Assembly (NCBI GenBank): GCA_945860295.1
Contig: CAMAQH010000005.1
Coordinates: 62,001-126,000 of the forward strand
Length of the DNA: 64,000 bases
DNA from: Prosthecobacter debontii
GTDB taxonomy: Bacteria > Verrucomicrobiota > Verrucomicrobiia > Verrucomicrobiales > Verrucomicrobiaceae
Reading direction: 5' to 3'
Both the position numbers and the translations under genes were made by a program. Below are positions 1 to 64,000 of the stretch, in pieces. Positions within the stretch are counted from its first letter, which is position 1; the number at the start of each line of letters is the position of its first letter. The notes below the pieces were generated by a model. That model saw only the letters and a list, made by a program, of their open reading frames with translations, ran no database searches and was not told the origin of the DNA.

Positions 1-688
1 GAGCGATGAGTTGATAGCCGTATCCACGCACCGTCTTGATAAACTGTGGATTTTTTGGGTCATCACCGAGCTTCTTACGGAGCGTGGAAATGTGCATGTC
101 GATGGCACGATCAAAGACATCCCATTCTCGATCAGCGACCTCTTCAATGAGCTGTTCGCGAGTCTTCACGCGTCCGTGCGCCTTGGCCAGCGAGATGAGT
201 AGCCCAAACTCCGCTGGTGTGAGCGTAAGCGCTTCGTCCCCCAAAACGACACCATGGGATTCGGGATTAATGCGCAACGGACCGAAGATGATTTCCTGCA
301 TCGGAGCCTGAGGTGTGGTTTCCGCCACCCAACCCGTGCGCCGCATCACCGCTCGGAGCCGGGCCAAAAGCTCACGCGACGAAAAAGTCTTCGGCAAATA
401 ATCATCCGCTCCCAGTTCTAGTCCGACTACACGGTCCACCTCATCACCACGCCCTGTCAGCATCAGGACGGGCACTTTGGATTTAGCTCGAATCCGGCGC
501 AGGACCTCAAAGCCATCAAAGCCCGGCATCATCACATCAAGAATAATCGCGTGCCAGACCTCAGCCGTCGCACGAGTCGCCCCATTGATGCCATCGTGCT
601 CAGCTTCGACCTGGAAGCCCATCGGCCCAAGATAGTCTGCCACGAGCTGGCAGAGTTCCGCGTCGTCGTCGATGATCAAAATGCGCAT
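1..688 (-). CDS. OmpR/PhoB-family response regulator (3' end outside window)
   Basis: A two-component DNA-binding regulator; the sensor kinase is not in the window. The protein starts MRILIIDDD, giving the acidic pocket at D7-D9. The phospho-acceptor is D51 in ILDVMMPG, the conserved Thr is T78 in LTGR and the Lys is K100 in DYLPKTF. The PKTF variant and overall look resemble CpxR more than PhoB. A winged-helix output domain follows, ending in RGYGYQLIA at the window edge, so only the last few residues can be missing. The start ATG at 688 sits right before the receiver beta strand. It is divergent from the lipoprotein gene at 879. Confidence 0.93.
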   Translation of the reverse strand, partial: MRILIIDDDAELCQLVADYLGPMGFQVEAEHDGINGATRATAEVWHAIILDVMMPGFDGFEVLRRIRAKSKVPVLMLTGRGDEVDRVVGLELGADDYLPKTFSSRELLARLRAVMRRTGWVAETTPQAPMQEIIFGPLRINPESHGVVLGDEALTLTPAEFGLLISLAKAHGRVKTREQLIEEVADREWDVFDRAIDMHISTLRKKLGDDPKNPQFIKTVRGYGYQLIA

Positions 689-779
689 GAAGGAAGTCAC
701 ATACCAACTATCACCAGTCCCATCTTTCAGAGCGAGTTTCTTTACCGCATACTGACAAATCTCTCCTGACAACGACTCC

Positions 780-869
780 ATCAAACAGTCTCATCAAGAC
801 CCAATTTCCCCAGCCCGTGACAATTCTTTAATTTAGTTTTGACATGCCGAACGCAATCAGACAGTCTCA
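780..869. promoter_or_regulatory. Direct repeat pair in divergent promoter region
   Basis: The 190-bp gap between the response regulator and the lipoprotein gene has two copies of a 14-mer, ATCAAACAGTCTCA at 780-793 and ATCAGACAGTCTCA at 856-869, differing at one base. A TTGACA hexamer at 839-844 could be the -35 of the rightward promoter; no good -10 is visible. The paired repeats could be operator half-sites, possibly for the neighbouring regulator. That role is inference. Confidence 0.35.
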
Positions 870-878
870 CTCCACGAT

Positions 879-1556
879 ATGAATAAATATCTCCTGCTCT
901 CCATCCTCCCTATCCTCGCCTCCTGTTCTTCAACCCCGACATCGACGAAACTCTCAGACATTCCTGAGCGCCCGTCTCAAGGTTTCGCTCAAGATGGCGA
1001 GAGACATACGAACAACGGCTTATCTTACCCTCACCGTGGTGTGAATCAGGCGGCTGTTTCATCTCTTGATGTCACTGAGGATTCCGCGGGCTTCGTCAGT
1101 GGTGTCGGCACGCGTCAGGTGCGCAATTACGCAAACACCGGCTTCCACACTGCACGTCGCGGCAGTCATATCGTTCGCAAGGAAGGCACCCGCTATGCAG
1201 AAGTCGTCTATGATATCGATGACCAAGGCACCCAACTCGCTCACGATGAAACGATCGCTTACAGCAACTTCGTCGGAAACGGCATGGAGCGCACGATGCA
1301 TTCCGGTGGAACTCTCGTTTGTGGCGTAATGAAGACATATTCTAATGCAGTGGACAGCACGACTCGCGGTATCTTCGGTGGACTCCTTCGTTGTACTGTC
1401 CGTGACACCAAGAACTACATGGTAGGCAGTCTGAATGATGACTATCCAGTGGCAGACATGCCTGGTTCAGGTTTCAGAGGCACACTTCGCATGCCGGTGG
1501 CAGAAGTGCCAGTTGCTGAAACCAGTGGCAAGGCGGTTTATACGGCCTCGAAATAA
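879..1556 (+). CDS. Predicted lipoprotein of unknown function
   Basis: A 225-residue protein with a short hydrophobic signal and a lipobox, LASC, with Cys16 as the likely lipidated residue (MNKYLLLSILPILASCSS). The mature part is polar, with no family I recognise and no further membrane segment. A strong hairpin terminator follows about 25 bp after the stop, so it is probably a single-gene transcript. There is no clear Shine-Dalgarno before the ATG. Export and lipidation are well supported by the N-terminus; the function is unknown. Confidence 0.85.
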   Translation: MNKYLLLSILPILASCSSTPTSTKLSDIPERPSQGFAQDGERHTNNGLSYPHRGVNQAAVSSLDVTEDSAGFVSGVGTRQVRNYANTGFHTARRGSHIVRKEGTRYAEVVYDIDDQGTQLAHDETIAYSNFVGNGMERTMHSGGTLVCGVMKTYSNAVDSTTRGIFGGLLRCTVRDTKNYMVGSLNDDYPVADMPGSGFRGTLRMPVAEVPVAETSGKAVYTASK

Positions 1557-1581
1557 TCTCCGACCTCTCTTCATTTTTTTG

Positions 1582-1614
1582 GAAAGGCGACTCTCATGAG
1601 TCGCCTTTCTTTTT
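1582..1614 (+). terminator. Rho-independent terminator after the lipoprotein gene
   Basis: A perfect 12-bp stem (GAAAGGCGACTC at 1582-1593 with GAGTCGCCTTTC at 1598-1609) with the loop TCAT is followed by a run of T on the plus strand. It ends a few bases before the stop codon of the convergent maf gene at 1617. Confidence 0.88.
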
Positions 1615-1616
1615 GG

Positions 1617-2225
1617 CTAACGAGCGGAAACAAATCCTAAAGCAGCAAGCTCCTCGGCCAGACGCTCCATAGGTAGCCCCATGACATTGGTCCATGAGCC
1701 TTCATACCCGCTAAGAATCATCTCACTGCACTCCTGAATGCCATAGGCCCCAGCTTTGTCGAGCGGGTTCACCTGCGCATGATAGGCAGAGATGACCTCA
1801 TCACTGAGATCATTAAAAATCACATTGCTGATCACATGAAATCCCTTGCCCTTATTGCCGCCGGACCATGCCAAATAAACTCCCGTGCAGACTTCATGAG
1901 CACGTCCAGAAAGACGCCGCAGCATCTGCAAGGCTTCCGCGTGATCCTTGGGCTTGCCGAGCGGTTCCCCATCCAGATAAACGAGCGTGTCTGCGCCGAT
2001 GACCAGTGCCTCAGGTTTCATCTGCGCTCCGGCCACAGCCTTGAGTCGAGCATTCTCAACGGTTAAAGCCTCGGGACTGATCGTCGCATCATGTGCTTCC
2101 TTAACTTCAGGCACGACCATTTCAAACTCAAAGCCTGCCTCCCGCATCAGCTCAACTCGCCTCGGAGACTGTGAAGCCAAAATCAGTGCTCTATTAGCGG
2201 TTTGTTCTTCATTCGTCATTTTCAT
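1617..2225 (-). CDS. maf: Maf-family nucleoside triphosphate pyrophosphatase
   Basis: A house-cleaning pyrophosphatase of the Maf/YhdE/YceF family (202 aa, usual size about 190-200). The N-terminal signature LASQSPRRVELM is present, followed by the conserved GADTLVYLDGEPLGKPKD segment and the GAYGIQE motif near the C-terminus. The family hydrolyses dTTP/UTP or modified nucleotides; the subfamily cannot be told here. ATG at 2225 shares its A with the upstream TGA (TGATG), which favours this start over a TTG one codon earlier. It follows the YgdI-like lipoprotein gene, suggesting coupled translation. Confidence 0.93.
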   Translation of the reverse strand: MKMTNEEQTANRALILASQSPRRVELMREAGFEFEMVVPEVKEAHDATISPEALTVENARLKAVAGAQMKPEALVIGADTLVYLDGEPLGKPKDHAEALQMLRRLSGRAHEVCTGVYLAWSGGNKGKGFHVISNVIFNDLSDEVISAYHAQVNPLDKAGAYGIQECSEMILSGYEGSWTNVMGLPMERLAEELAALGFVSAR

Positions 2226-2449
2226 CAAGCCCCCTGCTCCTCAATCATGAGCACCTCATCAGCACGCAAAAGCGCATCTCGATCCTGAAAGGTCTTGTAG
2301 CGATAGTAACCCGTTTTGCTGACAAACTCTGGCTTTCCCCTGCATAGATACTGACGACCATCCTTCAAAGTAATCTTGTAACTCCCCGTGGACTGGCAAT
2401 TGCTCATGAGGAGGAGCATCGCAAAAAGACAAAGAAAGCGCAGAAACAT
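2225..2449 (-). CDS. YgdI/YgdR-like small lipoprotein
   Basis: A 74-residue protein when started at ATG 2449. The open frame continues upstream to 2593, but only this start puts a signal sequence at the N-terminus. A hydrophobic stretch leads to a Cys in LLLMSNCQS that could be lipidated, though the lipobox is imperfect. The mature part has ITLKDGRQY, a GYYRYK segment and ADEVLMIEE, which resemble the SH3-like YgdI/YgdR (DUF903) family of small outer-membrane lipoproteins of unknown role. Its stop overlaps the start of maf. Confidence 0.75.
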   Translation of the reverse strand: MFLRFLCLFAMLLLMSNCQSTGSYKITLKDGRQYLCRGKPEFVSKTGYYRYKTFQDRDALLRADEVLMIEEQGA

Positions 2450-2569
2450 GATGAGATTGGAGACAAAGAATAAAGGGAAGCAATCGGGCCGTTTGGCAAG
2501 TCTAGTCATACGATGTTCAAAAACGCTGCGCCTTGCCAGATAATAATCTTCACCTAATTTCATTAACGA

Positions 2570-3145
2570 ATGTCCACCGTCACCTTTCTCCAAGAATTCA
2601 CTCGCAATTGGAAGACCGTAGGTGCTGTCGCACCTTCCAGTCCTGCTTTAGCAGAGCGCATGATGCAGTCTTCGGAAGTTTCAAAAGCGCGCCATATCCT
2701 GGAACTCGGCCCTGGCACAGGTGCCTTTACCGCAGCAATCCAGGACTCGATGCCAAAAGACAGCAGCTATTTAGGCATCGAAATCAATACCATCTTTGCT
2801 TCTCAGTTGCAGACTCGCTTTCCGAAGATGCCCTTCACTGTATCAGGTGCTCAGGAGTTTGATTTCGTCAGCTACCTTAAGGACCGCGAACCGATAGATG
2901 TGATCGTGAGTGGGCTACCATGGACGGCTTTCCCACGTTCTTTGCAGGAAGCTATCTTGGGCAATGTACTGCCGCATTTGGCCCCAAACGGACGCTTCGC
3001 AACCTTTGCCTATTACGGCTTTCATCAGCTACCTAGCGGTCAGCGTTTTCGTGATCTATTGCATCAAAAACTCACAGGGGTGGAAACTAGCCGTGTCGTC
3101 TGGGCAAATCTGCCACCAGCCATTGTTTATGTCGGGCGGATGTAA
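2570..3145 (+). CDS. Phospholipid N-methyltransferase-like SAM methyltransferase
   Basis: A 191-residue class I methyltransferase. It has the SAM-binding motif LELGPGTGAFTAAI (about residues 44-57), an acidic EIN at the end of strand 2 and a SGLPWTAFP segment where KsgA/PmtA-like enzymes have their NLP-type motif. The N-terminal TFLQEFTRNWKTVGAVAPSSP is typical of the COG3963 phospholipid N-methyltransferase group, which methylates phosphatidylethanolamine. The substrate is inferred from family resemblance. It is divergent from the YgdI-like gene and convergent with the DUF1501 gene, with 4 bp between stops. Confidence 0.8.
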   Translation: MSTVTFLQEFTRNWKTVGAVAPSSPALAERMMQSSEVSKARHILELGPGTGAFTAAIQDSMPKDSSYLGIEINTIFASQLQTRFPKMPFTVSGAQEFDFVSYLKDREPIDVIVSGLPWTAFPRSLQEAILGNVLPHLAPNGRFATFAYYGFHQLPSGQRFRDLLHQKLTGVETSRVVWANLPPAIVYVGRM

Positions 3146-3149
3146 GTGA

Positions 3150-4583
3150 TCAAGCGAGGAGACCTTTGACTACGTGCCCCTCCACATCAGTGAGTCGATA
3201 GCGGCGGCCCTGGAATTTATAAGTCAATCGCTCGTGATCAATGCCCAGCAGATGCATCAGTGTGGCATGAAAATCGTGGATGTGCAGAGCGTCTTTGATT
3301 GTGTTGTAACCAAAGTCATCCGTTTCTCCATAAACTGATCCCGCCTTGATCCCACCACCAGCGAACCACGCGCTGAAACAGCGCGGATGATGATCACGCC
3401 CGAAGTTCGCACTAATCTTACCCTGGCAGTAAGAAGTGCGACCAAACTCCCCGCCCCAAACGACGAGCGTATCGTCCAGCAGTCCACGCTGCTTGAGATC
3501 TTTAATAAGCGCCGCAGCGGGCTGGTCAGTTTCCTTGCACAGCCTTGGCAGCGCACCTGGCAGACCACCATGATGATCCCAGTCTTGATGATAGAGTTGG
3601 ATGAAGCGTACGCCTTTCTCCGCGAGTCGCCGCGCTTGCAGACAGTTCGCCGCGAAGCTTCCAGGCGTCTTCACATCAGGGCCATAACTATCCAGCACAT
3701 GCTGTGGCTCATCACTCAAATCCGCGACCTCTGGAATACTCGACTGCATGCGATAGGCCATCTCATAATGATCGATCCGACTCGTAATCTCAGCATCGGG
3801 TGTTCCAGCAAATTGATGCTCATGCAGCTCCTTCAGACGATCCAGCATCAGGCGGCGACTATCCGCACTCACACCCGCCGGATTGCCGAGATACAGCACT
3901 GGATCTTTGGCTGCGCGAAACTGCACCCCTTGATGCTTCGTCGGTAAAAAACCACTGCCCCACAAATGCGAGCCAAGCGGCTGACCACCTTTACCCTTCG
4001 TGATCAGAACTGTGAACGAAGGTAAATTTGCATTTTCCGCACCTAGCCCATAACTCAGCCACGCCCCCATACTCGGCCTACCCGCGATCTGTGAACCCGT
4101 CTGAAAAAACGTCACTCCAGGCCCGTGATTGATCGACTCCGTAAACATCGAGCGTGCCACACAAATATCGTCCGCGATGCTCGCCGTATGCGGCAGCAAT
4201 TCACTAAACCAGCCACCCGCTTGCCCATGCTGCGTGAACTTGAAAGGAGATCCCACCATCGGGATCGACGACTGATTGCCCGACATGCCCGTCAGACGCT
4301 GAGTCCCACGCACCGAGTCGGGCAACTGTTCCCCATTCCGTTTATTCAGCAGCGGCTTGTAATCAAAAAGGTCCAGGTGCGAAGGCCCTCCCGACATGAA
4401 CAAATAGATGATGCGCTTCGCTTTGGGCTGCCAGTGAGTCGATCCCAAAAAACCACGATCCACAGGCGGAGCCGCAGCTTGGCTTTCCTTGGCCAGCATT
4501 TCATTCAATGCCAGACCACCCAAGCCAAGGCCAAAGCTGTTGAGTAAAGTTCGACGGTTAAACATGTTTGATGGAGTATTCAT
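3150..4583 (-). CDS. DUF1501 secreted protein with Tat signal
   Basis: A 477-residue member of the DUF1501 (sulfatase-like/alkaline-phosphatase fold) family common in Planctomycetes and Verrucomicrobia. The N-terminus MFNRRTLLNSFGLGLGGLAL has a twin-arginine signal. Family features include YLFMSGGPSHLDLFDYKP, the LYHQDWDHHG segment and VVWGGEFGRTSYCQG near the C-terminus. The exact activity of the family is not established. ATG at 4583 (or 4565) is preferred to a TTG at 4598 that overlaps the previous stop. It lies directly downstream of the PSCyt1/DUF1549/DUF1553 gene, the usual pairing in these phyla. Confidence 0.92.
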   Translation of the reverse strand: MNTPSNMFNRRTLLNSFGLGLGGLALNEMLAKESQAAAPPVDRGFLGSTHWQPKAKRIIYLFMSGGPSHLDLFDYKPLLNKRNGEQLPDSVRGTQRLTGMSGNQSSIPMVGSPFKFTQHGQAGGWFSELLPHTASIADDICVARSMFTESINHGPGVTFFQTGSQIAGRPSMGAWLSYGLGAENANLPSFTVLITKGKGGQPLGSHLWGSGFLPTKHQGVQFRAAKDPVLYLGNPAGVSADSRRLMLDRLKELHEHQFAGTPDAEITSRIDHYEMAYRMQSSIPEVADLSDEPQHVLDSYGPDVKTPGSFAANCLQARRLAEKGVRFIQLYHQDWDHHGGLPGALPRLCKETDQPAAALIKDLKQRGLLDDTLVVWGGEFGRTSYCQGKISANFGRDHHPRCFSAWFAGGGIKAGSVYGETDDFGYNTIKDALHIHDFHATLMHLLGIDHERLTYKFQGRRYRLTDVEGHVVKGLLA

Positions 4584-4594
4584 GAAGGAAAGAT

Positions 4595-7585
4595 TCAACG
4601 TTTCACCACACAGGCATCATGGTTCAGCAAAGCCTGCGCTAGCACAGTGGCCGCAGCCGCGTCAGGCACCGCAATCAGGGCGTCCCGCTTTGAGCTACCG
4701 ATCTTCAGCAGTTCCTCAGCTTCTTTTGGCGCAGCTCTAAAATGCACGAGTTGCTCCGCATAAAGCTTTGTGCAGATATTAGTTTCACGCACATCAGGCT
4801 TGCGGCTCAGGCAGCGCAGAAAGCCTTGTTCGATCATCGTTGCCACATTGCCCTTGGCGTCTTGATGCAACTTCTCACCAAGCACACGCGCCGCCTCCAC
4901 ATACTGCACGCCATTAAGTAAAATCAGCGCCTGAAGAGGCGAGTCCGTGCGCTCGCGTTTTGAAGTGCAGACCGCACGTCTTGGAGCATCAAAGGCCACC
5001 ATGGCTGGCGGCGGGCTCGTCCGCCGCCAGCTTGTGTACAGGCTGCGACGAAACACTGCATCCCCCGCACTCGGGCCGACCGGCTTGAAGGCCTCCGTCA
5101 TCTCATAGGGATACACTGGCGCACCACCCATGGTCAGCTTCAAAAGACCAGACGCAGCCAGCGCATTATCCCGAATCATCTCTGCCGATAAACGGAAGCG
5201 TGGCCCCCGTGCCAGCCATTGATTCTCGGGATCATCCGACATCGTCTTGGCTTCGGCGATGCTTTGCTGCCGATAGACTTGGCTCATCACGATCTCCTTC
5301 ACCAGAGCTTTCACATCCCAGCCACTCTCGATAAATCGCATCGCCAAATAATCGATCAACTCAGGATAAAACGGCCGCTCTCCCTGACTGCCGAAATCCT
5401 CTGCGGTCTTCACCAAGCCCCGGCCAAACAAACTTTGCCAGATCCGATTCACCGTCACACGCGCCGTCAGCGGATGCGCAGGAGCCGTCAGCCATTGCGT
5501 ATAGCCCAGCCGATTCTTCGGCGCGTTCTTCGGGAAAGGTGAGAGGAAAGCAGGCGTCACAGGCACCACTTCTTCAGTCCGCTTATCATACTCGCCGCGT
5601 GTCAAAAGGTAGGCCTTCTTCGGTGTCTGAAGCTCACGCATGACCATGATCTCCTTCTGCGCATCCTGAAAGGCGTAGAGTTCCTGCCGCGCCTTCCGCA
5701 GCTCCACATCACTCACCTTCGAGGTATTCGACACATCTCGATCAAACACACGCAGGTCATCAATCATACCGCCTTTAAAGCCACGATCACGCATCCGCTC
5801 ACCCAGGCTGATGTTGTCATGGCCACCACCCGCGATGGTCTTTGTCAGATTGTCTTTGATGACATCCACTGCCGCCTCTTTGCCATCCACAATAATCTTC
5901 AAGCCATCTACGCGACTGCTTCCGTCATACGTCACCACCACTTGCACCCATTGCTTCAGCGGCAGGTTAGCTCTAGCTCGGATGCTGATCGCATTGCCTG
6001 GCCAAAAGTGGATCAGCGACCACTTCAGTTTACCCTCTTCAATTAGAAGCTCATAGCCACGGCTCGCCGCATCCGTCCAGGCCTGTGAGCGGTGCAGCAC
6101 CACCGCACGTGCCTTCACATCGGGCGTCTGCATCCAGAACGAAAGACTGAAGGGTTCGTGCCTCTGGAAATTGCCGAGAGGCGTGTCCACAGCATCATCT
6201 CCCGTGAATAGAATGGCCTGACCGATCTTTCCAGCCACCAGTTTATTTTCACCCTTCAAAACAGCAGCAGGTTCAAGCGGCCCCTTGTCCTGCTTAGCCT
6301 TCTTGCCTTTGGCGTCCTTTGATTGAACAACTGGCAGAGGCGATGGATGCAGTGCGTCAGCTAGCTTGTTTCCCTTCATCTCATCAAAGGTGAAGTGCGC
6401 TATCGGCTCCTTCGATATTTCGGAATTTCCCAAAACTCCGGCTTTCTCCATGTCGGCAACTTTTGCCTTCAGCACAGCCATCTTGTCCTTAGCCGGCTGA
6501 TCCATGAGCATCATCGCTGGAGTCGGTGGTGATGGTGTAAAAAAAGAATACAGGCCCGCTTCGTCGATGTTTTGCAGCATCGAAAAAAGTCCGTAATATT
6601 CCTTCTGCGTGATCGGATCAAACTTGTGATCATGGCAGCGTGAACACTCAAAGGTCAGCCCAAGAAATGCCGTCGCTACAGTCTGCACACGGTCAGCGAT
6701 GTACTCGACGCGATACTCCTCCTCCACACTTCCACCTTCATTCTCCTGCTGATGAAGTCGATTAAATGCCGTGGCTAGGATCTGCTCGTCTGTCGGATTT
6801 GGCAACATATCCCCGGCAAGCTGCCAGGTGATGAATTGGTTATACGGCAGATTCTCATTGAAGGCTTTGACCACCCAGTCACGCCAGGGCCAGACATCAC
6901 GCTCACGATCCACCTGGAAGCCGTAGCTGTCTGCGTAGCGCGCGCTATCGAGCCAATCCACCGCCATGCGCTCACCGTAGTGTGGGGATGTTAAAAGCCG
7001 ATCCACCTGCTGCTCATAGCTCACCTTTGAAAAAGCCAGCACCTCCTCAGCCTTTGGTGGCAGACCTGTGAGATCAAAGCTGAGCCGACGAATCAGCGCG
7101 CCTTCATCAGCCTCCTTCTGCAGCTTCAATCCCTGCTCATCTAAAGCCTTCGTCACGATCTTGTCGATCGACGTGTCCTTTGCGGCATTCGCGTTGAGCG
7201 AGATGAAACTCCAATGCGCCTCATACTCAGCACCCTCTTTGATCCAGCGAGTCAGCGTCGCCACCTCTGCTGGCGTCAGCGCACCCAGCTTCGACTTTGG
7301 CGGTGGCATCATTTCATCATCATCATGCGAGAGGATGCGCTCGATCATCAAACTCTTCTCCGGCATTCCCGGCGTGATGTGTCCATCCTTGACCGCCGAC
7401 GCCCGCTCATCCAGCCGCAGTTCGGCCTCTCGCTTCTTACTATCCGGCCCATGACAGTGAAAGCATTTATCCGAAAGGATAGGCCGGATGTCTCGATTGA
7501 ATTGCAGTTTAGCCACGGCAGACACGGATTGCCCGCCAGCCAAAGACAGCAGCAGCACCAAGAGAATAGACAGTCGTAAACGCAT
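4595..7585 (-). CDS. PSCyt1-DUF1549-LamG-DUF1553 secreted protein
   Basis: A 996-residue exported protein. Starting at ATG 7585 gives a signal peptide, MRLRLSILLVLLLSLAGG; the frame is open further upstream, but that part does not look like protein. Domains in order: a Planctomycete-type cytochrome c domain with CFHCH heme motif at 41-45; DUF1549 with FECSRCHDHKFDP near residue 315; a LamG/concanavalin-like sandwich inserted at about 450-650; and DUF1553 to the end. Such proteins are paired with DUF1501 partners and thought to act in breakdown of complex glycans, which is family-level inference. It is co-directional with the ceramidase-like gene 49 bp upstream. Confidence 0.92.
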   Translation of the reverse strand: MRLRLSILLVLLLSLAGGQSVSAVAKLQFNRDIRPILSDKCFHCHGPDSKKREAELRLDERASAVKDGHITPGMPEKSLMIERILSHDDDEMMPPPKSKLGALTPAEVATLTRWIKEGAEYEAHWSFISLNANAAKDTSIDKIVTKALDEQGLKLQKEADEGALIRRLSFDLTGLPPKAEEVLAFSKVSYEQQVDRLLTSPHYGERMAVDWLDSARYADSYGFQVDRERDVWPWRDWVVKAFNENLPYNQFITWQLAGDMLPNPTDEQILATAFNRLHQQENEGGSVEEEYRVEYIADRVQTVATAFLGLTFECSRCHDHKFDPITQKEYYGLFSMLQNIDEAGLYSFFTPSPPTPAMMLMDQPAKDKMAVLKAKVADMEKAGVLGNSEISKEPIAHFTFDEMKGNKLADALHPSPLPVVQSKDAKGKKAKQDKGPLEPAAVLKGENKLVAGKIGQAILFTGDDAVDTPLGNFQRHEPFSLSFWMQTPDVKARAVVLHRSQAWTDAASRGYELLIEEGKLKWSLIHFWPGNAISIRARANLPLKQWVQVVVTYDGSSRVDGLKIIVDGKEAAVDVIKDNLTKTIAGGGHDNISLGERMRDRGFKGGMIDDLRVFDRDVSNTSKVSDVELRKARQELYAFQDAQKEIMVMRELQTPKKAYLLTRGEYDKRTEEVVPVTPAFLSPFPKNAPKNRLGYTQWLTAPAHPLTARVTVNRIWQSLFGRGLVKTAEDFGSQGERPFYPELIDYLAMRFIESGWDVKALVKEIVMSQVYRQQSIAEAKTMSDDPENQWLARGPRFRLSAEMIRDNALAASGLLKLTMGGAPVYPYEMTEAFKPVGPSAGDAVFRRSLYTSWRRTSPPPAMVAFDAPRRAVCTSKRERTDSPLQALILLNGVQYVEAARVLGEKLHQDAKGNVATMIEQGFLRCLSRKPDVRETNICTKLYAEQLVHFRAAPKEAEELLKIGSSKRDALIAVPDAAAATVLAQALLNHDACVVKR

Positions 7586-7634
7586 CGGCACTATTAACGC
7601 ACATCTGCCGTGCCGTATTCCGGCAAGTCTGTGT

Positions 7635-9710
7635 CTAATCGTGAGGCACACCCAGCTTCGCCACATCCTCCACATTCAGCGCCCGGTTAAAAATAGCGAT
7701 CTCATCCAGCCGGCCTTCCCAGTTGGAATCATTGTCACTACGACCTCCAAAGAAACACTGCGCGATGCCTGATCTCTTCGCTTCACCTTCGATTTCAAGC
7801 ACGCCATTCAGATAAACACGAACTTTCCCACTCTCATGGACGAGGGCGAGATGCTGCCAGGTCCAGCGTGAGATCACCGTCTTTCCAGCCAGGATCGTGT
7901 CGGTTTGAAAGATCAGCTTACCCGCGTTTCCTCCTTTACCGCCAATGCCAAGATGCTCACCATAGGCACTCACACCGTGATTGTGATCGCGTGAATAAAG
8001 CCAGCCACTTACATCACGCCCGTCATTCGGCATACCGTTCCAGAGCCAAAGTGAAACTGACCACGCCCCACCCAAATCGGCTTGCTCAGAGCACAAACGA
8101 CCGCCAACAAAGTGTGGGGCACGATTTTTCTCTCCATCACAAAAAGCCGCTGAGTGCGGCCCTTCGAGATAATAAGCCACACTCGTTTCATAACTCGCAT
8201 CTCGATGATTCCCACTCGCGTCTGCCGCCAGCGGACCTGTGAATTCATTCAATCTCCACCACGCGACTGGCTTCAGGCCAGCGATGGCCTTCGTCGCTGG
8301 TCCAGCTCTCAATCCATAAGGTCTCCGTGGCGCAGCACTCACCTTTTCCAGCAGCTCGATAGCTGCGCCAGTGATCTTCGCTTCTGCCATCACCTCTAAG
8401 CCTGCTGAACGCGCCGCCCATGTATTGTAGCCGCCCCACGCATGCATCTCCGGCGGCGGGATGTAGCCATCACCACCATTCGCGAGTTCGATCACCATGT
8501 TGTGCGGCAGCGGACTCGCCGCCTTGATTTTCAAACCCGTGATCGCATACGTTTCATTTGGTGTCGTCGCGATTCCGATGTCCCCGACACGCAGCGCCTG
8601 CACCACGATCTCCGTCTGCTGCCGCTCATGCAGGATGATCTGCTCACGCGCATAAACCTCTGTCGGCGTCTTTGCCAAACGATCCCCCATCTCTGCGACG
8701 ATGCGCTGCGCCCATTCCAGGCGCTGCTTGTCAGGCGTGCGATACTTCAATGTCATGCGCCGCTCCTCCATCGCGATGTCCGCATCGTCACGATACTGGA
8801 TACCCGCATACGCTTTCATCGCGATGTCGAGCAACCCGCTCGTGTATTCATCAATCGTCGGCTTCGGGCGCTCCTTCTCCGGCACCGTGTAATCGACACG
8901 ATAGATGTCACCGCTACAGCCATGCGACATCAGGCCGACGAACTTTCCCTCAGATGCAATACGCAACTTCAAGCCTTCAGAAAACAGGCCGAAATAGTCA
9001 GCACTGATGTCCTTGTCGCCGAAGTAGTGCATCGAGAAATTGCCCATCACCGCTAGCGGCTTGCCAGCCTTCGTTTGGATCGAGATCAGCGACAGATCAG
9101 GATCTTCCGGCCCAGCCTCACCCACCGCATCATCCCACTTGGCACCCGCGTGCATGGCTGCGCGCACCGTCATGTTGCCGAAGGGATCTTCCGCCAGACG
9201 ATCCGGCCTGCGAATCCACTGCCGCAGCGCTGTAAATGCCGCCGCATCCGCTTTGCCAAAACCAATGCGTGCAGGCTCCATAGCTGCCTGCGCCGCAGCG
9301 ATTGCCTCGACAAGCCTCTCCTTCAAGAACGGTACATAGTTTGGATCTGGATCAGTCCCCAGACAGCCCATCGAAGCCGGGACCGAGTGTGCATGAGTCG
9401 CTGAGATCAGCATACGATCCGCTGATATGCCCGTCTTTTTGGCTGCCATCGCTTTCGCGTCATCCAGCACCTCACGGCTCATCATGCAGCTATCTGCCAC
9501 CACGATGGCGAGCTGCGATTTCCCATCGCTCATCAAGATGGCCCGCGCATGGATCTGCGTTTTAATCTTGTCCACATAGCGGCTCATCATCCCGCCATTG
9601 ACCAGCACTGGCAGCTTCGGCGGCGTGATGTCGATGACCGCAGCTCCAGCTTTGAATTCAGCGTGAAGTGAGTCGGCGAGAAGCAGCGTGAGGAGGATGA
9701 GGCGAATCAT
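7635..9710 (-). CDS. Neutral/alkaline ceramidase-like protein with C-terminal LamG domain
   Basis: A 691-residue exported protein with a signal peptide (MIRLILLTLLLADSLHA). Residues 20 to about 460 match the N-terminal domain of neutral/alkaline non-lysosomal ceramidases: AGAAVIDITPP, the metal-binding SATHAHS at about 103-109, and NFSMHYFGD later on. Residues about 475-690 form a LamG-type sandwich with NGVLEIEGEAK and DEIAIFNRAL. Many such proteins in these phyla have no tested ceramidase activity, so the substrate is open. It sits in a minus-strand run with an SGNH esterase upstream and the DUF1553/DUF1501 pair downstream. Confidence 0.87.
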   Translation of the reverse strand: MIRLILLTLLLADSLHAEFKAGAAVIDITPPKLPVLVNGGMMSRYVDKIKTQIHARAILMSDGKSQLAIVVADSCMMSREVLDDAKAMAAKKTGISADRMLISATHAHSVPASMGCLGTDPDPNYVPFLKERLVEAIAAAQAAMEPARIGFGKADAAAFTALRQWIRRPDRLAEDPFGNMTVRAAMHAGAKWDDAVGEAGPEDPDLSLISIQTKAGKPLAVMGNFSMHYFGDKDISADYFGLFSEGLKLRIASEGKFVGLMSHGCSGDIYRVDYTVPEKERPKPTIDEYTSGLLDIAMKAYAGIQYRDDADIAMEERRMTLKYRTPDKQRLEWAQRIVAEMGDRLAKTPTEVYAREQIILHERQQTEIVVQALRVGDIGIATTPNETYAITGLKIKAASPLPHNMVIELANGGDGYIPPPEMHAWGGYNTWAARSAGLEVMAEAKITGAAIELLEKVSAAPRRPYGLRAGPATKAIAGLKPVAWWRLNEFTGPLAADASGNHRDASYETSVAYYLEGPHSAAFCDGEKNRAPHFVGGRLCSEQADLGGAWSVSLWLWNGMPNDGRDVSGWLYSRDHNHGVSAYGEHLGIGGKGGNAGKLIFQTDTILAGKTVISRWTWQHLALVHESGKVRVYLNGVLEIEGEAKRSGIAQCFFGGRSDNDSNWEGRLDEIAIFNRALNVEDVAKLGVPHD

Positions 9711-9728
9711 GACGTATCAGATACGGAC

Positions 9729-10511
9729 TCAAGGCCGCGCCTTCATCGCTAAAAAAGCCTCTGCGTATCTCTTTCCAAGTTCGCGAAACGAAGCCGAGTC
9801 GAAATGAATCTTATCCCCCTTATGCTTCAAGCCCTCAGCACTCACGAAAGCAGCGCGTGGCACCTTCTTGGCAAGATCTTGATGCGCCTGATCCACCACG
9901 ACCTTCTCCGGCGTCCACGGCACATCATCGAACTTCCCCATCTGTCCCGCGATGAACGGCACCTCAGGCGCATTCAATTCCTTGCGCAAGCGCACGACGA
10001 GATCATGCAGTTTCAGCTCATAAGTCGGCGCAAACTCCGGTAGCGAATCAGCCTCACCCTGATGCCAGAGGATGCCCTTCAAGGTGCCCGCAGGACGGGC
10101 CACGGCCGCACGCTTCGCCATGTCATCCCACGGATAACTTTTCGTCGCAGGATAAAATACGCCCGGCTGCCACGCATCCATGGGCGAGCCACCGACCGCG
10201 CACGGAATCAGGCCGATAGTCACACCCGGATTTGCCTCAGCAATGATCTGACCAAAGATCTTACCGAGTCCCACACCCGCCGCCGATTTATCGAAATGCA
10301 TCGGATCAATCGCTGGCACCCACTTACCCTCCTTACTCAGCATGAGCACACGCGGATGCGGCGTCTTGTCCTGCTCATCCACCACACCACGCCCCGCCAT
10401 ATTCGACTGACCCACGAGCAAGAAAATGTGGAACTTCTCTTTGGATTGAAGCGCATCGTCCTGCCCAGTGACCATTCCTAGTAGAGAGAAAAAGATGAGA
10501 GCTAGTTTCAT
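9729..10511 (-). CDS. Secreted SGNH-type carbohydrate esterase (sialate O-acetylesterase-like)
   Basis: A 260-residue protein starting at ATG 10511, which gives a signal peptide (MKLALIFFSLLGMVTG). The nucleophile block is FLLVGQSNMAGRG, with Ser36. GLIPCAVGGSPMDAWQPG and ILWHQGEADS follow, as in the DUF303/SASA acetylesterase family that removes O-acetyl groups from sugars. It ends 18 bp before the ceramidase-like gene, so it is probably first in a four-gene operon for attack on an external glycan or glycolipid. The acetylesterase class is well supported; the substrate is unknown. Confidence 0.87.
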   Translation of the reverse strand: MKLALIFFSLLGMVTGQDDALQSKEKFHIFLLVGQSNMAGRGVVDEQDKTPHPRVLMLSKEGKWVPAIDPMHFDKSAAGVGLGKIFGQIIAEANPGVTIGLIPCAVGGSPMDAWQPGVFYPATKSYPWDDMAKRAAVARPAGTLKGILWHQGEADSLPEFAPTYELKLHDLVVRLRKELNAPEVPFIAGQMGKFDDVPWTPEKVVVDQAHQDLAKKVPRAAFVSAEGLKHKGDKIHFDSASFRELGKRYAEAFLAMKARP

Positions 10512-10532
10512 GGATCGTTGTAGATTTGACTG

Positions 10533-10570
10533 GCAATCGAATGGTTTGAGAAACTGGGAGTTTCGATTGC
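10533..10570. repeat. Inverted repeat before the esterase operon
   Basis: A perfect 9-bp inverted repeat, GCAATCGAA at 10533-10541 and TTCGATTGC at 10562-10570, with a 20-nt spacer. It lies between the stop of the cyclase gene and the start of the esterase gene. There is no T-run, so it is not an obvious terminator; an operator or mRNA hairpin is possible. Confidence 0.4.
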
Positions 10571-10579
10571 GAATCAAAG

Positions 10580-11500
10580 CTACTCCAGCACTGGCTTACT
10601 CTCCACCAGGGCATAGACTTCGACAGGCTCAGGCTGGCCTTTGACCATGTGGATGCCGACGTTCTTGTAGTGCATCTGCCCCTCTGGCCAGCCTTCCATA
10701 AAGGACGCACTAACGAGCACGGGGACTTGCAGCTTGCGGGTAAGGCTTTCGATTCGGAAGGCAACATTCACGGCTTCACCCACAGCGGTATTCACTCCAC
10801 GGCCCATCGCCCCAAGGGCCACTTCACCGATGTTTAGCCCGATGTGGCAGTGAACTTCGAGATTCATCTCTTCGCGCATCATCTTGCGCACTGGCGAGTC
10901 TGCGGCTTCTGGATTGCTGAGCAATCGCGCGGCTTCAGTGGCTTTGACACGCGACTCATGATTGTCCCCCGGCCAGTAGGCGAAGACGCCGTCACCAATG
11001 AACTTGTCTATGATAGCTCCGCGCGATTTGAGCACGGTAGTACACTGCGCGTACCATTCACGCAGCATGGCCGCGACTTCCTCTGGGCTGAGCTGCGCGG
11101 AGATGCTGGTGAAGTTCCGCAAGTCTCCGACGAGTAACGTGGCCTTAACCGTCTTCATCGGCAGAGCCACGGTATGTAACATGTTGTTGCTGCTGCTGGT
11201 GCCTCCGATGTGCTCACCATCATCCGTTTCAAAAATAAACAGGCAAGTGCCGAGCTGAATACGATCCCCTGGGCGCAGAGCGCGGGCGGTGGTCACCGCC
11301 ACGTCATTGACGAAGCTGCCATTGGCGCTGCCAAGGTCGGATACCCAGTAGAGATTACCATCGCGCCGCACCGTGGCGTGCTGGCGTGAGACACCGGCAT
11401 CCGTCAGGCGAATGGTGGCATCAGGACTGCGGCCAAGGAGATTGTAATCCTCCAGGGTGAACTCCAGTCCTTTGTCGTGCTGTCTCAGAAATGCAGGCAT
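10580..11500 (-). CDS. FHA domain-class III adenylate/guanylate cyclase
   Basis: A 306-residue soluble signalling protein. The N-terminal FHA domain has the phosphothreonine-binding residues in LLGRSPD, GVSRQHATV and LGSANGSFVND (about residues 21-66). The C-terminal class III cyclase domain begins near 115, with metal-binding aspartates D126 in LLVGDLRNF and D170 in DKFIGDGVFAYWPG, and K166 in a substrate-recognition position. There is no membrane segment. The layout suggests cyclic nucleotide production controlled by Ser/Thr phosphorylation of a partner. The nucleotide made cannot be settled by eye. Confidence 0.92.
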   Translation of the reverse strand: MPAFLRQHDKGLEFTLEDYNLLGRSPDATIRLTDAGVSRQHATVRRDGNLYWVSDLGSANGSFVNDVAVTTARALRPGDRIQLGTCLFIFETDDGEHIGGTSSSNNMLHTVALPMKTVKATLLVGDLRNFTSISAQLSPEEVAAMLREWYAQCTTVLKSRGAIIDKFIGDGVFAYWPGDNHESRVKATEAARLLSNPEAADSPVRKMMREEMNLEVHCHIGLNIGEVALGAMGRGVNTAVGEAVNVAFRIESLTRKLQVPVLVSASFMEGWPEGQMHYKNVGIHMVKGQPEPVEVYALVESKPVLE

Positions 11501-11669
11501 GTTTTTTTGGCAGAAATCTTTTCAAGCAACTGGCGCGCAATAAGTCAAGCGTCCGCGCACAAGATTTCCGAATTCGACACGCATGACGCCAAAATCGTGC
11601 CAAACTGCGCTGCAAACAGGTCTGAGCTCCGGCTTGCACCACTGCGCAGGCTTGGGATGATGGCTAACG

Positions 11670-13151
11670 ATGTCTGCCACTACTTATGACCAGCTTTGCG
11701 CCACCTTACGCGAGGTCTCCCTACTGAGTTCCACTGAATCCGCTCTGTCCTGGGACCAAGAAACCTACATGCCTGCCAAGGCGCTGGCCTTTCGCGCCAA
11801 TCAGATGTCCTGGCTCAGTGGCAAGGCACACTCAATCGCGACAGGGCGCATGATGCAGAAGCTACTGGATAAAGCGCATACGATGAAAATGCGTGATCCA
11901 AAAGCAGCAGCGAACTTGAAGGTGATGACCCATGATTTTAAGCGCGCCGCCAAGATCCCCAGTAAGCTCATCATCGAAGAAAGTGACACGGCTTCTCATG
12001 CCAAACATGCGTGGATCGAGGCACGGAAGCAGTCGGACTTCACCCCCTTTGCACCGCATTTGGAGAAGCTGCTAAGCCTCGCCCGACGCAAAGCTGATCT
12101 CTGGGGATACGCAGACGAACCCTATGATGCGCTGCTGGAAACGTTCGAGCGCGGCGCGCGCACGCGTGAGATCGCGGCACTCTTTGCCAAGCTAAAACCC
12201 GACCTTGCCCAGATTGCTCGCGCGGCTGTTGAACACGGAAAATCCATCAGGCCTAATTTACTGCGTGGCAACTATCCGATCACGAAGCAGCAGCAGCTCA
12301 ATGCCGAGATTGCCGCAAGTATTGGATTCGATTTTGACGCTGGCCGCATCGACACCACCACGCATCCTTTTTGCACGACGCTCGGTCCCCGTGATGTGCG
12401 CCTGACGACACGCTATGACGAGAAAGATTTCACGTCATCACTCTTCGGCGTGCTGCATGAGGCAGGTCACGGACTCTATGAGCAGGGCTTGCCTGAAGAA
12501 GACTTCGGACTGCCCTCTGGCCGAGCCTGCTCACTGGGTATTCACGAGTCTCAAAGCCGACTGTGGGAAAATCATGTGGGGCGCTCCCGCCCATTTTGGC
12601 AAAGATGGTTACCGCGTGCTGCCGAGATTTTTCCACAGTTGAGGAAGATCAGTTTGGAGGACTTCCTCGCGACCATCACTCGGGCTGAATATTCATTCAT
12701 CCGAGTCGAGGCTGATGAGGCGACTTACGACCTGCACATCCTCCTGCGTTTTGCCATTGAGCGGCGCATGGTGCGTGGTGATCTGGCGGTGAAAGATGTG
12801 CCTGAAGCGTGGAATGCTGAGTTCAAAGATCTCTTCGGCATGACGCCACCCGATGCTGCACGCGGCTGCCTGCAAGACATCCACTGGAGCATGGGCGGAC
12901 TTGGCTACTTCGCCACTTACACGCTTGGTAATCTCAATGCGGCCCAACTTTACGCCACGGCTAGTAAGCAGCGCAGCATCTCCAAGGCAATCGAACGGGC
13001 AGATTATGCGCCGCTGCTAGCGTGGCTGCGTGAAAAGGTGCACGTGCATGGCGGGGCCGCATTGCCTGGCGAAATCATGGAAGGCGCGACAGGCAAGCCA
13101 ACCGACGCGCGCCACCATTTGAAGCATCTACGCGAGCGCTTTGTCGGCTGA
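11670..13151 (+). CDS. M32-family metallocarboxypeptidase (Taq type)
   Basis: A 493-residue cytoplasmic zinc carboxypeptidase of the thermostable carboxypeptidase Taq family, at full family length. The zinc motif HEAGH is at 263-267, followed by the family signature HESQSRLWEN near 292. The N-terminal SALSWDQETYMP block is also typical. It removes C-terminal residues from peptides. It is followed 51 bp later by the RNA methyltransferase gene on the same strand. Confidence 0.95.
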   Translation: MSATTYDQLCATLREVSLLSSTESALSWDQETYMPAKALAFRANQMSWLSGKAHSIATGRMMQKLLDKAHTMKMRDPKAAANLKVMTHDFKRAAKIPSKLIIEESDTASHAKHAWIEARKQSDFTPFAPHLEKLLSLARRKADLWGYADEPYDALLETFERGARTREIAALFAKLKPDLAQIARAAVEHGKSIRPNLLRGNYPITKQQQLNAEIAASIGFDFDAGRIDTTTHPFCTTLGPRDVRLTTRYDEKDFTSSLFGVLHEAGHGLYEQGLPEEDFGLPSGRACSLGIHESQSRLWENHVGRSRPFWQRWLPRAAEIFPQLRKISLEDFLATITRAEYSFIRVEADEATYDLHILLRFAIERRMVRGDLAVKDVPEAWNAEFKDLFGMTPPDAARGCLQDIHWSMGGLGYFATYTLGNLNAAQLYATASKQRSISKAIERADYAPLLAWLREKVHVHGGAALPGEIMEGATGKPTDARHHLKHLRERFVG

Positions 13152-13202
13152 ACCGCTGAATCATTCCTTGCCAATTCATCTGTCCGTATCTCATCACTGC
13201 TC

Positions 13203-13772
13203 ATGCCTAAACCGCCGCATATTGCCCGACAAAATCGCCACAGTTCCTCGAACTCTGACCTGCCGCAGACTTATGAGGAAGGTGATCTGCCGATGCTGCT
13301 CGATGATGTCGAGTCACCTCTCGTGCTCGTGCTCGATTGCATCCAGGACCCGCACAATCTCGGCGCCTGCCTGCGCACCGCAGATGCCGCCGGCTGCACC
13401 TGCGTCATCATGCCCAAGGACAAGTCCGCACCGATCAGCGAGACCGTCATGCGCGTCTCCTGCGGCGGCGCAGAAAACGTGCCGCTGGTGCGGGTCACGA
13501 ACCTGGCGCGCGCGATGGATAAACTCAAAGATTTGGGCATCTGGCTAGTGGGCACGGCGGATGAAGCAAAGCAGTCGATTTACGACATCGATCTCAAGGG
13601 CGGTATCGGCATCGTCATGGGTAGTGAGGGCGATGGAATGCGACGCCTCACTGGCGAGCATTGTGACTTCCTCGTCCAAATACCGATGGGCGGCAAGGTG
13701 CCCTGCTTGAACGTGTCAGTAGCGACTGGCGTTTGCCTTTTTGAAGCCGTACGCCAGAGAATCAGAAAGTGA
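13203..13772 (+). CDS. SpoU/TrmH-family RNA 2'-O-methyltransferase (RlmB-like, short)
   Basis: A 189-residue SPOUT methyltransferase. Motif 1 is [18 protein letters not shown] (45-62), motif 2 [11 protein letters not shown] (140-150) and motif 3 [20 protein letters not shown] (160-179), which together form the knotted SAM site. It resembles RlmB, which methylates G2251 of 23S rRNA, but the usual N-terminal L30-like substrate domain (about 80 residues) is replaced by a short polar tail. The target RNA is therefore uncertain; the enzyme class is clear. Confidence 0.9.
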
Positions 13773-13875
13773 GTAGAACGAAGTCTCATCCACAACAACA
13801 GAAACGCATTTTGCAAAAGAATGTGCGGAGTGTATGCTCAACAAACGTATTCTAACGCGTCCCCCATAATCTCTC

Positions 13876-15975
13876 ATGTCCGACGACCCAACCCCCCGCA
13901 ACGAAAGCCCGAACCGACGCAATCAAGAGCCTCAATTCAACTGGAAGGGCTTACTCCTTATCGCAGTCGTTGTGCTACTCGTTGGCTCAGGACTCAAACT
14001 GGGTCAGGAGTCCACACGCGCTCTGGAGATCACATACAAAGTATTTAAGCAGAACGTCGAAAACGATTTGATCGACAAGACAGAGGATCTGAAACTCATC
14101 CAGCAAGACACCACGTCAGAGGAGGTCATCGAAGGTTACGTTTTGAAGTCGCTACCGAGCGAGCCCCTCGGCAGCACGCCAGTCATTGAGTCGGTGCCTC
14201 TGCCGACAACACCCGGCGCCACGGCTACGACACCTAAAAAGAACTCGCTGAAGTTTCGTGTTCCGGTCAGCATCCAGTATCAGAAGGAAGAACTTCAGGC
14301 GCTGATGAGCAAGCACGGCTTGGTTCTTATTCCTCATTATGACAACGGGCAAATCGGCGCGATGCTCGTCTCCTTGCTGCCTATCTTGCTGTTGTTATTC
14401 TTGCTCTACTTCCTCGTCCGTCAACAGATCAAGACCGCAGGCCGTGGTGCGATGAGTTTTGGCAAAAGTCGGGCCAAAATGCTCTCCCAAGATCGCAACA
14501 AGGTGACTTTCAAAGACGTCGCCGGTGTTGAAGAAGCCAAAGAAGAAGTCTCCGAGCTCGTCGAGTTCCTCAGAGATCCCAAGAAATTCCAGCGTCTAGG
14601 CGGCAAGATCCCCAAGGGCGTGCTCATGGTCGGGTCACCCGGCACAGGCAAGACCCTGCTGGCTAAAGCCATCGCTGGTGAGGCCGACGTGCCTTTTTTC
14701 AGTATCAGCGGCTCTGACTTTGTGGAAATGTTTGTCGGTGTCGGTGCCAGCCGCGTGCGCGACATGTTTGAGCAGGGCAAGAAAAACTCCCCCTGCCTGA
14801 TCTTCATTGATGAAATCGACGCCGTTGGACGCCACCGCGGACACGGTATGGGCGGAGGTCATGATGAACGTGAACAAACGCTCAATGCCTTGCTCGTCGA
14901 GATGGACGGCTTTGACACCCAGGAAGGCATCATCATCATCGCCGCTACCAATCGACCTGATGTGCTCGACCCTGCGCTTCTACGCCCAGGCCGCTTTGAT
15001 CGTCAGGTCACCGTCAGTCTGCCTGATGTCAAAGGCCGCGAAGAAATCCTGCGTGTTCACGCGAAGAAAGTGAAGCTCAGTGAAAATGCCGACTTGTCTA
15101 AAGTCTCGCGCGGCACGCCTGGCTTCTCAGGTGCAGAACTAGCCAACGTGATCAATGAGGCCGCACTCTTAGCCGCGCGCAGAAACCTCAAATCAATTGG
15201 CACGCCCGAACTTGAAGAAGCTCGTGACAAAGTCCGCTGGGGCCGTGAGCGCCGCAGCCTTGCGCTCAGTGAAAAGGAGAAAGAAAACACGGCCTATCAT
15301 GAGGCTGGCCATGCCATTCTCATTGAAGTTCTTGAGCACACAGACCCGCTGCATAAAGTCACCATCATACCGCGCGGTCCATCTCTGGGCTCTACAATGT
15401 GGCTACCAGAAGAGGACAAATTCACCCATCGTAAAAGCGAACTTCTCGACGACCTTGTCGTCGCCATGGGCGGGCGCGTGGCCGAAGAAATCCAATTTGG
15501 CGACGTGACCAATGGAGCAATGGGCGACATCCGTCAGGCGACCAGCATCTCACGCAGTATGGTTTGCGCCTGGGGCATGAGCGAAAAGATGGGCATGGTG
15601 GACTACGGTGGCGATAGCGAGCAGCCAGTCATGGCCCCTGGCCGCAGCCGCAACTACAGCGGAGCCACGGCTCAAAAGATCGACGAAGAAGTCAAACGAC
15701 TCATCGACGAAGCCTACAGCAAGGCCAAAGAGATACTTCTCCGATACAAGGACAAGCTAGACGCCATCGCCGTAGCACTCCTCGAATACGAGACGCTCGA
15801 TGGCATCCACATCAAGGACATCATGCAACACGGACACATGCTCAATCCACCAAATAACAAGCCGCCTGCACCACCTGCACTCCCCGTAGTCAAGGTTCAG
15901 GAATCTCGCACCGTGACTCGCGAAGATGAAGGAGTGGATGGCTTACCCGGCGGACTCATCGGAGTGCCTGTTTGA
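13876..15975 (+). CDS. ftsH: ATP-dependent membrane zinc protease FtsH
   Basis: A 699-residue inner-membrane AAA+ protease that degrades misfolded and regulatory proteins. A membrane helix lies near residues 24-42 and a second near 158-180, enclosing a periplasmic region. The AAA module has Walker A GSPGTGKT at about 253-260 and Walker [11 protein letters not shown] near 307, with a following arginine-finger region. The zinc protease site is HEAGH at 475-479. The C-terminal tail is Pro-rich. The gene stands alone, convergent with the DUF971 gene. Confidence 0.97.
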
Positions 15976-16077
15976 CCGTAGCATGAGTGTGGGGAAAGTC
16001 CTATCGCCTCAATCTCAAAACGGCGCACGAACGGCCACTCAACGCTCATAAAGGCGATCAGCTTTATGGCGCAGATC

Positions 16078-16389
16078 CTAGAGTTTAGCGGCTTCGTCGC
16101 CCAGCTTACGGAGATAGTCGAAGCTGTAGATGCCGGTGTTGTGGCCATCACTAAAATCGAATTGGAAGGCATATCCGCCAATGGGGCGCCAAGTACGAAC
16201 CATCACGCCTGGAAAGGATTTCTGATCAGTCCCACCATACTGCTTTCCAAGGAGGTCACGTTCTCCCGTGTTCTCGGCGCTAGGTGACCAAGCGCGCAGT
16301 CTCTCACTGGGAATGTATTGCTCTGTGCCATCAGGCCAGATGAGAGCGATCTCAGTGCCTATCATTTCAATTCGTGTTGGGGCATTCAT
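16078..16389 (-). CDS. DUF971 (GBBH-like N-terminal) domain protein
   Basis: A 103-residue protein made only of the DUF971 domain found at the N-terminus of gamma-butyrobetaine hydroxylase. Typical stretches are IALIWPDGTEQYIPSERLR near the start and a C-terminal FSDGHNTGIYSFDYLRKL. Stand-alone members are linked to Fe-S or Mrp-type proteins in other genomes; no such partner is next to it here. It lies 80 bp downstream of rpsD on the same strand, behind a hairpin. Confidence 0.87.
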   Translation of the reverse strand: MNAPTRIEMIGTEIALIWPDGTEQYIPSERLRAWSPSAENTGERDLLGKQYGGTDQKSFPGVMVRTWRPIGGYAFQFDFSDGHNTGIYSFDYLRKLGDEAAKL

Positions 16390-16416
16390 GATTTGTCGTG
16401 TATTTCAGGTACGAAG

Positions 16417-16440
16417 AAGGGACGCCTCTGGGCGTCCCTT
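16417..16440 (-). terminator. Hairpin after rpsD (possible terminator)
   Basis: A perfect 10-bp stem, AAGGGACGCC (16417-16426) with GGCGTCCCTT (16431-16440), and a four-base loop. It is 30 bp past the rpsD stop in the direction of transcription. The U-tract after it on the minus strand is weak, so termination may be partial and DUF971 could still be read. Confidence 0.55.
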
Positions 16441-16469
16441 CCAGGAAGAATTGAATCTCAGGCAGAATA

Positions 16470-17081
16470 CTAGCGTGAGTAAAGCTCAACTACCAACTGC
16501 TCGTTAGCGATCGGATTGATCTCGTCACGAATCGGAGCACGATTCAAGATACCGGACATCTTGTCACGATCCACAGTCACCCAGTCACCGACTGGATTAC
16601 CGAGGGTCATTTCGAGGAAACGACCGACGAGTTGCTGCGAGCGCGGGCTTTCCTTGGCGGCCACCACGTCACCCGCTTTTACCTGATAACTGGCAATGTT
16701 GACGATCTTACCATTGACAGTGATGTGTCGATGACTGACGAGCTGACGGGAAGCGAAGCGCGTGTTGGCGAAACCCATGCGATAGACGACATTGTCGAGG
16801 CGGAGTTCAAGCATCTGAAGCAGATTTTCACCGGTCACACCTTTGCGGCGCTGAGCTTCAGCAAAGAAGCGGCGGAACTGCTTTTCGAGCACACCATACT
16901 GAAAGCGCAGCTTCTGCTTTTCGATCAAGGCGACGCCATAATCGGAAACCTTGCGGCGTGCATTACGGACACCGTGTTGTCCTGGTGGGAAATTGCGGAG
17001 TTCGAGGGCCTTGGAAGGACCAAAGATTGGAATACCAAAGCGGCGTGCGATTTTTTCGCGAGGACCTGTGTAACGTGCCAT
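16470..17081 (-). CDS. rpsD: 30S ribosomal protein S4
   Basis: Primary 16S rRNA-binding protein of the small subunit body, 203 residues. It begins MARYTGPREKIARRFG and lacks the CxxC zinc pairs seen in some S4 forms, so it is the zinc-free type. The S4 RNA-binding domain is at about 92-155 (LELRLDNVVYRMGFA, HRHITVNGKIVNI). It follows rpsK by 29 bp. In many bacteria rpoA and rplQ follow rpsD; here a hairpin and DUF971 do. Confidence 0.98.
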   Translation of the reverse strand: MARYTGPREKIARRFGIPIFGPSKALELRNFPPGQHGVRNARRKVSDYGVALIEKQKLRFQYGVLEKQFRRFFAEAQRRKGVTGENLLQMLELRLDNVVYRMGFANTRFASRQLVSHRHITVNGKIVNIASYQVKAGDVVAAKESPRSQQLVGRFLEMTLGNPVGDWVTVDRDKMSGILNRAPIRDEINPIANEQLVVELYSR

Positions 17082-17110
17082 AGAAGTGAGCTAGAAAAAG
17101 AGAGGGGAGA

Positions 17111-17668
17111 TTAAACGCGACGTGCCTTGGGTGGACGGCAGCCGTTGTGGGGGATCGGAGTAGTGTCCTTGATGTTGGTGACTTCCACGCCCATGGCCTG
17201 AATGGCACGGACAGCGGACTCACGACCTGAACCAGGACCACGGAGATGAACCTCGACCTCGCGGAGACCGTGACTCATGGCTTGGCGGCAGGCATCCTGA
17301 GCAACAACCTGAGCTGCGTAGGCGGTGCCTTTGCGGGAACCACGGAAGCCCATCTTGCCAGCAGTGGACCAGCCGATGACGTTACCGACGCGATCTGAGA
17401 TGGAGACCATCGTATTATTGAATGTAGCACGCACATGCACCAGTCCGGCACTGACGTTCTTAGAACCCTTGGCCTTGATGACCTTGGTTGTTTCTGTGCC
17501 ATCACCGCCACCGATCTCGGCCCAGACGCTTTGAGATACGGCACGGTCACCGGAAGTGGGTTTATCAGAAGCTCCAGGAACTGGAGCTGCGGCGGGTGCG
17601 GCCGGAGCCGGGGTGGGAACAGCAGCTTCAGGAGCTGGTGCTGGGGTCGTTGTTTCTTCGTCTGCCAT
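17111..17668 (-). CDS. rpsK: 30S ribosomal protein S11 with Ala/Pro-rich N-terminal extension
   Basis: The S11 core, from about residue 60 on, is standard: [38 protein letters not shown] and the C-terminal [17 protein letters not shown]11 is part of the 30S platform and lines the mRNA exit region. The protein is 185 residues instead of about 130 because of a roughly 55-residue extension rich in Ala, Pro, Glu and Thr (starts [15 protein letters not shown]). The ATG at 17668, 39 bp from rpsM, keeps the extension in frame with no closer start that would fit better. Confidence 0.96.
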
Positions 17669-17707
17669 ACAGATAGTGATTGAATTCCTCGTGGTTTGCC
17701 GTCGGGA

Positions 17708-18103
17708 TTAGGCCTTGCCTTTTTTGGCTGTAGGCTTGCTTTGAGCACCAACTGTTTTACGCGGCCCCTTACGAGTGCGGGCGTTTGTGTGTGTGCGCTG
17801 ACCATGCACTGGCAGACCACGGCGATGACGATGAGCACGGTAGCAGTTGATACCAAGAATGCGCTTCATGTGCATTTGGATCTCACGACGAAGGTCGCCT
17901 TCGATCACAATCTTCATCCCCTGAATGATCTGAGTAATTTGAGTGACCTGATCGTCCGTGAGTTCTCCTGCCCGAATATTCGGGTCAATGTTTGCATGAG
18001 CCAATATCTTGCGGCTCATGGGAAGACCGATACCGTAAATGTACGGTAGCGAGTATTCGATTTTCTTTTCGTTCGGGATTTCGACTCCAAGTAGGCGTGC
18101 CAT
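17708..18103 (-). CDS. rpsM: 30S ribosomal protein S13
   Basis: A 131-residue head protein of the 30S subunit that contacts the 50S subunit and P-site tRNA. The start is MARLLGVEIPNEKKIEYSL at ATG 18103; the frame is open upstream through rpmJ, but that part is not S13. IYGIG near residue 24, LRREI and the C-terminal RGLPVHGQRTHTNARTRKG block are standard. A Lys-rich tail ends the protein. Confidence 0.98.
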   Translation of the reverse strand: MARLLGVEIPNEKKIEYSLPYIYGIGLPMSRKILAHANIDPNIRAGELTDDQVTQITQIIQGMKIVIEGDLRREIQMHMKRILGINCYRAHRHRRGLPVHGQRTHTNARTRKGPRKTVGAQSKPTAKKGKA

Positions 18104-18131
18104 ATAGAAAGGTGCTGAATAAAAAAGAGGA

Positions 18132-18245
18132 TTAACCCTGACGCTGTTTGTGGCGTGGGTTTTTACAGACAACGCGAACAACTCCTTTGCGGCGAATAAC
18201 GCGGCAAAGTTCGCAGAGAGGTTTCACAGACGGACGAACTCGCAT
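18132..18245 (-). CDS. rpmJ: 50S ribosomal protein L36
   Basis: A 37-residue zinc-ribbon protein of the large subunit. The sequence starts [19 protein letters not shown] and has the zinc ligands Cys11, Cys14, Cys27 and His32 ([13 protein letters not shown] at the end). It is the first gene of the ribosomal set and ends 28 bp before rpsM. infA, often found just upstream, is absent here. Confidence 0.97.
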
Positions 18246-18397
18246 AGAATCAGATTAGATGGGGGAAATCCCACCGGGAGGCGGGGAGTCGGAAGTCCTA
18301 CCACTGAGGAGTTACCGTGCAACTGACATTTTCGAGTTTTTCACAATCTGAAATGCTAAACATTGGTTAAGCATTCTCGATGACGGATGAGCTATGA

Positions 18398-19249
18398 TCA
18401 GGCTTTTCGTACCATTGAGATCAACTTCTTGAAAGGCCAAGTAATCACGACAAGCAATGCCCCAACAACTGATGCGAACAGTTGCATCGGCAGCAAGAGG
18501 ACGCGTAGAACAGGATTCATGAACTTCTGTAAAACGGGCTTCTGCGACCAAAGGAGTGTGAGTGCCGTGATCAGAATGATTCCGGCAAATTTGATGAGCT
18601 TTACCCTTGTTGGCCCCAGATTTTCAAAGAAATCGTGGAATTGCAATTCGGTGATCAGCAGCAATCCCACATAACCAATGAGCACAAACGCCGTGTGTTC
18701 CAGAACAGGATACTTGGTGATCATTTTCACGGCCACTCCAGCAATCAGCCTCAGTGCGATGATGCCAATGGTGACGCCCACATACACAGGCCAGAGTTCC
18801 TTTGGACTCAGAGCTATGGCTGCCACAACATTGTCCACGCTCAAACTCAGATCCATGAGTGAGATCATCGTAACAGTGCCAGCAAAGGTACGGTGATGGA
18901 CATTCAACGCCTCTCCTTCATCATCACCAATTCCCTTTTGCCCTGCGAAGTGCGCGCACATCAACCACACCAAATAAAGAGCTCCAATGAACATGATCCA
19001 GTGATTGCCAATGATGTAGGAGGCAAACAAAAGAGCTAGCAGTCGGAACCCATAAGCTCCGATATAACCAATATTCATCGCCTTGTTGCGCTCTTTTTCT
19101 CCAAGGTGCGCAGCCATTGCCGCAATGGCCAAGGCATTATCTACCGATAAGAGACCCTCGATCAAAACTAGCCCCATGATCACAGGTAAAGCATTAACAA
19201 ATTGGTTCCAGAGTTCGGTGGCGGAGGTGGCGAGGAGTACGGCGATCAT
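18398..19249 (-). CDS. TerC-family integral membrane protein
   Basis: A 283-residue multi-pass inner-membrane protein. The two TerC hallmark motifs are LLSVDNALAIA (about 34-44) and LSLSVDNVVAAIA (about 135-147), each in a membrane helix with its acidic residue. Members of the family have been linked to manganese export and to metallation of secreted enzymes; the substrate here is not shown. No yybP-ykoY-type leader was recognised upstream. It precedes the ribosomal set by about 150 bp on the same strand. Confidence 0.9.
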   Translation of the reverse strand: MIAVLLATSATELWNQFVNALPVIMGLVLIEGLLSVDNALAIAAMAAHLGEKERNKAMNIGYIGAYGFRLLALLFASYIIGNHWIMFIGALYLVWLMCAHFAGQKGIGDDEGEALNVHHRTFAGTVTMISLMDLSLSVDNVVAAIALSPKELWPVYVGVTIGIIALRLIAGVAVKMITKYPVLEHTAFVLIGYVGLLLITELQFHDFFENLGPTRVKLIKFAGIILITALTLLWSQKPVLQKFMNPVLRVLLLPMQLFASVVGALLVVITWPFKKLISMVRKA

Positions 19250-19512
19250 CAGTTATAATACTGGACATGAAGAGAGATTTACCAAGCGCAACTTTTACGC
19301 GATTGCGAACTGGCATCATGAGTGAGGCAGCCAAATCGTCGCTTCATCTGGAGGCAGTCTCGGGAATAGCATCTCTCGTGGCTTTCCCTTCTTGACGCTC
19401 TCTTGGCGCATCCCCATGATGACTAAACATGACGTCACGCTAGTTGTTTGATCTTCACGCCAGTCACTAAACTTAAACACCGCTCGACTCTCCTTCACTT
19501 TCACTTCCACCT
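19250..19512. other. Divergent intergenic region, no gene supported
   Basis: This 263-bp gap lies between the divergent TerC and ABC ATPase genes. A minus-strand 64-codon open frame (19316-19510) is present, but its product has no recognisable motif or good start context. Promoters for both genes must lie here; none is clear by eye. Confidence 0.4.
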
Positions 19513-20592
19513 ATGGTTTCTATCTTCATCCGACATCTCACGAAGCGCTTTGGACAGCAGACAATGCTGGATGATGTGAGCCTTGAGATCGGCGTCGGTG
19601 AGCTATTTTTCCTTCTGGGTCCGAGTGGTTGCGGAAAAACGACCCTACTGCGCCACATCGCAGGGTTTTACCAGGCTGATACAGGAAGTATTTTCTTTGG
19701 CGAAAAAGATGTGACCCACTTGCCCGCACACAAACGCGAGACTGGCATGATGTTCCAAAGTTATGCCTTATGGCCGCACATGAATGTGGCCCAAAATGTA
19801 GCCTTTGGGCTGGAAGAGCGGAATCGACTCAGGCCAGAGATTGAGCAGCGAGTCGAGCAGGCTTTGGAACTGGTAAAGCTAGGAGGTTTGGGCACGCGAC
19901 GCATTTCTCAACTGTCAGGAGGCCAACAACAGCGTGTGGCTCTGGCTCGTGCGCTGGTGATCAGGCCGCGCTGCCTGCTCCTGGATGAACCCCTGTCAAA
20001 TTTGGACGCAAAGCTCCGCCATGAAATGCGCTCGGAGATCCGGCGCATCTGCAAGCAATTTGGACTCACCGGCATCTACGTCACCCACGACCGCGATGAG
20101 GCGCTCAGCATGGCGGACCGACTTGCGGTGATGGAAGCTGGGCGACTAGCTCAGGTGGGCACTCCACAGGAGGTCTATCGGAATCCCGCATCTCGGATGG
20201 TAGCAGAGTTCATCGGCGAAACCAATTTGATCGATGCGAAAGTCTTGAACCAAAGTGCCGCGGCCGACTTTTTTGATGTGCAGACAGCTTTCGGAATTCT
20301 GCGCGCACGGGTCAACCAGTTTAATTGGCAACCTGAATCTGGCACGCAAGTAATTCTCTCGATTCGGCCAGAAGCGCTCACTTTTAGCCATGTGCTGGAC
20401 TCTCCAAATTGCTTCACCGGTCACGTCGTGAACACGATCTATCTTGGTTCGACGGCTCAGTATGAGCTCCAATTGAAAGACGGGCCGTTAATGAAAGTGT
20501 GTGAGATGAATCCGACCACGATCAGAAAGCCATCAACCGAAGAGACGCGGTTGATGGCGGCCCCGGCAGATGTGGTGATGTTACCACGCTGA
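19513..20592 (+). CDS. ABC transporter ATPase with TOBE domain (PotA/UgpC/FbpC type), orphan
   Basis: A 359-residue importer-type ATPase. Walker A is GPSGCGKTTLL (about 36-46), the Q-loop is in MMFQSYALWPH, the signature is LSGGQQQR, Walker B is CLLLDEPLSNLD and the switch His is in YVTHDRDEAL. A TOBE-like domain fills about residues 235-350. This layout belongs to sugar, polyamine or Fe3+ importers. No permease or binding protein is nearby, so it may serve several permeases encoded elsewhere. Its stop is 2 bp from that of the convergent regulator gene. Confidence 0.93.
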   Translation: MVSIFIRHLTKRFGQQTMLDDVSLEIGVGELFFLLGPSGCGKTTLLRHIAGFYQADTGSIFFGEKDVTHLPAHKRETGMMFQSYALWPHMNVAQNVAFGLEERNRLRPEIEQRVEQALELVKLGGLGTRRISQLSGGQQQRVALARALVIRPRCLLLDEPLSNLDAKLRHEMRSEIRRICKQFGLTGIYVTHDRDEALSMADRLAVMEAGRLAQVGTPQEVYRNPASRMVAEFIGETNLIDAKVLNQSAAADFFDVQTAFGILRARVNQFNWQPESGTQVILSIRPEALTFSHVLDSPNCFTGHVVNTIYLGSTAQYELQLKDGPLMKVCEMNPTTIRKPSTEETRLMAAPADVVMLPR

Positions 20593-20594
20593 AT

Positions 20595-21962
20595 TTAAGC
20601 CGTCGTCTTGCGCTCCTGATTAAACCCCATCTTGCGGTAGAGCGTGGCGATACTGACGCCGAGCATGGAGGCCGTCTTTTCGCGTGACCCGTTGTTATAC
20701 TTGAGTGTTTCCTGGATAAAAGCTCGCTCTTGGCCAGTGATGAAATTGTCCAGCGTGGAGCCGATGGGAAGCTGAGTGGTTCCACCGACAGAAGCCGTAG
20801 TTGGCACTTCAATCTGTTGGCTAACTTTGGTTGGCAGATCCACTGGGCGAATACGATCTCCCTCAGCAAAGGCGCAGGCACGCTCAATAGCATTACGTAG
20901 TTCCGAAATATTGCCGGGCCACGGATATTTCTCCAAAAATTCGAGGGAATAAGAATCGATGCCCTTGACCTTAGAGTCGGTGCGCTCAGCCAGTTCTTTG
21001 AGGAAATGATCGACGAGAGGTTTGATGTCTTCGCGGCGTTGACGCAGAGGAGGGATCTTCAAGGGGACGACCGAAAGCTTGTAGTAGAGATCTTCTCGGA
21101 AACTGCCTTTTTTGGATGCCTCCTCCAGACAAATGGTGGTGCTCACAACAAGCCGAAAATCGGTGCCACTGGTGTTCCAAGCACTGCGACGCGCCTGAGC
21201 CGCATCCATGAAAGTATTGAGCTGAGCTTGAATACGCAGGGGTAGAACATGAATCTCGGCAAGATGGACCGTCCCTCCATTGGCACGACTGAAAACACCC
21301 CCTTGACCGCCTGTGTGACCGAAGAGTTCGGCTTCAAGCGTGTCCTCAGGCATGGCGCTACACTGGAGCTCTTTGTAGGGGGCACTACTGCGGCGACTGG
21401 CCTCGTGTAAAGCTCGAGCGACTATATGCTTGCCCACACCAAATTCTCCTTCAAGGAGCAGCGGACTATCATTATCAGAGACACGGCGCACGATCTCGAA
21501 GATGCGCTGGATGGCCTCACTGTGGCCGATGAGTTTAGAAGATGCGCTAGGGCGAATGGATGGCACGGCTGCAGGCGCGACCGATTCGGCTGAGCTTGGA
21601 TTGTTTCGAGCCAATCCTTGATTCACCGTTTTGATGAGGTCACCGAGATCGAAAGGCTTGGTCAGGTAATCAAAAGCCCCGAGTCGCATGGCCTCAACTG
21701 CGGTTTCGACACTGCCGTGGCCAGTAACCATGATGACAGCAGTATTGGGAAATTGCTGCCGGCACATACTGACTAGGTCAAGGCCGTTAACGTCGCCAAT
21801 TCGTAAGTCCACGATCACAAGATCAGGTGCCTGGCTTCGAATGGCTGCCATGCCCTCGATACCGGTTGTGTAGCCAAAAACCGTGTGTCCGGCTGCTCGG
21901 CAAAGCTTGCTCATGAGCTCCAGAATTGCAGCCTCGTCATCTATGATTACCAGTTTAGCCAT
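20595..21962 (-). CDS. NtrC-like response regulator with degenerate AAA+ domain
   Basis: A 455-residue regulator: receiver domain with D8, D9, phospho-acceptor D52 and K102; AAA+ domain about 140-370; and a Fis-type helix-turn-helix at the end (ASMLGVSIATLYRKM). In the AAA+ part, Walker A is GEFGVGKH (172-179). ELFGH (212-216) is followed by TGGQGGVFSRANGG, so the GAFTGA loop that contacts sigma-54 is absent and the segment is shortened. Walker B reads VHLAEI, with Ala for the usual Asp. The arginine-rich LRQRREDI region is kept. It probably regulates by DNA binding without sigma-54 activation; this is inference from missing residues. It lies just downstream of the polysaccharide locus. Confidence 0.9.
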   Translation of the reverse strand: MAKLVIIDDEAAILELMSKLCRAAGHTVFGYTTGIEGMAAIRSQAPDLVIVDLRIGDVNGLDLVSMCRQQFPNTAVIMVTGHGSVETAVEAMRLGAFDYLTKPFDLGDLIKTVNQGLARNNPSSAESVAPAAVPSIRPSASSKLIGHSEAIQRIFEIVRRVSDNDSPLLLEGEFGVGKHIVARALHEASRRSSAPYKELQCSAMPEDTLEAELFGHTGGQGGVFSRANGGTVHLAEIHVLPLRIQAQLNTFMDAAQARRSAWNTSGTDFRLVVSTTICLEEASKKGSFREDLYYKLSVVPLKIPPLRQRREDIKPLVDHFLKELAERTDSKVKGIDSYSLEFLEKYPWPGNISELRNAIERACAFAEGDRIRPVDLPTKVSQQIEVPTTASVGGTTQLPIGSTLDNFITGQERAFIQETLKYNNGSREKTASMLGVSIATLYRKMGFNQERKTTA

Positions 21963-22122
21963 AAATTTTTAAAATGTGAGAGTCAAATCTGACTATCAAA
22001 TACGCTAAAGTGAATGCCCTCTGAGTCAACGAGGTTCTTAATCCTCCCTAAAGCAGTGAGCCAGCAGCTGGGCTTGGGCAGTGATTACAGGCTTTTTCCT
22101 TAGCGAAAATGTCGCAACGATT

Positions 22123-24726
22123 TTAAAACTCGGAACCAGGCCTTCTCGGCGGTGGGGCTTTGGGGCGCTTGAGGCCATCATCTGCCTGAAGGTCTTTGTA
22201 CATGGCCGAAGTCTCGACTGGGGCAGCATTGATAATCTGAAGCATGAGATCCCAAGCTCCGCGAGTATCTCCAGACGCAGCAAGGACGGAGGCCATTTCA
22301 CGTTTGAGAAAATCTGGTGCCAAGGGTATTCGCATCACTTTTTCCAAGGTTTGACGGGCGGTTTTGATGTCTCCGCTGGAGCGCTGCGCGTAATAAAGCT
22401 CGATCCCCGGTAGAATATCTAAAGGGTTAAGAAGGTGGGTTCGTTCAAGCCTAGGAATGTCAGAGGCTGATAGGGTGGTGGAACGTACAGCAGGCAAGAT
22501 GTGCAAAGCGGCTAGACGAAAAGCTGGCTCGAACTTTCCAGCCTGAGCCAAATCTGAGGCAATCAGACGCCAAGCGATGTTACTCAAGCGAGAAGATTTC
22601 TTTACATAATTAAGCAGTTCCGTTTTTTCGCCTCTTCGCTGCCAGGCCTCGACAAGAAAAAGAACCTGATTCTCCGTTAAATCATCAAGACCGGGATGTT
22701 CAGCGAGGAATTCTTTAAAAATGGTCGGCCAATGCGGCGACTGCGTGAATTGATTTAAACAGAAAAGTTGCATAGGCAGTTGGTCAGCTAGCCTCCAAAT
22801 TGACAAGTGATGTTCTGGATAAGCCGCGAAGTTCCCGAGCATGCCCGAATACTGAGCGAACATGGCCCAACTTCCATCAGCACTGTAGCGGCGTAAAGCC
22901 TCCCGCCATGGTATCAGCGCCATTCCCGGATCGAAGTGCAACCAGTAAAGTCCCTCGTCGATGCACATTGGTCCGTAGCTTGTTTCCACAGCACGCGCTC
23001 TACCATAGTCGAGAAGCGCATATTCTGTGCTGTGACGCATATTGAGGTGGAGCTGCGCCCGCAGAACATAAGGGCGGAAATCGAGCGGAGTGAGATCGAT
23101 TGCGCGACTGATCAGCGCCATCGCTTCCGCACGATTACCGCGCCCAGCTTCAACAACTGCTTTGTCATTGAGGAAGGGAGCCGTAGCCGCAAGCCCCCGA
23201 TCTGTCAGACCAATGCCGATCGCTAGAGTAGCAAAACCAATTATCGCGATCAGCAGACCCGCAATGCGGAAAAGCCAAGTTTCCAGTGGCCCAGTCAAAG
23301 CTCCCAAATAGCGAGGACGAACGGCCATTGAGGCTACGAAAGCAATAGTCAAAAAATAGCTCAGGCCATGCAGGGGCACATCAAAGAATGCATGCACAAG
23401 AGGTAGGCTTGCAGCGATAGCAAAGGCCTTTCGTATCCTTCTACCTGAGCGGCTATCAAGGCTTTTCTTTCGTCGTTGCGAAAACCAGGGGCCCGTGCTG
23501 CTCCAAAGCCAAAAAACAAGCAGCAGACAAGGGACTAGAGTAAGCATACCGCCTTCAAAGAGCAGCCAAAGAACATCACTCTCTGGGTGAAGCGGGCGAG
23601 CATTCGGGTACGGCTTAGAACTCACCAAGGGAAATATCTTTTCAAAAAGACCAAGCCCCCGCCCAATCCACGGAGCATTGACAACAGCTGTCAGAGTCTC
23701 CTCGGCCAGCCACCAGCGCAAATCACGGCCGATGGATTCTGAAATGGGCTGAGCTTTCAGCCTTTCACCTAAATGTGCGCCAGAGACAAGCACGACTGAA
23801 GCCACCGTAAGAATCACTGCCGTGCTGACCAATGTCTTGCGGAGAAACCCTTTTCTCATAGCGGCCGTGGCAAGCCAAAGTAGAATACCAATAAAGAAAA
23901 GAATCAGACCCGCGCGGGACGTATTCAACATGATGCAAACGAGCATCAACACAACACCCGGCACGAGGACGAGCCACCAACGCGATCGTTTGCGAAAAGC
24001 GTCATAGGCCGCAGCCGCGCAGAGCACACTCGAGAAGGCGAAAAAACTGGAAGTGTGATTACGATTTGAAAAGGGTCCCAGGCCAGTGGTCAATCCATCC
24101 ACCAGACTGCGCGGCCACCATGGAACTGACATCACATGCCAAAATTCCATTAGCGATACAATGGCGATGAACATAGCCGCTAGCGCCAAGATACGCAGGG
24201 CCATTCGGCGTCCACCGTCACTGAAGTTTTGGCCAAGGCAGGACCAAAACCAAACCACACAGGCAAGCATGACGAACCATGACTCTAAAGTTGTCCATAT
24301 TTCCGGTGAAATGCTGTTAGACAGAGGCAGCGACCATTCGGTAACTAACCTTATTCGCCACGCCTCCAGAGATCCAAACCACTTTGCTGGCAACAGTCCT
24401 ACACCTGGCGCTAGAGCCAGCCAGATGAGCGCCAACGCGGGCACTCGGCGAAGATTAAAATGCGGGGGTGCCAGGGAAATCGTCACCCCCATGAGCACTA
24501 GAACCATGCCCTGTGACCAAGTAGCACGAGCCGCAGCGAATAAAATCGCCAAAACTGTTGTTATCCCATAGAGCCAGGCGCGCACATGCCATCGGCTCCC
24601 ATTCTCATCAGACGCAGATTCCTCACTGGAGTCGTTGTCCTCATCATTTATCTCTGAGGGCATGGCCACGGAGGCGCCTTGCAAAATCGTCTCCTCAGAG
24701 CCGATATGATTCATTGCTGGCTTCAT
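22123..24726 (-). CDS. O-antigen ligase/polymerase (Wzy_C) with TPR-like C-terminus
   Basis: An 867-residue membrane protein. After a polar, acid-rich N-terminus (about 50 residues) there are roughly ten hydrophobic helices to about residue 500. The ligase/polymerase signature region has GPFSNRNHTSSFFAF and LNTSRAGLILF. The C-terminal 350 residues are soluble and helical with TPR-like repeats (for example FRPYVLRAQLHLNMR). Such proteins join or polymerise lipid-linked glycans in the periplasm. It is the last gene of the polysaccharide locus; its ATG overlaps the stop of the WecA-like gene by 4 bp. Confidence 0.87.
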   Translation of the reverse strand: MKPAMNHIGSEETILQGASVAMPSEINDEDNDSSEESASDENGSRWHVRAWLYGITTVLAILFAAARATWSQGMVLVLMGVTISLAPPHFNLRRVPALALIWLALAPGVGLLPAKWFGSLEAWRIRLVTEWSLPLSNSISPEIWTTLESWFVMLACVVWFWSCLGQNFSDGGRRMALRILALAAMFIAIVSLMEFWHVMSVPWWPRSLVDGLTTGLGPFSNRNHTSSFFAFSSVLCAAAAYDAFRKRSRWWLVLVPGVVLMLVCIMLNTSRAGLILFFIGILLWLATAAMRKGFLRKTLVSTAVILTVASVVLVSGAHLGERLKAQPISESIGRDLRWWLAEETLTAVVNAPWIGRGLGLFEKIFPLVSSKPYPNARPLHPESDVLWLLFEGGMLTLVPCLLLVFWLWSSTGPWFSQRRKKSLDSRSGRRIRKAFAIAASLPLVHAFFDVPLHGLSYFLTIAFVASMAVRPRYLGALTGPLETWLFRIAGLLIAIIGFATLAIGIGLTDRGLAATAPFLNDKAVVEAGRGNRAEAMALISRAIDLTPLDFRPYVLRAQLHLNMRHSTEYALLDYGRARAVETSYGPMCIDEGLYWLHFDPGMALIPWREALRRYSADGSWAMFAQYSGMLGNFAAYPEHHLSIWRLADQLPMQLFCLNQFTQSPHWPTIFKEFLAEHPGLDDLTENQVLFLVEAWQRRGEKTELLNYVKKSSRLSNIAWRLIASDLAQAGKFEPAFRLAALHILPAVRSTTLSASDIPRLERTHLLNPLDILPGIELYYAQRSSGDIKTARQTLEKVMRIPLAPDFLKREMASVLAASGDTRGAWDLMLQIINAAPVETSAMYKDLQADDGLKRPKAPPPRRPGSEF

Positions 24727-26213
24727 GGGGCGACTAGAACGGAAGTCGGGGTGATCATGTCGGTGCTTCTTTCAGCCTCATGATTGGGGATAACGCAGTC
24801 AGGCAGCGCACCCCAACGTTCCAGACAACGTTCCAAAAGGCTGGAAAAAGCGTCCGCGCGATTGAACCAATCAGATTGTAATCCATCATCAATTGGGCAG
24901 TGAAACACGCACTTCACTCCTTCTTTCATGGGTATCATCACCGGTTGCGTCTGCGGGGAGGGACTGTCTTTGAATCCAATCCAGCGAAAGCGATGCTTAA
25001 TTAATTCTGTAAAATCCAGAAGGCTCGTACATTTCTCGATGTCAAATTCCAGCACTCGCGCGTGAGCACGAATATGTTCCAGTCTGCGGCGGCGCGCTAG
25101 AGCTTCGTTCATCTGCTCACGCAGCTTGGACCAACTACGGATGTACCCAAGATATCGGGCTGCTCCTATTGCCATCAAGAAGAGAACTGCGCCAGCAATC
25201 GGCAAAGCGACTCCCTTTGTGAGCAAGATGCTGATGCCCACAAGACTGAGAACTGCGCAGACTGAATACATCGCCAAGAGCGCCCGCCCCTTACTGTAGC
25301 CCAACAAAATCAGCCGGTGATGAATGTGCTCCGCGTCAGCGCTAAAGATCGACACTCCGCGAATGCCACGCCTTAAAATGGCAAAGACCGTGTCGAGGAT
25401 CGGCACACCAAGTGCGATCACAATAACCAACAGCGCCGCGATGATGGAGCCTTTATTTGAACTTTTCAGTGAAACGGAGGCGACAAAGAAACCGATCAAG
25501 TAAGCCCCGCCATCACCAAGGAAGATTTTAGCAGGTGGAAAGTTAAAGAATAGAAAGCCAGTCAGAGCACCTGCCATCAAGGTGGAAATAAGCATCACCT
25601 CAGGTTGGCCGGAAACATATCCGATAAAGCCCAGAGTCAGAGACAGGAAAAGACCAAACCCACCGGCCAAACCATCCATCCCATCGATTAGGTTGATGAT
25701 ATTCGGGATAGCGATCAACCACATCAAGGTCACCGGCAGACTCCACCAACCGAGATCCACACCACCCGTGCCAAAGGGGTTGCTCAGCACATCGATTGAA
25801 AGCCCCATTGAATACAAGATCAGAGCTACCCCTATCTGCCCGATCAGCTTCACGCGCGCACCCAGAGCCTTCAGATCATCAAAAAATCCCACACTAAACA
25901 TTAGTGCATTGCAGAGCAGAATCGGGGCCCACTCCATCCAGCACATGCGCCCCATCATCAGCATCACCAAGACGCCAAGGATCAAGACGACAAAGATGGT
26001 CAGCCCCCCCAGCCGTGAAATGGGCCTGTCGTGTTGTTTGCGCCGCCCATCTGGGGAATCCATCCCGATGTTGCTATTACTGCGCACAATCAAAAGCGTT
26101 CCTACCAGGCTGATAAAGACTGCAACTGCAAAGTAAATGAACATCTCCAAAGTCTGGGGCATGGAGGGGGCTGGCGGGCCCATCATGGCATCCTCTATGG
26201 TGGCAGCATTCAT
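24723..26213 (-). CDS. WecA/MraY-type undecaprenyl-phosphate sugar-1-phosphate transferase
   Basis: A 496-residue polytopic enzyme that starts glycan assembly by moving a sugar-1-phosphate, probably GlcNAc-1-P, onto undecaprenyl phosphate. Family motifs are RLGG (67-70), GFFDDLKALGAR with D112/D113, NLIDGMDGLAGG (174-185), FLGDGGAYLIGF and the cytoplasmic HIHHRL. After the membrane core there is a soluble tail of about 130 residues that is not part of the minimal enzyme. It would supply the lipid-linked primer for the many glycosyltransferases upstream. Confidence 0.93.
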   Translation of the reverse strand: MNAATIEDAMMGPPAPSMPQTLEMFIYFAVAVFISLVGTLLIVRSNSNIGMDSPDGRRKQHDRPISRLGGLTIFVVLILGVLVMLMMGRMCWMEWAPILLCNALMFSVGFFDDLKALGARVKLIGQIGVALILYSMGLSIDVLSNPFGTGGVDLGWWSLPVTLMWLIAIPNIINLIDGMDGLAGGFGLFLSLTLGFIGYVSGQPEVMLISTLMAGALTGFLFFNFPPAKIFLGDGGAYLIGFFVASVSLKSSNKGSIIAALLVIVIALGVPILDTVFAILRRGIRGVSIFSADAEHIHHRLILLGYSKGRALLAMYSVCAVLSLVGISILLTKGVALPIAGAVLFLMAIGAARYLGYIRSWSKLREQMNEALARRRRLEHIRAHARVLEFDIEKCTSLLDFTELIKHRFRWIGFKDSPSPQTQPVMIPMKEGVKCVFHCPIDDGLQSDWFNRADAFSSLLERCLERWGALPDCVIPNHEAERSTDMITPTSVLVAP

Positions 26214-26228
26214 AAAAATTTATGGAGA

Positions 26229-27452
26229 TTAGCAGGGAGTTACGCGCCCCGCTGCCGCTATCACCTCGATCATTCGCGCGCGCAAGCGCGTCTGCGAAAA
26301 CTCTGCTGCAAGTGCACGACTCGCCTTAGAAGGTGGTAGTGGGCCTGAAGATGCAGCCTCAGACAGTTCTTTAATTAACCCATCCAGATCCCCATACCTG
26401 GAACGGCGTGCATAGCGCGGATCTGGCAAGCGCGAAGCAAGGTCAGTGAGATGACTTTCCTCTGGGCCCAGAGCCAGAAAAGGCAGGCCAAGTGCGAGGA
26501 TATTATAGATTTTACACGGGTGAACGATGCCCACAAAAGGTGCCCCCATGACCACAAGATGCAGATCCGCGCTGGAAAGAGATGCGGAAAGCTCCGTGAG
26601 AGGCTGGTAGGGCAAACAGGTGATGTTGTTCAGACCACGTTTCGTAGCGAAGGCTTTCACCTTTGCAAACTCACTTCCGCCGCCCACGAATAGAAAAGCC
26701 AACCGTTCATCAGCAGCTAGCCGCTCCGCTGCTAAGAGCACCGTGTCTAGAGGGTGACAGGGACTGTGATTACCAGAATACATGACGACAAATTTACGGG
26801 TCAACCCGTGACTGGCCCGGAAAGCATCCCGACCCGCGGCATCCCACCGCACCGCATCATCATGAGACCAAGGCGCATCCACATGAATCACCTTTTCAGA
26901 GATCCCCTTGTCCATGAGTCTCCGCGCCATGAAGCGGTCCAGCGCCACGATGCGTGAAGCACGATGAAAACTCCAACTTTGCAGCGAACTGAGCACACGC
27001 TCCATCAGACCTCCAGCCTTGAGCCATCCTGCCGCCACCGCCTCATCAGGATTCAAATCCATAACCCAGGGCACCACCGCCCCGCCTTTCAGCAGAGCCA
27101 CAATTGTTCCAAGAGTAGAAATTAGCGGGGGTGAAGTCAGGCACACCGCCACATCCGCGCGGGGCAGACGAAAAAGGATAAAAGTGGCATTGATCCAAAA
27201 GACCGCGAAGTCCACAAAGCGCCGCCATTTGGCTTTCTTGCCCAACTTAGTCGTCCAAATACGGTGAATTTCAATTCCTTGCCAAGTCTCTCGAAAAGGG
27301 TAGCGACTCTGCGGATTTTCATAACCTCTTGAAGACGCGACCACCGTTACTTGATGACCAGCCGAATGCAGTCCCAAGGCGAGGTCTGTAAGATGCTGCG
27401 CCGTGGCCACATGATCAGGATAAAAGCACTGATTGAGCAACAAAATCTTCAT
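26229..27452 (-). CDS. GT4 glycosyltransferase (WbuB-like)
   Basis: A 407-residue GT-B enzyme. The N-terminus MKILLLNQCFYPDHVATAQ and the VVPWVMDLNPDEAVA segment resemble the WbuB group, which adds the second sugar to lipid-linked GlcNAc. The C-terminal domain has VMYSGNHSP and the sugar-nucleotide region KIYNILALGLPFLALG. ATG at 27452 overlaps the TGA of the GT2 gene (TGATG), preferred to a TTG one codon earlier. Its place next to the WecA-like gene fits an early step. Confidence 0.9.
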   Translation of the reverse strand: MKILLLNQCFYPDHVATAQHLTDLALGLHSAGHQVTVVASSRGYENPQSRYPFRETWQGIEIHRIWTTKLGKKAKWRRFVDFAVFWINATFILFRLPRADVAVCLTSPPLISTLGTIVALLKGGAVVPWVMDLNPDEAVAAGWLKAGGLMERVLSSLQSWSFHRASRIVALDRFMARRLMDKGISEKVIHVDAPWSHDDAVRWDAAGRDAFRASHGLTRKFVVMYSGNHSPCHPLDTVLLAAERLAADERLAFLFVGGGSEFAKVKAFATKRGLNNITCLPYQPLTELSASLSSADLHLVVMGAPFVGIVHPCKIYNILALGLPFLALGPEESHLTDLASRLPDPRYARRSRYGDLDGLIKELSEAASSGPLPPSKASRALAAEFSQTRLRARMIEVIAAAGRVTPC

Positions 27453-28219
27453 CAATTAGTAGATTTAAACTTAGTTCGGCACGCGCGGATATGCATCACA
27501 TCACGAGCCATCAGCCAAGAGTCGCGCATCAGTCGCACCGTCCCGCCTTGCATCTCCTTCCAGTCAATCGGCACCTCGTCGATGCGGCAGCCAGAATCCA
27601 GAAGCGCCACCATCAGATCGACATCAAAAGCGAAACCATGAATGCTCAGTCGATCCTTGATTTGTTCATAAGCTCTGCGCGGGATGATCTTCAGACCGCA
27701 CTGAGAATCATAGACTGGGATGTCCAGAATCTCTGAAACCAAAGTCGCATAGATTCGCCCCAGAAGATGTCTCTTAAACAGTCGCTCCACCCGCCGTCCC
27801 AGCATCTTCACACGAGAGGCAAACAACGCATTCGTGTCATTGGACATTCGATCCCGCGTTACGCGATCATGCGTCATACTGATCAATCGCGCTACTTCAG
27901 CTGCAGAACACGAACCATCCGCATCCACAAACGCCAACCAGTCCGCACCACCGTGCTCAGCCCAGCCTGCATACACCGCGCCTCCCTTACCGAGATTCTT
28001 CGAAAGCACTTTCAGTGATAATAGGCATGAATGGCTAGATCGCAGCCTGTCGATAATGTCTCCCATGCGCTGAGCCTCATCAGCACCAGAACCGTCATCC
28101 ACGACCTGCACACGCACACCACCCAAGTTCTGCACAGCCAAGCATAGCTCCGGCAAAAAGCCACCGATGCGCCCACTCTCGCGGAAGCACGGCACAACCA
28201 AGTGAAACTGATTATTCAT
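27452..28219 (-). CDS. GT2 glycosyltransferase, dolichyl-phosphate mannosyltransferase-like
   Basis: A 255-residue GT-A enzyme with HLVVPCFRESGRIGGFLPEL at the start, VVDDGSGADEA, and a DxD in LAFVDADGSCSAAEV. SQCGLKIIPRRAYEQI is characteristic of the polyprenyl-phosphate sugar synthase branch (DPM1/GtrB-like), so the acceptor may be undecaprenyl phosphate. No clear membrane helix is seen. The stop overlaps the next gene's start. Confidence 0.9.
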   Translation of the reverse strand: MNNQFHLVVPCFRESGRIGGFLPELCLAVQNLGGVRVQVVDDGSGADEAQRMGDIIDRLRSSHSCLLSLKVLSKNLGKGGAVYAGWAEHGGADWLAFVDADGSCSAAEVARLISMTHDRVTRDRMSNDTNALFASRVKMLGRRVERLFKRHLLGRIYATLVSEILDIPVYDSQCGLKIIPRRAYEQIKDRLSIHGFAFDVDLMVALLDSGCRIDEVPIDWKEMQGGTVRLMRDSWLMARDVMHIRACRTKFKSTN

Positions 28220-28285
28220 TCCTCATGTTCTTTCAATCAATGTGAGTTGAAGAGAAATTCTCGACACAAAGAAACTGCACGCAGA

Positions 28286-30088
28286 TTATTCACCGAGATG
28301 GTGGCGTTGCAGCCAAGCGTCCAGCGTAAAAACTGACCATCTCTGATACCACGTTGCTTTTTTATTGGGAATCCTGCGTGTTGCTTCAGCAAATGATTTC
28401 GTCCAGCGCTGTGAGAGCCACTTTTCAAAGGGAAACACAAAGCCTTGCTTGTTGCGCTTTGACACCCATTCTGGAATTTCGGGCACAGCTTCTAGCAACA
28501 TCTTCTTGCCACTGCGCAGCCTAAGCTCAGGAGGAATTCGGCCGATACGCTGTAGCAGTTCGCTATCCACAAAGGGCACACGCAGTTCCAATCCGTGAGC
28601 CATACTCATTACGTCGCTGTCCTTTAGCAATTGATTGCGCATGTAGAATCTCAACTCGCAATCACCCACCGCCTCTCGTGCATCCAAAGCAGATATTTCT
28701 GGGGGCAGCACCTCCGGCACATCATTGGGTGCGCAGCGAAGGTACTTAGCTGCCAATTGCCGGGCATCATGCGTCGAAAAGATGCCTCGAAAGCAGGTGT
28801 GCGCACTGGCAGGCGATAGGTCGCTTCGCAGAAAAGAACCCATTCTACGCAATCGATTACCAGGACTCATTCGCTCAAGCAGATAGCCGGCTGCGTTAGC
28901 GATTCCCGGCAGATAGCTTCCAATTCTACCCGATCTCATGATCTTGGGGACAACGTCAAAACTCTTGTATCCTCCGAATATTTCATCTCCGCCCAAACCC
29001 GAGAGAACAACCTTGATCCCCTGTTCACGAGCGGCGGCAGAGACTAGATAGGTGTTGAATCCATCAATACTTGGTTGGTCCATACCATGAAGGAATCGCC
29101 CAAAGGAGTCATAGGCCCGATCCGCGTTGATGAGGGTATTGTGATGCCTCGTCCCAAAGTGGTTAGCGGTTCGCTGAGCCGTTTCTCCTTCATTGAGAGT
29201 TGGGTCATCGACCGACACAGAAAAAGTGTCCAGATTCCTTTTTCCAAGCTTGGTTGCTAAAGCCAAAATAGCGGTTGAATCGATCCCCCCACTTAAAAAA
29301 AGCCCAACAGGCACATCGCTGATGAAATGCGATTCGATGCTATCCATGAGTGCCTCCCGCACAGTGCGTACCGCAGTCTCGGGAGAGATGTCATCATACT
29401 CATGATTCAACGAGAAGAAACGATGTTTGGCGATGCGTCCCTCCTGCCAGATCAGGTAATGACCGGCCTCCAGGCAATGACAGTCTTGCAGCAAGGTCTG
29501 CGGCTCAGGCACAGAGCCGGTCTTGAAATACTCCAAGAGTGCACCAGGATCCAATTCATTTCCCGTGAGCCCCTGCTCCTGAAGTGCCTGTAGCTCTGAA
29601 GCAAAGGCCAATCGGGAACCCTTGATGCTGAAGTACAGCGGCTTAACACCGAGCGGATCACGAGCTAACAAACAACGGCGGATTCTAGAATCCCAAATCG
29701 CAAGCGCGAACATGCCGTGAAGCCTGCCGAGCATGGCACTCCCATCTCGTTCATAGAGACGCAGAATGACCTCAGTATCCGAATGGGATTTGAACTGGAC
29801 GCCACCTGCTTCCAGATCAGCACGCAAGGCCTGAAAGTTATAAATCTCGCCATTGAACACGATATGCAGCGCACCGTCTGGCGTGCTCATCGGCTGATTC
29901 CCCGATGACGTAAGATCCAAAATGGCAAGCCGGGTGTGGGCGAGTCCGACAAAACCTAAGGCATCGTTCCAAGTGCCGCTGGCATCAGGACCCCGATGGC
30001 GCAGGGATGCAGCGAGCGCCTGTAGCCGTGAGTTCAACTCCTGCGGATCACTACCGCGATTTTCCAAAATACCCGCTATTCCACACAT
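28286..30088 (-). CDS. AsnB-like glutamine amidotransferase (asparagine synthetase type)
   Basis: A 600-residue two-domain enzyme. The N-terminal glutaminase starts MCGIAGI, with Cys2 as nucleophile, and has RHRGPDASG. The C-terminal synthetase domain has the ATP pyrophosphatase loop LFLSGGIDSTAIL near residue 265 and LSGLGGDEIFGGYK. In polysaccharide loci such homologues are thought to amidate sugar acids or linked groups, not make free asparagine; here that is inference from position. It starts 22 bp after the stop of the fused GT4 gene. Confidence 0.92.
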   Translation of the reverse strand: MCGIAGILENRGSDPQELNSRLQALAASLRHRGPDASGTWNDALGFVGLAHTRLAILDLTSSGNQPMSTPDGALHIVFNGEIYNFQALRADLEAGGVQFKSHSDTEVILRLYERDGSAMLGRLHGMFALAIWDSRIRRCLLARDPLGVKPLYFSIKGSRLAFASELQALQEQGLTGNELDPGALLEYFKTGSVPEPQTLLQDCHCLEAGHYLIWQEGRIAKHRFFSLNHEYDDISPETAVRTVREALMDSIESHFISDVPVGLFLSGGIDSTAILALATKLGKRNLDTFSVSVDDPTLNEGETAQRTANHFGTRHHNTLINADRAYDSFGRFLHGMDQPSIDGFNTYLVSAAAREQGIKVVLSGLGGDEIFGGYKSFDVVPKIMRSGRIGSYLPGIANAAGYLLERMSPGNRLRRMGSFLRSDLSPASAHTCFRGIFSTHDARQLAAKYLRCAPNDVPEVLPPEISALDAREAVGDCELRFYMRNQLLKDSDVMSMAHGLELRVPFVDSELLQRIGRIPPELRLRSGKKMLLEAVPEIPEWVSKRNKQGFVFPFEKWLSQRWTKSFAEATRRIPNKKATWYQRWSVFTLDAWLQRHHLGE

Positions 30089-30110
30089 GATAAAAAAGAC
30101 TTAAAAGACA

Positions 30111-31955
30111 TCAGCTTGGCCGAACAGAAACCCTCAGAGGGGTGCGCGCCTGCCAGCGGGCGAGTGCATCACCAGCCGCATCGCGGAATTGCCTCACGCT
30201 TTCTTCAAGAGCTAAACTCTTTTGATCCTTCAATGATTGATCCGGGGAGTCAGGTGCCATTCCTGCGGGTAATCGAAGACTCCGGTAAAGTCGGCTCCCC
30301 CCATATTTATGACGCAGCAGCTCAAGCGTCTCCTGCTCATTTATCCAGAGCGGAACACCGCGCCTCAGGAGCGAATCAAGTCGTAACCGCCTCAGCCATC
30401 CAACATTCCATCCGCATGGTTGTAAGTTAGACTGATCCGCCCAAAATACCCATGCTTTTCTCGAATCAGCGCGATCCCTCATGGCTTGAAGTGCGAACCC
30501 AGAGATCTGATCAGCAAAAATAACTAAATCTGCCAATCGAACGGCTCGCATGATGTGATGGCGCTTAAAGAATTTCCTAAGTTGGAAGAAATGATGATGC
30601 CTGATCGGGTGTGTGGATTTCAGAACCGAGCGCCCAAGGTCTGAAAGATAAATCACTTCCAGATGTAACGCCCGGTTGTCTGAGACGGCGTTGAAAAACT
30701 CGATGCGTTCGGGTGATATGGATCGGCAGAATACGGTAATCTTTGGGACGTGAGGGGACCTTGGCTCTTTTTGAACAAGACTAGACTTACCAACTTTCTG
30801 CTGCGGCTCGCACTTCACAACACCAGCCAGATCTTCTGCCATCAAACGACTCACTCGAGAGTAACCAAACTCACTCCTCACAGCAGCACTCAAAGCGTGC
30901 GGATTAAACCACAAAGCGTCCTGTGGTTCATGCCGTAGGATTTTCAAAATGGCCTCGGTAATCTGAAGGCGGTCGTTTGGGTCCACCAAAGGACTCAATC
31001 GTCCTCCAGCGACGGCGTCCACGGAACCATCAATGCAACCTGCAATGACAGGTTTGCCAGAGGCCATGGCTTCCAGGAAAACGATGCCAAATCCTTCCTT
31101 ACTGCTGGGCATGACAAACAGGTCACAGAGCCGGTAGTGATCAGGCAATTCACATCCCGGAATGTGCCCGGCCATCACCACGCAATCGTCAAGAGATTGG
31201 GCCGTCACGGCATCTCTAATCCCCTGAACATCGTCACCTGCGCCCACGATGAGATAGCGCACTTCCGGGAATAGCAGTCGTATGGCAGGTAACGCCATCA
31301 GCACTTGGCGATGGCCTTTGTAGCGCTCAGAAAGAGACAGTCGGCTAACTGTCATTAGAACAGGCTGGCCGGGCTTAAACCCGTAACGCTCCATCAGGTA
31401 AGCAGGCTTATCCCCAGGTGTAAAACGTGTCGTGTCAAAGGTGTTTGGCACCACATTGATACGCTTAGGATCGACACCAAAATGAGAGATAACATGCTGC
31501 CGAGTGAACTCGCTAACTGCAGTGAGATGGTTAGCTGTCCTCAGCGCTCTAATGCGACTCCGGGATTTGACATTCCAAGCTTCAATCCCGTGAAGAATCG
31601 AACTGCAAGGAATGCCAAGCATCAGGCGCACGAGGTATAAAACCGGTAAAAAGTTCAGATGCGTCGTAACCGAGCAGCAGGGTCGATCTCGGATCGCAAA
31701 AAAAATGCCATAAGCGGCAAAAGCCGGGGTTCGTAAAAACGACGGCAGTCGGGAGACCGAGTGAATACTGATCCCCATGAGACGCAGTGGATCATCCGCT
31801 TTCAGTTCGTCATTCTTCACAAACACCCTCAAAGGCAGGTGCGGATAAGCCTCACGGATGGCTTGAAGATAGATCCTTGAAAAGGCTTGTATCCCCCCAG
31901 ACCCCTCTCTGATCTCTGGAACCCAGATATGAATAGGCTCATTTCTTGAATTCAT
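30111..31955 (-). CDS. GT4 glycosyltransferase fused to a second, partial GT-B domain
   Basis: A 614-residue protein. Residues 1-380 form a complete GT4 enzyme: HIWVPEIREGSGGIQAF start, LMTVSRLSLSERYKGH near 200, and the EGFGIVFLE motif at 287-295. A polar linker (about 381-404) leads to residues 405-614, which start KITVFCRSISPERIEFFNAV like the N-terminal Rossmann half of another GT-B enzyme. The matching C-terminal nucleotide-sugar domain is absent. The extra half may bind an acceptor or be a remnant. It ends 8 bp short of the next reading frame on each side of a tight gene run. Confidence 0.87.
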   Translation of the reverse strand: MNSRNEPIHIWVPEIREGSGGIQAFSRIYLQAIREAYPHLPLRVFVKNDELKADDPLRLMGISIHSVSRLPSFLRTPAFAAYGIFFAIRDRPCCSVTTHLNFLPVLYLVRLMLGIPCSSILHGIEAWNVKSRSRIRALRTANHLTAVSEFTRQHVISHFGVDPKRINVVPNTFDTTRFTPGDKPAYLMERYGFKPGQPVLMTVSRLSLSERYKGHRQVLMALPAIRLLFPEVRYLIVGAGDDVQGIRDAVTAQSLDDCVVMAGHIPGCELPDHYRLCDLFVMPSSKEGFGIVFLEAMASGKPVIAGCIDGSVDAVAGGRLSPLVDPNDRLQITEAILKILRHEPQDALWFNPHALSAAVRSEFGYSRVSRLMAEDLAGVVKCEPQQKVGKSSLVQKEPRSPHVPKITVFCRSISPERIEFFNAVSDNRALHLEVIYLSDLGRSVLKSTHPIRHHHFFQLRKFFKRHHIMRAVRLADLVIFADQISGFALQAMRDRADSRKAWVFWADQSNLQPCGWNVGWLRRLRLDSLLRRGVPLWINEQETLELLRHKYGGSRLYRSLRLPAGMAPDSPDQSLKDQKSLALEESVRQFRDAAGDALARWQARTPLRVSVRPS

Positions 31956-31963
31956 AATAGATC

Positions 31964-32812
31964 TTATGGGTGAGAATTATCATTTCTCGCTTCAATGATT
32001 TTTAAGCGCACCTCGTCAAAATAACGTCGCTTCATTCGAGCCAACGTGAAACCTGCCGACCCATCGAAAAACCCAAGTCTAACAATCAGAGCAACAATCC
32101 AGTAGATCCAGGAAAACCACCACTTGTCGAGATTTCGATATTTGAAGTGCTGTCTAGAATTCAGTGCAGTCCAGGCTTCTTGCCCAGCCGTTTCCAGCCA
32201 AAGGAAACGTTTCACTTCCCATGAAGAATATTCATTATGCCTGTTCAAATAAGCTTTTAAATCACGGAAATCATGATGCTCGAGCCTGGTGTTTAAGAAC
32301 CCATGGGTGCCAGCAAGAACGGGATGTTCATGCACCTCCATGTCTAAATGACTCCAAGCATTTTCAGGTATTCTTTCATATTCACCCGTTCCGACTCGAA
32401 ACAACGCCAGCTTACGAAAAACATCTCCATGATGCAGCGGTCTTCCCATGAACCAATTGGTAAAAGTGATCCAGAAACCTGCATGAGTCGTCGTTGCAAG
32501 AGTCACACGCAATTCATTCACAAAGTCAGGATTCATCCGTTCGTCGGCATCCAAAAACAACACCCACGGATGCTTAAAAACATGATTCCGGAGAACCCAA
32601 TTTCTTTTCTTGGGAAATTGACCATCCCAGTGAAATTGGAGGAGGTTCACCCCAGCTTTCCTCGCGATCTCAGGTGTCAGATCTGTGCTGCTAGAATCCA
32701 CCACCACGACCTCATCAAAATCACTCAAGGCGGCAAGGCAGCCTGGTAAATTTTTTTCTTCATTGCGCACAGGTATGCACACAGAAACAGGTAACAAATG
32801 AGCGGAGGACAT
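31964..32812 (-). CDS. GT2 glycosyltransferase (WaaE/KdtX-like)
   Basis: A 282-residue GT-A enzyme starting MSSAHLLPVSVCIPVRNEEK at ATG 32812. EVVVVDSSSTDLTPEIA and the DxD in VLFLDADERMNPDF are clear. FPKKRNWVLRN and the long C-terminal basic/aromatic region, FKYRNLDKWWFSWIYWIV, match the WaaE/KdtX-type family that adds glucose to LPS core heptose. The donor and acceptor are not known here. The frame is open upstream to 32899, but that part overlaps the acetyltransferase gene. Confidence 0.9.
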   Translation of the reverse strand: MSSAHLLPVSVCIPVRNEEKNLPGCLAALSDFDEVVVVDSSSTDLTPEIARKAGVNLLQFHWDGQFPKKRNWVLRNHVFKHPWVLFLDADERMNPDFVNELRVTLATTTHAGFWITFTNWFMGRPLHHGDVFRKLALFRVGTGEYERIPENAWSHLDMEVHEHPVLAGTHGFLNTRLEHHDFRDLKAYLNRHNEYSSWEVKRFLWLETAGQEAWTALNSRQHFKYRNLDKWWFSWIYWIVALIVRLGFFDGSAGFTLARMKRRYFDEVRLKIIEARNDNSHP

Positions 32813-32820
32813 GACTCTGA

Positions 32821-33381
32821 TTAGTTTACTTCCGCCGAAGTTTGGCCAGAGCAGCGCGAACGAATGATCCTCGCAGGATTCCCAGCTACGACGTTCCAAG
32901 CAGCAACGTCCTTCACCACGACTGCCCTTGCACCCACAACAGCGCCATCACCGACGTGAACACCGGGGCCAACGAATGCGTCAGCACAGATCCAAACCTC
33001 ATCTCCGATCGAAATGGGAGACTTAATCAGCGGCATGGCAGGGTCCCGATAATCATGTGTTCCAGCGCAGAAATGGGTCCGCTGAGAGACGGTAGATCGA
33101 GCTCCGATAGTCACCGGACCAAGATTGTAAATCAGCGACCATTCCCCGACCGATGACCAGTCGCCAATTTTGAAATTCCACGGGAAATAGATGTGGGCTG
33201 ACGGATAGATATGGACGTTCTTGCCGATCTCCGCACCAAAGAGTTGCAGCAACCAGCGGCGGAAGCCGAAACAAGGCCGCGGGCTCCACTGAAAGATGAT
33301 ATGGCCGACGGCCCAGCACAGGCGCATGACCTGTTCCCTGCGGCTGTACTTTGTGGCGCCTCGATTGGCTTCGATGTTCAT
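32821..33381 (-). CDS. WcaF-like hexapeptide-repeat acetyltransferase
   Basis: A 186-residue left-handed beta-helix O-acetyltransferase. The hexapeptide region runs from about residue 50 to 175, with IGKNVHIYPSAHIYFPWN, VTIGARSTVSQRTHFCAGTHD and IGDEVWICADAFVGPGV; His in AGTHD is the likely catalytic base. It would acetylate a sugar of the nascent glycan using acetyl-CoA. ATG at 33381 overlaps the stop of the upstream GT4 (ATGA), which decides the start. Confidence 0.92.
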   Translation of the reverse strand: MNIEANRGATKYSRREQVMRLCWAVGHIIFQWSPRPCFGFRRWLLQLFGAEIGKNVHIYPSAHIYFPWNFKIGDWSSVGEWSLIYNLGPVTIGARSTVSQRTHFCAGTHDYRDPAMPLIKSPISIGDEVWICADAFVGPGVHVGDGAVVGARAVVVKDVAAWNVVAGNPARIIRSRCSGQTSAEVN

Positions 33382-34565
33382 CTTGAAGTTCTCTGAACGA
33401 TGGATGCGTAGAGCTGCTTGAGTGCCTGGGCGTTGGCTGTCCAAGAAAAACAATTCCGAGCTGCTTCACGGATCTGCAGCCGCCTCTGCGGATCTTTCCA
33501 ATGCTCATCCGACAGCATTTGCTGCAAACATGCGCGCAAAGACACAGGGTCAGGTTCACAGACCATACCGCCATCGAGTGTCTTGACCGTCTCGGCCAAA
33601 TCAACTCCGGGCGTGATACAGACCGGCAAGCCATTCACCAGAGCCTCAGCCACCGCGATGCCAAAATTCTCTGAAGCCGAGGGTAGGACAAACAAGTTTG
33701 CGCCCTGAAGCAGGGTCTCTTTGGCAGCTCCTTTGACATGTCCAGGGCAGATGACTCGGTCAGAGAGTCCCAGACCTTGAACCTGTTGCTTCACTTTTTC
33801 TGAAAGCTGATCATTGTCCGTGCTTCCAGCCAGCATGAGCATCCAAGGCAAGCTTTTGAGTCCAGCTAAAGCCTCTAATAAAATAGGGATATTTTTTTTA
33901 GCATGCCAGCGGGACAAAAACAGAATCACTGGCACGTCCAGCGTGATGCCATAAGCTTCGCGGAGTTGGGTCGCTGCCTCAGGAATCGTCGCCCCAGGCT
34001 CCACTCCATGGGGAATAACGATAGCCTTTGCGCCAGGCAGGAGCGCACGCACATGCTCAGCCTCCTGCTCAGAGGTGCCATGAATGGCCGAAGCGCCAGC
34101 AAGATTCGCCCGCTCGATCAAGGCCCAATAAAGTCTCTTCTTGAACGCACTCTGACTGAGAGACCACGGGTGCAACTGTCCCAGAGGTCGGCAGAGGTAA
34201 GGAATGCCTTTTCGACGGGCAAGCACCATGGCCAGCGTGGAAAGATGAGAAAAAACGCCATGCACATGCAGGCAATCGTAGCTTGGCAGGTGCTGCTTCA
34301 GCCAGGGTGCCGAATCAGACGAGTACTGGAATTCGCGCAAAGGCCTGAAGCTCGGTGATCGACGAGGCAGAAAACAAACCCGCGCACCTTCATGTTGGAG
34401 GAACGATCCAGTAGGCACCTTCAAAACGCCTGCGCCGTCATCATTGCTGGTGAGAATTTCGGCTTCGACACCTTCGCGCATTTGGTTCCGCACCATCGCC
34501 AGAACGGCTTCGCTTGGCCCACCCCGGCAGGGTGCCACCGAGGGGATGACGTGGAGAACTTTCAC
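33378..34565 (-). CDS. GT4 glycosyltransferase
   Basis: A 395-residue GT-B enzyme. GTG at 34565 starts VKVLHVIPSVAPCRGGPSE; longer frames run back into the methyltransferase gene. The C-terminal domain shows ILFLSRWHAKKNIPILLEAL and ENFGIAVAEALVNGLPVCIT, the E-x7-E donor-binding motif. Retaining GT4 enzymes use nucleotide sugars; the donor is unknown. The start lies 23 bp after the methyltransferase stop. Confidence 0.9.
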   Translation of the reverse strand: MKVLHVIPSVAPCRGGPSEAVLAMVRNQMREGVEAEILTSNDDGAGVLKVPTGSFLQHEGARVCFLPRRSPSFRPLREFQYSSDSAPWLKQHLPSYDCLHVHGVFSHLSTLAMVLARRKGIPYLCRPLGQLHPWSLSQSAFKKRLYWALIERANLAGASAIHGTSEQEAEHVRALLPGAKAIVIPHGVEPGATIPEAATQLREAYGITLDVPVILFLSRWHAKKNIPILLEALAGLKSLPWMLMLAGSTDNDQLSEKVKQQVQGLGLSDRVICPGHVKGAAKETLLQGANLFVLPSASENFGIAVAEALVNGLPVCITPGVDLAETVKTLDGGMVCEPDPVSLRACLQQMLSDEHWKDPQRRLQIREAARNCFSWTANAQALKQLYASIVQRTSR

Positions 34566-34588
34566 TGAAGTGAGACGAGTGAGCAGTC

Positions 34589-35209
34589 TTATTTGTCGGC
34601 ACACATCACCATAGTCATCCACATCCAAGGCAACCTGCCAGCTCCTTTGAACTGCGCCCCGTGAAAACCACGCTCCAACAACAGTGAAGTCAAAGTCGCG
34701 CGACTCCACAGCTTGATATGACCGCCATCCCATAGTGGGTTCGCATGACGGTCCCAGTGATTCGTCAGTGAGAGGACAAGGTTCTTCAAATAGCCATGAT
34801 AGGGGGTCGTCAAAATGAGCCGTCCACCGGGTCGCAAGGCTCCGAGACAGCCATCAACAAACGAACGTGGAGCATAGAGGTGTTCGATCACCTCCGTACT
34901 CACCACCACATCGAATGGCATTTCTCCCAATGTTTCCAGCACATCTGTGATTGCTCCAAGAACTTCAAACCTAGCTTGTGGATAGGACTTTCTAGCGATG
35001 GCGACGCCCTGTTCACTCAAATCAATCCCGACGACTTCATGCCCTAATTCCAGAAGCCTTCCACACAGATAGCCATTGCCACAGCCTATGTCCAGAATGC
35101 GCAGCCCGCTCCCTTTCGGCAGAAAGTTTAACACCTCAGGCATGAAGTGCTTGTGCATGTGGGATGGGGCTTCATCGGGGAAGCCATAATCTTTGTATTC
35201 GGCACTCAT
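34589..35209 (-). CDS. Class I SAM methyltransferase (UbiG-like fold)
   Basis: A 206-residue methyltransferase with motif I LRILDIGCGNGYLCGRLLEL (about 36-55), acidic VVGIDLSEQG at the end of strand 2 and FDVVVSTEVIEHLYAPRSF. The family modifies small molecules and sugars. In this locus it could methylate a sugar or the non-reducing end of the glycan. The substrate is inferred from context only. Confidence 0.88.
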   Translation of the reverse strand: MSAEYKDYGFPDEAPSHMHKHFMPEVLNFLPKGSGLRILDIGCGNGYLCGRLLELGHEVVGIDLSEQGVAIARKSYPQARFEVLGAITDVLETLGEMPFDVVVSTEVIEHLYAPRSFVDGCLGALRPGGRLILTTPYHGYLKNLVLSLTNHWDRHANPLWDGGHIKLWSRATLTSLLLERGFHGAQFKGAGRLPWMWMTMVMCADK

Positions 35210-35288
35210 TTGTAGGGGTCGGCTAAACGGAGCGGTCTAGTTTTTTGTTTCAGAGACACCTAACAGGTGTTGCAAACAGCAATCCTTG

Positions 35289-36515
35289 TCAGTTTGAAGA
35301 AGGCTTCAGTTTTAGATTTTGCATGGCTTGGAGAAGACCGTGCGTGGCAAAATCAAAGGAGAATTGAGCGATGTACTCTCGGGCGCGTAGTCCCATGCTT
35401 TTCAGCTTGCCCTGATCAGACATGGCCTGGGCTAGGAGTTTACCCAAAGCCGACCAGTCACCTGCGGGGAAGACCCAGCCCGTCTCGCCTTGAAGTATGA
35501 GGTCCAGGCTGCAACCGCAATGGGAACTCACGATGGCAGGCCTTGCCATGTTCATGGCTTCATTGATGGCCAATCCCCAGGTCTCACCACGACCATAGGA
35601 GGGCAGCACCAGAAGATCTCCGGAGGCATAAACCTTGGGCATAGCCGATTGGTTTTGAAAGGGAGCAAAGAAAACGGTTTTTCCAATCATCGAACCCGCC
35701 GTCTTACGGAGTTGTTCTTCGAGCGATCCACCACCGACATAAAAGATCACAGGTTGCGGCCTTGATCCAGAGGTTGGTGGCAGCGCCAAGAAAGTCTTCA
35801 GAAGATTGAGCGGGCATTTCTTGAGTTCAAACTTACCGGCAAATAAAATCACTGGTGCGCCGTCCGGTATCCCGATCTCTTTCTTCCAGACGAGAGCATC
35901 TTTTTCAGCCTGTTCAGCGGCACTTTGAAAACGCAGGTTGTCCACGCAGTGGGGCGCTCGATAAATTTTGGACTCAGGCACGCCCACCTCACGGAAATAC
36001 TGCGTGTTGGCCTTACCCACCGCCAGAAATGCCTGAAAGCGGCGGAAAAGCAGACGACGCACCAGTCCACCCAAATGATAATGCCACGAAGCCTTGGGAA
36101 ACAGCTCATGGGAATCACCACGGAAAAGAAAGGGCACATGTGAGAGCTCTGGAGACAGGATCAGCCTCAAGTGCGTGACGTAGCAGTAGCCGAAAATAAG
36201 CACTGCATCAGGCTGCCAGGCACTGATGGCATCGACCGCCGCCGGATTATCCAGACCTCGAAAATGATGCGTGCCAGGATCAGCGCTACGGTTAGGCGGA
36301 AATTGGGATTGATAGCCATCCAGGAGAGGGATGTCCCAGACAAACGAGATCTTAAAATCGATGTCTGCCGTCTCCTTCACACCGAAGTCCCAAAGATAGA
36401 AAACCTTCACTTCAAGACCAGAATTTTGCGCGATGTGGCGGAACCAAGGCGAAAAATACTGGGTCGGATGAGACTGTAAGATGGCTAGCTTCAAGGGTTG
36501 CTTACTCGTGATCAT
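35289..36515 (-). CDS. GT4 glycosyltransferase
   Basis: A 408-residue GT-B enzyme starting MITSKQPLKLAILQSHPTQY. The PTQYFSPWFRHIAQ stretch is common in a subgroup of capsule and exopolysaccharide transferases. The C-terminal domain has VILFAGKFELKKCPLNLL and GRGETWGLAINEAMNMARP, matching the donor site. It overlaps the upstream polymerase-like gene by 14 bp. Confidence 0.9.
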   Translation of the reverse strand: MITSKQPLKLAILQSHPTQYFSPWFRHIAQNSGLEVKVFYLWDFGVKETADIDFKISFVWDIPLLDGYQSQFPPNRSADPGTHHFRGLDNPAAVDAISAWQPDAVLIFGYCYVTHLRLILSPELSHVPFLFRGDSHELFPKASWHYHLGGLVRRLLFRRFQAFLAVGKANTQYFREVGVPESKIYRAPHCVDNLRFQSAAEQAEKDALVWKKEIGIPDGAPVILFAGKFELKKCPLNLLKTFLALPPTSGSRPQPVIFYVGGGSLEEQLRKTAGSMIGKTVFFAPFQNQSAMPKVYASGDLLVLPSYGRGETWGLAINEAMNMARPAIVSSHCGCSLDLILQGETGWVFPAGDWSALGKLLAQAMSDQGKLKSMGLRAREYIAQFSFDFATHGLLQAMQNLKLKPSSN

Positions 36516-38154
36516 ATCGACTCACTTTGCGACTAACTTTACTTCCCCTCATGACAGCGGAAGCGATTTGGGGTTGATTTGGCGTGTTCGTCTGGCGGCC
36601 TGCGCCAAACCAATGATAAAGGAAAAAGCCGCCAGCCGAGCTTGATACAAGCGACTGAAACACGGAGGTCACCAGAACGCTCGCCACCATCTCGTAGGAA
36701 AGCGAAATCAACATCAGCAGCACCTTCACCATGATCCCCTCCACCGAAAATAATCGAACGCGCACGCTCCAGGATTCGATGCGTCCGATGAAGATCCCCA
36801 TGACTAATCCCAGAGAGACGGGTCCAAACAGCCAGCCAAAATTCCCCACGGCTTCCGCAATCAAGCCCCAGGCAATGTAGGTGTCTTCGGTTTGCTTCAC
36901 GGTTTGCTGGCGACCGAAGTGAAGGTTGAGCAGGACTTGCCCCTCATGCGCTCGAGGTTTGTTGGGCCAAAGAACACGCGGCACAAGAAGCTTGGGAATC
37001 AGCGAGTAAGTTTTTCCCTCAAGCAGTTCGAATTTGCCCCGTTCAATCGCATTCAGTACGAACGTCAGGTTTTGCAGATTGTTGATCCGGTCGGTGAGGT
37101 CCTGCCCCTTATCCGACTTATCCCCATAAACAGACCTCTGCTTGTCACTGAACAAATACCAGGAACTCACTTCAGCCCACTCAGCAAAGAAAGACGGCAA
37201 TTGCGACAATTCTTGCACCCGATTTTGTCCTGTATCCCCCCAGTACTTCTGGCGCATGGCAAACTTGCCTTGGTTAAAAAAACCGAGAATGAGAAACGCC
37301 AACATTAGAAACAGCCAAGGAACACGCCCTCTACTGAACAGCAGCCCTAAAGCCACTGCGACGACGAGCCCAGTGACCGCTGAGAGCAAAACGTCGGCGA
37401 TCAGCAGAATCCCGAACAGCGTCACCAAACCCCAGAAAATCAGGGCTTGAACGAAAGAAGCACCGCGCCCAATCATCATGGCACCAATCAGGCCTCCAAG
37501 AACGCCGGCGGCATTCGCCAAGGATCTCAGAATCGGCGTGCCGTAAACCAGTGACTCAGGTATGATGCTAAACAGAAACCCCGTGCGGAGACTTAATTGA
37601 AAGGCTGCGGACGACGAAAGTAGCAGAAAAGCCAACGCCAACATGCGCTCGGTAGAATATTGGCCTTCCGCAATCCCAAGATTCCAACGAGAACCACGCT
37701 CATGCAGTCGGGCACTGAAAGACAAAGCCCAGCCGGCATAGAGGCAGATATAAAACAGCAACATCACGACCCCGCAGCGAGCCATGATGCTATCGGAAAC
37801 AAGCAGTGTGGCAGGCGTTGCCGCCAAAACGGGAACTACGAAAATGGCAAGTTGCTGGAGAGAGATCAGAGGTAACAAGGGGAACCCGCGCACGCCCGAA
37901 CCTGACCACACCCAAATGATCGTGATCGCAGGTAAGGTGAACATCAGGTAGGCCATGAGCCATTCCACATGTAGGTCTTTCAGCATCCATGCCCCAGCCA
38001 GCACAGCGGCTAACAGGGCATAACTTCCAAAGCGAAACGCCCCGCGAAGCATTTGGGAAAGCTCGCCAAAAGTTAGCGCCAAGCCATTGTAAGTAGCTCC
38101 GGCGCCCGGAGAAGGCGACCGCAACCGAGGCGGGATTAATCTTGAATCAGACAT
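36502..38154 (-). CDS. Putative polysaccharide polymerase (Wzy-like) membrane protein
   Basis: A 550-residue protein with about 11 hydrophobic segments and a large hydrophilic loop around residues 300-400 that includes LSQLPSFFAEWAEV and LLVPRVLWPNKPRAHEGQ. The W-P-x-K-P-R stretch is seen in oligosaccharide repeat-unit polymerases. No solid Wzy motif exists, so the call rests on topology and position. ATG at 38154 (MSDSRLIPPRLRS) is chosen over a TTG at 38163. It overlaps the genes on both sides. Confidence 0.7.
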   Translation of the reverse strand: MSDSRLIPPRLRSPSPGAGATYNGLALTFGELSQMLRGAFRFGSYALLAAVLAGAWMLKDLHVEWLMAYLMFTLPAITIIWVWSGSGVRGFPLLPLISLQQLAIFVVPVLAATPATLLVSDSIMARCGVVMLLFYICLYAGWALSFSARLHERGSRWNLGIAEGQYSTERMLALAFLLLSSSAAFQLSLRTGFLFSIIPESLVYGTPILRSLANAAGVLGGLIGAMMIGRGASFVQALIFWGLVTLFGILLIADVLLSAVTGLVVAVALGLLFSRGRVPWLFLMLAFLILGFFNQGKFAMRQKYWGDTGQNRVQELSQLPSFFAEWAEVSSWYLFSDKQRSVYGDKSDKGQDLTDRINNLQNLTFVLNAIERGKFELLEGKTYSLIPKLLVPRVLWPNKPRAHEGQVLLNLHFGRQQTVKQTEDTYIAWGLIAEAVGNFGWLFGPVSLGLVMGIFIGRIESWSVRVRLFSVEGIMVKVLLMLISLSYEMVASVLVTSVFQSLVSSSAGGFFLYHWFGAGRQTNTPNQPQIASAVMRGSKVSRKVSRYDHE

Positions 38155-39500
38155 CGTTTCCAAAAACTAGCAAGTTCACTGGCTTGAAGGCGCGCAGTAT
38201 GAGATTCAAAGGCCTCAGGGTCGAGCGCAATGTGTGGGATTTCCCCGGTTGCCCAGCCCTGAATTGTGCGCAGGCGCTGACTCACCGAGGCTAGGCTGTC
38301 TTCAGGCTTAAAAGCCACGATGCTGCCGCCGCCCGCCTTTCGGATCAGTTTCACCACCGAACTTGCCTCATGAAAGATGGCCAAGAGTGGCCGACCAGCC
38401 AGAAGATACGGATAGGCTTTCGAGGCCGTGTAGCCAGGATCATCCGAGCCAGGAATGATCAAAGCATCCGCGTCCAGCAAACAGCGCAAAGTCTCCGAAT
38501 AGGGAATGCGGTCCGTGTGCTCACACACCTGCTGCTGAAGGCCAAACTCTGCTGCCACAGGTTCGATGGTCTTTTCCCCATGCCCGGCAGCAGCATAGGA
38601 AGTGCCGATAAAGTGCATGCGCAGAAGTTTCAAAAAGTCACCTTCCCCAGCCTCTCTCAACTGACTGAGGGCACTGAACAAGGTTCGCAGGGCAAACCAC
38701 ATATCCGCGCCACCACGGCCCACATAGACCCAGTGCTTGAAGCCATCCTTAGGGTCAAAGACACTCTGACGCACTGCCTCCTGCCTGACTCGGTCAAAGT
38801 CCCTACTATCCCCAGGAAAGGGGATGACGAGAGCAGGCAATGCATGCTGACTGGACACAGCTTCTGACACCACTTCCGGCACAGCAACGCTTTCACTTGG
38901 TAGGATTTTCAGCCAGGGGTAGCGCTTGGCAAGTTGTTCGGGATAGGCTGGCGAAACACTGGTGATACCTCGGCAATAGCGCAGAACCCTGGGTTCGCTG
39001 CGTCGATTCAAGTAATCCACCAAAGCATACTTGAACCGTCCGCCAGGCGGCCTGACTTCGGGGTGTTCGCGATAATAATCACTGACCCAGGGATCTTGGT
39101 AATCCATGACGAAAGGCACCCCAAATTTTTGCTGCCATTCCGGCCCCAGAACATGAATGCCAAACACTGTGGTAGAAAAATAAACGAGATCAAAATTCCC
39201 CGAGTGGAGCAAAGCATTCCCCTTTTTTCGCAGGGCAGAAAGAGCCCTTGCGCCCAGCAGCCCCAGTCCCGGAATCCTGGCCCAGCGCAGGCTCCTGGCT
39301 TTGACTCGGTGAACCGGAACTTCTTGAGGCAGACCAGCAGCCAGCCAAGGGTCCATCGGCGTCGCCACCTGCTCCGCCTCAACAGCCAGCACTTCCGCCT
39401 GAATGCCCTGCTCCTTCAGGTAGGGCAGAACCAGCCGTATGCGGTGCATGTCCGCCGCATTGCAGGGTGGAAAATGCGGAGAGATAATTAGAACGCGCAT
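38136..39500 (-). CDS. GT4-like glycosyltransferase
   Basis: A 454-residue GT-B protein starting MRVLIISPHFPPCNAADMHR at ATG 39500. HFPPCNAADMHRIRL is a typical donor-side opening of this group, and FVMDYQDPWVSDYY follows in the N-terminal domain. The C-terminal part has DALIIPGSDDPGYTASKAYP in place of the usual E-x7-E motif, so it belongs to a divergent GT4 subgroup. It overlaps the next gene by 19 bp. Confidence 0.85.
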   Translation of the reverse strand: MRVLIISPHFPPCNAADMHRIRLVLPYLKEQGIQAEVLAVEAEQVATPMDPWLAAGLPQEVPVHRVKARSLRWARIPGLGLLGARALSALRKKGNALLHSGNFDLVYFSTTVFGIHVLGPEWQQKFGVPFVMDYQDPWVSDYYREHPEVRPPGGRFKYALVDYLNRRSEPRVLRYCRGITSVSPAYPEQLAKRYPWLKILPSESVAVPEVVSEAVSSQHALPALVIPFPGDSRDFDRVRQEAVRQSVFDPKDGFKHWVYVGRGGADMWFALRTLFSALSQLREAGEGDFLKLLRMHFIGTSYAAAGHGEKTIEPVAAEFGLQQQVCEHTDRIPYSETLRCLLDADALIIPGSDDPGYTASKAYPYLLAGRPLLAIFHEASSVVKLIRKAGGGSIVAFKPEDSLASVSQRLRTIQGWATGEIPHIALDPEAFESHTARLQASELASFWKRCLIQD

Positions 39501-39536
39501 AAAGTGGCAGGAAAAACTAACCTCACTCCGACCCAA

Positions 39537-40403
39537 TTAGAACTCGACGTCATGCAGTTGAAACTTTCTGGCGGCCTGACAGCGTTTTTCCACCTGCTCA
39601 CGATCGCGGACCCAGACGTGATTGCCAATGGCGAGACCACCCTCAGGAGTCGAGAAACGCCGACTGAAAGGATCGTAGCACCACTCTTCAAAGCCGTGGC
39701 TGCGCATGGTGCTTTTGATATCGGCATCCTCCCCTTCGAGCAGCACCAAGGCGACGTCGGGGTCCGCTAAGGCTTGGGAAGCACCCGCCAAAACCTGGCG
39801 TTCAAAGCCCTCCACGTCCACCTTCCAAACCTGAGCGGTTCTGCCTCTCAGTAATTCATCGAGCGTCACGACCTGCACTTGAATGGAAGCCCCGTTGTAG
39901 TCAGCCCCTACGACTTGATTCATGGTGTCCCGGTCGGCGCTGAAGCTAAGGCTGCCCGGCGCGTCACCCACAGCAGCCCTATTTGCTTCCACGCGATCCT
40001 GAATGCCGTTGATCAAAAGATTACGTGTCAGTTTGTCGAACGTGTCAGGCACCGGCTCCAGCGCGATCACCGAGGCCCCACCAACCTTGGCGGCAAGCAC
40101 GGAGTAAGATCCAATGTTGGCCCCGACATCCAGAAACAATCCGGGACCACCACCAAAGAAATGCAGAACCAGCGCCATGTCGTTGAACTCATGGAGGCCG
40201 CAATAAAGATTGCCCGTGGCTCCCGTCATGCCACTCTCCACCACCAGTGAGGCGTTCTCCAGCCAAGGCATGATCATTGGAGCCTTCAAAAGTCGGCTGC
40301 CCAACTGCCAACGCAGCCAGCGTTTCCAGGCACCGACTTTGTTCTTAGCCCCCAAGGGGTGCTGACTCACAAACTGATGAAAACGAAAGATCTGCTCTAT
40401 CAT
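39537..40403 (-). CDS. FkbM-family methyltransferase
   Basis: A 288-residue SAM-dependent O-methyltransferase. Motif I is GLFLDVGANIGSYSVLAAK, followed by VIALEPVPDTFDKLTRNLLI and the family block VTLDELL...VWKVDVEGFERQVLAGA. FkbM-type enzymes methylate hydroxyls of sugars and polyketides. A second FkbM gene lies 1.1 kb upstream. It may trim or cap the glycan; the site is unknown. The gap to the upstream gene's stop is 1 bp. Confidence 0.92.
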   Translation of the reverse strand: MIEQIFRFHQFVSQHPLGAKNKVGAWKRWLRWQLGSRLLKAPMIMPWLENASLVVESGMTGATGNLYCGLHEFNDMALVLHFFGGGPGLFLDVGANIGSYSVLAAKVGGASVIALEPVPDTFDKLTRNLLINGIQDRVEANRAAVGDAPGSLSFSADRDTMNQVVGADYNGASIQVQVVTLDELLRGRTAQVWKVDVEGFERQVLAGASQALADPDVALVLLEGEDADIKSTMRSHGFEEWCYDPFSRRFSTPEGGLAIGNHVWVRDREQVEKRCQAARKFQLHDVEF

Positions 40404-40404
40404 A

Positions 40405-41451
40405 TCAAAGTGCTCCTTGCCTCTGACGGGTGAGTTCTCCGTAGAGCGCCAGATATTTTCTAGTGACGATGTCAGCCGTGAAACGTTCCTCCACCCTGCG
40501 GCGGCAAGCTCCCCGATCTAGGCTAGCGAGGCGGGCCACGGCCCTGGCCCCCTCTTCAACCGTTCGGATGAGAAACCCATGCACACCCTGCTCGACGATC
40601 TCTGGCACAGCGCCGCGCGGACAACTGATGACCGGTGTACCGCAAGCCAGCGCCTCGGCAAAAACAATGCCGAAAGGCTCCTCCCACTCGATCGGCACCA
40701 CCATAGCGGCAGCCTGCCCTAGCAAAACATTCTTCTGCTCATCATTCACTGTTCCCACATACTCAATACCGTCCTTACCCAGATGTGGCGCGATCTCCTG
40801 CTCCCAATAGCCTGCTGCCGTGCCAGTTTCGACCCGATTGCCGGCGATCAACAGACGGCGGCCACTGGCCTTGGCAATAGCGATCGCCGTGTGACAGCCT
40901 TTGATGGGTTCGATCCGACTCAGAAAAACCAGTGGCGCATCCTCTGACACACTTGAGACAAAGCTAAACTTACTGGGATCAATGAAGTTGGGAATCGCCT
41001 CCCACCGCCCGCCAGCCTTGCGTCCTGTGGCCGCGATGTGCTCCGAGCAACCGCTAAACACCAGACTCTTCCCGGCCAAGCGAGCGGCCCAGCCCGTCGT
41101 TCGTGCTGAGGGATCACGCTGATAACTCATGACCTTGGGCAAGCGTGTCAGCAGATGTCTGCCAAAGTATGCGATGCGCGAAAAACTGTGCACCACATCC
41201 GGCTTGAATTCCTGAATGGCACGCGACATCGCCTGCATGTTAGCCCATGTGTCCTGACAACGCTGTGAGGCAGCACCCGGCCATCCCGCCTGCCAGTCCA
41301 CCACCGCGCTCGACTCAGGATGCGCCAGCAATCCGATGACATGGCCACGGGATCGCATCTCCCCGATCAGGGAATCCACGATCCGTTCAATGCCACCGTA
41401 AAGCAACGGAGGAACGGGCAACTCTGGATCTGCGGTGAAGAGGATTCGCAT
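40405..41451 (-). CDS. GT4 glycosyltransferase
   Basis: A 348-residue GT-B enzyme starting MRILFTADPELPVPPLLYGG at ATG 41451. PLLYGGIERIVDSL is a typical N-terminal acceptor-side block. LVFLSRIEPIKGCHTAI and EEPFGIVFAEALACGTPVIS mark the C-terminal donor domain with E-x7-E. The donor is unknown. It sits between the two FkbM genes. Confidence 0.92.
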   Translation of the reverse strand: MRILFTADPELPVPPLLYGGIERIVDSLIGEMRSRGHVIGLLAHPESSAVVDWQAGWPGAASQRCQDTWANMQAMSRAIQEFKPDVVHSFSRIAYFGRHLLTRLPKVMSYQRDPSARTTGWAARLAGKSLVFSGCSEHIAATGRKAGGRWEAIPNFIDPSKFSFVSSVSEDAPLVFLSRIEPIKGCHTAIAIAKASGRRLLIAGNRVETGTAAGYWEQEIAPHLGKDGIEYVGTVNDEQKNVLLGQAAAMVVPIEWEEPFGIVFAEALACGTPVISCPRGAVPEIVEQGVHGFLIRTVEEGARAVARLASLDRGACRRRVEERFTADIVTRKYLALYGELTRQRQGAL

Positions 41452-41482
41452 TCCTAACTTTCTCTTACGGCACAAATTAAAT

Positions 41483-42211
41483 TCACGACCAAGCCCGTGA
41501 AGCGATCAGCGGCGAAGTCTCCTTCACGTAAAAGGCGTCCACTTGCCAAAGGGCGTTATCAAGAGGTCGGTAATACTGGGGAATGACGTCATACATTCGG
41601 AAACCAAGCTCTTCCAGCTGACGATCCACCTCGCGAAACACCGGCACGTCGCCAATGCGGAGCACTGAAATTTCGAGTAATAGAACCTCGATGTTGGCCA
41701 ACATTTGAGTCGCCCCGCGGAGAGCCTCCAATTCATAGCCCTGAAGATCCAGCTTCAAGAAATTCGGCTTCATTCCAACCCATTCCGCACAGAGCGTATC
41801 CAAGGTCGTCATCGCCACCTTGACCGACTCCTCAGCTTCATCGTTCGCGGCACGAATACCGCTATTGGTTTCAGCCAGACTGAACTCAACGGTCCCCTCT
41901 TTTGCACCAAGCGCACACAGAGCCACCTTCGAACCCTGCGCACCCAGGGCTGCAGACTCTAACCATTTCCGGCAGCTAGGTTGAGGTTCCACCAAGAGGA
42001 CTGGCACATTTGACCAAACCTTCCAGACCTCGCGGGCCCAGTCGCCGTGGTAACTGCCACCATCAATCGCAGAGGTCACCACAAACCCGGCCGACTTGAG
42101 ATTCGCAAGCCTCGTGTGCATGTCTCGAACGACAAAAAGGCGGCGTTTCAGAGACTGCCTGAAATCATGAGGAATGAGCTTGGCCAAGAGAGATTTGATA
42201 ACAGTAAACAT
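41483..42211 (-). CDS. FkbM-family methyltransferase
   Basis: A 242-residue enzyme with SAIDGGSYHGDWAREV as the SAM-binding segment, VLLVEPQPSCRKWL, and NFLKLDLQGYELEALRGA, the FkbM C-terminal block. The N-terminal 45 residues are basic (FRQSLKRRLFVVRD). It is only distantly like the neighbour at 39537, so the two probably modify different positions. Confidence 0.9.
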   Translation of the reverse strand: MFTVIKSLLAKLIPHDFRQSLKRRLFVVRDMHTRLANLKSAGFVVTSAIDGGSYHGDWAREVWKVWSNVPVLLVEPQPSCRKWLESAALGAQGSKVALCALGAKEGTVEFSLAETNSGIRAANDEAEESVKVAMTTLDTLCAEWVGMKPNFLKLDLQGYELEALRGATQMLANIEVLLLEISVLRIGDVPVFREVDRQLEELGFRMYDVIPQYYRPLDNALWQVDAFYVKETSPLIASRAWS

Positions 42212-42250
42212 AGAGAAATGCTCAAAAAGGAAATTTAACGAGTTTCCACA

Positions 42251-43489
42251 TTAGTCGTCAAAGGCAGCCTTTCGGAGCAATTCAGCCATCTTTCCTTCAA
42301 ACGACTCCCATGCCCACTGGCTTGAAGCAGCGACTAAAGCGGACTCACGGGCCTTCATCACTGATTCGCGATCATTGATGCATCTTTGAAGGGCTTCACA
42401 AAGTGCATCGACATCGCCAGGGGGCACTCGCCAGCCCACATCAGGGCAGGCGGACATGACTTCCTCCTGCCCCGCTGTCTGAGTCGCGATGACGGCAAGA
42501 CCGCATCTCAGATACTCGAAGATTTTGTTGGTAGCCGTCAGATCACGGCTCGGGCAGTGGGGTTCCTCCAAAGCCAGCCCCACATCATGGCTTGAACTCG
42601 CCAAGGGAAGTTCAGCGTTGGAGACCGGCCCATGCAGCTTGACACGGTCTCGTATCATCGAAGGAAAGGCCGACTCAAACCAAGTCTGGTAATTTCTGAG
42701 ATCACCGCGCAGATGCAGTTCCCAATCTCCCCTGACTTGCATTAGCGCGGCCCCCAAAGTTTCAAGGCCTCTTCCTGGCCCAATTGTCTGAGAGAACCAG
42801 TAAAAAGACCAAGTGGTAGGGCTTCGCGTATCCTGCGTTCCAGTTTCTGAACGAGGAGCCTTACTCCAGGGGAAACAATTGGGAATTACTTCGGGAAGGC
42901 GCTTTGTCTCCGCATCCTTGGCCAGGGCTTTCGCCATGACATGCGTGGTCGTCAGCGTCAGATGGGCTTCACGCAAAAGCTTGCGCTCCAATACCTTCAG
43001 CAACCGAAGAGGTCGCCCTTTTCGATCAGCCACCGGCAGGTCTTCGGAAAACCAATCTTCAAAATCCACTCCTACACGAAAGCCACGTTTGAGCATTTGA
43101 TCCCCGACCCACAAACCAGCCTCGGAATGCACCATGGTGAGGTCAGGCCTGATCCTCAACGCCTCTTTCAGCATCTCCGGGGCACCGATGCCGAGAGCAC
43201 GCGCGGTCTCCCAGCCCAAACGAGCGCAAGCCTCTCGGGCCAGACGCTGCCTTAGCTTCAGCAGAAGGTTAGAATAATCGCGTTTTCGCAGGTCTATCAC
43301 TGGCGCAAAGTCGGCTCCGATGCTGGCAGCCAGAGCCAAGTCCTCGTCGGTCAACCGATCATCCCACCACGTTCCCCGAATCATGACTCGGAAACCCGCT
43401 TTGATGGCCGCAGCTGCCTCTTTTTGCGGTCGAGGGGCTGTTGATAGATGCCCGCCGATGAAAATGAGTAATGTGGGTTTCATCTTCAT
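42251..43489 (-). CDS. GT4-like glycosyltransferase
   Basis: A 412-residue GT-B protein. It starts MKMKPTLLIFIGGHLSTAPR and has VGVDFEDWFSEDLP in the N-terminal half. TIGPGRGLETLGAAL and the C-terminal ATNKIFEYLRCGLAVIATQT form a donor site of the divergent type with KIFEY. ATG at 43489 overlaps the TGA of the methyltransferase gene (TGATG), preferred to a GTG one codon earlier. Confidence 0.87.
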   Translation of the reverse strand: MKMKPTLLIFIGGHLSTAPRPQKEAAAAIKAGFRVMIRGTWWDDRLTDEDLALAASIGADFAPVIDLRKRDYSNLLLKLRQRLAREACARLGWETARALGIGAPEMLKEALRIRPDLTMVHSEAGLWVGDQMLKRGFRVGVDFEDWFSEDLPVADRKGRPLRLLKVLERKLLREAHLTLTTTHVMAKALAKDAETKRLPEVIPNCFPWSKAPRSETGTQDTRSPTTWSFYWFSQTIGPGRGLETLGAALMQVRGDWELHLRGDLRNYQTWFESAFPSMIRDRVKLHGPVSNAELPLASSSHDVGLALEEPHCPSRDLTATNKIFEYLRCGLAVIATQTAGQEEVMSACPDVGWRVPPGDVDALCEALQRCINDRESVMKARESALVAASSQWAWESFEGKMAELLRKAAFDD

Positions 43490-44181
43490 CACGAAGGCCG
43501 GGAGGCCTCTATATATAGCGACTCGATCTTACGCTTCGAGCAATCTACAAGCAGCTCAGGGTCACGCCCCTGGCCAAATTCACACTGCTTCACATCCTCG
43601 AAGCCATACTTGTCAAGCAGCGCCTTTATCAGAGCGAAATCATACATAGTGCGGTGCCCGAACAAGCTATCCCTATCCACGTAAAAAATACGGTTCACGC
43701 TCAACATCGGTGTCCGAATGTCGTCGAACTCATCCCTTTCTTCATATGGAAATGGCCGTTCTGATATTCCGTGAATTCTTGCCCAATAGGTGGCCAAATA
43801 TAGTCCCCCATCCGGCACTACGATGCGCACTGTTCCTCCCGGCTCAATCACTCGGTACATTTCGTTGCACAAAAATTTCACTGAAGGCAGGCTGAAATGC
43901 TCCAGACAATGTTGAGTAAAAACGCCTTTGAGCGAACCGTCAGACAAGGGCAATCCCTTCATGATGTCCCAGCACAAATTGATGCCAGGCTTCCAGAAAT
44001 AGTCGATGTTGATAAAATTGCTGTGATGAGCGTCTCCACAGCCAATGTCTAAATACTTCGAGTTCACCACGCTTTCATGCTTGAGCTGGAAACGACGATT
44101 CCGAATCAATTCGGAAATGATCGACTGCACCTTTGAATATGAGGTGAGCGGGCGGCTTAGAGATAGTGTGTTTAGTGGCAT
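43489..44181 (-). CDS. Predicted SAM-dependent methyltransferase (type 11-like)
   Basis: A 230-residue class I methyltransferase. KYLDIGCGDAHHSNFINIDY is motif I with a His-rich insertion, GVFTQHCLEHFS follows strand 4, and MYRVIEPGGTVRIVVPDGG is the strand 5 region. Such short predicted methyltransferases are common in O-antigen loci. The substrate is not known. Confidence 0.87.
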   Translation of the reverse strand: MPLNTLSLSRPLTSYSKVQSIISELIRNRRFQLKHESVVNSKYLDIGCGDAHHSNFINIDYFWKPGINLCWDIMKGLPLSDGSLKGVFTQHCLEHFSLPSVKFLCNEMYRVIEPGGTVRIVVPDGGLYLATYWARIHGISERPFPYEERDEFDDIRTPMLSVNRIFYVDRDSLFGHRTMYDFALIKALLDKYGFEDVKQCEFGQGRDPELLVDCSKRKIESLYIEASRPS

Positions 44182-44224
44182 AAGAGATCACTGAAAATGG
44201 AGTATGGCCCCCACACGGCGCGGG

Positions 44225-45172
44225 TTAGGACTTCAGCAATTGTTTAATTCTCCGCGCCATTCTCCAGCCAAGCAACCTGCACAACTTCTGAAAACGTGGT
44301 GGGCCATCAGGAGGCAAGTCACTGCCGCCCAATTCTGTGATTCGAGCTTTCATCGCGTGAAGCAGATCGGCATGATCAGGATAGTAAGTGTAAATGAAGT
44401 CTTGAAACAAGTTGGCGCAGGAGCGCTTCGTCTCAGTATCCGCTCGGCGCGCCAGAAGATGCTCGGCTCCTTTCGTCAGAGATTTAAAGGCGGACTCCAC
44501 CGCCTTGCGCGATTTCTGGCCCGACAGACTGCCCGAGAGACCGGAGCGATAATGCAGCACGGCTCCTGGCGTGAAGAGCACTTCGCTGGTGTGGCAGAGC
44601 ACTCGCGTGAAGAACTCAAAGTCGTCGATCAGTGTCAGGCTCTCATCCCAACCGCCCGCTTTCCGCAGGATGGAGGCGGGAATGAGAAACATCCCCGGCT
44701 GCATCATGGGCCGCGCCTCCCGCCAGGCTTCGACCAGCCAATCCGTGGCCTCCATATCGCGCCAGACACTTTGCGGGTTGAGTCGGAAGGTGGTGAGATC
44801 ATCGCCATAAAAACGCCCCCACTCGGACGACGCCACCGCATCCGTGCGACCTGCCACTCTTGCCATTTGCAGGGCAATGAACTCGGGATTGATGAGGTCA
44901 TCCGCATCGAAGAATTTGATATAATCACCCGTGGCTTCGGCCCAGGCTCGATTGCGCGCCTTGGCGGCACTGCCGCATTTTTCGGTGATGACCTTCACGC
45001 CCCTGTCGACATAAGTGGCCAGCACCGCCGCGCTCTCATCGGTCGAGCCATCATCGACCACGATGATCTCCAAATGAGGCCATGTCTGGGCCAAGACCGA
45101 GTCCAACGCTGCGCCAACGTAAGGTGCTGCGTTGTGGCAGGGAATGCAGACGGAAACCTCTGGCGAATTCAC
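44225..45172 (-). CDS. GT2 glycosyltransferase
   Basis: A 315-residue GT-A enzyme. GTG at 45172 starts VNSPEVSVCIPCHNAAPYVG, 5 bp after the stop of the preceding gene; a much longer open frame upstream is the antisense-free overlap of that gene in another frame and reads as low-quality protein. EIIVVDDGSTDESAAVL, YIKFFDADDLINPEF (DxD) and GGWDESLTLIDDFEF are family features. Confidence 0.9.
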   Translation of the reverse strand: MNSPEVSVCIPCHNAAPYVGAALDSVLAQTWPHLEIIVVDDGSTDESAAVLATYVDRGVKVITEKCGSAAKARNRAWAEATGDYIKFFDADDLINPEFIALQMARVAGRTDAVASSEWGRFYGDDLTTFRLNPQSVWRDMEATDWLVEAWREARPMMQPGMFLIPASILRKAGGWDESLTLIDDFEFFTRVLCHTSEVLFTPGAVLHYRSGLSGSLSGQKSRKAVESAFKSLTKGAEHLLARRADTETKRSCANLFQDFIYTYYPDHADLLHAMKARITELGGSDLPPDGPPRFQKLCRLLGWRMARRIKQLLKS

Positions 45173-45177
45173 GAGTT

Positions 45178-46179
45178 TTAGTACATCGCCAGCTTCCAAG
45201 CCGACCCAAAATACCAGGGCTTGCTGTCGGCCACGTAGTGCTGCAGCACGCCCCCTGATTTGAGCACCTGGTCGCGAGACGGAAAGGTGATGTAGTCTTG
45301 GGGCAGCATCACTGTGGGGGAATGCCGGGCGGCGATCATGGCGACCAAGGCCTGCTCCAGGTAGTAGCTGGTGCCCTCGCGTTCCCACAGCGTTCGGCAC
45401 CAGTGCTCCAGTTGTTCCCAGTCGAGGCATTCACTGCGCAGCCCGCAGATGCCGACGTTCAGCAGCGGCGGAATCTCGGCTCCGGCCAGTTCCTGCATCA
45501 AGGCTCGCGAGTAGCCGTAGGACTCGACACAATCGGTCATCAGGCAGGGAGAGAAGGCTGATGGGTGAAAGGAAGAATCTCCAGCCGTCGGCCCGCTGCT
45601 CACTAGGCCTTGGTTCCTGTCCCACCACACCAACAGGGCCTCAGGGCGGCGGAAGAACAGCATGTCCGAGTCCAGCACCAGCTTCAGTCCCTCGGAACCC
45701 AAGTGAATGTCGGTGAGCTTGCGCAGGTGCACGTAATCCAGCCAGCGCTGGCGCAGGATGGGGAATTTCCAGGCTGGCAAATGCTGATCAAGCCGAGCCT
45801 GGATCGAGGCACGTGTAACAGTCATTCCTGCAGGAAACAAACGCCGCAACCCGGCCTCATGGCGAGGCTCCAAGGTGCCGTCGTCCACCAGGTTCAGCAC
45901 CACACCGCGATTCGAATGCTTGGCCAGGGTCCATGCGCAGAAGGCTGTTTGATACCAGAAACGTTGGCCGGTGAGAAACCAGACTTCCAAGCTTGGAAGA
46001 CCTGCGTCATCAGGACTCGAGATCGGAAGCTCCCAGGCGGCGGCCTCCATCTCCCGCGCCCAAGCGCCACAGCGCACATAAGCAACAGGGCCCCAGCGCA
46101 GCAGACGCTGCAACTCGTCCCTGGGACGGCGGTAAAGCAGCGTCTTGGTCGCGCTTAACAGTTGCCGAAGTTGTGCCAT
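45178..46179 (-). CDS. Putative GT-A glycosyltransferase (GT8-like)
   Basis: A 333-residue protein of a family I do not recognise with certainty. It has VVLNLVDDGTLEPRHEAGL, then KLVLDSDMLFFRRPEALLVW, a DxD motif in the setting used by GT8 and related enzymes, and PPLLNVGICGLRSECLDW, like the GFNSGVMLL region. A C-terminal QHYVADSKPWYFGSAWK resembles the HYxGxxKPW donor-phosphate motif of GT8. These together support a retaining GT-A transferase. The donor is unknown. Confidence 0.72.
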   Translation of the reverse strand: MAQLRQLLSATKTLLYRRPRDELQRLLRWGPVAYVRCGAWAREMEAAAWELPISSPDDAGLPSLEVWFLTGQRFWYQTAFCAWTLAKHSNRGVVLNLVDDGTLEPRHEAGLRRLFPAGMTVTRASIQARLDQHLPAWKFPILRQRWLDYVHLRKLTDIHLGSEGLKLVLDSDMLFFRRPEALLVWWDRNQGLVSSGPTAGDSSFHPSAFSPCLMTDCVESYGYSRALMQELAGAEIPPLLNVGICGLRSECLDWEQLEHWCRTLWEREGTSYYLEQALVAMIAARHSPTVMLPQDYITFPSRDQVLKSGGVLQHYVADSKPWYFGSAWKLAMY

Positions 46180-46201
46180 GAAAGCTCAGTTGGTTCTCTC
46201 G

Positions 46202-47131
46202 TCACCCGTTGCCGATGTGCTTTCGCCAAAGAACCCCCGCTTCGATCATATGAAGGGAGAGATACTGCGCGGCAAATGTAGACCAGCAAGGAGTTGCTGT
46301 TCGATTTCGCACTGCGAGGCGATACAAAAGAGGCAGTCCAAGCCGGGATCTTCTGGCAAACCCCAGTGAGTGAGATTTTGTTATTACCGGAGCTTCTGGA
46401 TCAATGTCTAGAATTTGGTAGCCATATTGAAATGAACGGCGCGCGATGTAAGACAACTTCATCTTGGCGGGTGGAACGTAGTGCTTCATTGTCATGGCCG
46501 AGAAACATGCCCGTCTGATGTTTGGCTGGTTGCGCAAGGTAATCTGAATGGCCGTTTCCTCTCCAAGCCCTAACTTTCCACCGGTCATCCCCAGCTTGGG
46601 ATCAAAGCCACCCACTTGTTTGAGTAGCGCTGTCCGCCATCCCATGTTGCCACCGGAGAAACAGACAGTGTCCGAAGTCATGCCATCGGCAAGCTCGAGG
46701 TGAGCAGAACCAAACTCATCCAGGAACCAGTCGGGCTTATGGCTCAGGTAATAGGGTGTATATGGACCGCCAAATACATCTGGATTGTGTTTCTCGATGC
46801 CTTCTTTTATGGCTGCACACCATGACTCGTTGGGCGCTCCGTCGTCATCCAAGAACACCAGAAACTCGCTCTGGACGAGACTGAGCGCTCGGTTGCGCGC
46901 ATGACTCAAGCCCAACGTTGGTTCAAAAAAATAAGCCACTTCATGTCGTAGTGCCACCTTTGCAGTGTGGTCAGTAGAAGCATTGTCGATCACGATGATC
47001 GGAAAATTCTCATATTGGTTGGCAAGCTTTAAGGCGTGCAGACAAGAATCCAAAAAATCAGCGCGATTGTGAGTACAGATCGCGACCGTAACTCGACTTG
47101 GAGTATTCAATGGTGCTGACTCATTGCTCAT
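46202..47131 (-). CDS. GT2 glycosyltransferase
   Basis: A 309-residue GT-A enzyme with VTVAICTHNRADFLDSCLHA, IIVIDNASTDHTAKV and EFLVFLDDDGAPNESW. VCFSGGNMGWRTALLKQVGGFD and GLGEETAIQITLR complete the catalytic core; the acidic EET is the likely base. It begins 16 bp after the GT4 gene of cassette copy 1. Confidence 0.92.
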   Translation of the reverse strand: MSNESAPLNTPSRVTVAICTHNRADFLDSCLHALKLANQYENFPIIVIDNASTDHTAKVALRHEVAYFFEPTLGLSHARNRALSLVQSEFLVFLDDDGAPNESWCAAIKEGIEKHNPDVFGGPYTPYYLSHKPDWFLDEFGSAHLELADGMTSDTVCFSGGNMGWRTALLKQVGGFDPKLGMTGGKLGLGEETAIQITLRNQPNIRRACFSAMTMKHYVPPAKMKLSYIARRSFQYGYQILDIDPEAPVITKSHSLGFARRSRLGLPLLYRLAVRNRTATPCWSTFAAQYLSLHMIEAGVLWRKHIGNG

Positions 47132-47147
47132 GTGGGAGCTTGGGTAG

Positions 47148-48257
47148 TCATTTAGATAGAACGAAATTCACGAATTCGTGGAGCCGTTCGTGATATCGCG
47201 GAATCGAAAACTCTTGTGTATATAGCTGATGGTTGGGGTTGTGCTCACATGCCTGACTGCGGTCTTTGCGGCGCACCTCGGTCATGCGCTGCGCAAGTTC
47301 GGATGGCTCAGTTGAGATCAAGCAGTGTAGGTCAGCTGAGTTGAACTGGCGGAATACTTCATGTCCATGGGTGGCTGTCATGATGATCGGCGTCCCTATG
47401 GCCAGTGTCTCCATGACGCTGAGGTCGAGATAACTCTGCCGATTAGTATTCACCACACAATCCACCGAAGCGATCCAGTCGTGGATTCTGGAAGTGAACC
47501 CCACGTCAATGACTCCAGGATCACGCAAAGGTTCGCCACTGCCACACACAATCAGACGGAGATCTTTCCTGGTCTCATAGACTTTCGAGAATGCCTCTCT
47601 CACGATATCAAATCCCTTGATGGGTAGCCGACGTCCGATATAGAGCAAATAAGTGTATTGGGGGTCTAGTGGAATTAGTCCCACGTCAGACGGAATAGCC
47701 GCTCCTGACTGAATATAATGCAAATCAAGGTCTGGACCGATCAAGGACTCATAGATGCTTCTCGCTCCCTCGTTTGGTAGCACTAACACCGATGACCGAA
47801 CAATGAGATCACGAACTGTTTTTTCCTCCATCTTACGCTGCTGCACGGCTTCCGCCTCGTCTCCAAGAATCTCCATCCAAGGCAGTTCGGGACAGTGGGG
47901 TTGGTAGATTACTATTTGATCGGGACGGATGAACGGTGCGAACTGCTCGTAAAACCCGTGGTGCATGAACCACAGGATGCGCGCAGATGCCATTCCGGCT
48001 TCTATGAACACGCTCTGGTTCAAAAGGTATCTTGAATTTTGTAACGTCCTCAAGATATTTGCGGGATTCAGCAATATCTCAGCCTGACCGATGAGGCGTT
48101 TCCAACGGGAACGGAGCACGGTAGGAACGGGTGCTGTGACTTCGATGCCGCGAAGTTTGAACGGGCGTATAAGTTGAGAGATGAACCCTTCCGGCCCTCC
48201 GGAGTTTTTTCTTCCTTCGTGCGGGAAAACGACCAACACTTTATCTCTGAGTTTCAT
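47148..48257 (-). CDS. GT4 glycosyltransferase, cassette copy 1
   Basis: A 369-residue GT-B enzyme starting MKLRDKVLVVFPHEGRKNSG. LLYIGRRLPIKGFDIVREAF opens the C-terminal donor domain; DLSVMETLAIGTPIIMTATH replaces the standard E-x7-E. It closely resembles the protein at 53316-54437 along its full length. Its ATG overlaps the glf stop by 4 bp. Association with UDP-Galp mutase suggests, but does not show, a galactofuranosyl transfer role. Confidence 0.88.
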   Translation of the reverse strand: MKLRDKVLVVFPHEGRKNSGGPEGFISQLIRPFKLRGIEVTAPVPTVLRSRWKRLIGQAEILLNPANILRTLQNSRYLLNQSVFIEAGMASARILWFMHHGFYEQFAPFIRPDQIVIYQPHCPELPWMEILGDEAEAVQQRKMEEKTVRDLIVRSSVLVLPNEGARSIYESLIGPDLDLHYIQSGAAIPSDVGLIPLDPQYTYLLYIGRRLPIKGFDIVREAFSKVYETRKDLRLIVCGSGEPLRDPGVIDVGFTSRIHDWIASVDCVVNTNRQSYLDLSVMETLAIGTPIIMTATHGHEVFRQFNSADLHCLISTEPSELAQRMTEVRRKDRSQACEHNPNHQLYTQEFSIPRYHERLHEFVNFVLSK

Positions 48258-49387
48258 GTCGGTTGGGGGAGTTCCAGAAATTGGCGGGTGACCTTCAGGG
48301 CCTCCTCAATTACCACATTCATGTCGAGGTAGCGATAAGAGCCCAATCTACCTATAAAAGTGACTCCCGGAGAGGCAGCGGCGCGCTGTTGATATTTTTC
48401 CAGAACCGTCATGTCGGTCTTCAATCTTTTGGGGTAGTAGGGGGTGTCGGCAGCAGTGGTTTCTTTGCTGAATTCGGTGAAGACGACGGTGCGATTATGT
48501 GTCTCCCAAGGAGCGAAGTGCTTATGCTCATGGACGCGAGTGAAGGGGACTTCCAAGCCTGGGTAGTTGATCACGGCATTGCCCTGGTAATCGCCCTCAG
48601 CCACCAATCGATCCCAGTAAACGGTGCGGTAGCCTAGACGTCCCTCCTCATAGCCGAAGAAGGCATCAATGGGGCCGCTGAAAAAGACATGGCCAAAGTC
48701 CCGCTGCATGGCGGGGTCCCACGGCGTGGAAACCCGAACGCTGATGCAGGGGTGATCCAGCAGGTTCTCAATGACGCGGGTATATCCCGCCTCAGGAATG
48801 CCGACGAAGGTGTCGGCATAGTAGTTGTCATCGTAACTGAAACGCACTGGCAGGCGGCTCAGGATTGAAGCTGGCAACTCTCGTGGACTACAGCCCCATT
48901 GCTTCTGAGTGTAGCCGAGAAAAAAAGCTTCGTAGAGATCCCGACCAATCATTTTCAAAGCCTGCTCTTCAAAGTTTGCTGGTGCGGTGATTGAGGAATC
49001 GGCAACACTGGCGAGGAAGGCTCTGGCCTCCACTGGGTTGAGATGCCTACCATAGAACTGGTTGATCGTGTGGAGATTGATCGGCAAACTGAAGATGCCT
49101 CGCTGCGTTGATGCCTTGACCCGATTCACAAATGGATGAAAGACACCAAAACGATTCACATAGTCCCAGGTTTCTCGGTTGCTGGTATGAAAAATGTGGG
49201 GGCCGTAGACGTGTTCAAGAATGCCTGTGTCTGCGGCCCGCACCGAGTGGCAGTTCCCTGCCACATGATCACGAGAATCGATGACGACTGAGGAGATGTT
49301 CGCACGCTCCGCGAGCTCACGAGCGACGACTGCGCCGGCAAAGCCGGCGCCCACAATGAGAATGGGCCGTTGATTGGAAGATGACAT
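48254..49387 (-). CDS. glf: UDP-galactopyranose mutase, cassette copy 1
   Basis: A 377-residue flavoenzyme that converts UDP-galactopyranose to UDP-galactofuranose. ILIVGAGFAGAVVAREL is the FAD-binding Rossmann motif; VAGNCHS, YGPHIFHTSN, GYTQKQWGCSP and IGRLGSYRYLDMN are family hallmarks, the last near the active-site arginines. Length matches bacterial Glf. ATG at 49387 shares its A with the wzt stop (TGATG), preferred to a TTG one codon earlier. It points to galactofuranose in the exported glycan. Confidence 0.96.
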   Translation of the reverse strand: MSSSNQRPILIVGAGFAGAVVARELAERANISSVVIDSRDHVAGNCHSVRAADTGILEHVYGPHIFHTSNRETWDYVNRFGVFHPFVNRVKASTQRGIFSLPINLHTINQFYGRHLNPVEARAFLASVADSSITAPANFEEQALKMIGRDLYEAFFLGYTQKQWGCSPRELPASILSRLPVRFSYDDNYYADTFVGIPEAGYTRVIENLLDHPCISVRVSTPWDPAMQRDFGHVFFSGPIDAFFGYEEGRLGYRTVYWDRLVAEGDYQGNAVINYPGLEVPFTRVHEHKHFAPWETHNRTVVFTEFSKETTAADTPYYPKRLKTDMTVLEKYQQRAAASPGVTFIGRLGSYRYLDMNVVIEEALKVTRQFLELPQPT

Positions 49388-50649
49388 CAAGATGAAAGCG
49401 TTGCAGGAGTTCGATTCAGTGTCATCGGGAGCAGCACGAGTCCGGGTTCGGTCTCTAACCCTTTGATGGTTGTCTCCTCAAGCACGGTGAAACTCATGGC
49501 GTCTGGATTCCATGCATAGGTGCCAGGATGGCCATCACAGATGCCGAAACCTAGCGTGTAGCTTCCTGGCTTCAGAAACTCAACAGGGAGGTTGCAGGAA
49601 GCCTTTAGATGTCCTGCCTCTGCCGGTTGAAAGGCGAGACACTGCGGCTCGTGTGCGGTGCAGACGCGAACACCATCCAGGAACAAAGCGATGGTAATTC
49701 GTAACTGCTGAATTGGCTGAAGCAGCCGGACCTCTAAATCGATCACGGGCTTGTCATTCCGATGGCAGAGTCTAGGGCCAGCCTCGGTGCCAGCAAGGGC
49801 GATGCTAACTATTTCGATCTGGCTGGCCAGTGGCCCCGAGAACCGACCACTTGTGGTTGAATCGCGACAGACTTCCGCATAGTGGCTGAGAGTCACTTCA
49901 GGAAGCCCTTGGAACGTCAGCCGACCCGCATCCAGAAGCACACCCTGGGTGCACATTGCGCGCACTTGGCCAAGGTTATGACTCACAAATAGGACCGTCC
50001 TGCCGCCTTTCGCTACATCCTGCATTTTCCCCAGGCACTTCTTCTGGAATTCGGCATCCCCGACCGCGAGCACTTCATCCACGATCAGAATCTCGGGCTC
50101 CAGATGGGCGGCGACGGCAAAGGCGAGTCGCACATACATGCCGCTGCTGTAGCGTTTAACCGGGGTGTCGAGGAACTTTTCAACTCCCGCGAAGGCGACG
50201 ATTTCATCAAACTTGGCTTTGATCTCGGCGCGGTGCATCCCGAGGATGGCACCGTTGAGGAAGATGTTTTCACGGCCGGTGAGCTCTGGGTGGAAGCCGG
50301 TGCCGACTTCCAGCAGTGAGGCGACTCGACCATTGAGGGTGATGCGTCCGGTCGTGGGCTCGGTGATGCGGCTGAGGATTTTTAATAGCGTGCTCTTGCC
50401 GGCCCCGTTGCGGCCAATGATGCCGAGAACTTCCCCACGTTTCACTTCAAAATTGATGTCCTTCAGTGCCCAGAAGTCCTCTTGAGAAGGCTGCGGGGTG
50501 AAGGATGCAGGATGAAGCCAACGCAACGGGGCTTTGGCGGCGTGGATCAGTGTATCACTGAACTTACGGTAGCCGCCCCTGCTGCCCTGGTGATTCAGGG
50601 TGTAGCGCTTGCCGATGTTTTCAGCGCGAATGATGACGTCGTCAGACAT
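49387..50649 (-). CDS. wzt: Polysaccharide ABC exporter ATPase (Wzt type), cassette copy 1
   Basis: A 420-residue ATPase for export of a lipid-linked glycan with the Wzm permease. Walker A is GRNGAGKST (79-87), followed by RYSSGMYVRLAFAVA (signature) and ILIVDEVLAVGDAEFQKKC (Walker B). Residues about 290-420 form the Wzt C-terminal sandwich that in E. coli O9a binds the chain end. ATG 50649 gives the standard MSDDVIIRAENIGKRY; the frame is open further up, but that part is repeat-rich. The segment before Walker A (residues 41-57) differs fully from copy 2. Confidence 0.95.
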   Translation of the reverse strand: MSDDVIIRAENIGKRYTLNHQGSRGGYRKFSDTLIHAAKAPLRWLHPASFTPQPSQEDFWALKDINFEVKRGEVLGIIGRNGAGKSTLLKILSRITEPTTGRITLNGRVASLLEVGTGFHPELTGRENIFLNGAILGMHRAEIKAKFDEIVAFAGVEKFLDTPVKRYSSGMYVRLAFAVAAHLEPEILIVDEVLAVGDAEFQKKCLGKMQDVAKGGRTVLFVSHNLGQVRAMCTQGVLLDAGRLTFQGLPEVTLSHYAEVCRDSTTSGRFSGPLASQIEIVSIALAGTEAGPRLCHRNDKPVIDLEVRLLQPIQQLRITIALFLDGVRVCTAHEPQCLAFQPAEAGHLKASCNLPVEFLKPGSYTLGFGICDGHPGTYAWNPDAMSFTVLEETTIKGLETEPGLVLLPMTLNRTPATLSS

Positions 50650-50844
50650 GTGGGGTGTGGTAGCCTGAATTCGAGTTGAGGGTTTTGAGTTGAGTGTTGA
50701 GGGCCTGAAACTGAAGCCGTTAGAGTCACAACAAGCACTCACCTTTAGATCGAGCGAACCTGGAAGACTCAAGGGGTTGCTTATCAATCACTCAATTCCC
50801 TTCGGGACTTCGCAGCTTAACGATGAACTCTCAACTTTGGTTCT
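50650..50844. repeat. Non-coding spacer with degenerate word repeats
   Basis: The 195-bp spacer between hepT and wzt copy 1 carries low-complexity words: GAGTTGAGGGTTTTGAGTTG-type units at about 50671-50701 and, on the other side, CACTCAATTCCC and AACTCTCAACTTTGG at about 50788-50838. On the minus strand this reads as repeated CTCAACTC/CTCAAAACC units. A G+C dip and no gene-like codon pattern are seen. Confidence 0.5.
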
Positions 50845-51315
50845 TTAAGTGCGTTGTGATATGTCAGCCACCAATGGTGAGGCATAGGCAACCACTCGGT
50901 CACAGATGGCATCAAAGACTGGCTTTTGCTCCCGGCAATAAGTGAAAACTTCTGCCGCTTTCGCGCCGGCATAATCATGCGCAATGATGTTTCGCACGTC
51001 TTTCATTTCGCGCAATTCGGTGGCCCGGTTCACCAATCCGCGTTTCTCGGCACGGTTGACCACGTCCAGCAGGGTGCCATCAGCTTTTAACTCTACGCGG
51101 TCCAAACTGCGTAGCACCTTATTGACCAGCAAGTCCACCGCGCGGGCAAAGCGTCCGGTGAATGCCTCGACGCTTTCCAACTGCGCCTCAGTCGTGTCGG
51201 CCAAGGTGGCTGGCAGGTGCTCAACTTGCTGGAACGAGTAATTCAAATGCCGCCGGACATCGCGCAGGTCCGCCAATCCCTGATTCAGCAGTTGGCTAAC
51301 ACGATCTAATTTCAT
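50845..51315 (-). CDS. hepT: HepT-like HEPN toxin of a HepT/MntA pair
   Basis: A 156-residue HEPN (DUF86-like) protein. The RNase motif R-x4-H-x-Y appears as RNIIAHDY near residue 110. In studied HepT/MntA systems HepT is an RNase toxin and MntA silences it by adding AMP to the Tyr of that motif. The start overlaps the mntA stop as ATGA, so the two are made together. It sits between the two wzt cassettes. Family membership is clear; toxicity here is inference. Confidence 0.88.
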   Translation of the reverse strand: MKLDRVSQLLNQGLADLRDVRRHLNYSFQQVEHLPATLADTTEAQLESVEAFTGRFARAVDLLVNKVLRSLDRVELKADGTLLDVVNRAEKRGLVNRATELREMKDVRNIIAHDYAGAKAAEVFTYCREQKPVFDAICDRVVAYASPLVADISQRT

Positions 51316-51599
51316 AATTTAACTCCTGTTTCTTGAGCCATCACAGACAGTGGTTCACTTATTTGATCCCGCCGCCGCACTAACAAATCCAGTTGTTGCC
51401 AGCCGATACGATCCAGAATTCGGGTGCGCAATTGCAAGACATCACGGAACCCCAGTGTGTCTGAAAGGACGAGTAGGTCGATATCACCGCCTTTGGCGAA
51501 ATCGTCAGTGCGCGAGCCGAAAAGATAAATTTCGGCAGATGGGTCTGACCGCCGAGTTTCTTCGCCGATGGCTTCCACTTCTTTTGCTTCAAGTCTCAT
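51312..51599 (-). CDS. mntA: MntA-like minimal nucleotidyltransferase antitoxin
   Basis: A 95-residue nucleotidyltransferase with the signature GSRTDDFAKGGDIDLLV (about 28-44), giving GS-x10-D-x-D, and a third carboxylate in QLDLLV. Minimal nucleotidyltransferases of this type pair with HepT and AMPylate it to block its RNase activity. The 4-bp overlap with hepT and the order antitoxin-first fit a toxin-antitoxin operon. The catalytic residues all look intact. Confidence 0.88.
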   Translation of the reverse strand: MRLEAKEVEAIGEETRRSDPSAEIYLFGSRTDDFAKGGDIDLLVLSDTLGFRDVLQLRTRILDRIGWQQLDLLVRRRDQISEPLSVMAQETGVKL

Positions 51600-51734
51600 C
51601 GTTTGATATTGCCATCGGGATCAGGTTTTGCGTTTTTGAACCGCTGATATGACGCTGCTCAGACGCTCATGGATAACTTCTGCCGTCAGCATTTTATTAG
51701 CGTCATGTAAGCGGTAAAAACGGGAATGGAGGGC

Positions 51735-52028
51735 CTACGGGCATGCGCTGCGGCGATCCAGTGCATGTTGGAAGCTGATGAGCCGACGAATCAAAGCGTT
51801 GTAGCGGGCGTAGGCGTCGCCGCTGGTCTGTCGAAGCAGTTGGTAGAGGCGCTGCTGGGGTTCGTGCATGGAGAAGACGTGGCCTTCTAATGTCAGACCA
51901 GAACGAAGTAAGCGAGGTGCGCCGATAGCGACCAGACATGACTCGACGGTGATCTTGCCAGCTTCGCCATCGCTGATGCCTTGGCTGATGAGATCGCCTC
52001 CAGGGAGATGGTCGAAAGTGGAAGTCAT
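51735..52028 (-). CDS. Small protein of unknown function coupled to a nucleotidyltransferase
   Basis: A 97-residue protein with no family I recognise. It has a helical C-terminal half, LYQLLRQTSGDAYARYNALI, and no membrane segment. Its ATG at 52028 overlaps the stop of the DUF6036-like nucleotidyltransferase gene (ATGA), so the two are probably a functional pair. Its place just before mntA suggests a second toxin-antitoxin-like pair; that is a guess from layout. Confidence 0.65.
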   Translation of the reverse strand: MTSTFDHLPGGDLISQGISDGEAGKITVESCLVAIGAPRLLRSGLTLEGHVFSMHEPQQRLYQLLRQTSGDAYARYNALIRRLISFQHALDRRSACP

Positions 52029-52555
52029 GGGCGAAATGTGGAGCAGAAGTTCTCGACTTGCTCGCGGAAGACTGAGGGTGTGATGGCTGGATAACGAATG
52101 AGTTCTAGCTCGATGGCTGCGAAAAATTCCTGTAAACGTGGCAGGGTGATCATGTGCCGATCCAGCATGGCTCGGACGTCGAGCAGGTCGCGGGTATGTC
52201 CTCGTTCGAGCTTGGCTAAGGCTTGTGAATAGTAGTCGTAGTGATGGAAATCAAGGGTGCCGTGCCGAGCGATGAAAACGCTGCGCTCCTGCCAGCCTGG
52301 AAGCGGAGGAATGAACTGATCTGGTGCCGCAAGTTCGACATTCACATCCAGTTGATCCTTTAAAATGGCAATGGCTTCAAAGAAACCTTGGGGTTCGGGT
52401 GCAGCTTTGAGGTCGATGTCTAGGGTGTTCAGCCGCCAGCGGTGCAAGAGTGCCGTGGCTCCGCCAGTGAGATAGATACGACCTGGACCTTTTGTTCGAG
52501 CCGCGAGTGCAGTCATGAAGGCTTCTAGCTTGAGAATATCGGTCTCAGTTCGCAC
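52025..52555 (-). CDS. DUF6036-like nucleotidyltransferase
   Basis: A 176-residue protein with a nucleotidyltransferase-fold start: RIYLTGGATALLHRWR followed by LDIDLKAAPE, giving the G-G...D-x-D pattern. A further acid in DFHHYDYYSQALAKLERGH may complete the site. DALAKL-type and DLLDVRAML stretches recall AbiEii/DUF6036 toxins and related proteins. The start is GTG at 52555. Its 97-residue partner overlaps by 4 bp. Toxin activity is not shown. Confidence 0.75.
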   Translation of the reverse strand: MRTETDILKLEAFMTALAARTKGPGRIYLTGGATALLHRWRLNTLDIDLKAAPEPQGFFEAIAILKDQLDVNVELAAPDQFIPPLPGWQERSVFIARHGTLDFHHYDYYSQALAKLERGHTRDLLDVRAMLDRHMITLPRLQEFFAAIELELIRYPAITPSVFREQVENFCSTFRP

Positions 52556-52588
52556 GGCGGAGGGGCAAATATCGAATGACGGTGGGGA

Positions 52589-53221
52589 TCAGTACCGCCA
52601 CCAGTAAAGCAAGAGTTTGATGACTTCGTTCTGGAAGGCCATGAGACCGGGCTCCTTTTGCCACCAATTGGTTTGATTGTATTGCTTGTTGGTCAGGGAG
52701 ACAACGAGTGCCTGAGTCTCCGCTGGGAGGGTGCGGCGCATGAGCCAGTCCACTCGGCGGGTATGGGTGAAATCGGTGGGGATGATGACGGTGTGGAGCT
52801 TATGAGTTTGGAGCCAATCTCGGAGCGCCAGGGCTTCGTCGCGAGTGCTGGTGACATCGCTGCCCAAAGAAACGATGGCGGCAGCCGGGATGCCGAGTTT
52901 GTCCAAGACGGCGCGGCTGACCTCGGATTCGCGGGGCTGGATGCCGATCTGGTTCAGTGATGAGGACTCGACCTGGGCAATCAAGATGCGCGGGGCCCAG
53001 CCCTGCTGGTAAAGCCGCGCAGCCTCAAAAGGCCGAGTAGCACTGCCGCCACCCAGAATCGCAATGGCGTCAGCCTTGGCCAAGGGGTCATTGATTTCCC
53101 AAGTGGTGGCCAATCCGGTCAGCAGTGGCGCGCGATACGACCAGGCAACACCAAACAGGACTCCACCGAGAACGAGAGTGAAGCCTAGCCACTTGAGACG
53201 CTGAAGAAGTTTAGCGGACAA
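52589..53221 (-). CDS. DUF218/YdcF-SanA-like membrane-anchored protein
   Basis: A 210-residue protein with one N-terminal membrane helix (about 12-30) and a DUF218 domain: ADAIAILGGGSATRPFEAA, LGSDVTSTRDEALALRDWL and HTVIIPTDFTHTRRVDWLMRR. The acidic and His residues of these blocks are the presumed active site. ElyC/SanA members act on envelope carbohydrate carrier metabolism in E. coli. Its place in a glycan locus fits, but the reaction is unknown. Confidence 0.87.
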   Translation of the reverse strand: MSAKLLQRLKWLGFTLVLGGVLFGVAWSYRAPLLTGLATTWEINDPLAKADAIAILGGGSATRPFEAARLYQQGWAPRILIAQVESSSLNQIGIQPRESEVSRAVLDKLGIPAAAIVSLGSDVTSTRDEALALRDWLQTHKLHTVIIPTDFTHTRRVDWLMRRTLPAETQALVVSLTNKQYNQTNWWQKEPGLMAFQNEVIKLLLYWWRY

Positions 53222-53315
53222 GGAGGAAGAGGGGAAGAGGGGAACGGTTTCTGGCCTCTGTGGCCTCCTGTTTAAATCAAAATTCAGAGATGAAAAACCA
53301 CTGAAACACTAGCTC

Positions 53316-54437
53316 TTAGTTTGATGTGTACTTTGACAGTATAAGATTAGCGAACTCTTCAAGGCGTTCGTGGTATTGCGGAATTGAAAACTCTTGTGCA
53401 TAAAGTTGATGATTGGGGGTATCCTCACGCACCTGACGGCGGTCTTTGCGACACAACTTTGTCATGCTCCGAGCAAATTCGGATGGTTCAGTTGAATTCA
53501 GGCAGTGCAGGTCGGCTGAGTTGAACTGCTGGAATACTTCATGGCCATGGGTGGCAGACATGATGATTGGTGTTCCGATGGCCAACGTCTCCATCACGCT
53601 GAGGTCGAGATAACTCTGACGGTTGGCATTTACCACACAATCTACCGAAGCAATCCAGTCGTGGATTCTGGAAGTGAATCCAATGTCAATGACTCCAGGA
53701 TCAAGCAAAGGCTCACCACTGCCACACACGATCAGTCGAAGGTCCTGTCTGGATGCATAGGCTTTGGAAAATGCCTCTCTGACAATGTCGAAGCCCTTGA
53801 TGGGCAACCGGCGTCCAATGTAGAGCAGATAGGTGAATTGTGGGTCGAGTGGGATAAGTCCCACGTCGGAAGGAATCGCTGCGCCAGATTGGAGATAACG
53901 CAGTTCAAGATCTGGACCAATCAAGGACTCATAAATACTTCGTGCCCCCTCGTTTGGCAGCACTAGTACTGACGAACGGGCGATGAGATCACGAACAGTT
54001 TTCTCTTCCCTCTTCCGCTGCTGCACGGCTTCCTCATCGACGCCGAGAACCTCCATCCAGGGCAGTTCGGGGCAGTGAGGCTGGTAGATGACTATTTGAT
54101 CAGGCTGGATGAAAGGCGCGAACAGTTCGTAAAACGCATGATGCATGAACCACAGGATGCGCGCGGATGCCATTCCGGCTTCTTTGAATAGACTCCGGTT
54201 TGGGAGGTAGCTGGGATTCCTCAGTGTTCCCAAGAGATTGGCGGGATTCAGCCACGTCTCAGGTTGGCCAAAGAGACGCTTCCACCGGGAGCGGAGAGGA
54301 GTGGTGATCGGTGGAGTGACTTCAATACCGCAGAGTTTGAATGGGCGAATGAGTTGAGAAATAAATCCCCCAGGCCCACCGGAGTTTTTTTTTCCTTCAT
54401 CTGTGAAGACAACCAACACTTTATCTTCGAGAATCAT
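53316..54437 (-). CDS. GT4 glycosyltransferase, cassette copy 2
   Basis: A 373-residue paralogue of the protein at 47148-48257, with the same LLYIGRRLPIKGFDIVREAF and DLSVMETLAIGTPIIMSATH blocks and the same length but for a few C-terminal residues (SKYTSN tail). Differences cluster in the first 80 residues, where GT-B enzymes often bind the acceptor. The ATG overlaps the glf copy 2 stop by 4 bp. Confidence 0.88.
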   Translation of the reverse strand: MILEDKVLVVFTDEGKKNSGGPGGFISQLIRPFKLCGIEVTPPITTPLRSRWKRLFGQPETWLNPANLLGTLRNPSYLPNRSLFKEAGMASARILWFMHHAFYELFAPFIQPDQIVIYQPHCPELPWMEVLGVDEEAVQQRKREEKTVRDLIARSSVLVLPNEGARSIYESLIGPDLELRYLQSGAAIPSDVGLIPLDPQFTYLLYIGRRLPIKGFDIVREAFSKAYASRQDLRLIVCGSGEPLLDPGVIDIGFTSRIHDWIASVDCVVNANRQSYLDLSVMETLAIGTPIIMSATHGHEVFQQFNSADLHCLNSTEPSEFARSMTKLCRKDRRQVREDTPNHQLYAQEFSIPQYHERLEEFANLILSKYTSN

Positions 54438-55567
54438 GTCGGATGTGTGAATCCAAAAAAGTCGCGGGAGACTTTCTGCGCTTCCTCAATGACCACATTC
54501 ATGTCGAGGTAACGATAGGAGCCCAGCCTGCCAATAAAAGTAACTCCAGAGCTTGCAGCGGCGCGTTGTCGGTATTTTTCCAGAACCGTCATGTCAGCCT
54601 TCAGTCTTTTGGGATAGTAAGGGGTGTCAGCAGGGGTGGTTTCTTTGCTGAATTCAGTGTAAACAACGGTGCGCTCATGGGTCTCCCAGGGAGCAAAATG
54701 TTTGTGCTCATGAATGCGTGTGTATGCGACATCCATACCAGGATAGTTGATGACCGCATTTCCTTGGTAATCGCCATCAGTGACCTTTCGATCCCAGTAA
54801 ACGGTGCGATAGCCTAGACGACCTTCTTCATAGTCAAAAAATGCATCAATGGAGCCGCTGAAAAAGACATGTTCAAAATCCCTCTGCATGGAAGAATCCC
54901 AGGGTGTGGAAACTCGAACACAGATGAGGGGATGGTCGAGAATATTTTCAATGACACGGGTATAACCTGCTTCTGGAAGTCCGACAAAAGAGTCTGCGTA
55001 ATAGTTGTCATCATAGTTGAAGCGCACTGGCAGTCGGCTCAGGATTGAAGCTGGTAATTCGCGTGGACTGCAGCCCCATTGCTTCTGAGTGTAGCCGAGA
55101 AAAAAGGCTTCGTAGAGATCCCGCCCGATCATTTTTAAGGCCTGCTCTTCAAAGTTTGCTGGTGTTGTGATTGAAGTGTCGGCAACGCTGGCGAGGAAGA
55201 CCTTGGCCTCCGTCGGATTTAGGTGCTTGCCGTAAAATTGATTGATCGTGTGGAGGTTGATCGGCAAACTGAAGATCCCACGCTCTGTCGATGCCTTTAC
55301 CCGATTCACAAAAGGATGAAAGGTGCCGAAGCGATTCACATACTCCCATGTCTCACGGTTACTGGTGTGAAAAATGTGCGGTCCATAGACATGCTCAAGG
55401 ATCCCTGTGTCCACGGCCCGCAACGAATGGCAGTTACCTGCCACATGATGCCGTGAATCGATAACGACCGAGGAGACGCCTGCGTGTTCGGCAAGTTCAC
55501 GAGCGACGACAGCACCCGATAGGCCAGCACCGACAACAAGAATAGGCTTGTGATTGAATGATGGCAT
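54434..55567 (-). CDS. glf: UDP-galactopyranose mutase, cassette copy 2
   Basis: A 377-residue second Glf with intact family motifs: VVGAGLSGAVVAREL, VAGNCHS, YGPHIFHTSN, GYTQKQWGCSP and IGRLGSYRYLDMN. It differs from copy 1 at scattered surface positions. ATG at 55567 overlaps the wzt copy 2 stop as TAATG, so MPSFNHKPILVV is the start, not the upstream Met at 55615. Both copies look active, so the need for two is unclear. Confidence 0.96.
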   Translation of the reverse strand: MPSFNHKPILVVGAGLSGAVVARELAEHAGVSSVVIDSRHHVAGNCHSLRAVDTGILEHVYGPHIFHTSNRETWEYVNRFGTFHPFVNRVKASTERGIFSLPINLHTINQFYGKHLNPTEAKVFLASVADTSITTPANFEEQALKMIGRDLYEAFFLGYTQKQWGCSPRELPASILSRLPVRFNYDDNYYADSFVGLPEAGYTRVIENILDHPLICVRVSTPWDSSMQRDFEHVFFSGSIDAFFDYEEGRLGYRTVYWDRKVTDGDYQGNAVINYPGMDVAYTRIHEHKHFAPWETHERTVVYTEFSKETTPADTPYYPKRLKADMTVLEKYRQRAAASSGVTFIGRLGSYRYLDMNVVIEEAQKVSRDFFGFTHPT

Positions 55568-56835
55568 TACGCGAAGCTTGTAACTGCGCTTCGATTCAGC
55601 GTCATCGGAAGGCACACAAGGCCAAGTTCGGCTTCCAGTCCTTTGCTAATCGCGTCTTCCAGAATATTAAAACTCATGGCATCTGGATTCCAGGCGTAAG
55701 TGCCTGGATGCCCGTCGCAAATACCGAGGCCAATGGTGTAATTACCAGGTTTCAAGAACTCGACAGGAAGAGAGCAAGTGGCCTTTAGGCTGCCTGCACG
55801 GGAAGGCTGAAAAGCATGTCCTTGAGACTCATGCGTGGTGCAGATGCGAACACCGTCAAGGAACAGTGCAACGGTAATTCTTAGACGTTCAATTGGTGCA
55901 CGGAGCCGGATCTCAAGCTCGATCACGGGTTGGTCGCTTCGCTGGCAGAGTGTGGGGCCTGCTTCCGTTCTTGCGAGGCTTATGCTGATCAGTTCGATCT
56001 GATTAGCCAAGGGTCCGGTAAATCGACCGGAAATAGCGGAAAGGCGCGAGTTCTTGGCGTAGCGACTCAGGGCTTCTTCCGTTGAGCCTTGGAATACTAA
56101 TCGGCCATTCTCTAGCATGGCAGCTTGAGTGCATAGTGCGCGCATCTGACCGAGATTGTGACTGACAAAGAGCACCGTCCGACCGCCTTTCGCTACATCC
56201 TGCATTCGTCCCAGACATTTCTTCTGAAACTCGGCATCACCCACAGCGAGAACTTCATCAATGATCAAAATCTCCGGCTCTAAGTGTGCCGCGACAGCGA
56301 AGGCTAGACGGACATACATGCCGCTGCTGTAGCGTTTGACCGGGGTGTCGAGGAACTTTTCCACTTCAGCGAAGGCGACGATCTCATCAAACTTGGCTTT
56401 GATCTCGGCTCGGTGCATTCCGAGGATGGCACCATTCAGGTAGATGTTTTCACGTCCGGTCAGCTCGGGGTGGAATCCGGTGCCCACTTCCAGCAGTGAG
56501 GCCACTCGGCCATTCAAGGTGATGCGACCTGTGGTGGGTTCGGTGATACGGCTGAGGATTTTTAATAGAGTGCTCTTGCCAGCGCCGTTGCGGCCAATGA
56601 TGCCGAGAACTTCGCCGCGCTTGATCTCGAAATTGATGTCCTTCAGTGCCCAGAAGTCTTCTGAAAGGTTCTCGGTGCGCTGTTCACTGTTCGCTGTTTT
56701 AAGCCAGCGCAGCGAGGCTTTGGCGGCGTGGATGAGGGTGTCACTGAACTTGCGGTAGCCGCCATTTTCGGATGAGTGACCTAGCGTGTAGCGTTTACCG
56801 ACGTTTTCTGCGCGTATGATGATGTCATCTGGCAT
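55567..56835 (-). CDS. wzt: Polysaccharide ABC exporter ATPase (Wzt type), cassette copy 2
   Basis: A 422-residue ATPase starting MPDDIIIRAENVGKRYTLGH at ATG 56835. Walker A GRNGAGKST, RYSSGMYVRLAF signature and LIIDEVLAVGDAEFQKKC are intact. The C-terminal Wzt sandwich is close to that of copy 1 (same GICDGHPGTYAWNPDAMSF block), so both probably read a similar chain end. Residues about 43-58 before Walker A read KTANSEQRTENLSEDF and come from a low-complexity DNA word repeat at about 56669-56700. Confidence 0.95.
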   Translation of the reverse strand: MPDDIIIRAENVGKRYTLGHSSENGGYRKFSDTLIHAAKASLRWLKTANSEQRTENLSEDFWALKDINFEIKRGEVLGIIGRNGAGKSTLLKILSRITEPTTGRITLNGRVASLLEVGTGFHPELTGRENIYLNGAILGMHRAEIKAKFDEIVAFAEVEKFLDTPVKRYSSGMYVRLAFAVAAHLEPEILIIDEVLAVGDAEFQKKCLGRMQDVAKGGRTVLFVSHNLGQMRALCTQAAMLENGRLVFQGSTEEALSRYAKNSRLSAISGRFTGPLANQIELISISLARTEAGPTLCQRSDQPVIELEIRLRAPIERLRITVALFLDGVRICTTHESQGHAFQPSRAGSLKATCSLPVEFLKPGNYTIGLGICDGHPGTYAWNPDAMSFNILEDAISKGLEAELGLVCLPMTLNRSAVTSFA

Positions 56836-56894
56836 GGCTTCTGGCGGCGGATCTATTTCAAGAAGCAAGCGACTAGTGCTCCGGCATCCCATCT

Positions 56895-57869
56895 TCAGGC
56901 CAAAACGACAGGCCACCTCGGCGGGTGCGCGGGCTGTGTGGCCATTTTGTAGATGGCAATCGACCAGCCAACGGCCATGCACCAAGCCCTTTGCCAAGTG
57001 CGGATATGATAGAGCTGACTCATCAGAATAAAGGCCTGCATGACGGCGAGATCCAGCATGTCTCTCAACGTGTCTTTCCCCATGACTCGAGTCATGATGA
57101 AGTAACGATTCCGAAGCGTCTGATCGGCATGTTTGACGAAATTACTTTTGTGGTCGCCGCCTTGACTGTCATGCACAGCACGGGCGGCTCTGACATGATA
57201 CATTTCCCACGTGTGCCCCACGGTGAGCGATGCTGCTAAATCTTCGCCGAGCGCTCCGGCTTCAAAATGATCAGGAACCGCAGGCTCTGGCAATGCCTCT
57301 TGACGATACAGTGTGCAGCCGCCGCCTAGCCACTCCGAAGGCATGAGTGCAGGTCCATGAGGGTCGGCATCATGAAGGAAAGTCCAGCCTGGGCCAATGC
57401 AAGAAGAGGCGTAAGTGCTGCGGGCTTGGCCGTTTTCAAAGAACCTCATGAGCCTTTGAGTCAGGCGCCCAGGCGGGTGATAAGCTTCATTGATAAGTGT
57501 GGCGGTGACACCACCGATTCTAGCTGACGAATTAACGGCATCGTAAAGTTGTCGGAGACAGCCGGGTTCAAGGATCATGTCGTCATCGAGAAACCATGCA
57601 AAAGGCTGCGTCGAGGTGGCGACGGCTTGGTTCCTCTGTGGGGCTAGTCCCGTGCGCTGGGCCTTCTGATAAACAATGGAGATCTGGGCGGTAAATCGAC
57701 CTCTTTGTTTATTCACCACGGCCTCTGTTTCGCCGTCATCCGAGCTATCGCAAATGACAACCTCAGCAGGCAGGGCTTCTTGTTGTGTTAAGCTTTCAAG
57801 AAAGCGCTCCAGGATCGGCGCCCGATTACGCGTGGGAAGGATGGCTGAGACTGGAACAATCGACGGCAT
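56895..57869 (-). CDS. GT2 glycosyltransferase (GlfT-like/rhamnosyl-type)
   Basis: A 324-residue GT-A enzyme with VSAILPTRNRAPILERFLES, VVICDSSDDGETEAVV, and a DDD motif in FAWFLDDDMILEPGCLRQLY. EWLGGGCTLYRQEAL and ALGEDLAASLTVGHTWEMY follow. A hydrophobic C-terminal stretch (MQAFILMSQLYHIRTW) may touch the membrane. It starts right at the wzm stop and precedes wzt copy 2 by 59 bp. Confidence 0.9.
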   Translation of the reverse strand: MPSIVPVSAILPTRNRAPILERFLESLTQQEALPAEVVICDSSDDGETEAVVNKQRGRFTAQISIVYQKAQRTGLAPQRNQAVATSTQPFAWFLDDDMILEPGCLRQLYDAVNSSARIGGVTATLINEAYHPPGRLTQRLMRFFENGQARSTYASSCIGPGWTFLHDADPHGPALMPSEWLGGGCTLYRQEALPEPAVPDHFEAGALGEDLAASLTVGHTWEMYHVRAARAVHDSQGGDHKSNFVKHADQTLRNRYFIMTRVMGKDTLRDMLDLAVMQAFILMSQLYHIRTWQRAWCMAVGWSIAIYKMATQPAHPPRWPVVLA

Positions 57870-58697
57870 TTAGATGACATCAGCGAAGGTTTTTTCCATG
57901 CGACGGAAATACCACACCCCAACAAACAGCATGATCAAACTCAGCAAAATTGAGGTGACGAAACTTTGCCAATGAAGGGGTGTCGTGCCACAGATGGCCC
58001 AGCGGTAGCCGTCGATCACGCCGACGATTGGATTGATGGCGACAATCATGCGACCCACATCACCATATTTCTCCTGAATGGCCGTGGTGCTGTAAAACAC
58101 GGGCGAGATGTAGAGCCCGAATTGTACGACAAAGGGAATGATGTAGCGGAAGTCGCGGTATTTCACATTCAAGGCCGTAAACAACAAGCCAGGTCCCGCA
58201 GCACTGAGAAAAGCGAGTAGCGTGAAGAGCGGCAGGGTCAGCATCCGCCAGGTGGGAGGAAACTGATACCAGACCATCAAACCGACCAAAATCAGCATGG
58301 AGATGGCAAAGTCCACAAAGGCCACCACCACCGCACTCATGGGCAAAATCATGCGCGGAAAGTAGATCTTAGAAATGAGATTGGCGTTACCCACAAGGCT
58401 GGCACTGGATTCACTGAGGGCATTGGAAAAAAAGTACCAAGGCAGCGTACCTGCGCAGACGAGGATGGCATAGGGAACACCGTCCGAAGGCATTTTTGCA
58501 AGGCCACCAAAGATGCCCGCGCCGATAAGGATGGTGAGCAGGGGCCGGATCACCGCCCAAGCTGCGCCAATATAAGTCTGCTTGTAACGCACCGAGATGT
58601 CACGCCAAGCAAGAACCTCAAAGAGTTCACGGAAACGCCACAGGTCACGCCAATAATGCGCTTCGGACTTACCAGCTTCGATGATTAGTTTTTCCAT
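57870..58697 (-). CDS. wzm: Polysaccharide ABC-2 exporter permease (Wzm type)
   Basis: A 275-residue inner-membrane protein with six hydrophobic helices. The N-terminal amphipathic block FELLAWRDISVRYKQTYIGA-like sequence (residues about 27-45) and LPWYFFSNALSESSASLVGNA are typical of KpsM/Wzm permeases, as is FYSTTAIQEKYG. It would move the lipid-linked glycan to the periplasm with Wzt. It is the only such permease in the window although two Wzt genes are present. Confidence 0.93.
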   Translation of the reverse strand: MEKLIIEAGKSEAHYWRDLWRFRELFEVLAWRDISVRYKQTYIGAAWAVIRPLLTILIGAGIFGGLAKMPSDGVPYAILVCAGTLPWYFFSNALSESSASLVGNANLISKIYFPRMILPMSAVVVAFVDFAISMLILVGLMVWYQFPPTWRMLTLPLFTLLAFLSAAGPGLLFTALNVKYRDFRYIIPFVVQFGLYISPVFYSTTAIQEKYGDVGRMIVAINPIVGVIDGYRWAICGTTPLHWQSFVTSILLSLIMLFVGVWYFRRMEKTFADVI

Positions 58698-58871
58698 AGT
58701 GAAGTTGTCTCAAAAATTTCCAGAGTTCGAGTGGGTTGTATGACACTGAACCAGTGCGCGAGCACGCTGAGATTCATTGGAATTTGAGTGGAGTTTGGCA
58801 GAGACATCTTGCCAGAGGCTGTTCGTTTCAGCAGGCCTTAGGCATAGGTGGGCATTATCTCCCATTCGCGG

Positions 58872-59900
58872 TCATCGGTGGTTACTATCGGTGGCAGATG
58901 CGACCCAGTTTTGGTGATCAAGATACCAAGCCACTGTTTCACGAAGACCAGTTTCTAGTGTATGCCTCGGACTCCAACCAAGTTCTTGCTGTATCTTGGT
59001 GGAATCGATCGCATAGCGCCGATCATGACCTGGACGGTCAGCAACAAAGGAAATCAATGAGCGTGAATTTCCGCCTAGTGCAGGTCTCATTTCATCAACG
59101 AGATCGCAGATGCGCTGCACGAGATGCAGATTCGCCTGTTCGTTGAGACCACCGATGTTGTAAGTTTGGCCTGCACGACCTCGATTGAGCGCAGACCAGA
59201 GGGCTTCGACATGATCGCCAACATACAACCAATCACGCACGTTCATGCCATCTCCATAAACGGGGATGGACTTGCATGAGAGAATGCTTTGAATCACGAC
59301 AGGGATAAGCTTTTCAGGAAACTGAAAGGGACCGTAATTATTCGAGCAATTCGTGATCACTGCCGGCAATCCATACGTGTGGTGATAAGAGCGCACAAGC
59401 ATGTCGCTGGAAGCCTTGCTGGCTGAATAGGGAGAGTTTGGCGCGTAGGGCATGGCTTCAGTAAAGAAGCCAGTGAGACCAAGCGAGCCATAGACTTCAT
59501 CAGTCGAGACGTGCAGGAATCTGAAATTCGAGATTTGAGATTTGAGATTCCAATGAGCACGGCAGGCTTCGAGTAAGTTGAAGGTGCCGTTGATGTTGGT
59601 GGCGATAAAGTCAGCCGGACCGCTGATGCTACGATCCACATGACTTTCAGCGGCGAGGTGCATGACGTGGGTGATGTCATGCTGACGGACAACTCGAAGG
59701 ACTTCAGTCTTGTCACGAAGATCGACTTTTTCAAAGGAGTAGCGCGGGTGGACTTCATGGATGCCATCGAGATTTTCAAGACGCCCGGCGTATGTCAGGC
59801 AATCGAGATTAACGAGCTTCGTGAGTTCCGGCTTGTTGATGACATGGCGAACGAGATTTGAACCAATGAAACCTGCACCACCCGTGATGAGGAGATTCAT
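58872..59900 (-). CDS. rfbB: dTDP-glucose 4,6-dehydratase
   Basis: A 342-residue extended short-chain dehydrogenase. It binds NAD via GGAGFIGSNLVRH near the start and has HVSTDEVYGSLG and YSASKASSDML with the catalytic Tyr-x3-Lys. It makes dTDP-4-keto-6-deoxyglucose for rhamnose and related sugars. ATG at 59900 lies 3 bp after the rfbA stop. An extra segment, NLKSQISNFRF at about residues 118-128, is encoded by a low-complexity DNA repeat. rfbC and rfbD are not in the window. Confidence 0.95.
   Translation of the reverse strand: MNLLITGGAGFIGSNLVRHVINKPELTKLVNLDCLTYAGRLENLDGIHEVHPRYSFEKVDLRDKTEVLRVVRQHDITHVMHLAAESHVDRSISGPADFIATNINGTFNLLEACRAHWNLKSQISNFRFLHVSTDEVYGSLGLTGFFTEAMPYAPNSPYSASKASSDMLVRSYHHTYGLPAVITNCSNNYGPFQFPEKLIPVVIQSILSCKSIPVYGDGMNVRDWLYVGDHVEALWSALNRGRAGQTYNIGGLNEQANLHLVQRICDLVDEMRPALGGNSRSLISFVADRPGHDRRYAIDSTKIQQELGWSPRHTLETGLRETVAWYLDHQNWVASATDSNHR
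59520..59556. repeat. In-frame low-complexity repeat inside rfbB
   Basis: The plus strand reads GAAATTCGAGATTTGAGATT followed by another GAGATTCC unit, that is, repeats of GAGATTT/GAAATTC words. On the coding strand it adds NLKSQISNFRF between the helix LLEACRAHW and the strand FLHVSTDE. Usual RfbB proteins have a shorter link here. The reading frame is kept. Confidence 0.65.
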
Positions 59901-59902
59901 AA

Positions 59903-60799
59903 TCACAGAGACAAGTTCCCAAAAGTGCGTGTGCGCTGGATCTCGATGGCGACACTTTCTAGATACTCACGGTATTCGCAGATGGGCATCATCGAGACAA
60001 GTTTTTCAAACTGCGCCACCGAAAGAAAACGACGATACAGAGCCGCCTCCTCAGGACAGCCGAGTTTCATGCCTTGGCGTTTTTCAATGGTCTGAACATA
60101 GGCCGAGGCTTCATGCAAACTGCTGCTTGTGCCTGCATCCAACCACGCCGTACCGCGACTCATGCGAACTACACGCAACTCTCCGCGCTGGAGATAGGTT
60201 TTGTTGATGTCGGTGATCTCCAGTTCGCCACGCGCAGAGGGTTGCATGTGACGCGCGATTTCGACGACTCGATTGTCAAAAATGTAAACACCAGGCACAG
60301 CGAAATTGCTGCGCGGCTGCTTGGGCTTCTCTTCCAGCGATATCGCTCGGCCTTCAGAATCAAATTCCACGACCCCATAGCGTTCGGGATCATTGACGTG
60401 ATAGGCAAAGATGGTAGCCCCGCTTTTGAATTCTGAGAAGGCCCGAGGGAAGGCGTCTCCACCGAAGAAAATGTTGTCTCCCAGAATCAGCGTCACGTCG
60501 TCAGAACCGATGAAGGATGCCGCAATCAAAAAAGCCTCGGCAATACCTGCAGGCTTCGTTTGCTCACGATATTCGATACGAATACCCCATTGAGTGCCGT
60601 CTCCAAGAAGCTGACGATAACGCGGTAAATCATGGGGTGTCGAGATCAGGCAGATTTCATCAATTCCGGCCGCGATGAGAACCGTCAGCGGATAATAGAC
60701 CATCGGTTTGTCATAAACCGGCTGGAGTTGCTTACTTGCAACCTGAGTCAATGGATACAGACGCGATCCTGCGCCACCCGCTAACACAATGCCTTTCAT
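59903..60799 (-). CDS. rfbA: Glucose-1-phosphate thymidylyltransferase
   Basis: A 298-residue nucleotidyltransferase that makes dTDP-glucose from glucose-1-phosphate and dTTP. The signature is MKGIVLAGGAGSRLYPLTQV, with SKQLQPVYDKPMVYYPL, LILGDNIFFGG and EITDINKTYL. Length and motifs match RfbA/RmlA. It is the first gene of the long polysaccharide transcript; the 440 bp before it contain no other gene on its strand. Confidence 0.97.
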   Translation of the reverse strand: MKGIVLAGGAGSRLYPLTQVASKQLQPVYDKPMVYYPLTVLIAAGIDEICLISTPHDLPRYRQLLGDGTQWGIRIEYREQTKPAGIAEAFLIAASFIGSDDVTLILGDNIFFGGDAFPRAFSEFKSGATIFAYHVNDPERYGVVEFDSEGRAISLEEKPKQPRSNFAVPGVYIFDNRVVEIARHMQPSARGELEITDINKTYLQRGELRVVRMSRGTAWLDAGTSSSLHEASAYVQTIEKRQGMKLGCPEEAALYRRFLSVAQFEKLVSMMPICEYREYLESVAIEIQRTRTFGNLSL

Positions 60800-61238
60800 A
60801 CCAGTGGATTGAGTTGATTGAGCGACTTAAACATTGCTCATAATTCACATTCGCTAGCCTCAAAAATTCCGAGTACGCTGCCGCCCTTGGTCGCCGCCAA
60901 AAAGGTGCTCCAAAGAAATTCGGCCGGGGTTATTTTGATCTTTTTCAGAAAAAGAAGAACAACCTTTATCATGCTGAGAGTGAGCGCAAAGCATTAACTC
61001 CTAAAGTGACGGTATTGTTTGCCTTGCATGACGCGAGAGAGAATTGCGAGCTTGATACCCAGCCGCGTAAAGAAATTCAACCGAATGAGTGAGCTCAAAA
61101 CATTCACTCAAAAGGTGATCCGCTTTAATTCGCTCAGCGGACTTATTTTCATCCCACAAGCAGGATCAACTCTCAACACCGATTCTAGCCAACCAGTTTC
61201 GGTAGTCCCATCCCGCTGCAATTCGGAGAAAATGGGTG
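60800..61238. other. Non-coding leader region of the polysaccharide locus
   Basis: No gene is supported here. It is A+T-richer than its surroundings. It holds the ops-like element and a small AT hairpin near 60940-60954 (CTTTTT/AAAAAG, 3-base loop). A short plus-strand frame at 61019-61285 has no recognisable product. The promoter for rfbA should lie in this stretch; none is certain by eye. Confidence 0.5.
60871..60886 (-). promoter_or_regulatory. ops-like element in the leader of the polysaccharide operon
   Basis: On the minus strand positions 60886-60871 read GGGCGGCAGCGTACTC. The E. coli ops core is GGCGGTAGCGT; the only change is T to C at the sixth base of the core. It lies about 75 bases before the rfbA start, in the untranslated leader, where ops/JUMPstart elements sit in other polysaccharide operons. 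The sixth base matters for RfaH binding in E. coli, so function is uncertain, and a G+C-rich match may be chance. Confidence 0.35.
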
Positions 61239-61663
61239 TTATTTCGCTGTCAACTGCACCGCACCGCTTTGGCCGAGGCAGGTGAGCGGGTTGGAGCGAG
61301 ACATAAAGTAGCCCGAGCCAACTTTCCTCCTGCCCTTCTGAATGATTAAACCTTGATTCGCTGGCTTCGTGAAATCGCTGTGGGTGAAGGTGAGTGTGGT
61401 GTTGGCGATGATGTGTTGCAGCAGACCGGGAAAGGCACTCGCCAATGGCAGCGCAGGTGGCACGACATAGCGCGAGCCGTTCACATCGACGGTGATGGCA
61501 GCGGTGCCTGTCCCGTGGTGAATGCCTGGGTTGCAGAGGCCCCTGAGAAAGGTAGTCCATAACCCTCCACGTAACCCACGTTGCTGACAATTTCATCAAC
61601 CAGGCCAGCCGAGACAACGGTGAGGAGAAAGAGCGCGCTGAGCAGGCAATGTGTGGTTTTCAT
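61239..61663 (-). pseudogene. Frameshifted secreted protein remnant (choice-of-anchor type)
   Basis: ATG 61663 starts a signal peptide (MKTTHCLLSALFLLTVVSA) and a segment, IVSNVGYVEGYGLPF...ATQAFTTG, that resembles choice-of-anchor domains of secreted Verrucomicrobia proteins. This frame stops at about 61481. Near the FTTG codons the next frame continues with TGTAAITVDVNGSRYVVPPA and runs on to 61239 (QSGAVQLTAK end). A single-base shift would join them. The joined product would still be short and lacks any sorting tail. Confidence 0.5.
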
Positions 61664-61772
61664 TGGCCGAAAATTGGGGAGGCTGGACTTTCCAAAGCGA
61701 GCTGAAAAGAGAAGACGTCTTAGTCTGCCACAAGATTTAGGCTTATGCAATTTTACCCGAAGAAACTCCTTC

Positions 61773-63215
61773 TCACGCCAACAACTCCGTCACCACTCTT
61801 GCACTTGGATTCTCGACGAGGACCTGCTCGGTGCCGTTGCGTTTGTAGCTGAGCTTTTTGGCGTCCAGCCCGAAGAGGTGGAGGAGTGTGGCGTGGTAGT
61901 CGTAGTGGTTCACCACATCCTTCACGGCGTGATGACCGAACTCGTCGGTGGCGCCGTGGGTGTGGCCGGCTTTGAAACCACCGCCTGCGACCCACATGCT
62001 GAAGCCGTAAGTGTTGTGATCCCGCCCAACACTGGCGCGGCCTTTAGCTCCGGCGCGATTTTGGATGACGGGCAGGCGGCCCATCTCGCCACCCCAGTGG
62101 ACGATGGTGGTATCGAGCAGGCCGCGTTGTTTCAAATCCATGACGAGAGCGGCGGCAGGTTGATCGACCTGCATACAGGCAGTGGGCAGACTGGTCAGGA
62201 TGCTGGCATGATGATCCCAGGTCTGGTTGCCGGTGAAGATGGAGACGAAGCGAACGCCGCGCTCGACGAGGCGACGGGCGATGAGGCAGCGCTTGCCGAA
62301 CTCTTCCGTCGCTGGTTTGTCGATGCCGTAGAGCTTCCGCGTGGCCTCGCTTTCCTGCATGATGTCGAGCGCTTCTTTGGCGGAGGTTTGCATCCGCGCG
62401 GCGAGTTCAAAGCTCTGGATGCGGGCTTCGAGATCGCTCTCTCCGGTTCGGGCATCGGCGTGCTCGCGATTGAGGCGGTTCACAAAGTTTAGGTAGCGTG
62501 ACTGAGCCTCACCTTTGAGTGACATGGGCGGGTCGAGATTGAGAATGCGCGGTTCTTTGGACCGGATGACGGTGCCCTGGAACATGGATGGCAGCCAGCC
62601 GTTGGAAAAATTATCCACGCCTAGAACGGGTAGTCCGCGCGGATCGGTGAGGGCGACATAAGCGGGCAGATCCTGGTTTTCACTGCCGAGTCCATATGTG
62701 AGCCAGCTCCCGAGCGTGGGGCGACCGCCGACGATCTGGCCGTTAATGAGCGAGTAGATGGACTGGCCGTGATTGTTCACGCCGGTGTGCATGGAGCGGA
62801 TGAGCGTCATCTCATCGGCGATGCTGCCCATGTATGGGATGAGGTCGCTCATCTCGGTGCCGCACTTGCCGCGCGGTTTGAACTGCCACTGCGGGCCCAT
62901 GACCTCAGTGCTGGCACCGGCGGCGTCGTCATACTTAATATCACCGGGAAAGTTTTTGCCATCCAGCTTCATCAACTCCGGCTTCGGCTCAAAGAGGTCG
63001 ATGTGGCTCGGGCCGCCCTGCATGAACATGGAGATCATCGCTTTCGCCTGACCGAAGCCGTGGGCAGGCTTGGGCGTAAGGTCGTAGTGCTGCTGACCAC
63101 CAGCGAGGGCGGGATTGGCTAGCAAGCCTTCCTTTTGAAGTAAGGTGGCGAGCGCGATGGTGCCCATGCCATAGGCACCGGAGAGAAACTGGCGACGGTC
63201 GAGTGGGAGCGACAT
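61773..63215 (-). CDS. DUF1501 secreted protein
   Basis: A 480-residue DUF1501 family protein starting MSLPLDRRQFLSGAYGMGTI, with a twin-arginine-like DRRQFL signal. Family blocks are SMFMQGGPSHIDLFEPKPEL, FTGNQTWDHHASIL and VHWGGEMGRLPVIQNRAG. It is a paralogue, not a close copy, of the gene at 3150. No DUF1549/DUF1553 partner follows downstream; one may lie before it, but 63216-63700 has only a remnant on the other strand. Confidence 0.92.
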   Translation of the reverse strand: MSLPLDRRQFLSGAYGMGTIALATLLQKEGLLANPALAGGQQHYDLTPKPAHGFGQAKAMISMFMQGGPSHIDLFEPKPELMKLDGKNFPGDIKYDDAAGASTEVMGPQWQFKPRGKCGTEMSDLIPYMGSIADEMTLIRSMHTGVNNHGQSIYSLINGQIVGGRPTLGSWLTYGLGSENQDLPAYVALTDPRGLPVLGVDNFSNGWLPSMFQGTVIRSKEPRILNLDPPMSLKGEAQSRYLNFVNRLNREHADARTGESDLEARIQSFELAARMQTSAKEALDIMQESEATRKLYGIDKPATEEFGKRCLIARRLVERGVRFVSIFTGNQTWDHHASILTSLPTACMQVDQPAAALVMDLKQRGLLDTTIVHWGGEMGRLPVIQNRAGAKGRASVGRDHNTYGFSMWVAGGGFKAGHTHGATDEFGHHAVKDVVNHYDYHATLLHLFGLDAKKLSYKRNGTEQVLVENPSARVVTELLA

Positions 63216-63270
63216 GCTATTATCTACGCACGCTGAAGAAGATGTTTAGCGATTCGAAAGAAGCGTGTGA

Positions 63271-63612
63271 AAAGATCGTCACAGCGGTGAGGTGAAAGTA
63301 AAGGCGGGCGATGTCGGCGACTCTCTCTACGTCGTGCTTTCAGGCGAGTTGGAAGCCAGCGTCAATGGTCCTGAAGGCCGAATCTTGCTCTAAGAGGTAC
63401 ACCCCGGAGACGTCTTCGGCGAGATGGCCTTCGTCACCCAGCAACGCCGCACGGCGGATGTGACCGCCCGAACATATGCTCAGCTGCTAAAGATCAATAC
63501 GATGAACTCGGCCGCCTGCGCCACTTCTCTGCCTATCTCGCCTCAGCTTGCTCTACAACATCTCAAGCAGCGTCTGCGAGAGTGCTACAAAGCCGCAGAC
63601 ATCCTGACCTGA
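63271..63612 (+). pseudogene. Cyclic-nucleotide-binding domain remnant with internal stop
   Basis: In one frame from 63271 the plus strand reads GEVKVKAGDVGDSLYVVLSG and ELEASVNGPEGRILL, then TAA at 63391-63393, then EVHPGDVFGEMAFVTQQRRT and ADVTARTYAQLLKI, ending in ...ELALQ-like LALQHLKQRLREC and a stop at 63610-63612. These are the GDxGDSLYVVLSG and PGDVFGEMA(F/L)...RTA(D/T)V blocks of a cNMP-binding domain. A stop just upstream (63268) removes the N-terminus, so the gene is broken at two points. Confidence 0.75.
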
Positions 63613-63706
63613 GCTTTCAGTTTTGAGGGATTGGAGTGGGACTTACTGTCAAAGCAACGCTAATTCGGGTAAGTAACTCAACGCGCTTAATCGCAGTTCA
63701 TCAAAA

Positions 63707-64000
63707 TCACTTAGCGCGAATGCTTACTGAGTAACCGTGAGCATCAAGTCCTTCCACTTCGGCGAAAGCTCGCACGACAGACTCTGACTTGGCGCAACTC
63801 TCACGACTGAGGTGGATGATGCTGGTTCGACGCTGAAACATATCAACCGTTAGGCCCGGAAAGGACTTCCCTGCTCCACCGGTCGGAAGGGTGTGACTCG
63901 GACCTGCGAGGAAGTCACCCACGGCGACCGGTGAATGATTGCCGAGAAAGATGGCGCCTGCAGTGCGGATCATGGGAAGGATTTCCTGCTCACGCTCGGT
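63707..64000 (-). CDS. hisD: Histidinol dehydrogenase, C-terminal part (5' end outside window)
   Basis: The last 97 residues of HisD, which oxidises histidinol to histidine in two NAD-dependent steps. IRTAGAIFLGNHSPVAVGDF, AGPSHTLPTGGAGKSF, GLTVDMFQRRTSIIHLSRES and the closing AEVEGLDAHGYSVSIR are family blocks; His in AGPSH and in LDAHG are zinc-related positions in the E. coli enzyme. The frame is open to the window edge, so the gene starts beyond it. Confidence 0.96.
   Translation of the reverse strand, partial: TEREQEILPMIRTAGAIFLGNHSPVAVGDFLAGPSHTLPTGGAGKSFPGLTVDMFQRRTSIIHLSRESCAKSESVVRAFAEVEGLDAHGYSVSIRAK

Follow-up and report, generated by a model that had tools for sequence, protein, structure and literature searches.

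A GAFTGA-less NtrC-type response regulator conserved across Verrucomicrobiales, with signs of departure from the sigma-54 mechanism

A response regulator without the sigma-54 contact loop

What becomes of an NtrC-type response regulator that lacks GAFTGA, the motif by which known activators contact sigma-54? This question is raised by a gene of Prosthecobacter debontii within the window, that is, the whole 64,000-nucleotide stretch of DNA analysed here. According to the original prediction, its product has no GAFTGA after ELFGH, carries Ala in place of Asp in Walker B (VHLAEI), and retains its receiver residues and a Fis-like DNA-binding domain. All of these observations proved accurate, as the following features show.

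20595..21962, minus strand: regulator gene, encoding a GAFTGA-less REC-AAA+-Fis HTH response regulator of 455 aa (open reading frame, Pfam, orthologues and tree)
21624..21950, minus strand: receiver domain, aa 5-113, with D8, D9, D52, T80 and K102 all present
21426..21449, minus strand: Walker A, GEFGVGKH, aa 172-179; Lys178 kept, the following Glu replaced by His
21279..21317, minus strand: remnant of loop L1, aa 216-228, HTGGQGGVFSRAN; 21 residues with GAFTGA in relatives
21252..21269, minus strand: Walker B strand, VHLAEI, aa 232-237; Asp replaced by Ala235, Glu236 kept
21135..21137, minus strand: sensor I position, Asn replaced by Thr276 (alignment)
21078..21098, minus strand: Arg-finger segment; R289 kept, second finger Arg replaced by Lys295
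20904..20906, minus strand: sensor II position, Arg replaced by Ser353 (alignment)
20628..20729, minus strand: Fis-type HTH, aa 412-445, conserved order-wide (Pfam and alignment)

The open reading frame starts with ATG and reads AELFGHTGGQGGVFSRANGGTVHLAEIHVLP, as quoted earlier, and its translation contains the strings ELFGHTGGQGGVFSRANGG and VHLAEI. Pfam assigns Response_reg (5-113), Sigma54_activat (144-301), AAA_lid_14 (307-385) and HTH_8 (412-445), all above their cut-offs, and the scores of 128 bits for PF00158 and 34.7 bits for PF02954 establish homology to Sigma54_activat and the presence of a Fis-type HTH. An AlphaFold model (mean pLDDT 75.6, pTM 0.51) confirms the folds of the domains, their mutual arrangement being too uncertain to inform mechanism. 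Among the NCBIfam equivalogs, NtrC (TIGR01818, 309 bits against a cut-off of 558.6), NtrX (NF051870, 290 against 600), the PEP-CTERM-box response regulator (TIGR02915, 245 against 502.6), AtoC and others were all rejected; since every score falls far below its cut-off, the regulator lies outside any subfamily named there.

All 56 genomes searched contain a match to the regulator, and about 30 genomes of the same genus carry an uninterrupted orthologue with 76-86% identity; in every one of these that was aligned, GAFTGA is missing and the Walker B Asp is replaced by Ala, Thr or Ser. Comparison with 11 orthologues of the genus gave pN/pS values of 0.077 for the receiver, 0.089-0.137 for the three parts of the AAA+ domain, 0.114 for the HTH and 0.27-0.61 for the linkers, and because synonymous sites are saturated the true ratios must be lower still. 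These values indicate that every domain, the AAA+ domain included, is under strong purifying selection. One may argue that a sequencing or assembly fault or a decaying pseudogene could account for so many missing catalytic residues in a draft genome of 75 contigs, but the intact gene at orthologous loci, the recurrence of the same losses in those genomes and a pN/pS of about 0.1 refute this, and its remaining chance is negligible.

Erosion of the AAA+ domain across the order

The original prediction left it to an alignment of verrucomicrobial orthologues to decide whether the loss is fixed. We compared 36 GAFTGA-less orthologues from across the order (17 in the family of the window, 19 elsewhere) with 43 GAFTGA-bearing relatives, residue positions in the regulator being assigned by alignment; the names switch Asn, sensor and Arg finger follow what is established for PspF and NtrC1. 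None of the orthologues found in the order has GAFTGA (0/36), and all of the relatives do (43/43). The spacing from ELFG to GGT is 9-16 residues in the orthologues versus exactly 21 in all of the relatives, so that loop L1 is 5-12 residues shorter than in the GAFTGA form. Orthologues with a normal GAFTGA loop and the Asp, which would point to a fault in the assembly, were not found in the order, and the two features together occur only in distant relatives of other orders and classes.

The losses extend well beyond the loop. The Glu after the Walker A Lys, the switch Asn and the sensor II Arg are absent in 36/36 orthologues, the sensor I Asn in 35 and the Walker B Asp in 33, and the second Arg finger has become Lys in 26 of the 36. 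In the window protein, where the alignment places Gln at the switch Asn, one Arg finger alone is unreplaced among the switch Asn, sensor I Asn, sensor II Arg and two Arg fingers. The original prediction had overlooked several of these changes, namely Glu to His after Walker A, switch Asn to Gln, sensor I Asn to Thr, second finger Arg to Lys and sensor II Arg to Ser. Other positions are invariant: D8, the phosphoacceptor D52, receiver Lys102, Walker A Lys178, Walker B Glu236 and Arg finger R289 are retained in all 36, and an orthologue beyond this set, L034, has Arg at the Walker A Lys position. The GAFTGA-bearing relatives retain practically all residues compared. As judged from the alignment, the AAA+ domain is broadly dismantled and the receiver and HTH are preserved, and deletion of the sigma-54 contact comes together with loss of the residues for sensing and using ATP.

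Phylogeny and the order of losses

The Walker B Asp varies within the order. It is replaced by Ala, Thr or Ser in 17/17 proteins of the window's family, whereas the other families, which are 38-56% identical and likewise without GAFTGA, have Glu in 16/19 and Asp in 3/19. This distribution implies that GAFTGA was lost earlier, and suggests a sequence of events in which the loop went first and the Asp then changed to Glu or Ala.

In a tree built with the trait's columns removed, the 36 GAFTGA-less orthologues form one side of a branch with support 100/100. They fall within a group of 67 rows (99/98) that also contains proteins with GAFTGA from other Verrucomicrobiota, Kiritimatiellota and Lentisphaerota, and their nearest neighbours are proteins of other orders in the same class (L066-L068 and L107; 92/77). 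All other rows of this group bear GAFTGA, which is most simply explained by a single loss at the base of the order. Nesting among GAFTGA-bearing proteins is the arrangement of the best tree, although not decisively so: the data do not reject an alternative topology that unites the GAFTGA orthologues (p-AU 0.315).

Loss of GAFTGA as a side effect of losing RpoN is ruled out, as 22/22 genomes checked within the order encode RpoN. Two GAFTGA-bearing regulators, only 33-34% identical to the one studied here, also remain in the genome of the window; hence sigma-54 regulation itself has not been abandoned. The same genome encodes a second REC-AAA+-HTH regulator without GAFTGA (L004:1090-2406, G000:C2), with Glu-Glu in Walker B and a histidine kinase gene beside it (L004:43-1059). 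Its long, unrelated branch in the tree points to an apparently independent loss of GAFTGA.

The promoter and a shared palindrome

The region ahead of the regulator gene contains the following features.

22024..22029, minus strand: TTGACT, -35 hexamer of a sigma-70-type promoter of the regulator; TTGAC in all 22 Verrucomicrobiaceae promoters scanned
22002..22007, minus strand: TAGCGT, -10-like hexamer; spacer 16 bp in the window, usually 17 in relatives
21977..21998, minus strand: imperfect 22-bp dyad TGATAGTCAGATTTGACTCTCA, found once in the genome and lying after the -10 and before the ATG; it may be an operator, on weaker evidence

In the 22/22 Verrucomicrobiaceae promoters TTGAC lies 58-75 bp ahead of the ATG, and most of them have a TAGCNT-like hexamer, a weak match to the -10 consensus, 16-17 bp after it. 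No convincing match to a -24/-12 element was found upstream of the regulator gene in either the GAFTGA-less or the GAFTGA-bearing group. Many orthologues of the genus have a dyad similar to that of the window in the corresponding position.

A different palindrome, ATTCTCAAATTTGAGAAT, precedes the regulator genes of the GAFTGA-less order and also those of GAFTGA-bearing relatives. Motif discovery by expectation maximisation returned it as aTTcTCAaATtTGAgAAt upstream of the regulator gene, and it was recovered independently from 20 promoters of other GAFTGA-less families (log-likelihood gain 111, versus 34-40 for dinucleotide shuffles) and from 31 promoters of GAFTGA-bearing relatives (134 versus 41-47). 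Kinship of the upstream sequences inflates such statistics, but the two groups were analysed separately. We then trained a matrix solely on the promoters from the other GAFTGA-less families and scored regulator promoters with it, using promoters of other genes in the same locus sets as controls. At 10 bits or more, it matched 14/16 regulator promoters versus 3/102 of other genes in the window's family (p 7e-10), and 18/31 versus 12/100 in the GAFTGA relatives (p 6e-8), these p values being subject to the same inflation. Of the 13 family promoters with the palindrome, 12 have 5-7 bp between its end and TTGAC, which places its centre near -50. The promoter of the window itself has no recognisable copy at the usual place (best score -6.1), and the copy is also gone in most of the closest relatives of its regulator. 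From these patterns we infer that the palindrome is bound by the regulator and not by another factor.

The exact form, ATTCTC-N6-GAGAAT, occurs in 0-2 copies per genome of the genus, whereas a reversed-palindrome control has matches in 1/39 genomes. One exact copy is often upstream of the regulator gene, and in eight genomes of the genus an orthologous gene for a P-loop protein has a second copy about 100 bp ahead of it. This protein (L234:1971-4232 on G000:C1, with orthologues L235-L246) has about 720-910 aa and weak similarity to NACHT/STAND proteins. Some of its orthologues elsewhere in the family, though not all, have palindrome-like sequences or TTTTCGCAAA repeats there, and the STAND/NACHT-like gene is a lead for a second target. 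A relaxed consensus gives six matches in the genome of the window, near or inside unrelated genes. Among GAFTGA-bearing genomes, 3/23 have the exact palindrome, too few for a check of -24/-12 elements beside it.

A model of action and its alternatives

The proposal that the regulator has left the sigma-54 mechanism is supported by the loss of GAFTGA and of catalytic and coupling residues under strong conservation, while RpoN and GAFTGA-bearing paralogues persist. We propose, with a probability of roughly 0.7, that it is a phosphorylation-switched pseudo-ATPase of sigma-54 activator ancestry that acts at sigma-70 promoters and regulates its own gene. The ancestor of the order would have lost the sigma-54-contacting loop, and then most residues for ATP hydrolysis and nucleotide sensing. 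The AAA+ domain would now be a pseudo-ATPase serving as an oligomerisation scaffold; as the Walker A Lys is kept, it may still bind ATP. Phosphorylation of D52 by an unlinked kinase would govern DNA binding, and a dimer or oligomer would then bind palindromes of the ATTCTC-N6-GAGAAT type just upstream of the -35 element of sigma-70 promoters, among them, in most relatives, the promoter of its own gene. From there it would contact housekeeping RNA polymerase directly, without ATP-driven remodelling, and either activate or repress transcription. It is the promoter sequences from which we infer action at sigma-70 promoters, and the position of the palindrome upstream of the -35 makes activation likelier than repression.

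A more far-reaching version, held tentatively and with the odds somewhat against it, is an order-wide handover from sigma-54 to sigma-70 in which the operator was kept. The GAFTGA-bearing ancestor would already have occupied the palindrome at its own, non-sigma-54 promoter; GAFTGA and then the ATPase would have been lost stepwise, with the Walker B Asp passing to Glu or Ala; what remains would be a pseudo-ATPase switch, either nucleotide-independent or nucleotide-gated, with the STAND/NACHT-like gene as a second conserved target. The GAFTGA relatives share the palindrome and their own promoters are without -24/-12 elements, which suggests that the protein already controlled its own promoter through ordinary polymerase before GAFTGA was lost. 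Such older control would explain how the regulator survived that loss.

An unlikely alternative is a pure repressor, in which phosphorylated dimers occlude sigma-70 promoters and never activate. The dyad at 21977-21998 covers the expected start region in the window, and a GAFTGA-less relative in Caulobacter strongly represses some sigma-70 promoters (PMC10274813). However, other members of the family have the palindrome 5-7 bp ahead of the -35, where activator sites are more typically found. Less probable again is a sigma-54 anti-activator that blocks enhancer sites or forms dead mixed oligomers with the GAFTGA paralogues. These paralogues and RpoN are still available in the genome, and the first Arg finger and the Walker A Lys, which help packing between subunits, are retained; but the promoters of the regulator's own gene have the form TTGAC-17-TAGCNT with no convincing -24/-12 match, the exact palindrome is rare, and at 33-34% identity mixed rings are unlikely.

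Relation to known GAFTGA-less regulators

With its NtrC-family AAA+ domain and a missing or defective GAFTGA fixed in orthologues, the regulator resembles proteins such as Rhodobacter capsulatus NtrC, HupR and VpsR; a list of GAFTGA-defective relatives is given in PMC3162934. The NtrC proteins of R. capsulatus and Caulobacter are likewise of REC-AAA+-Fis order, have L1 deletions around GAFTGA and regulate sigma-70 promoters, with phosphorylation being important (PMC10274813). R. capsulatus NtrC reportedly needs ATP binding but not hydrolysis, whereas Caulobacter NtrC needs both (PMC10274813). Unlike these two, the regulator studied here is without the Walker B Asp, sensor I, sensor II and the switch Asn, and it represents an independent loss in a different phylum.

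The best fold match is Brucella NtrX (PDB 5m7n, 5m7o and 5m7p), a full-length REC-AAA+-HTH protein whose L1 is also shortened and without GAFTGA in the alignment. There NtrX retains the Asp-Glu pair of Walker B together with both Arg fingers and the Arg of sensor II; by comparison, the lineage studied here has a far more eroded active site. Vibrio cholerae VpsR is another GAFTGA-defective relative of enhancer-binding proteins, one that acts at sigma-70 promoters and controls polysaccharide production (PMC3162934, PMC10274813); in contrast to the regulator it binds c-di-GMP (title of PDB 7v2b), and the two are only 24-25% identical in the fold match. The best sequence match among solved structures is Aquifex aeolicus NtrC1 (PDB 1ny5 and 4l4u), which has the same domain order and 34% identity in the fold match. 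NtrC1, however, is a canonical activator of sigma-54 in which GAFTGA, the Asp-Glu pair of Walker B, both Arg fingers and the Arg of sensor II are all present.

GAFTGA-less relatives of NtrC are known; what appears to be new is a lineage that spans an order, was dismantled step by step and has a conserved putative operator. No published account of a verrucomicrobial GAFTGA-less clade was found in the literature searched, the coverage of which was incomplete. Known departures from sigma-54 in this family come from a few proteobacteria, and the route is hard to make out from single cases. This phylum holds the changed form throughout one order, the unchanged form in other lineages, Walker B intermediates with Asp, Glu or Ala, and a common putative DNA site, so that the order of losses, and whether DNA specificity outlasts the mechanism of activation, become directly testable. 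For the GAFTGA-less clade, annotation as a sigma-54-dependent regulator is probably wrong.

Genomic neighbourhood

One neighbouring gene, outside the regulator, provides context.

22123..24726, minus strand: upstream neighbour, a membrane protein of O-antigen ligase type (Wzy_C) encoded next to the regulator in many Verrucomicrobiaceae

The original prediction placed the regulator next to the end of a polysaccharide locus. The adjacency is real, with Wzy_C, WecA-like and glycosyltransferase genes upstream in the same orientation, but it is only partly conserved: Wzy_C or WecA-type genes flank the regulator in many Verrucomicrobiaceae, not in all, and in no other families. An order-wide conserved operon was not found, as the neighbours change by family. 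A role in polysaccharide control, by analogy with VpsR, is possible, with support confined to the neighbourhood. A crude motif search revealed no kinase gene near the orthologues apart from a single match in L045, in a frame of 1337 residues.

On the other side, at 19513-20592 of the window, lies a gene for an ABC transporter ATPase with a TOBE domain, convergent with the regulator gene, the two ends being 2 bp apart; it is kept beside the regulator in two close relatives (L018 and L019). Within the polysaccharide locus, the segments 47148-50787 and 53316-56997 of the window are near copies of a three-gene cassette that represent a duplication, and their genes, named by eye, are glycosyltransferase-like, UDP-galactopyranose mutase-like and a polysaccharide-export-type ABC ATPase.
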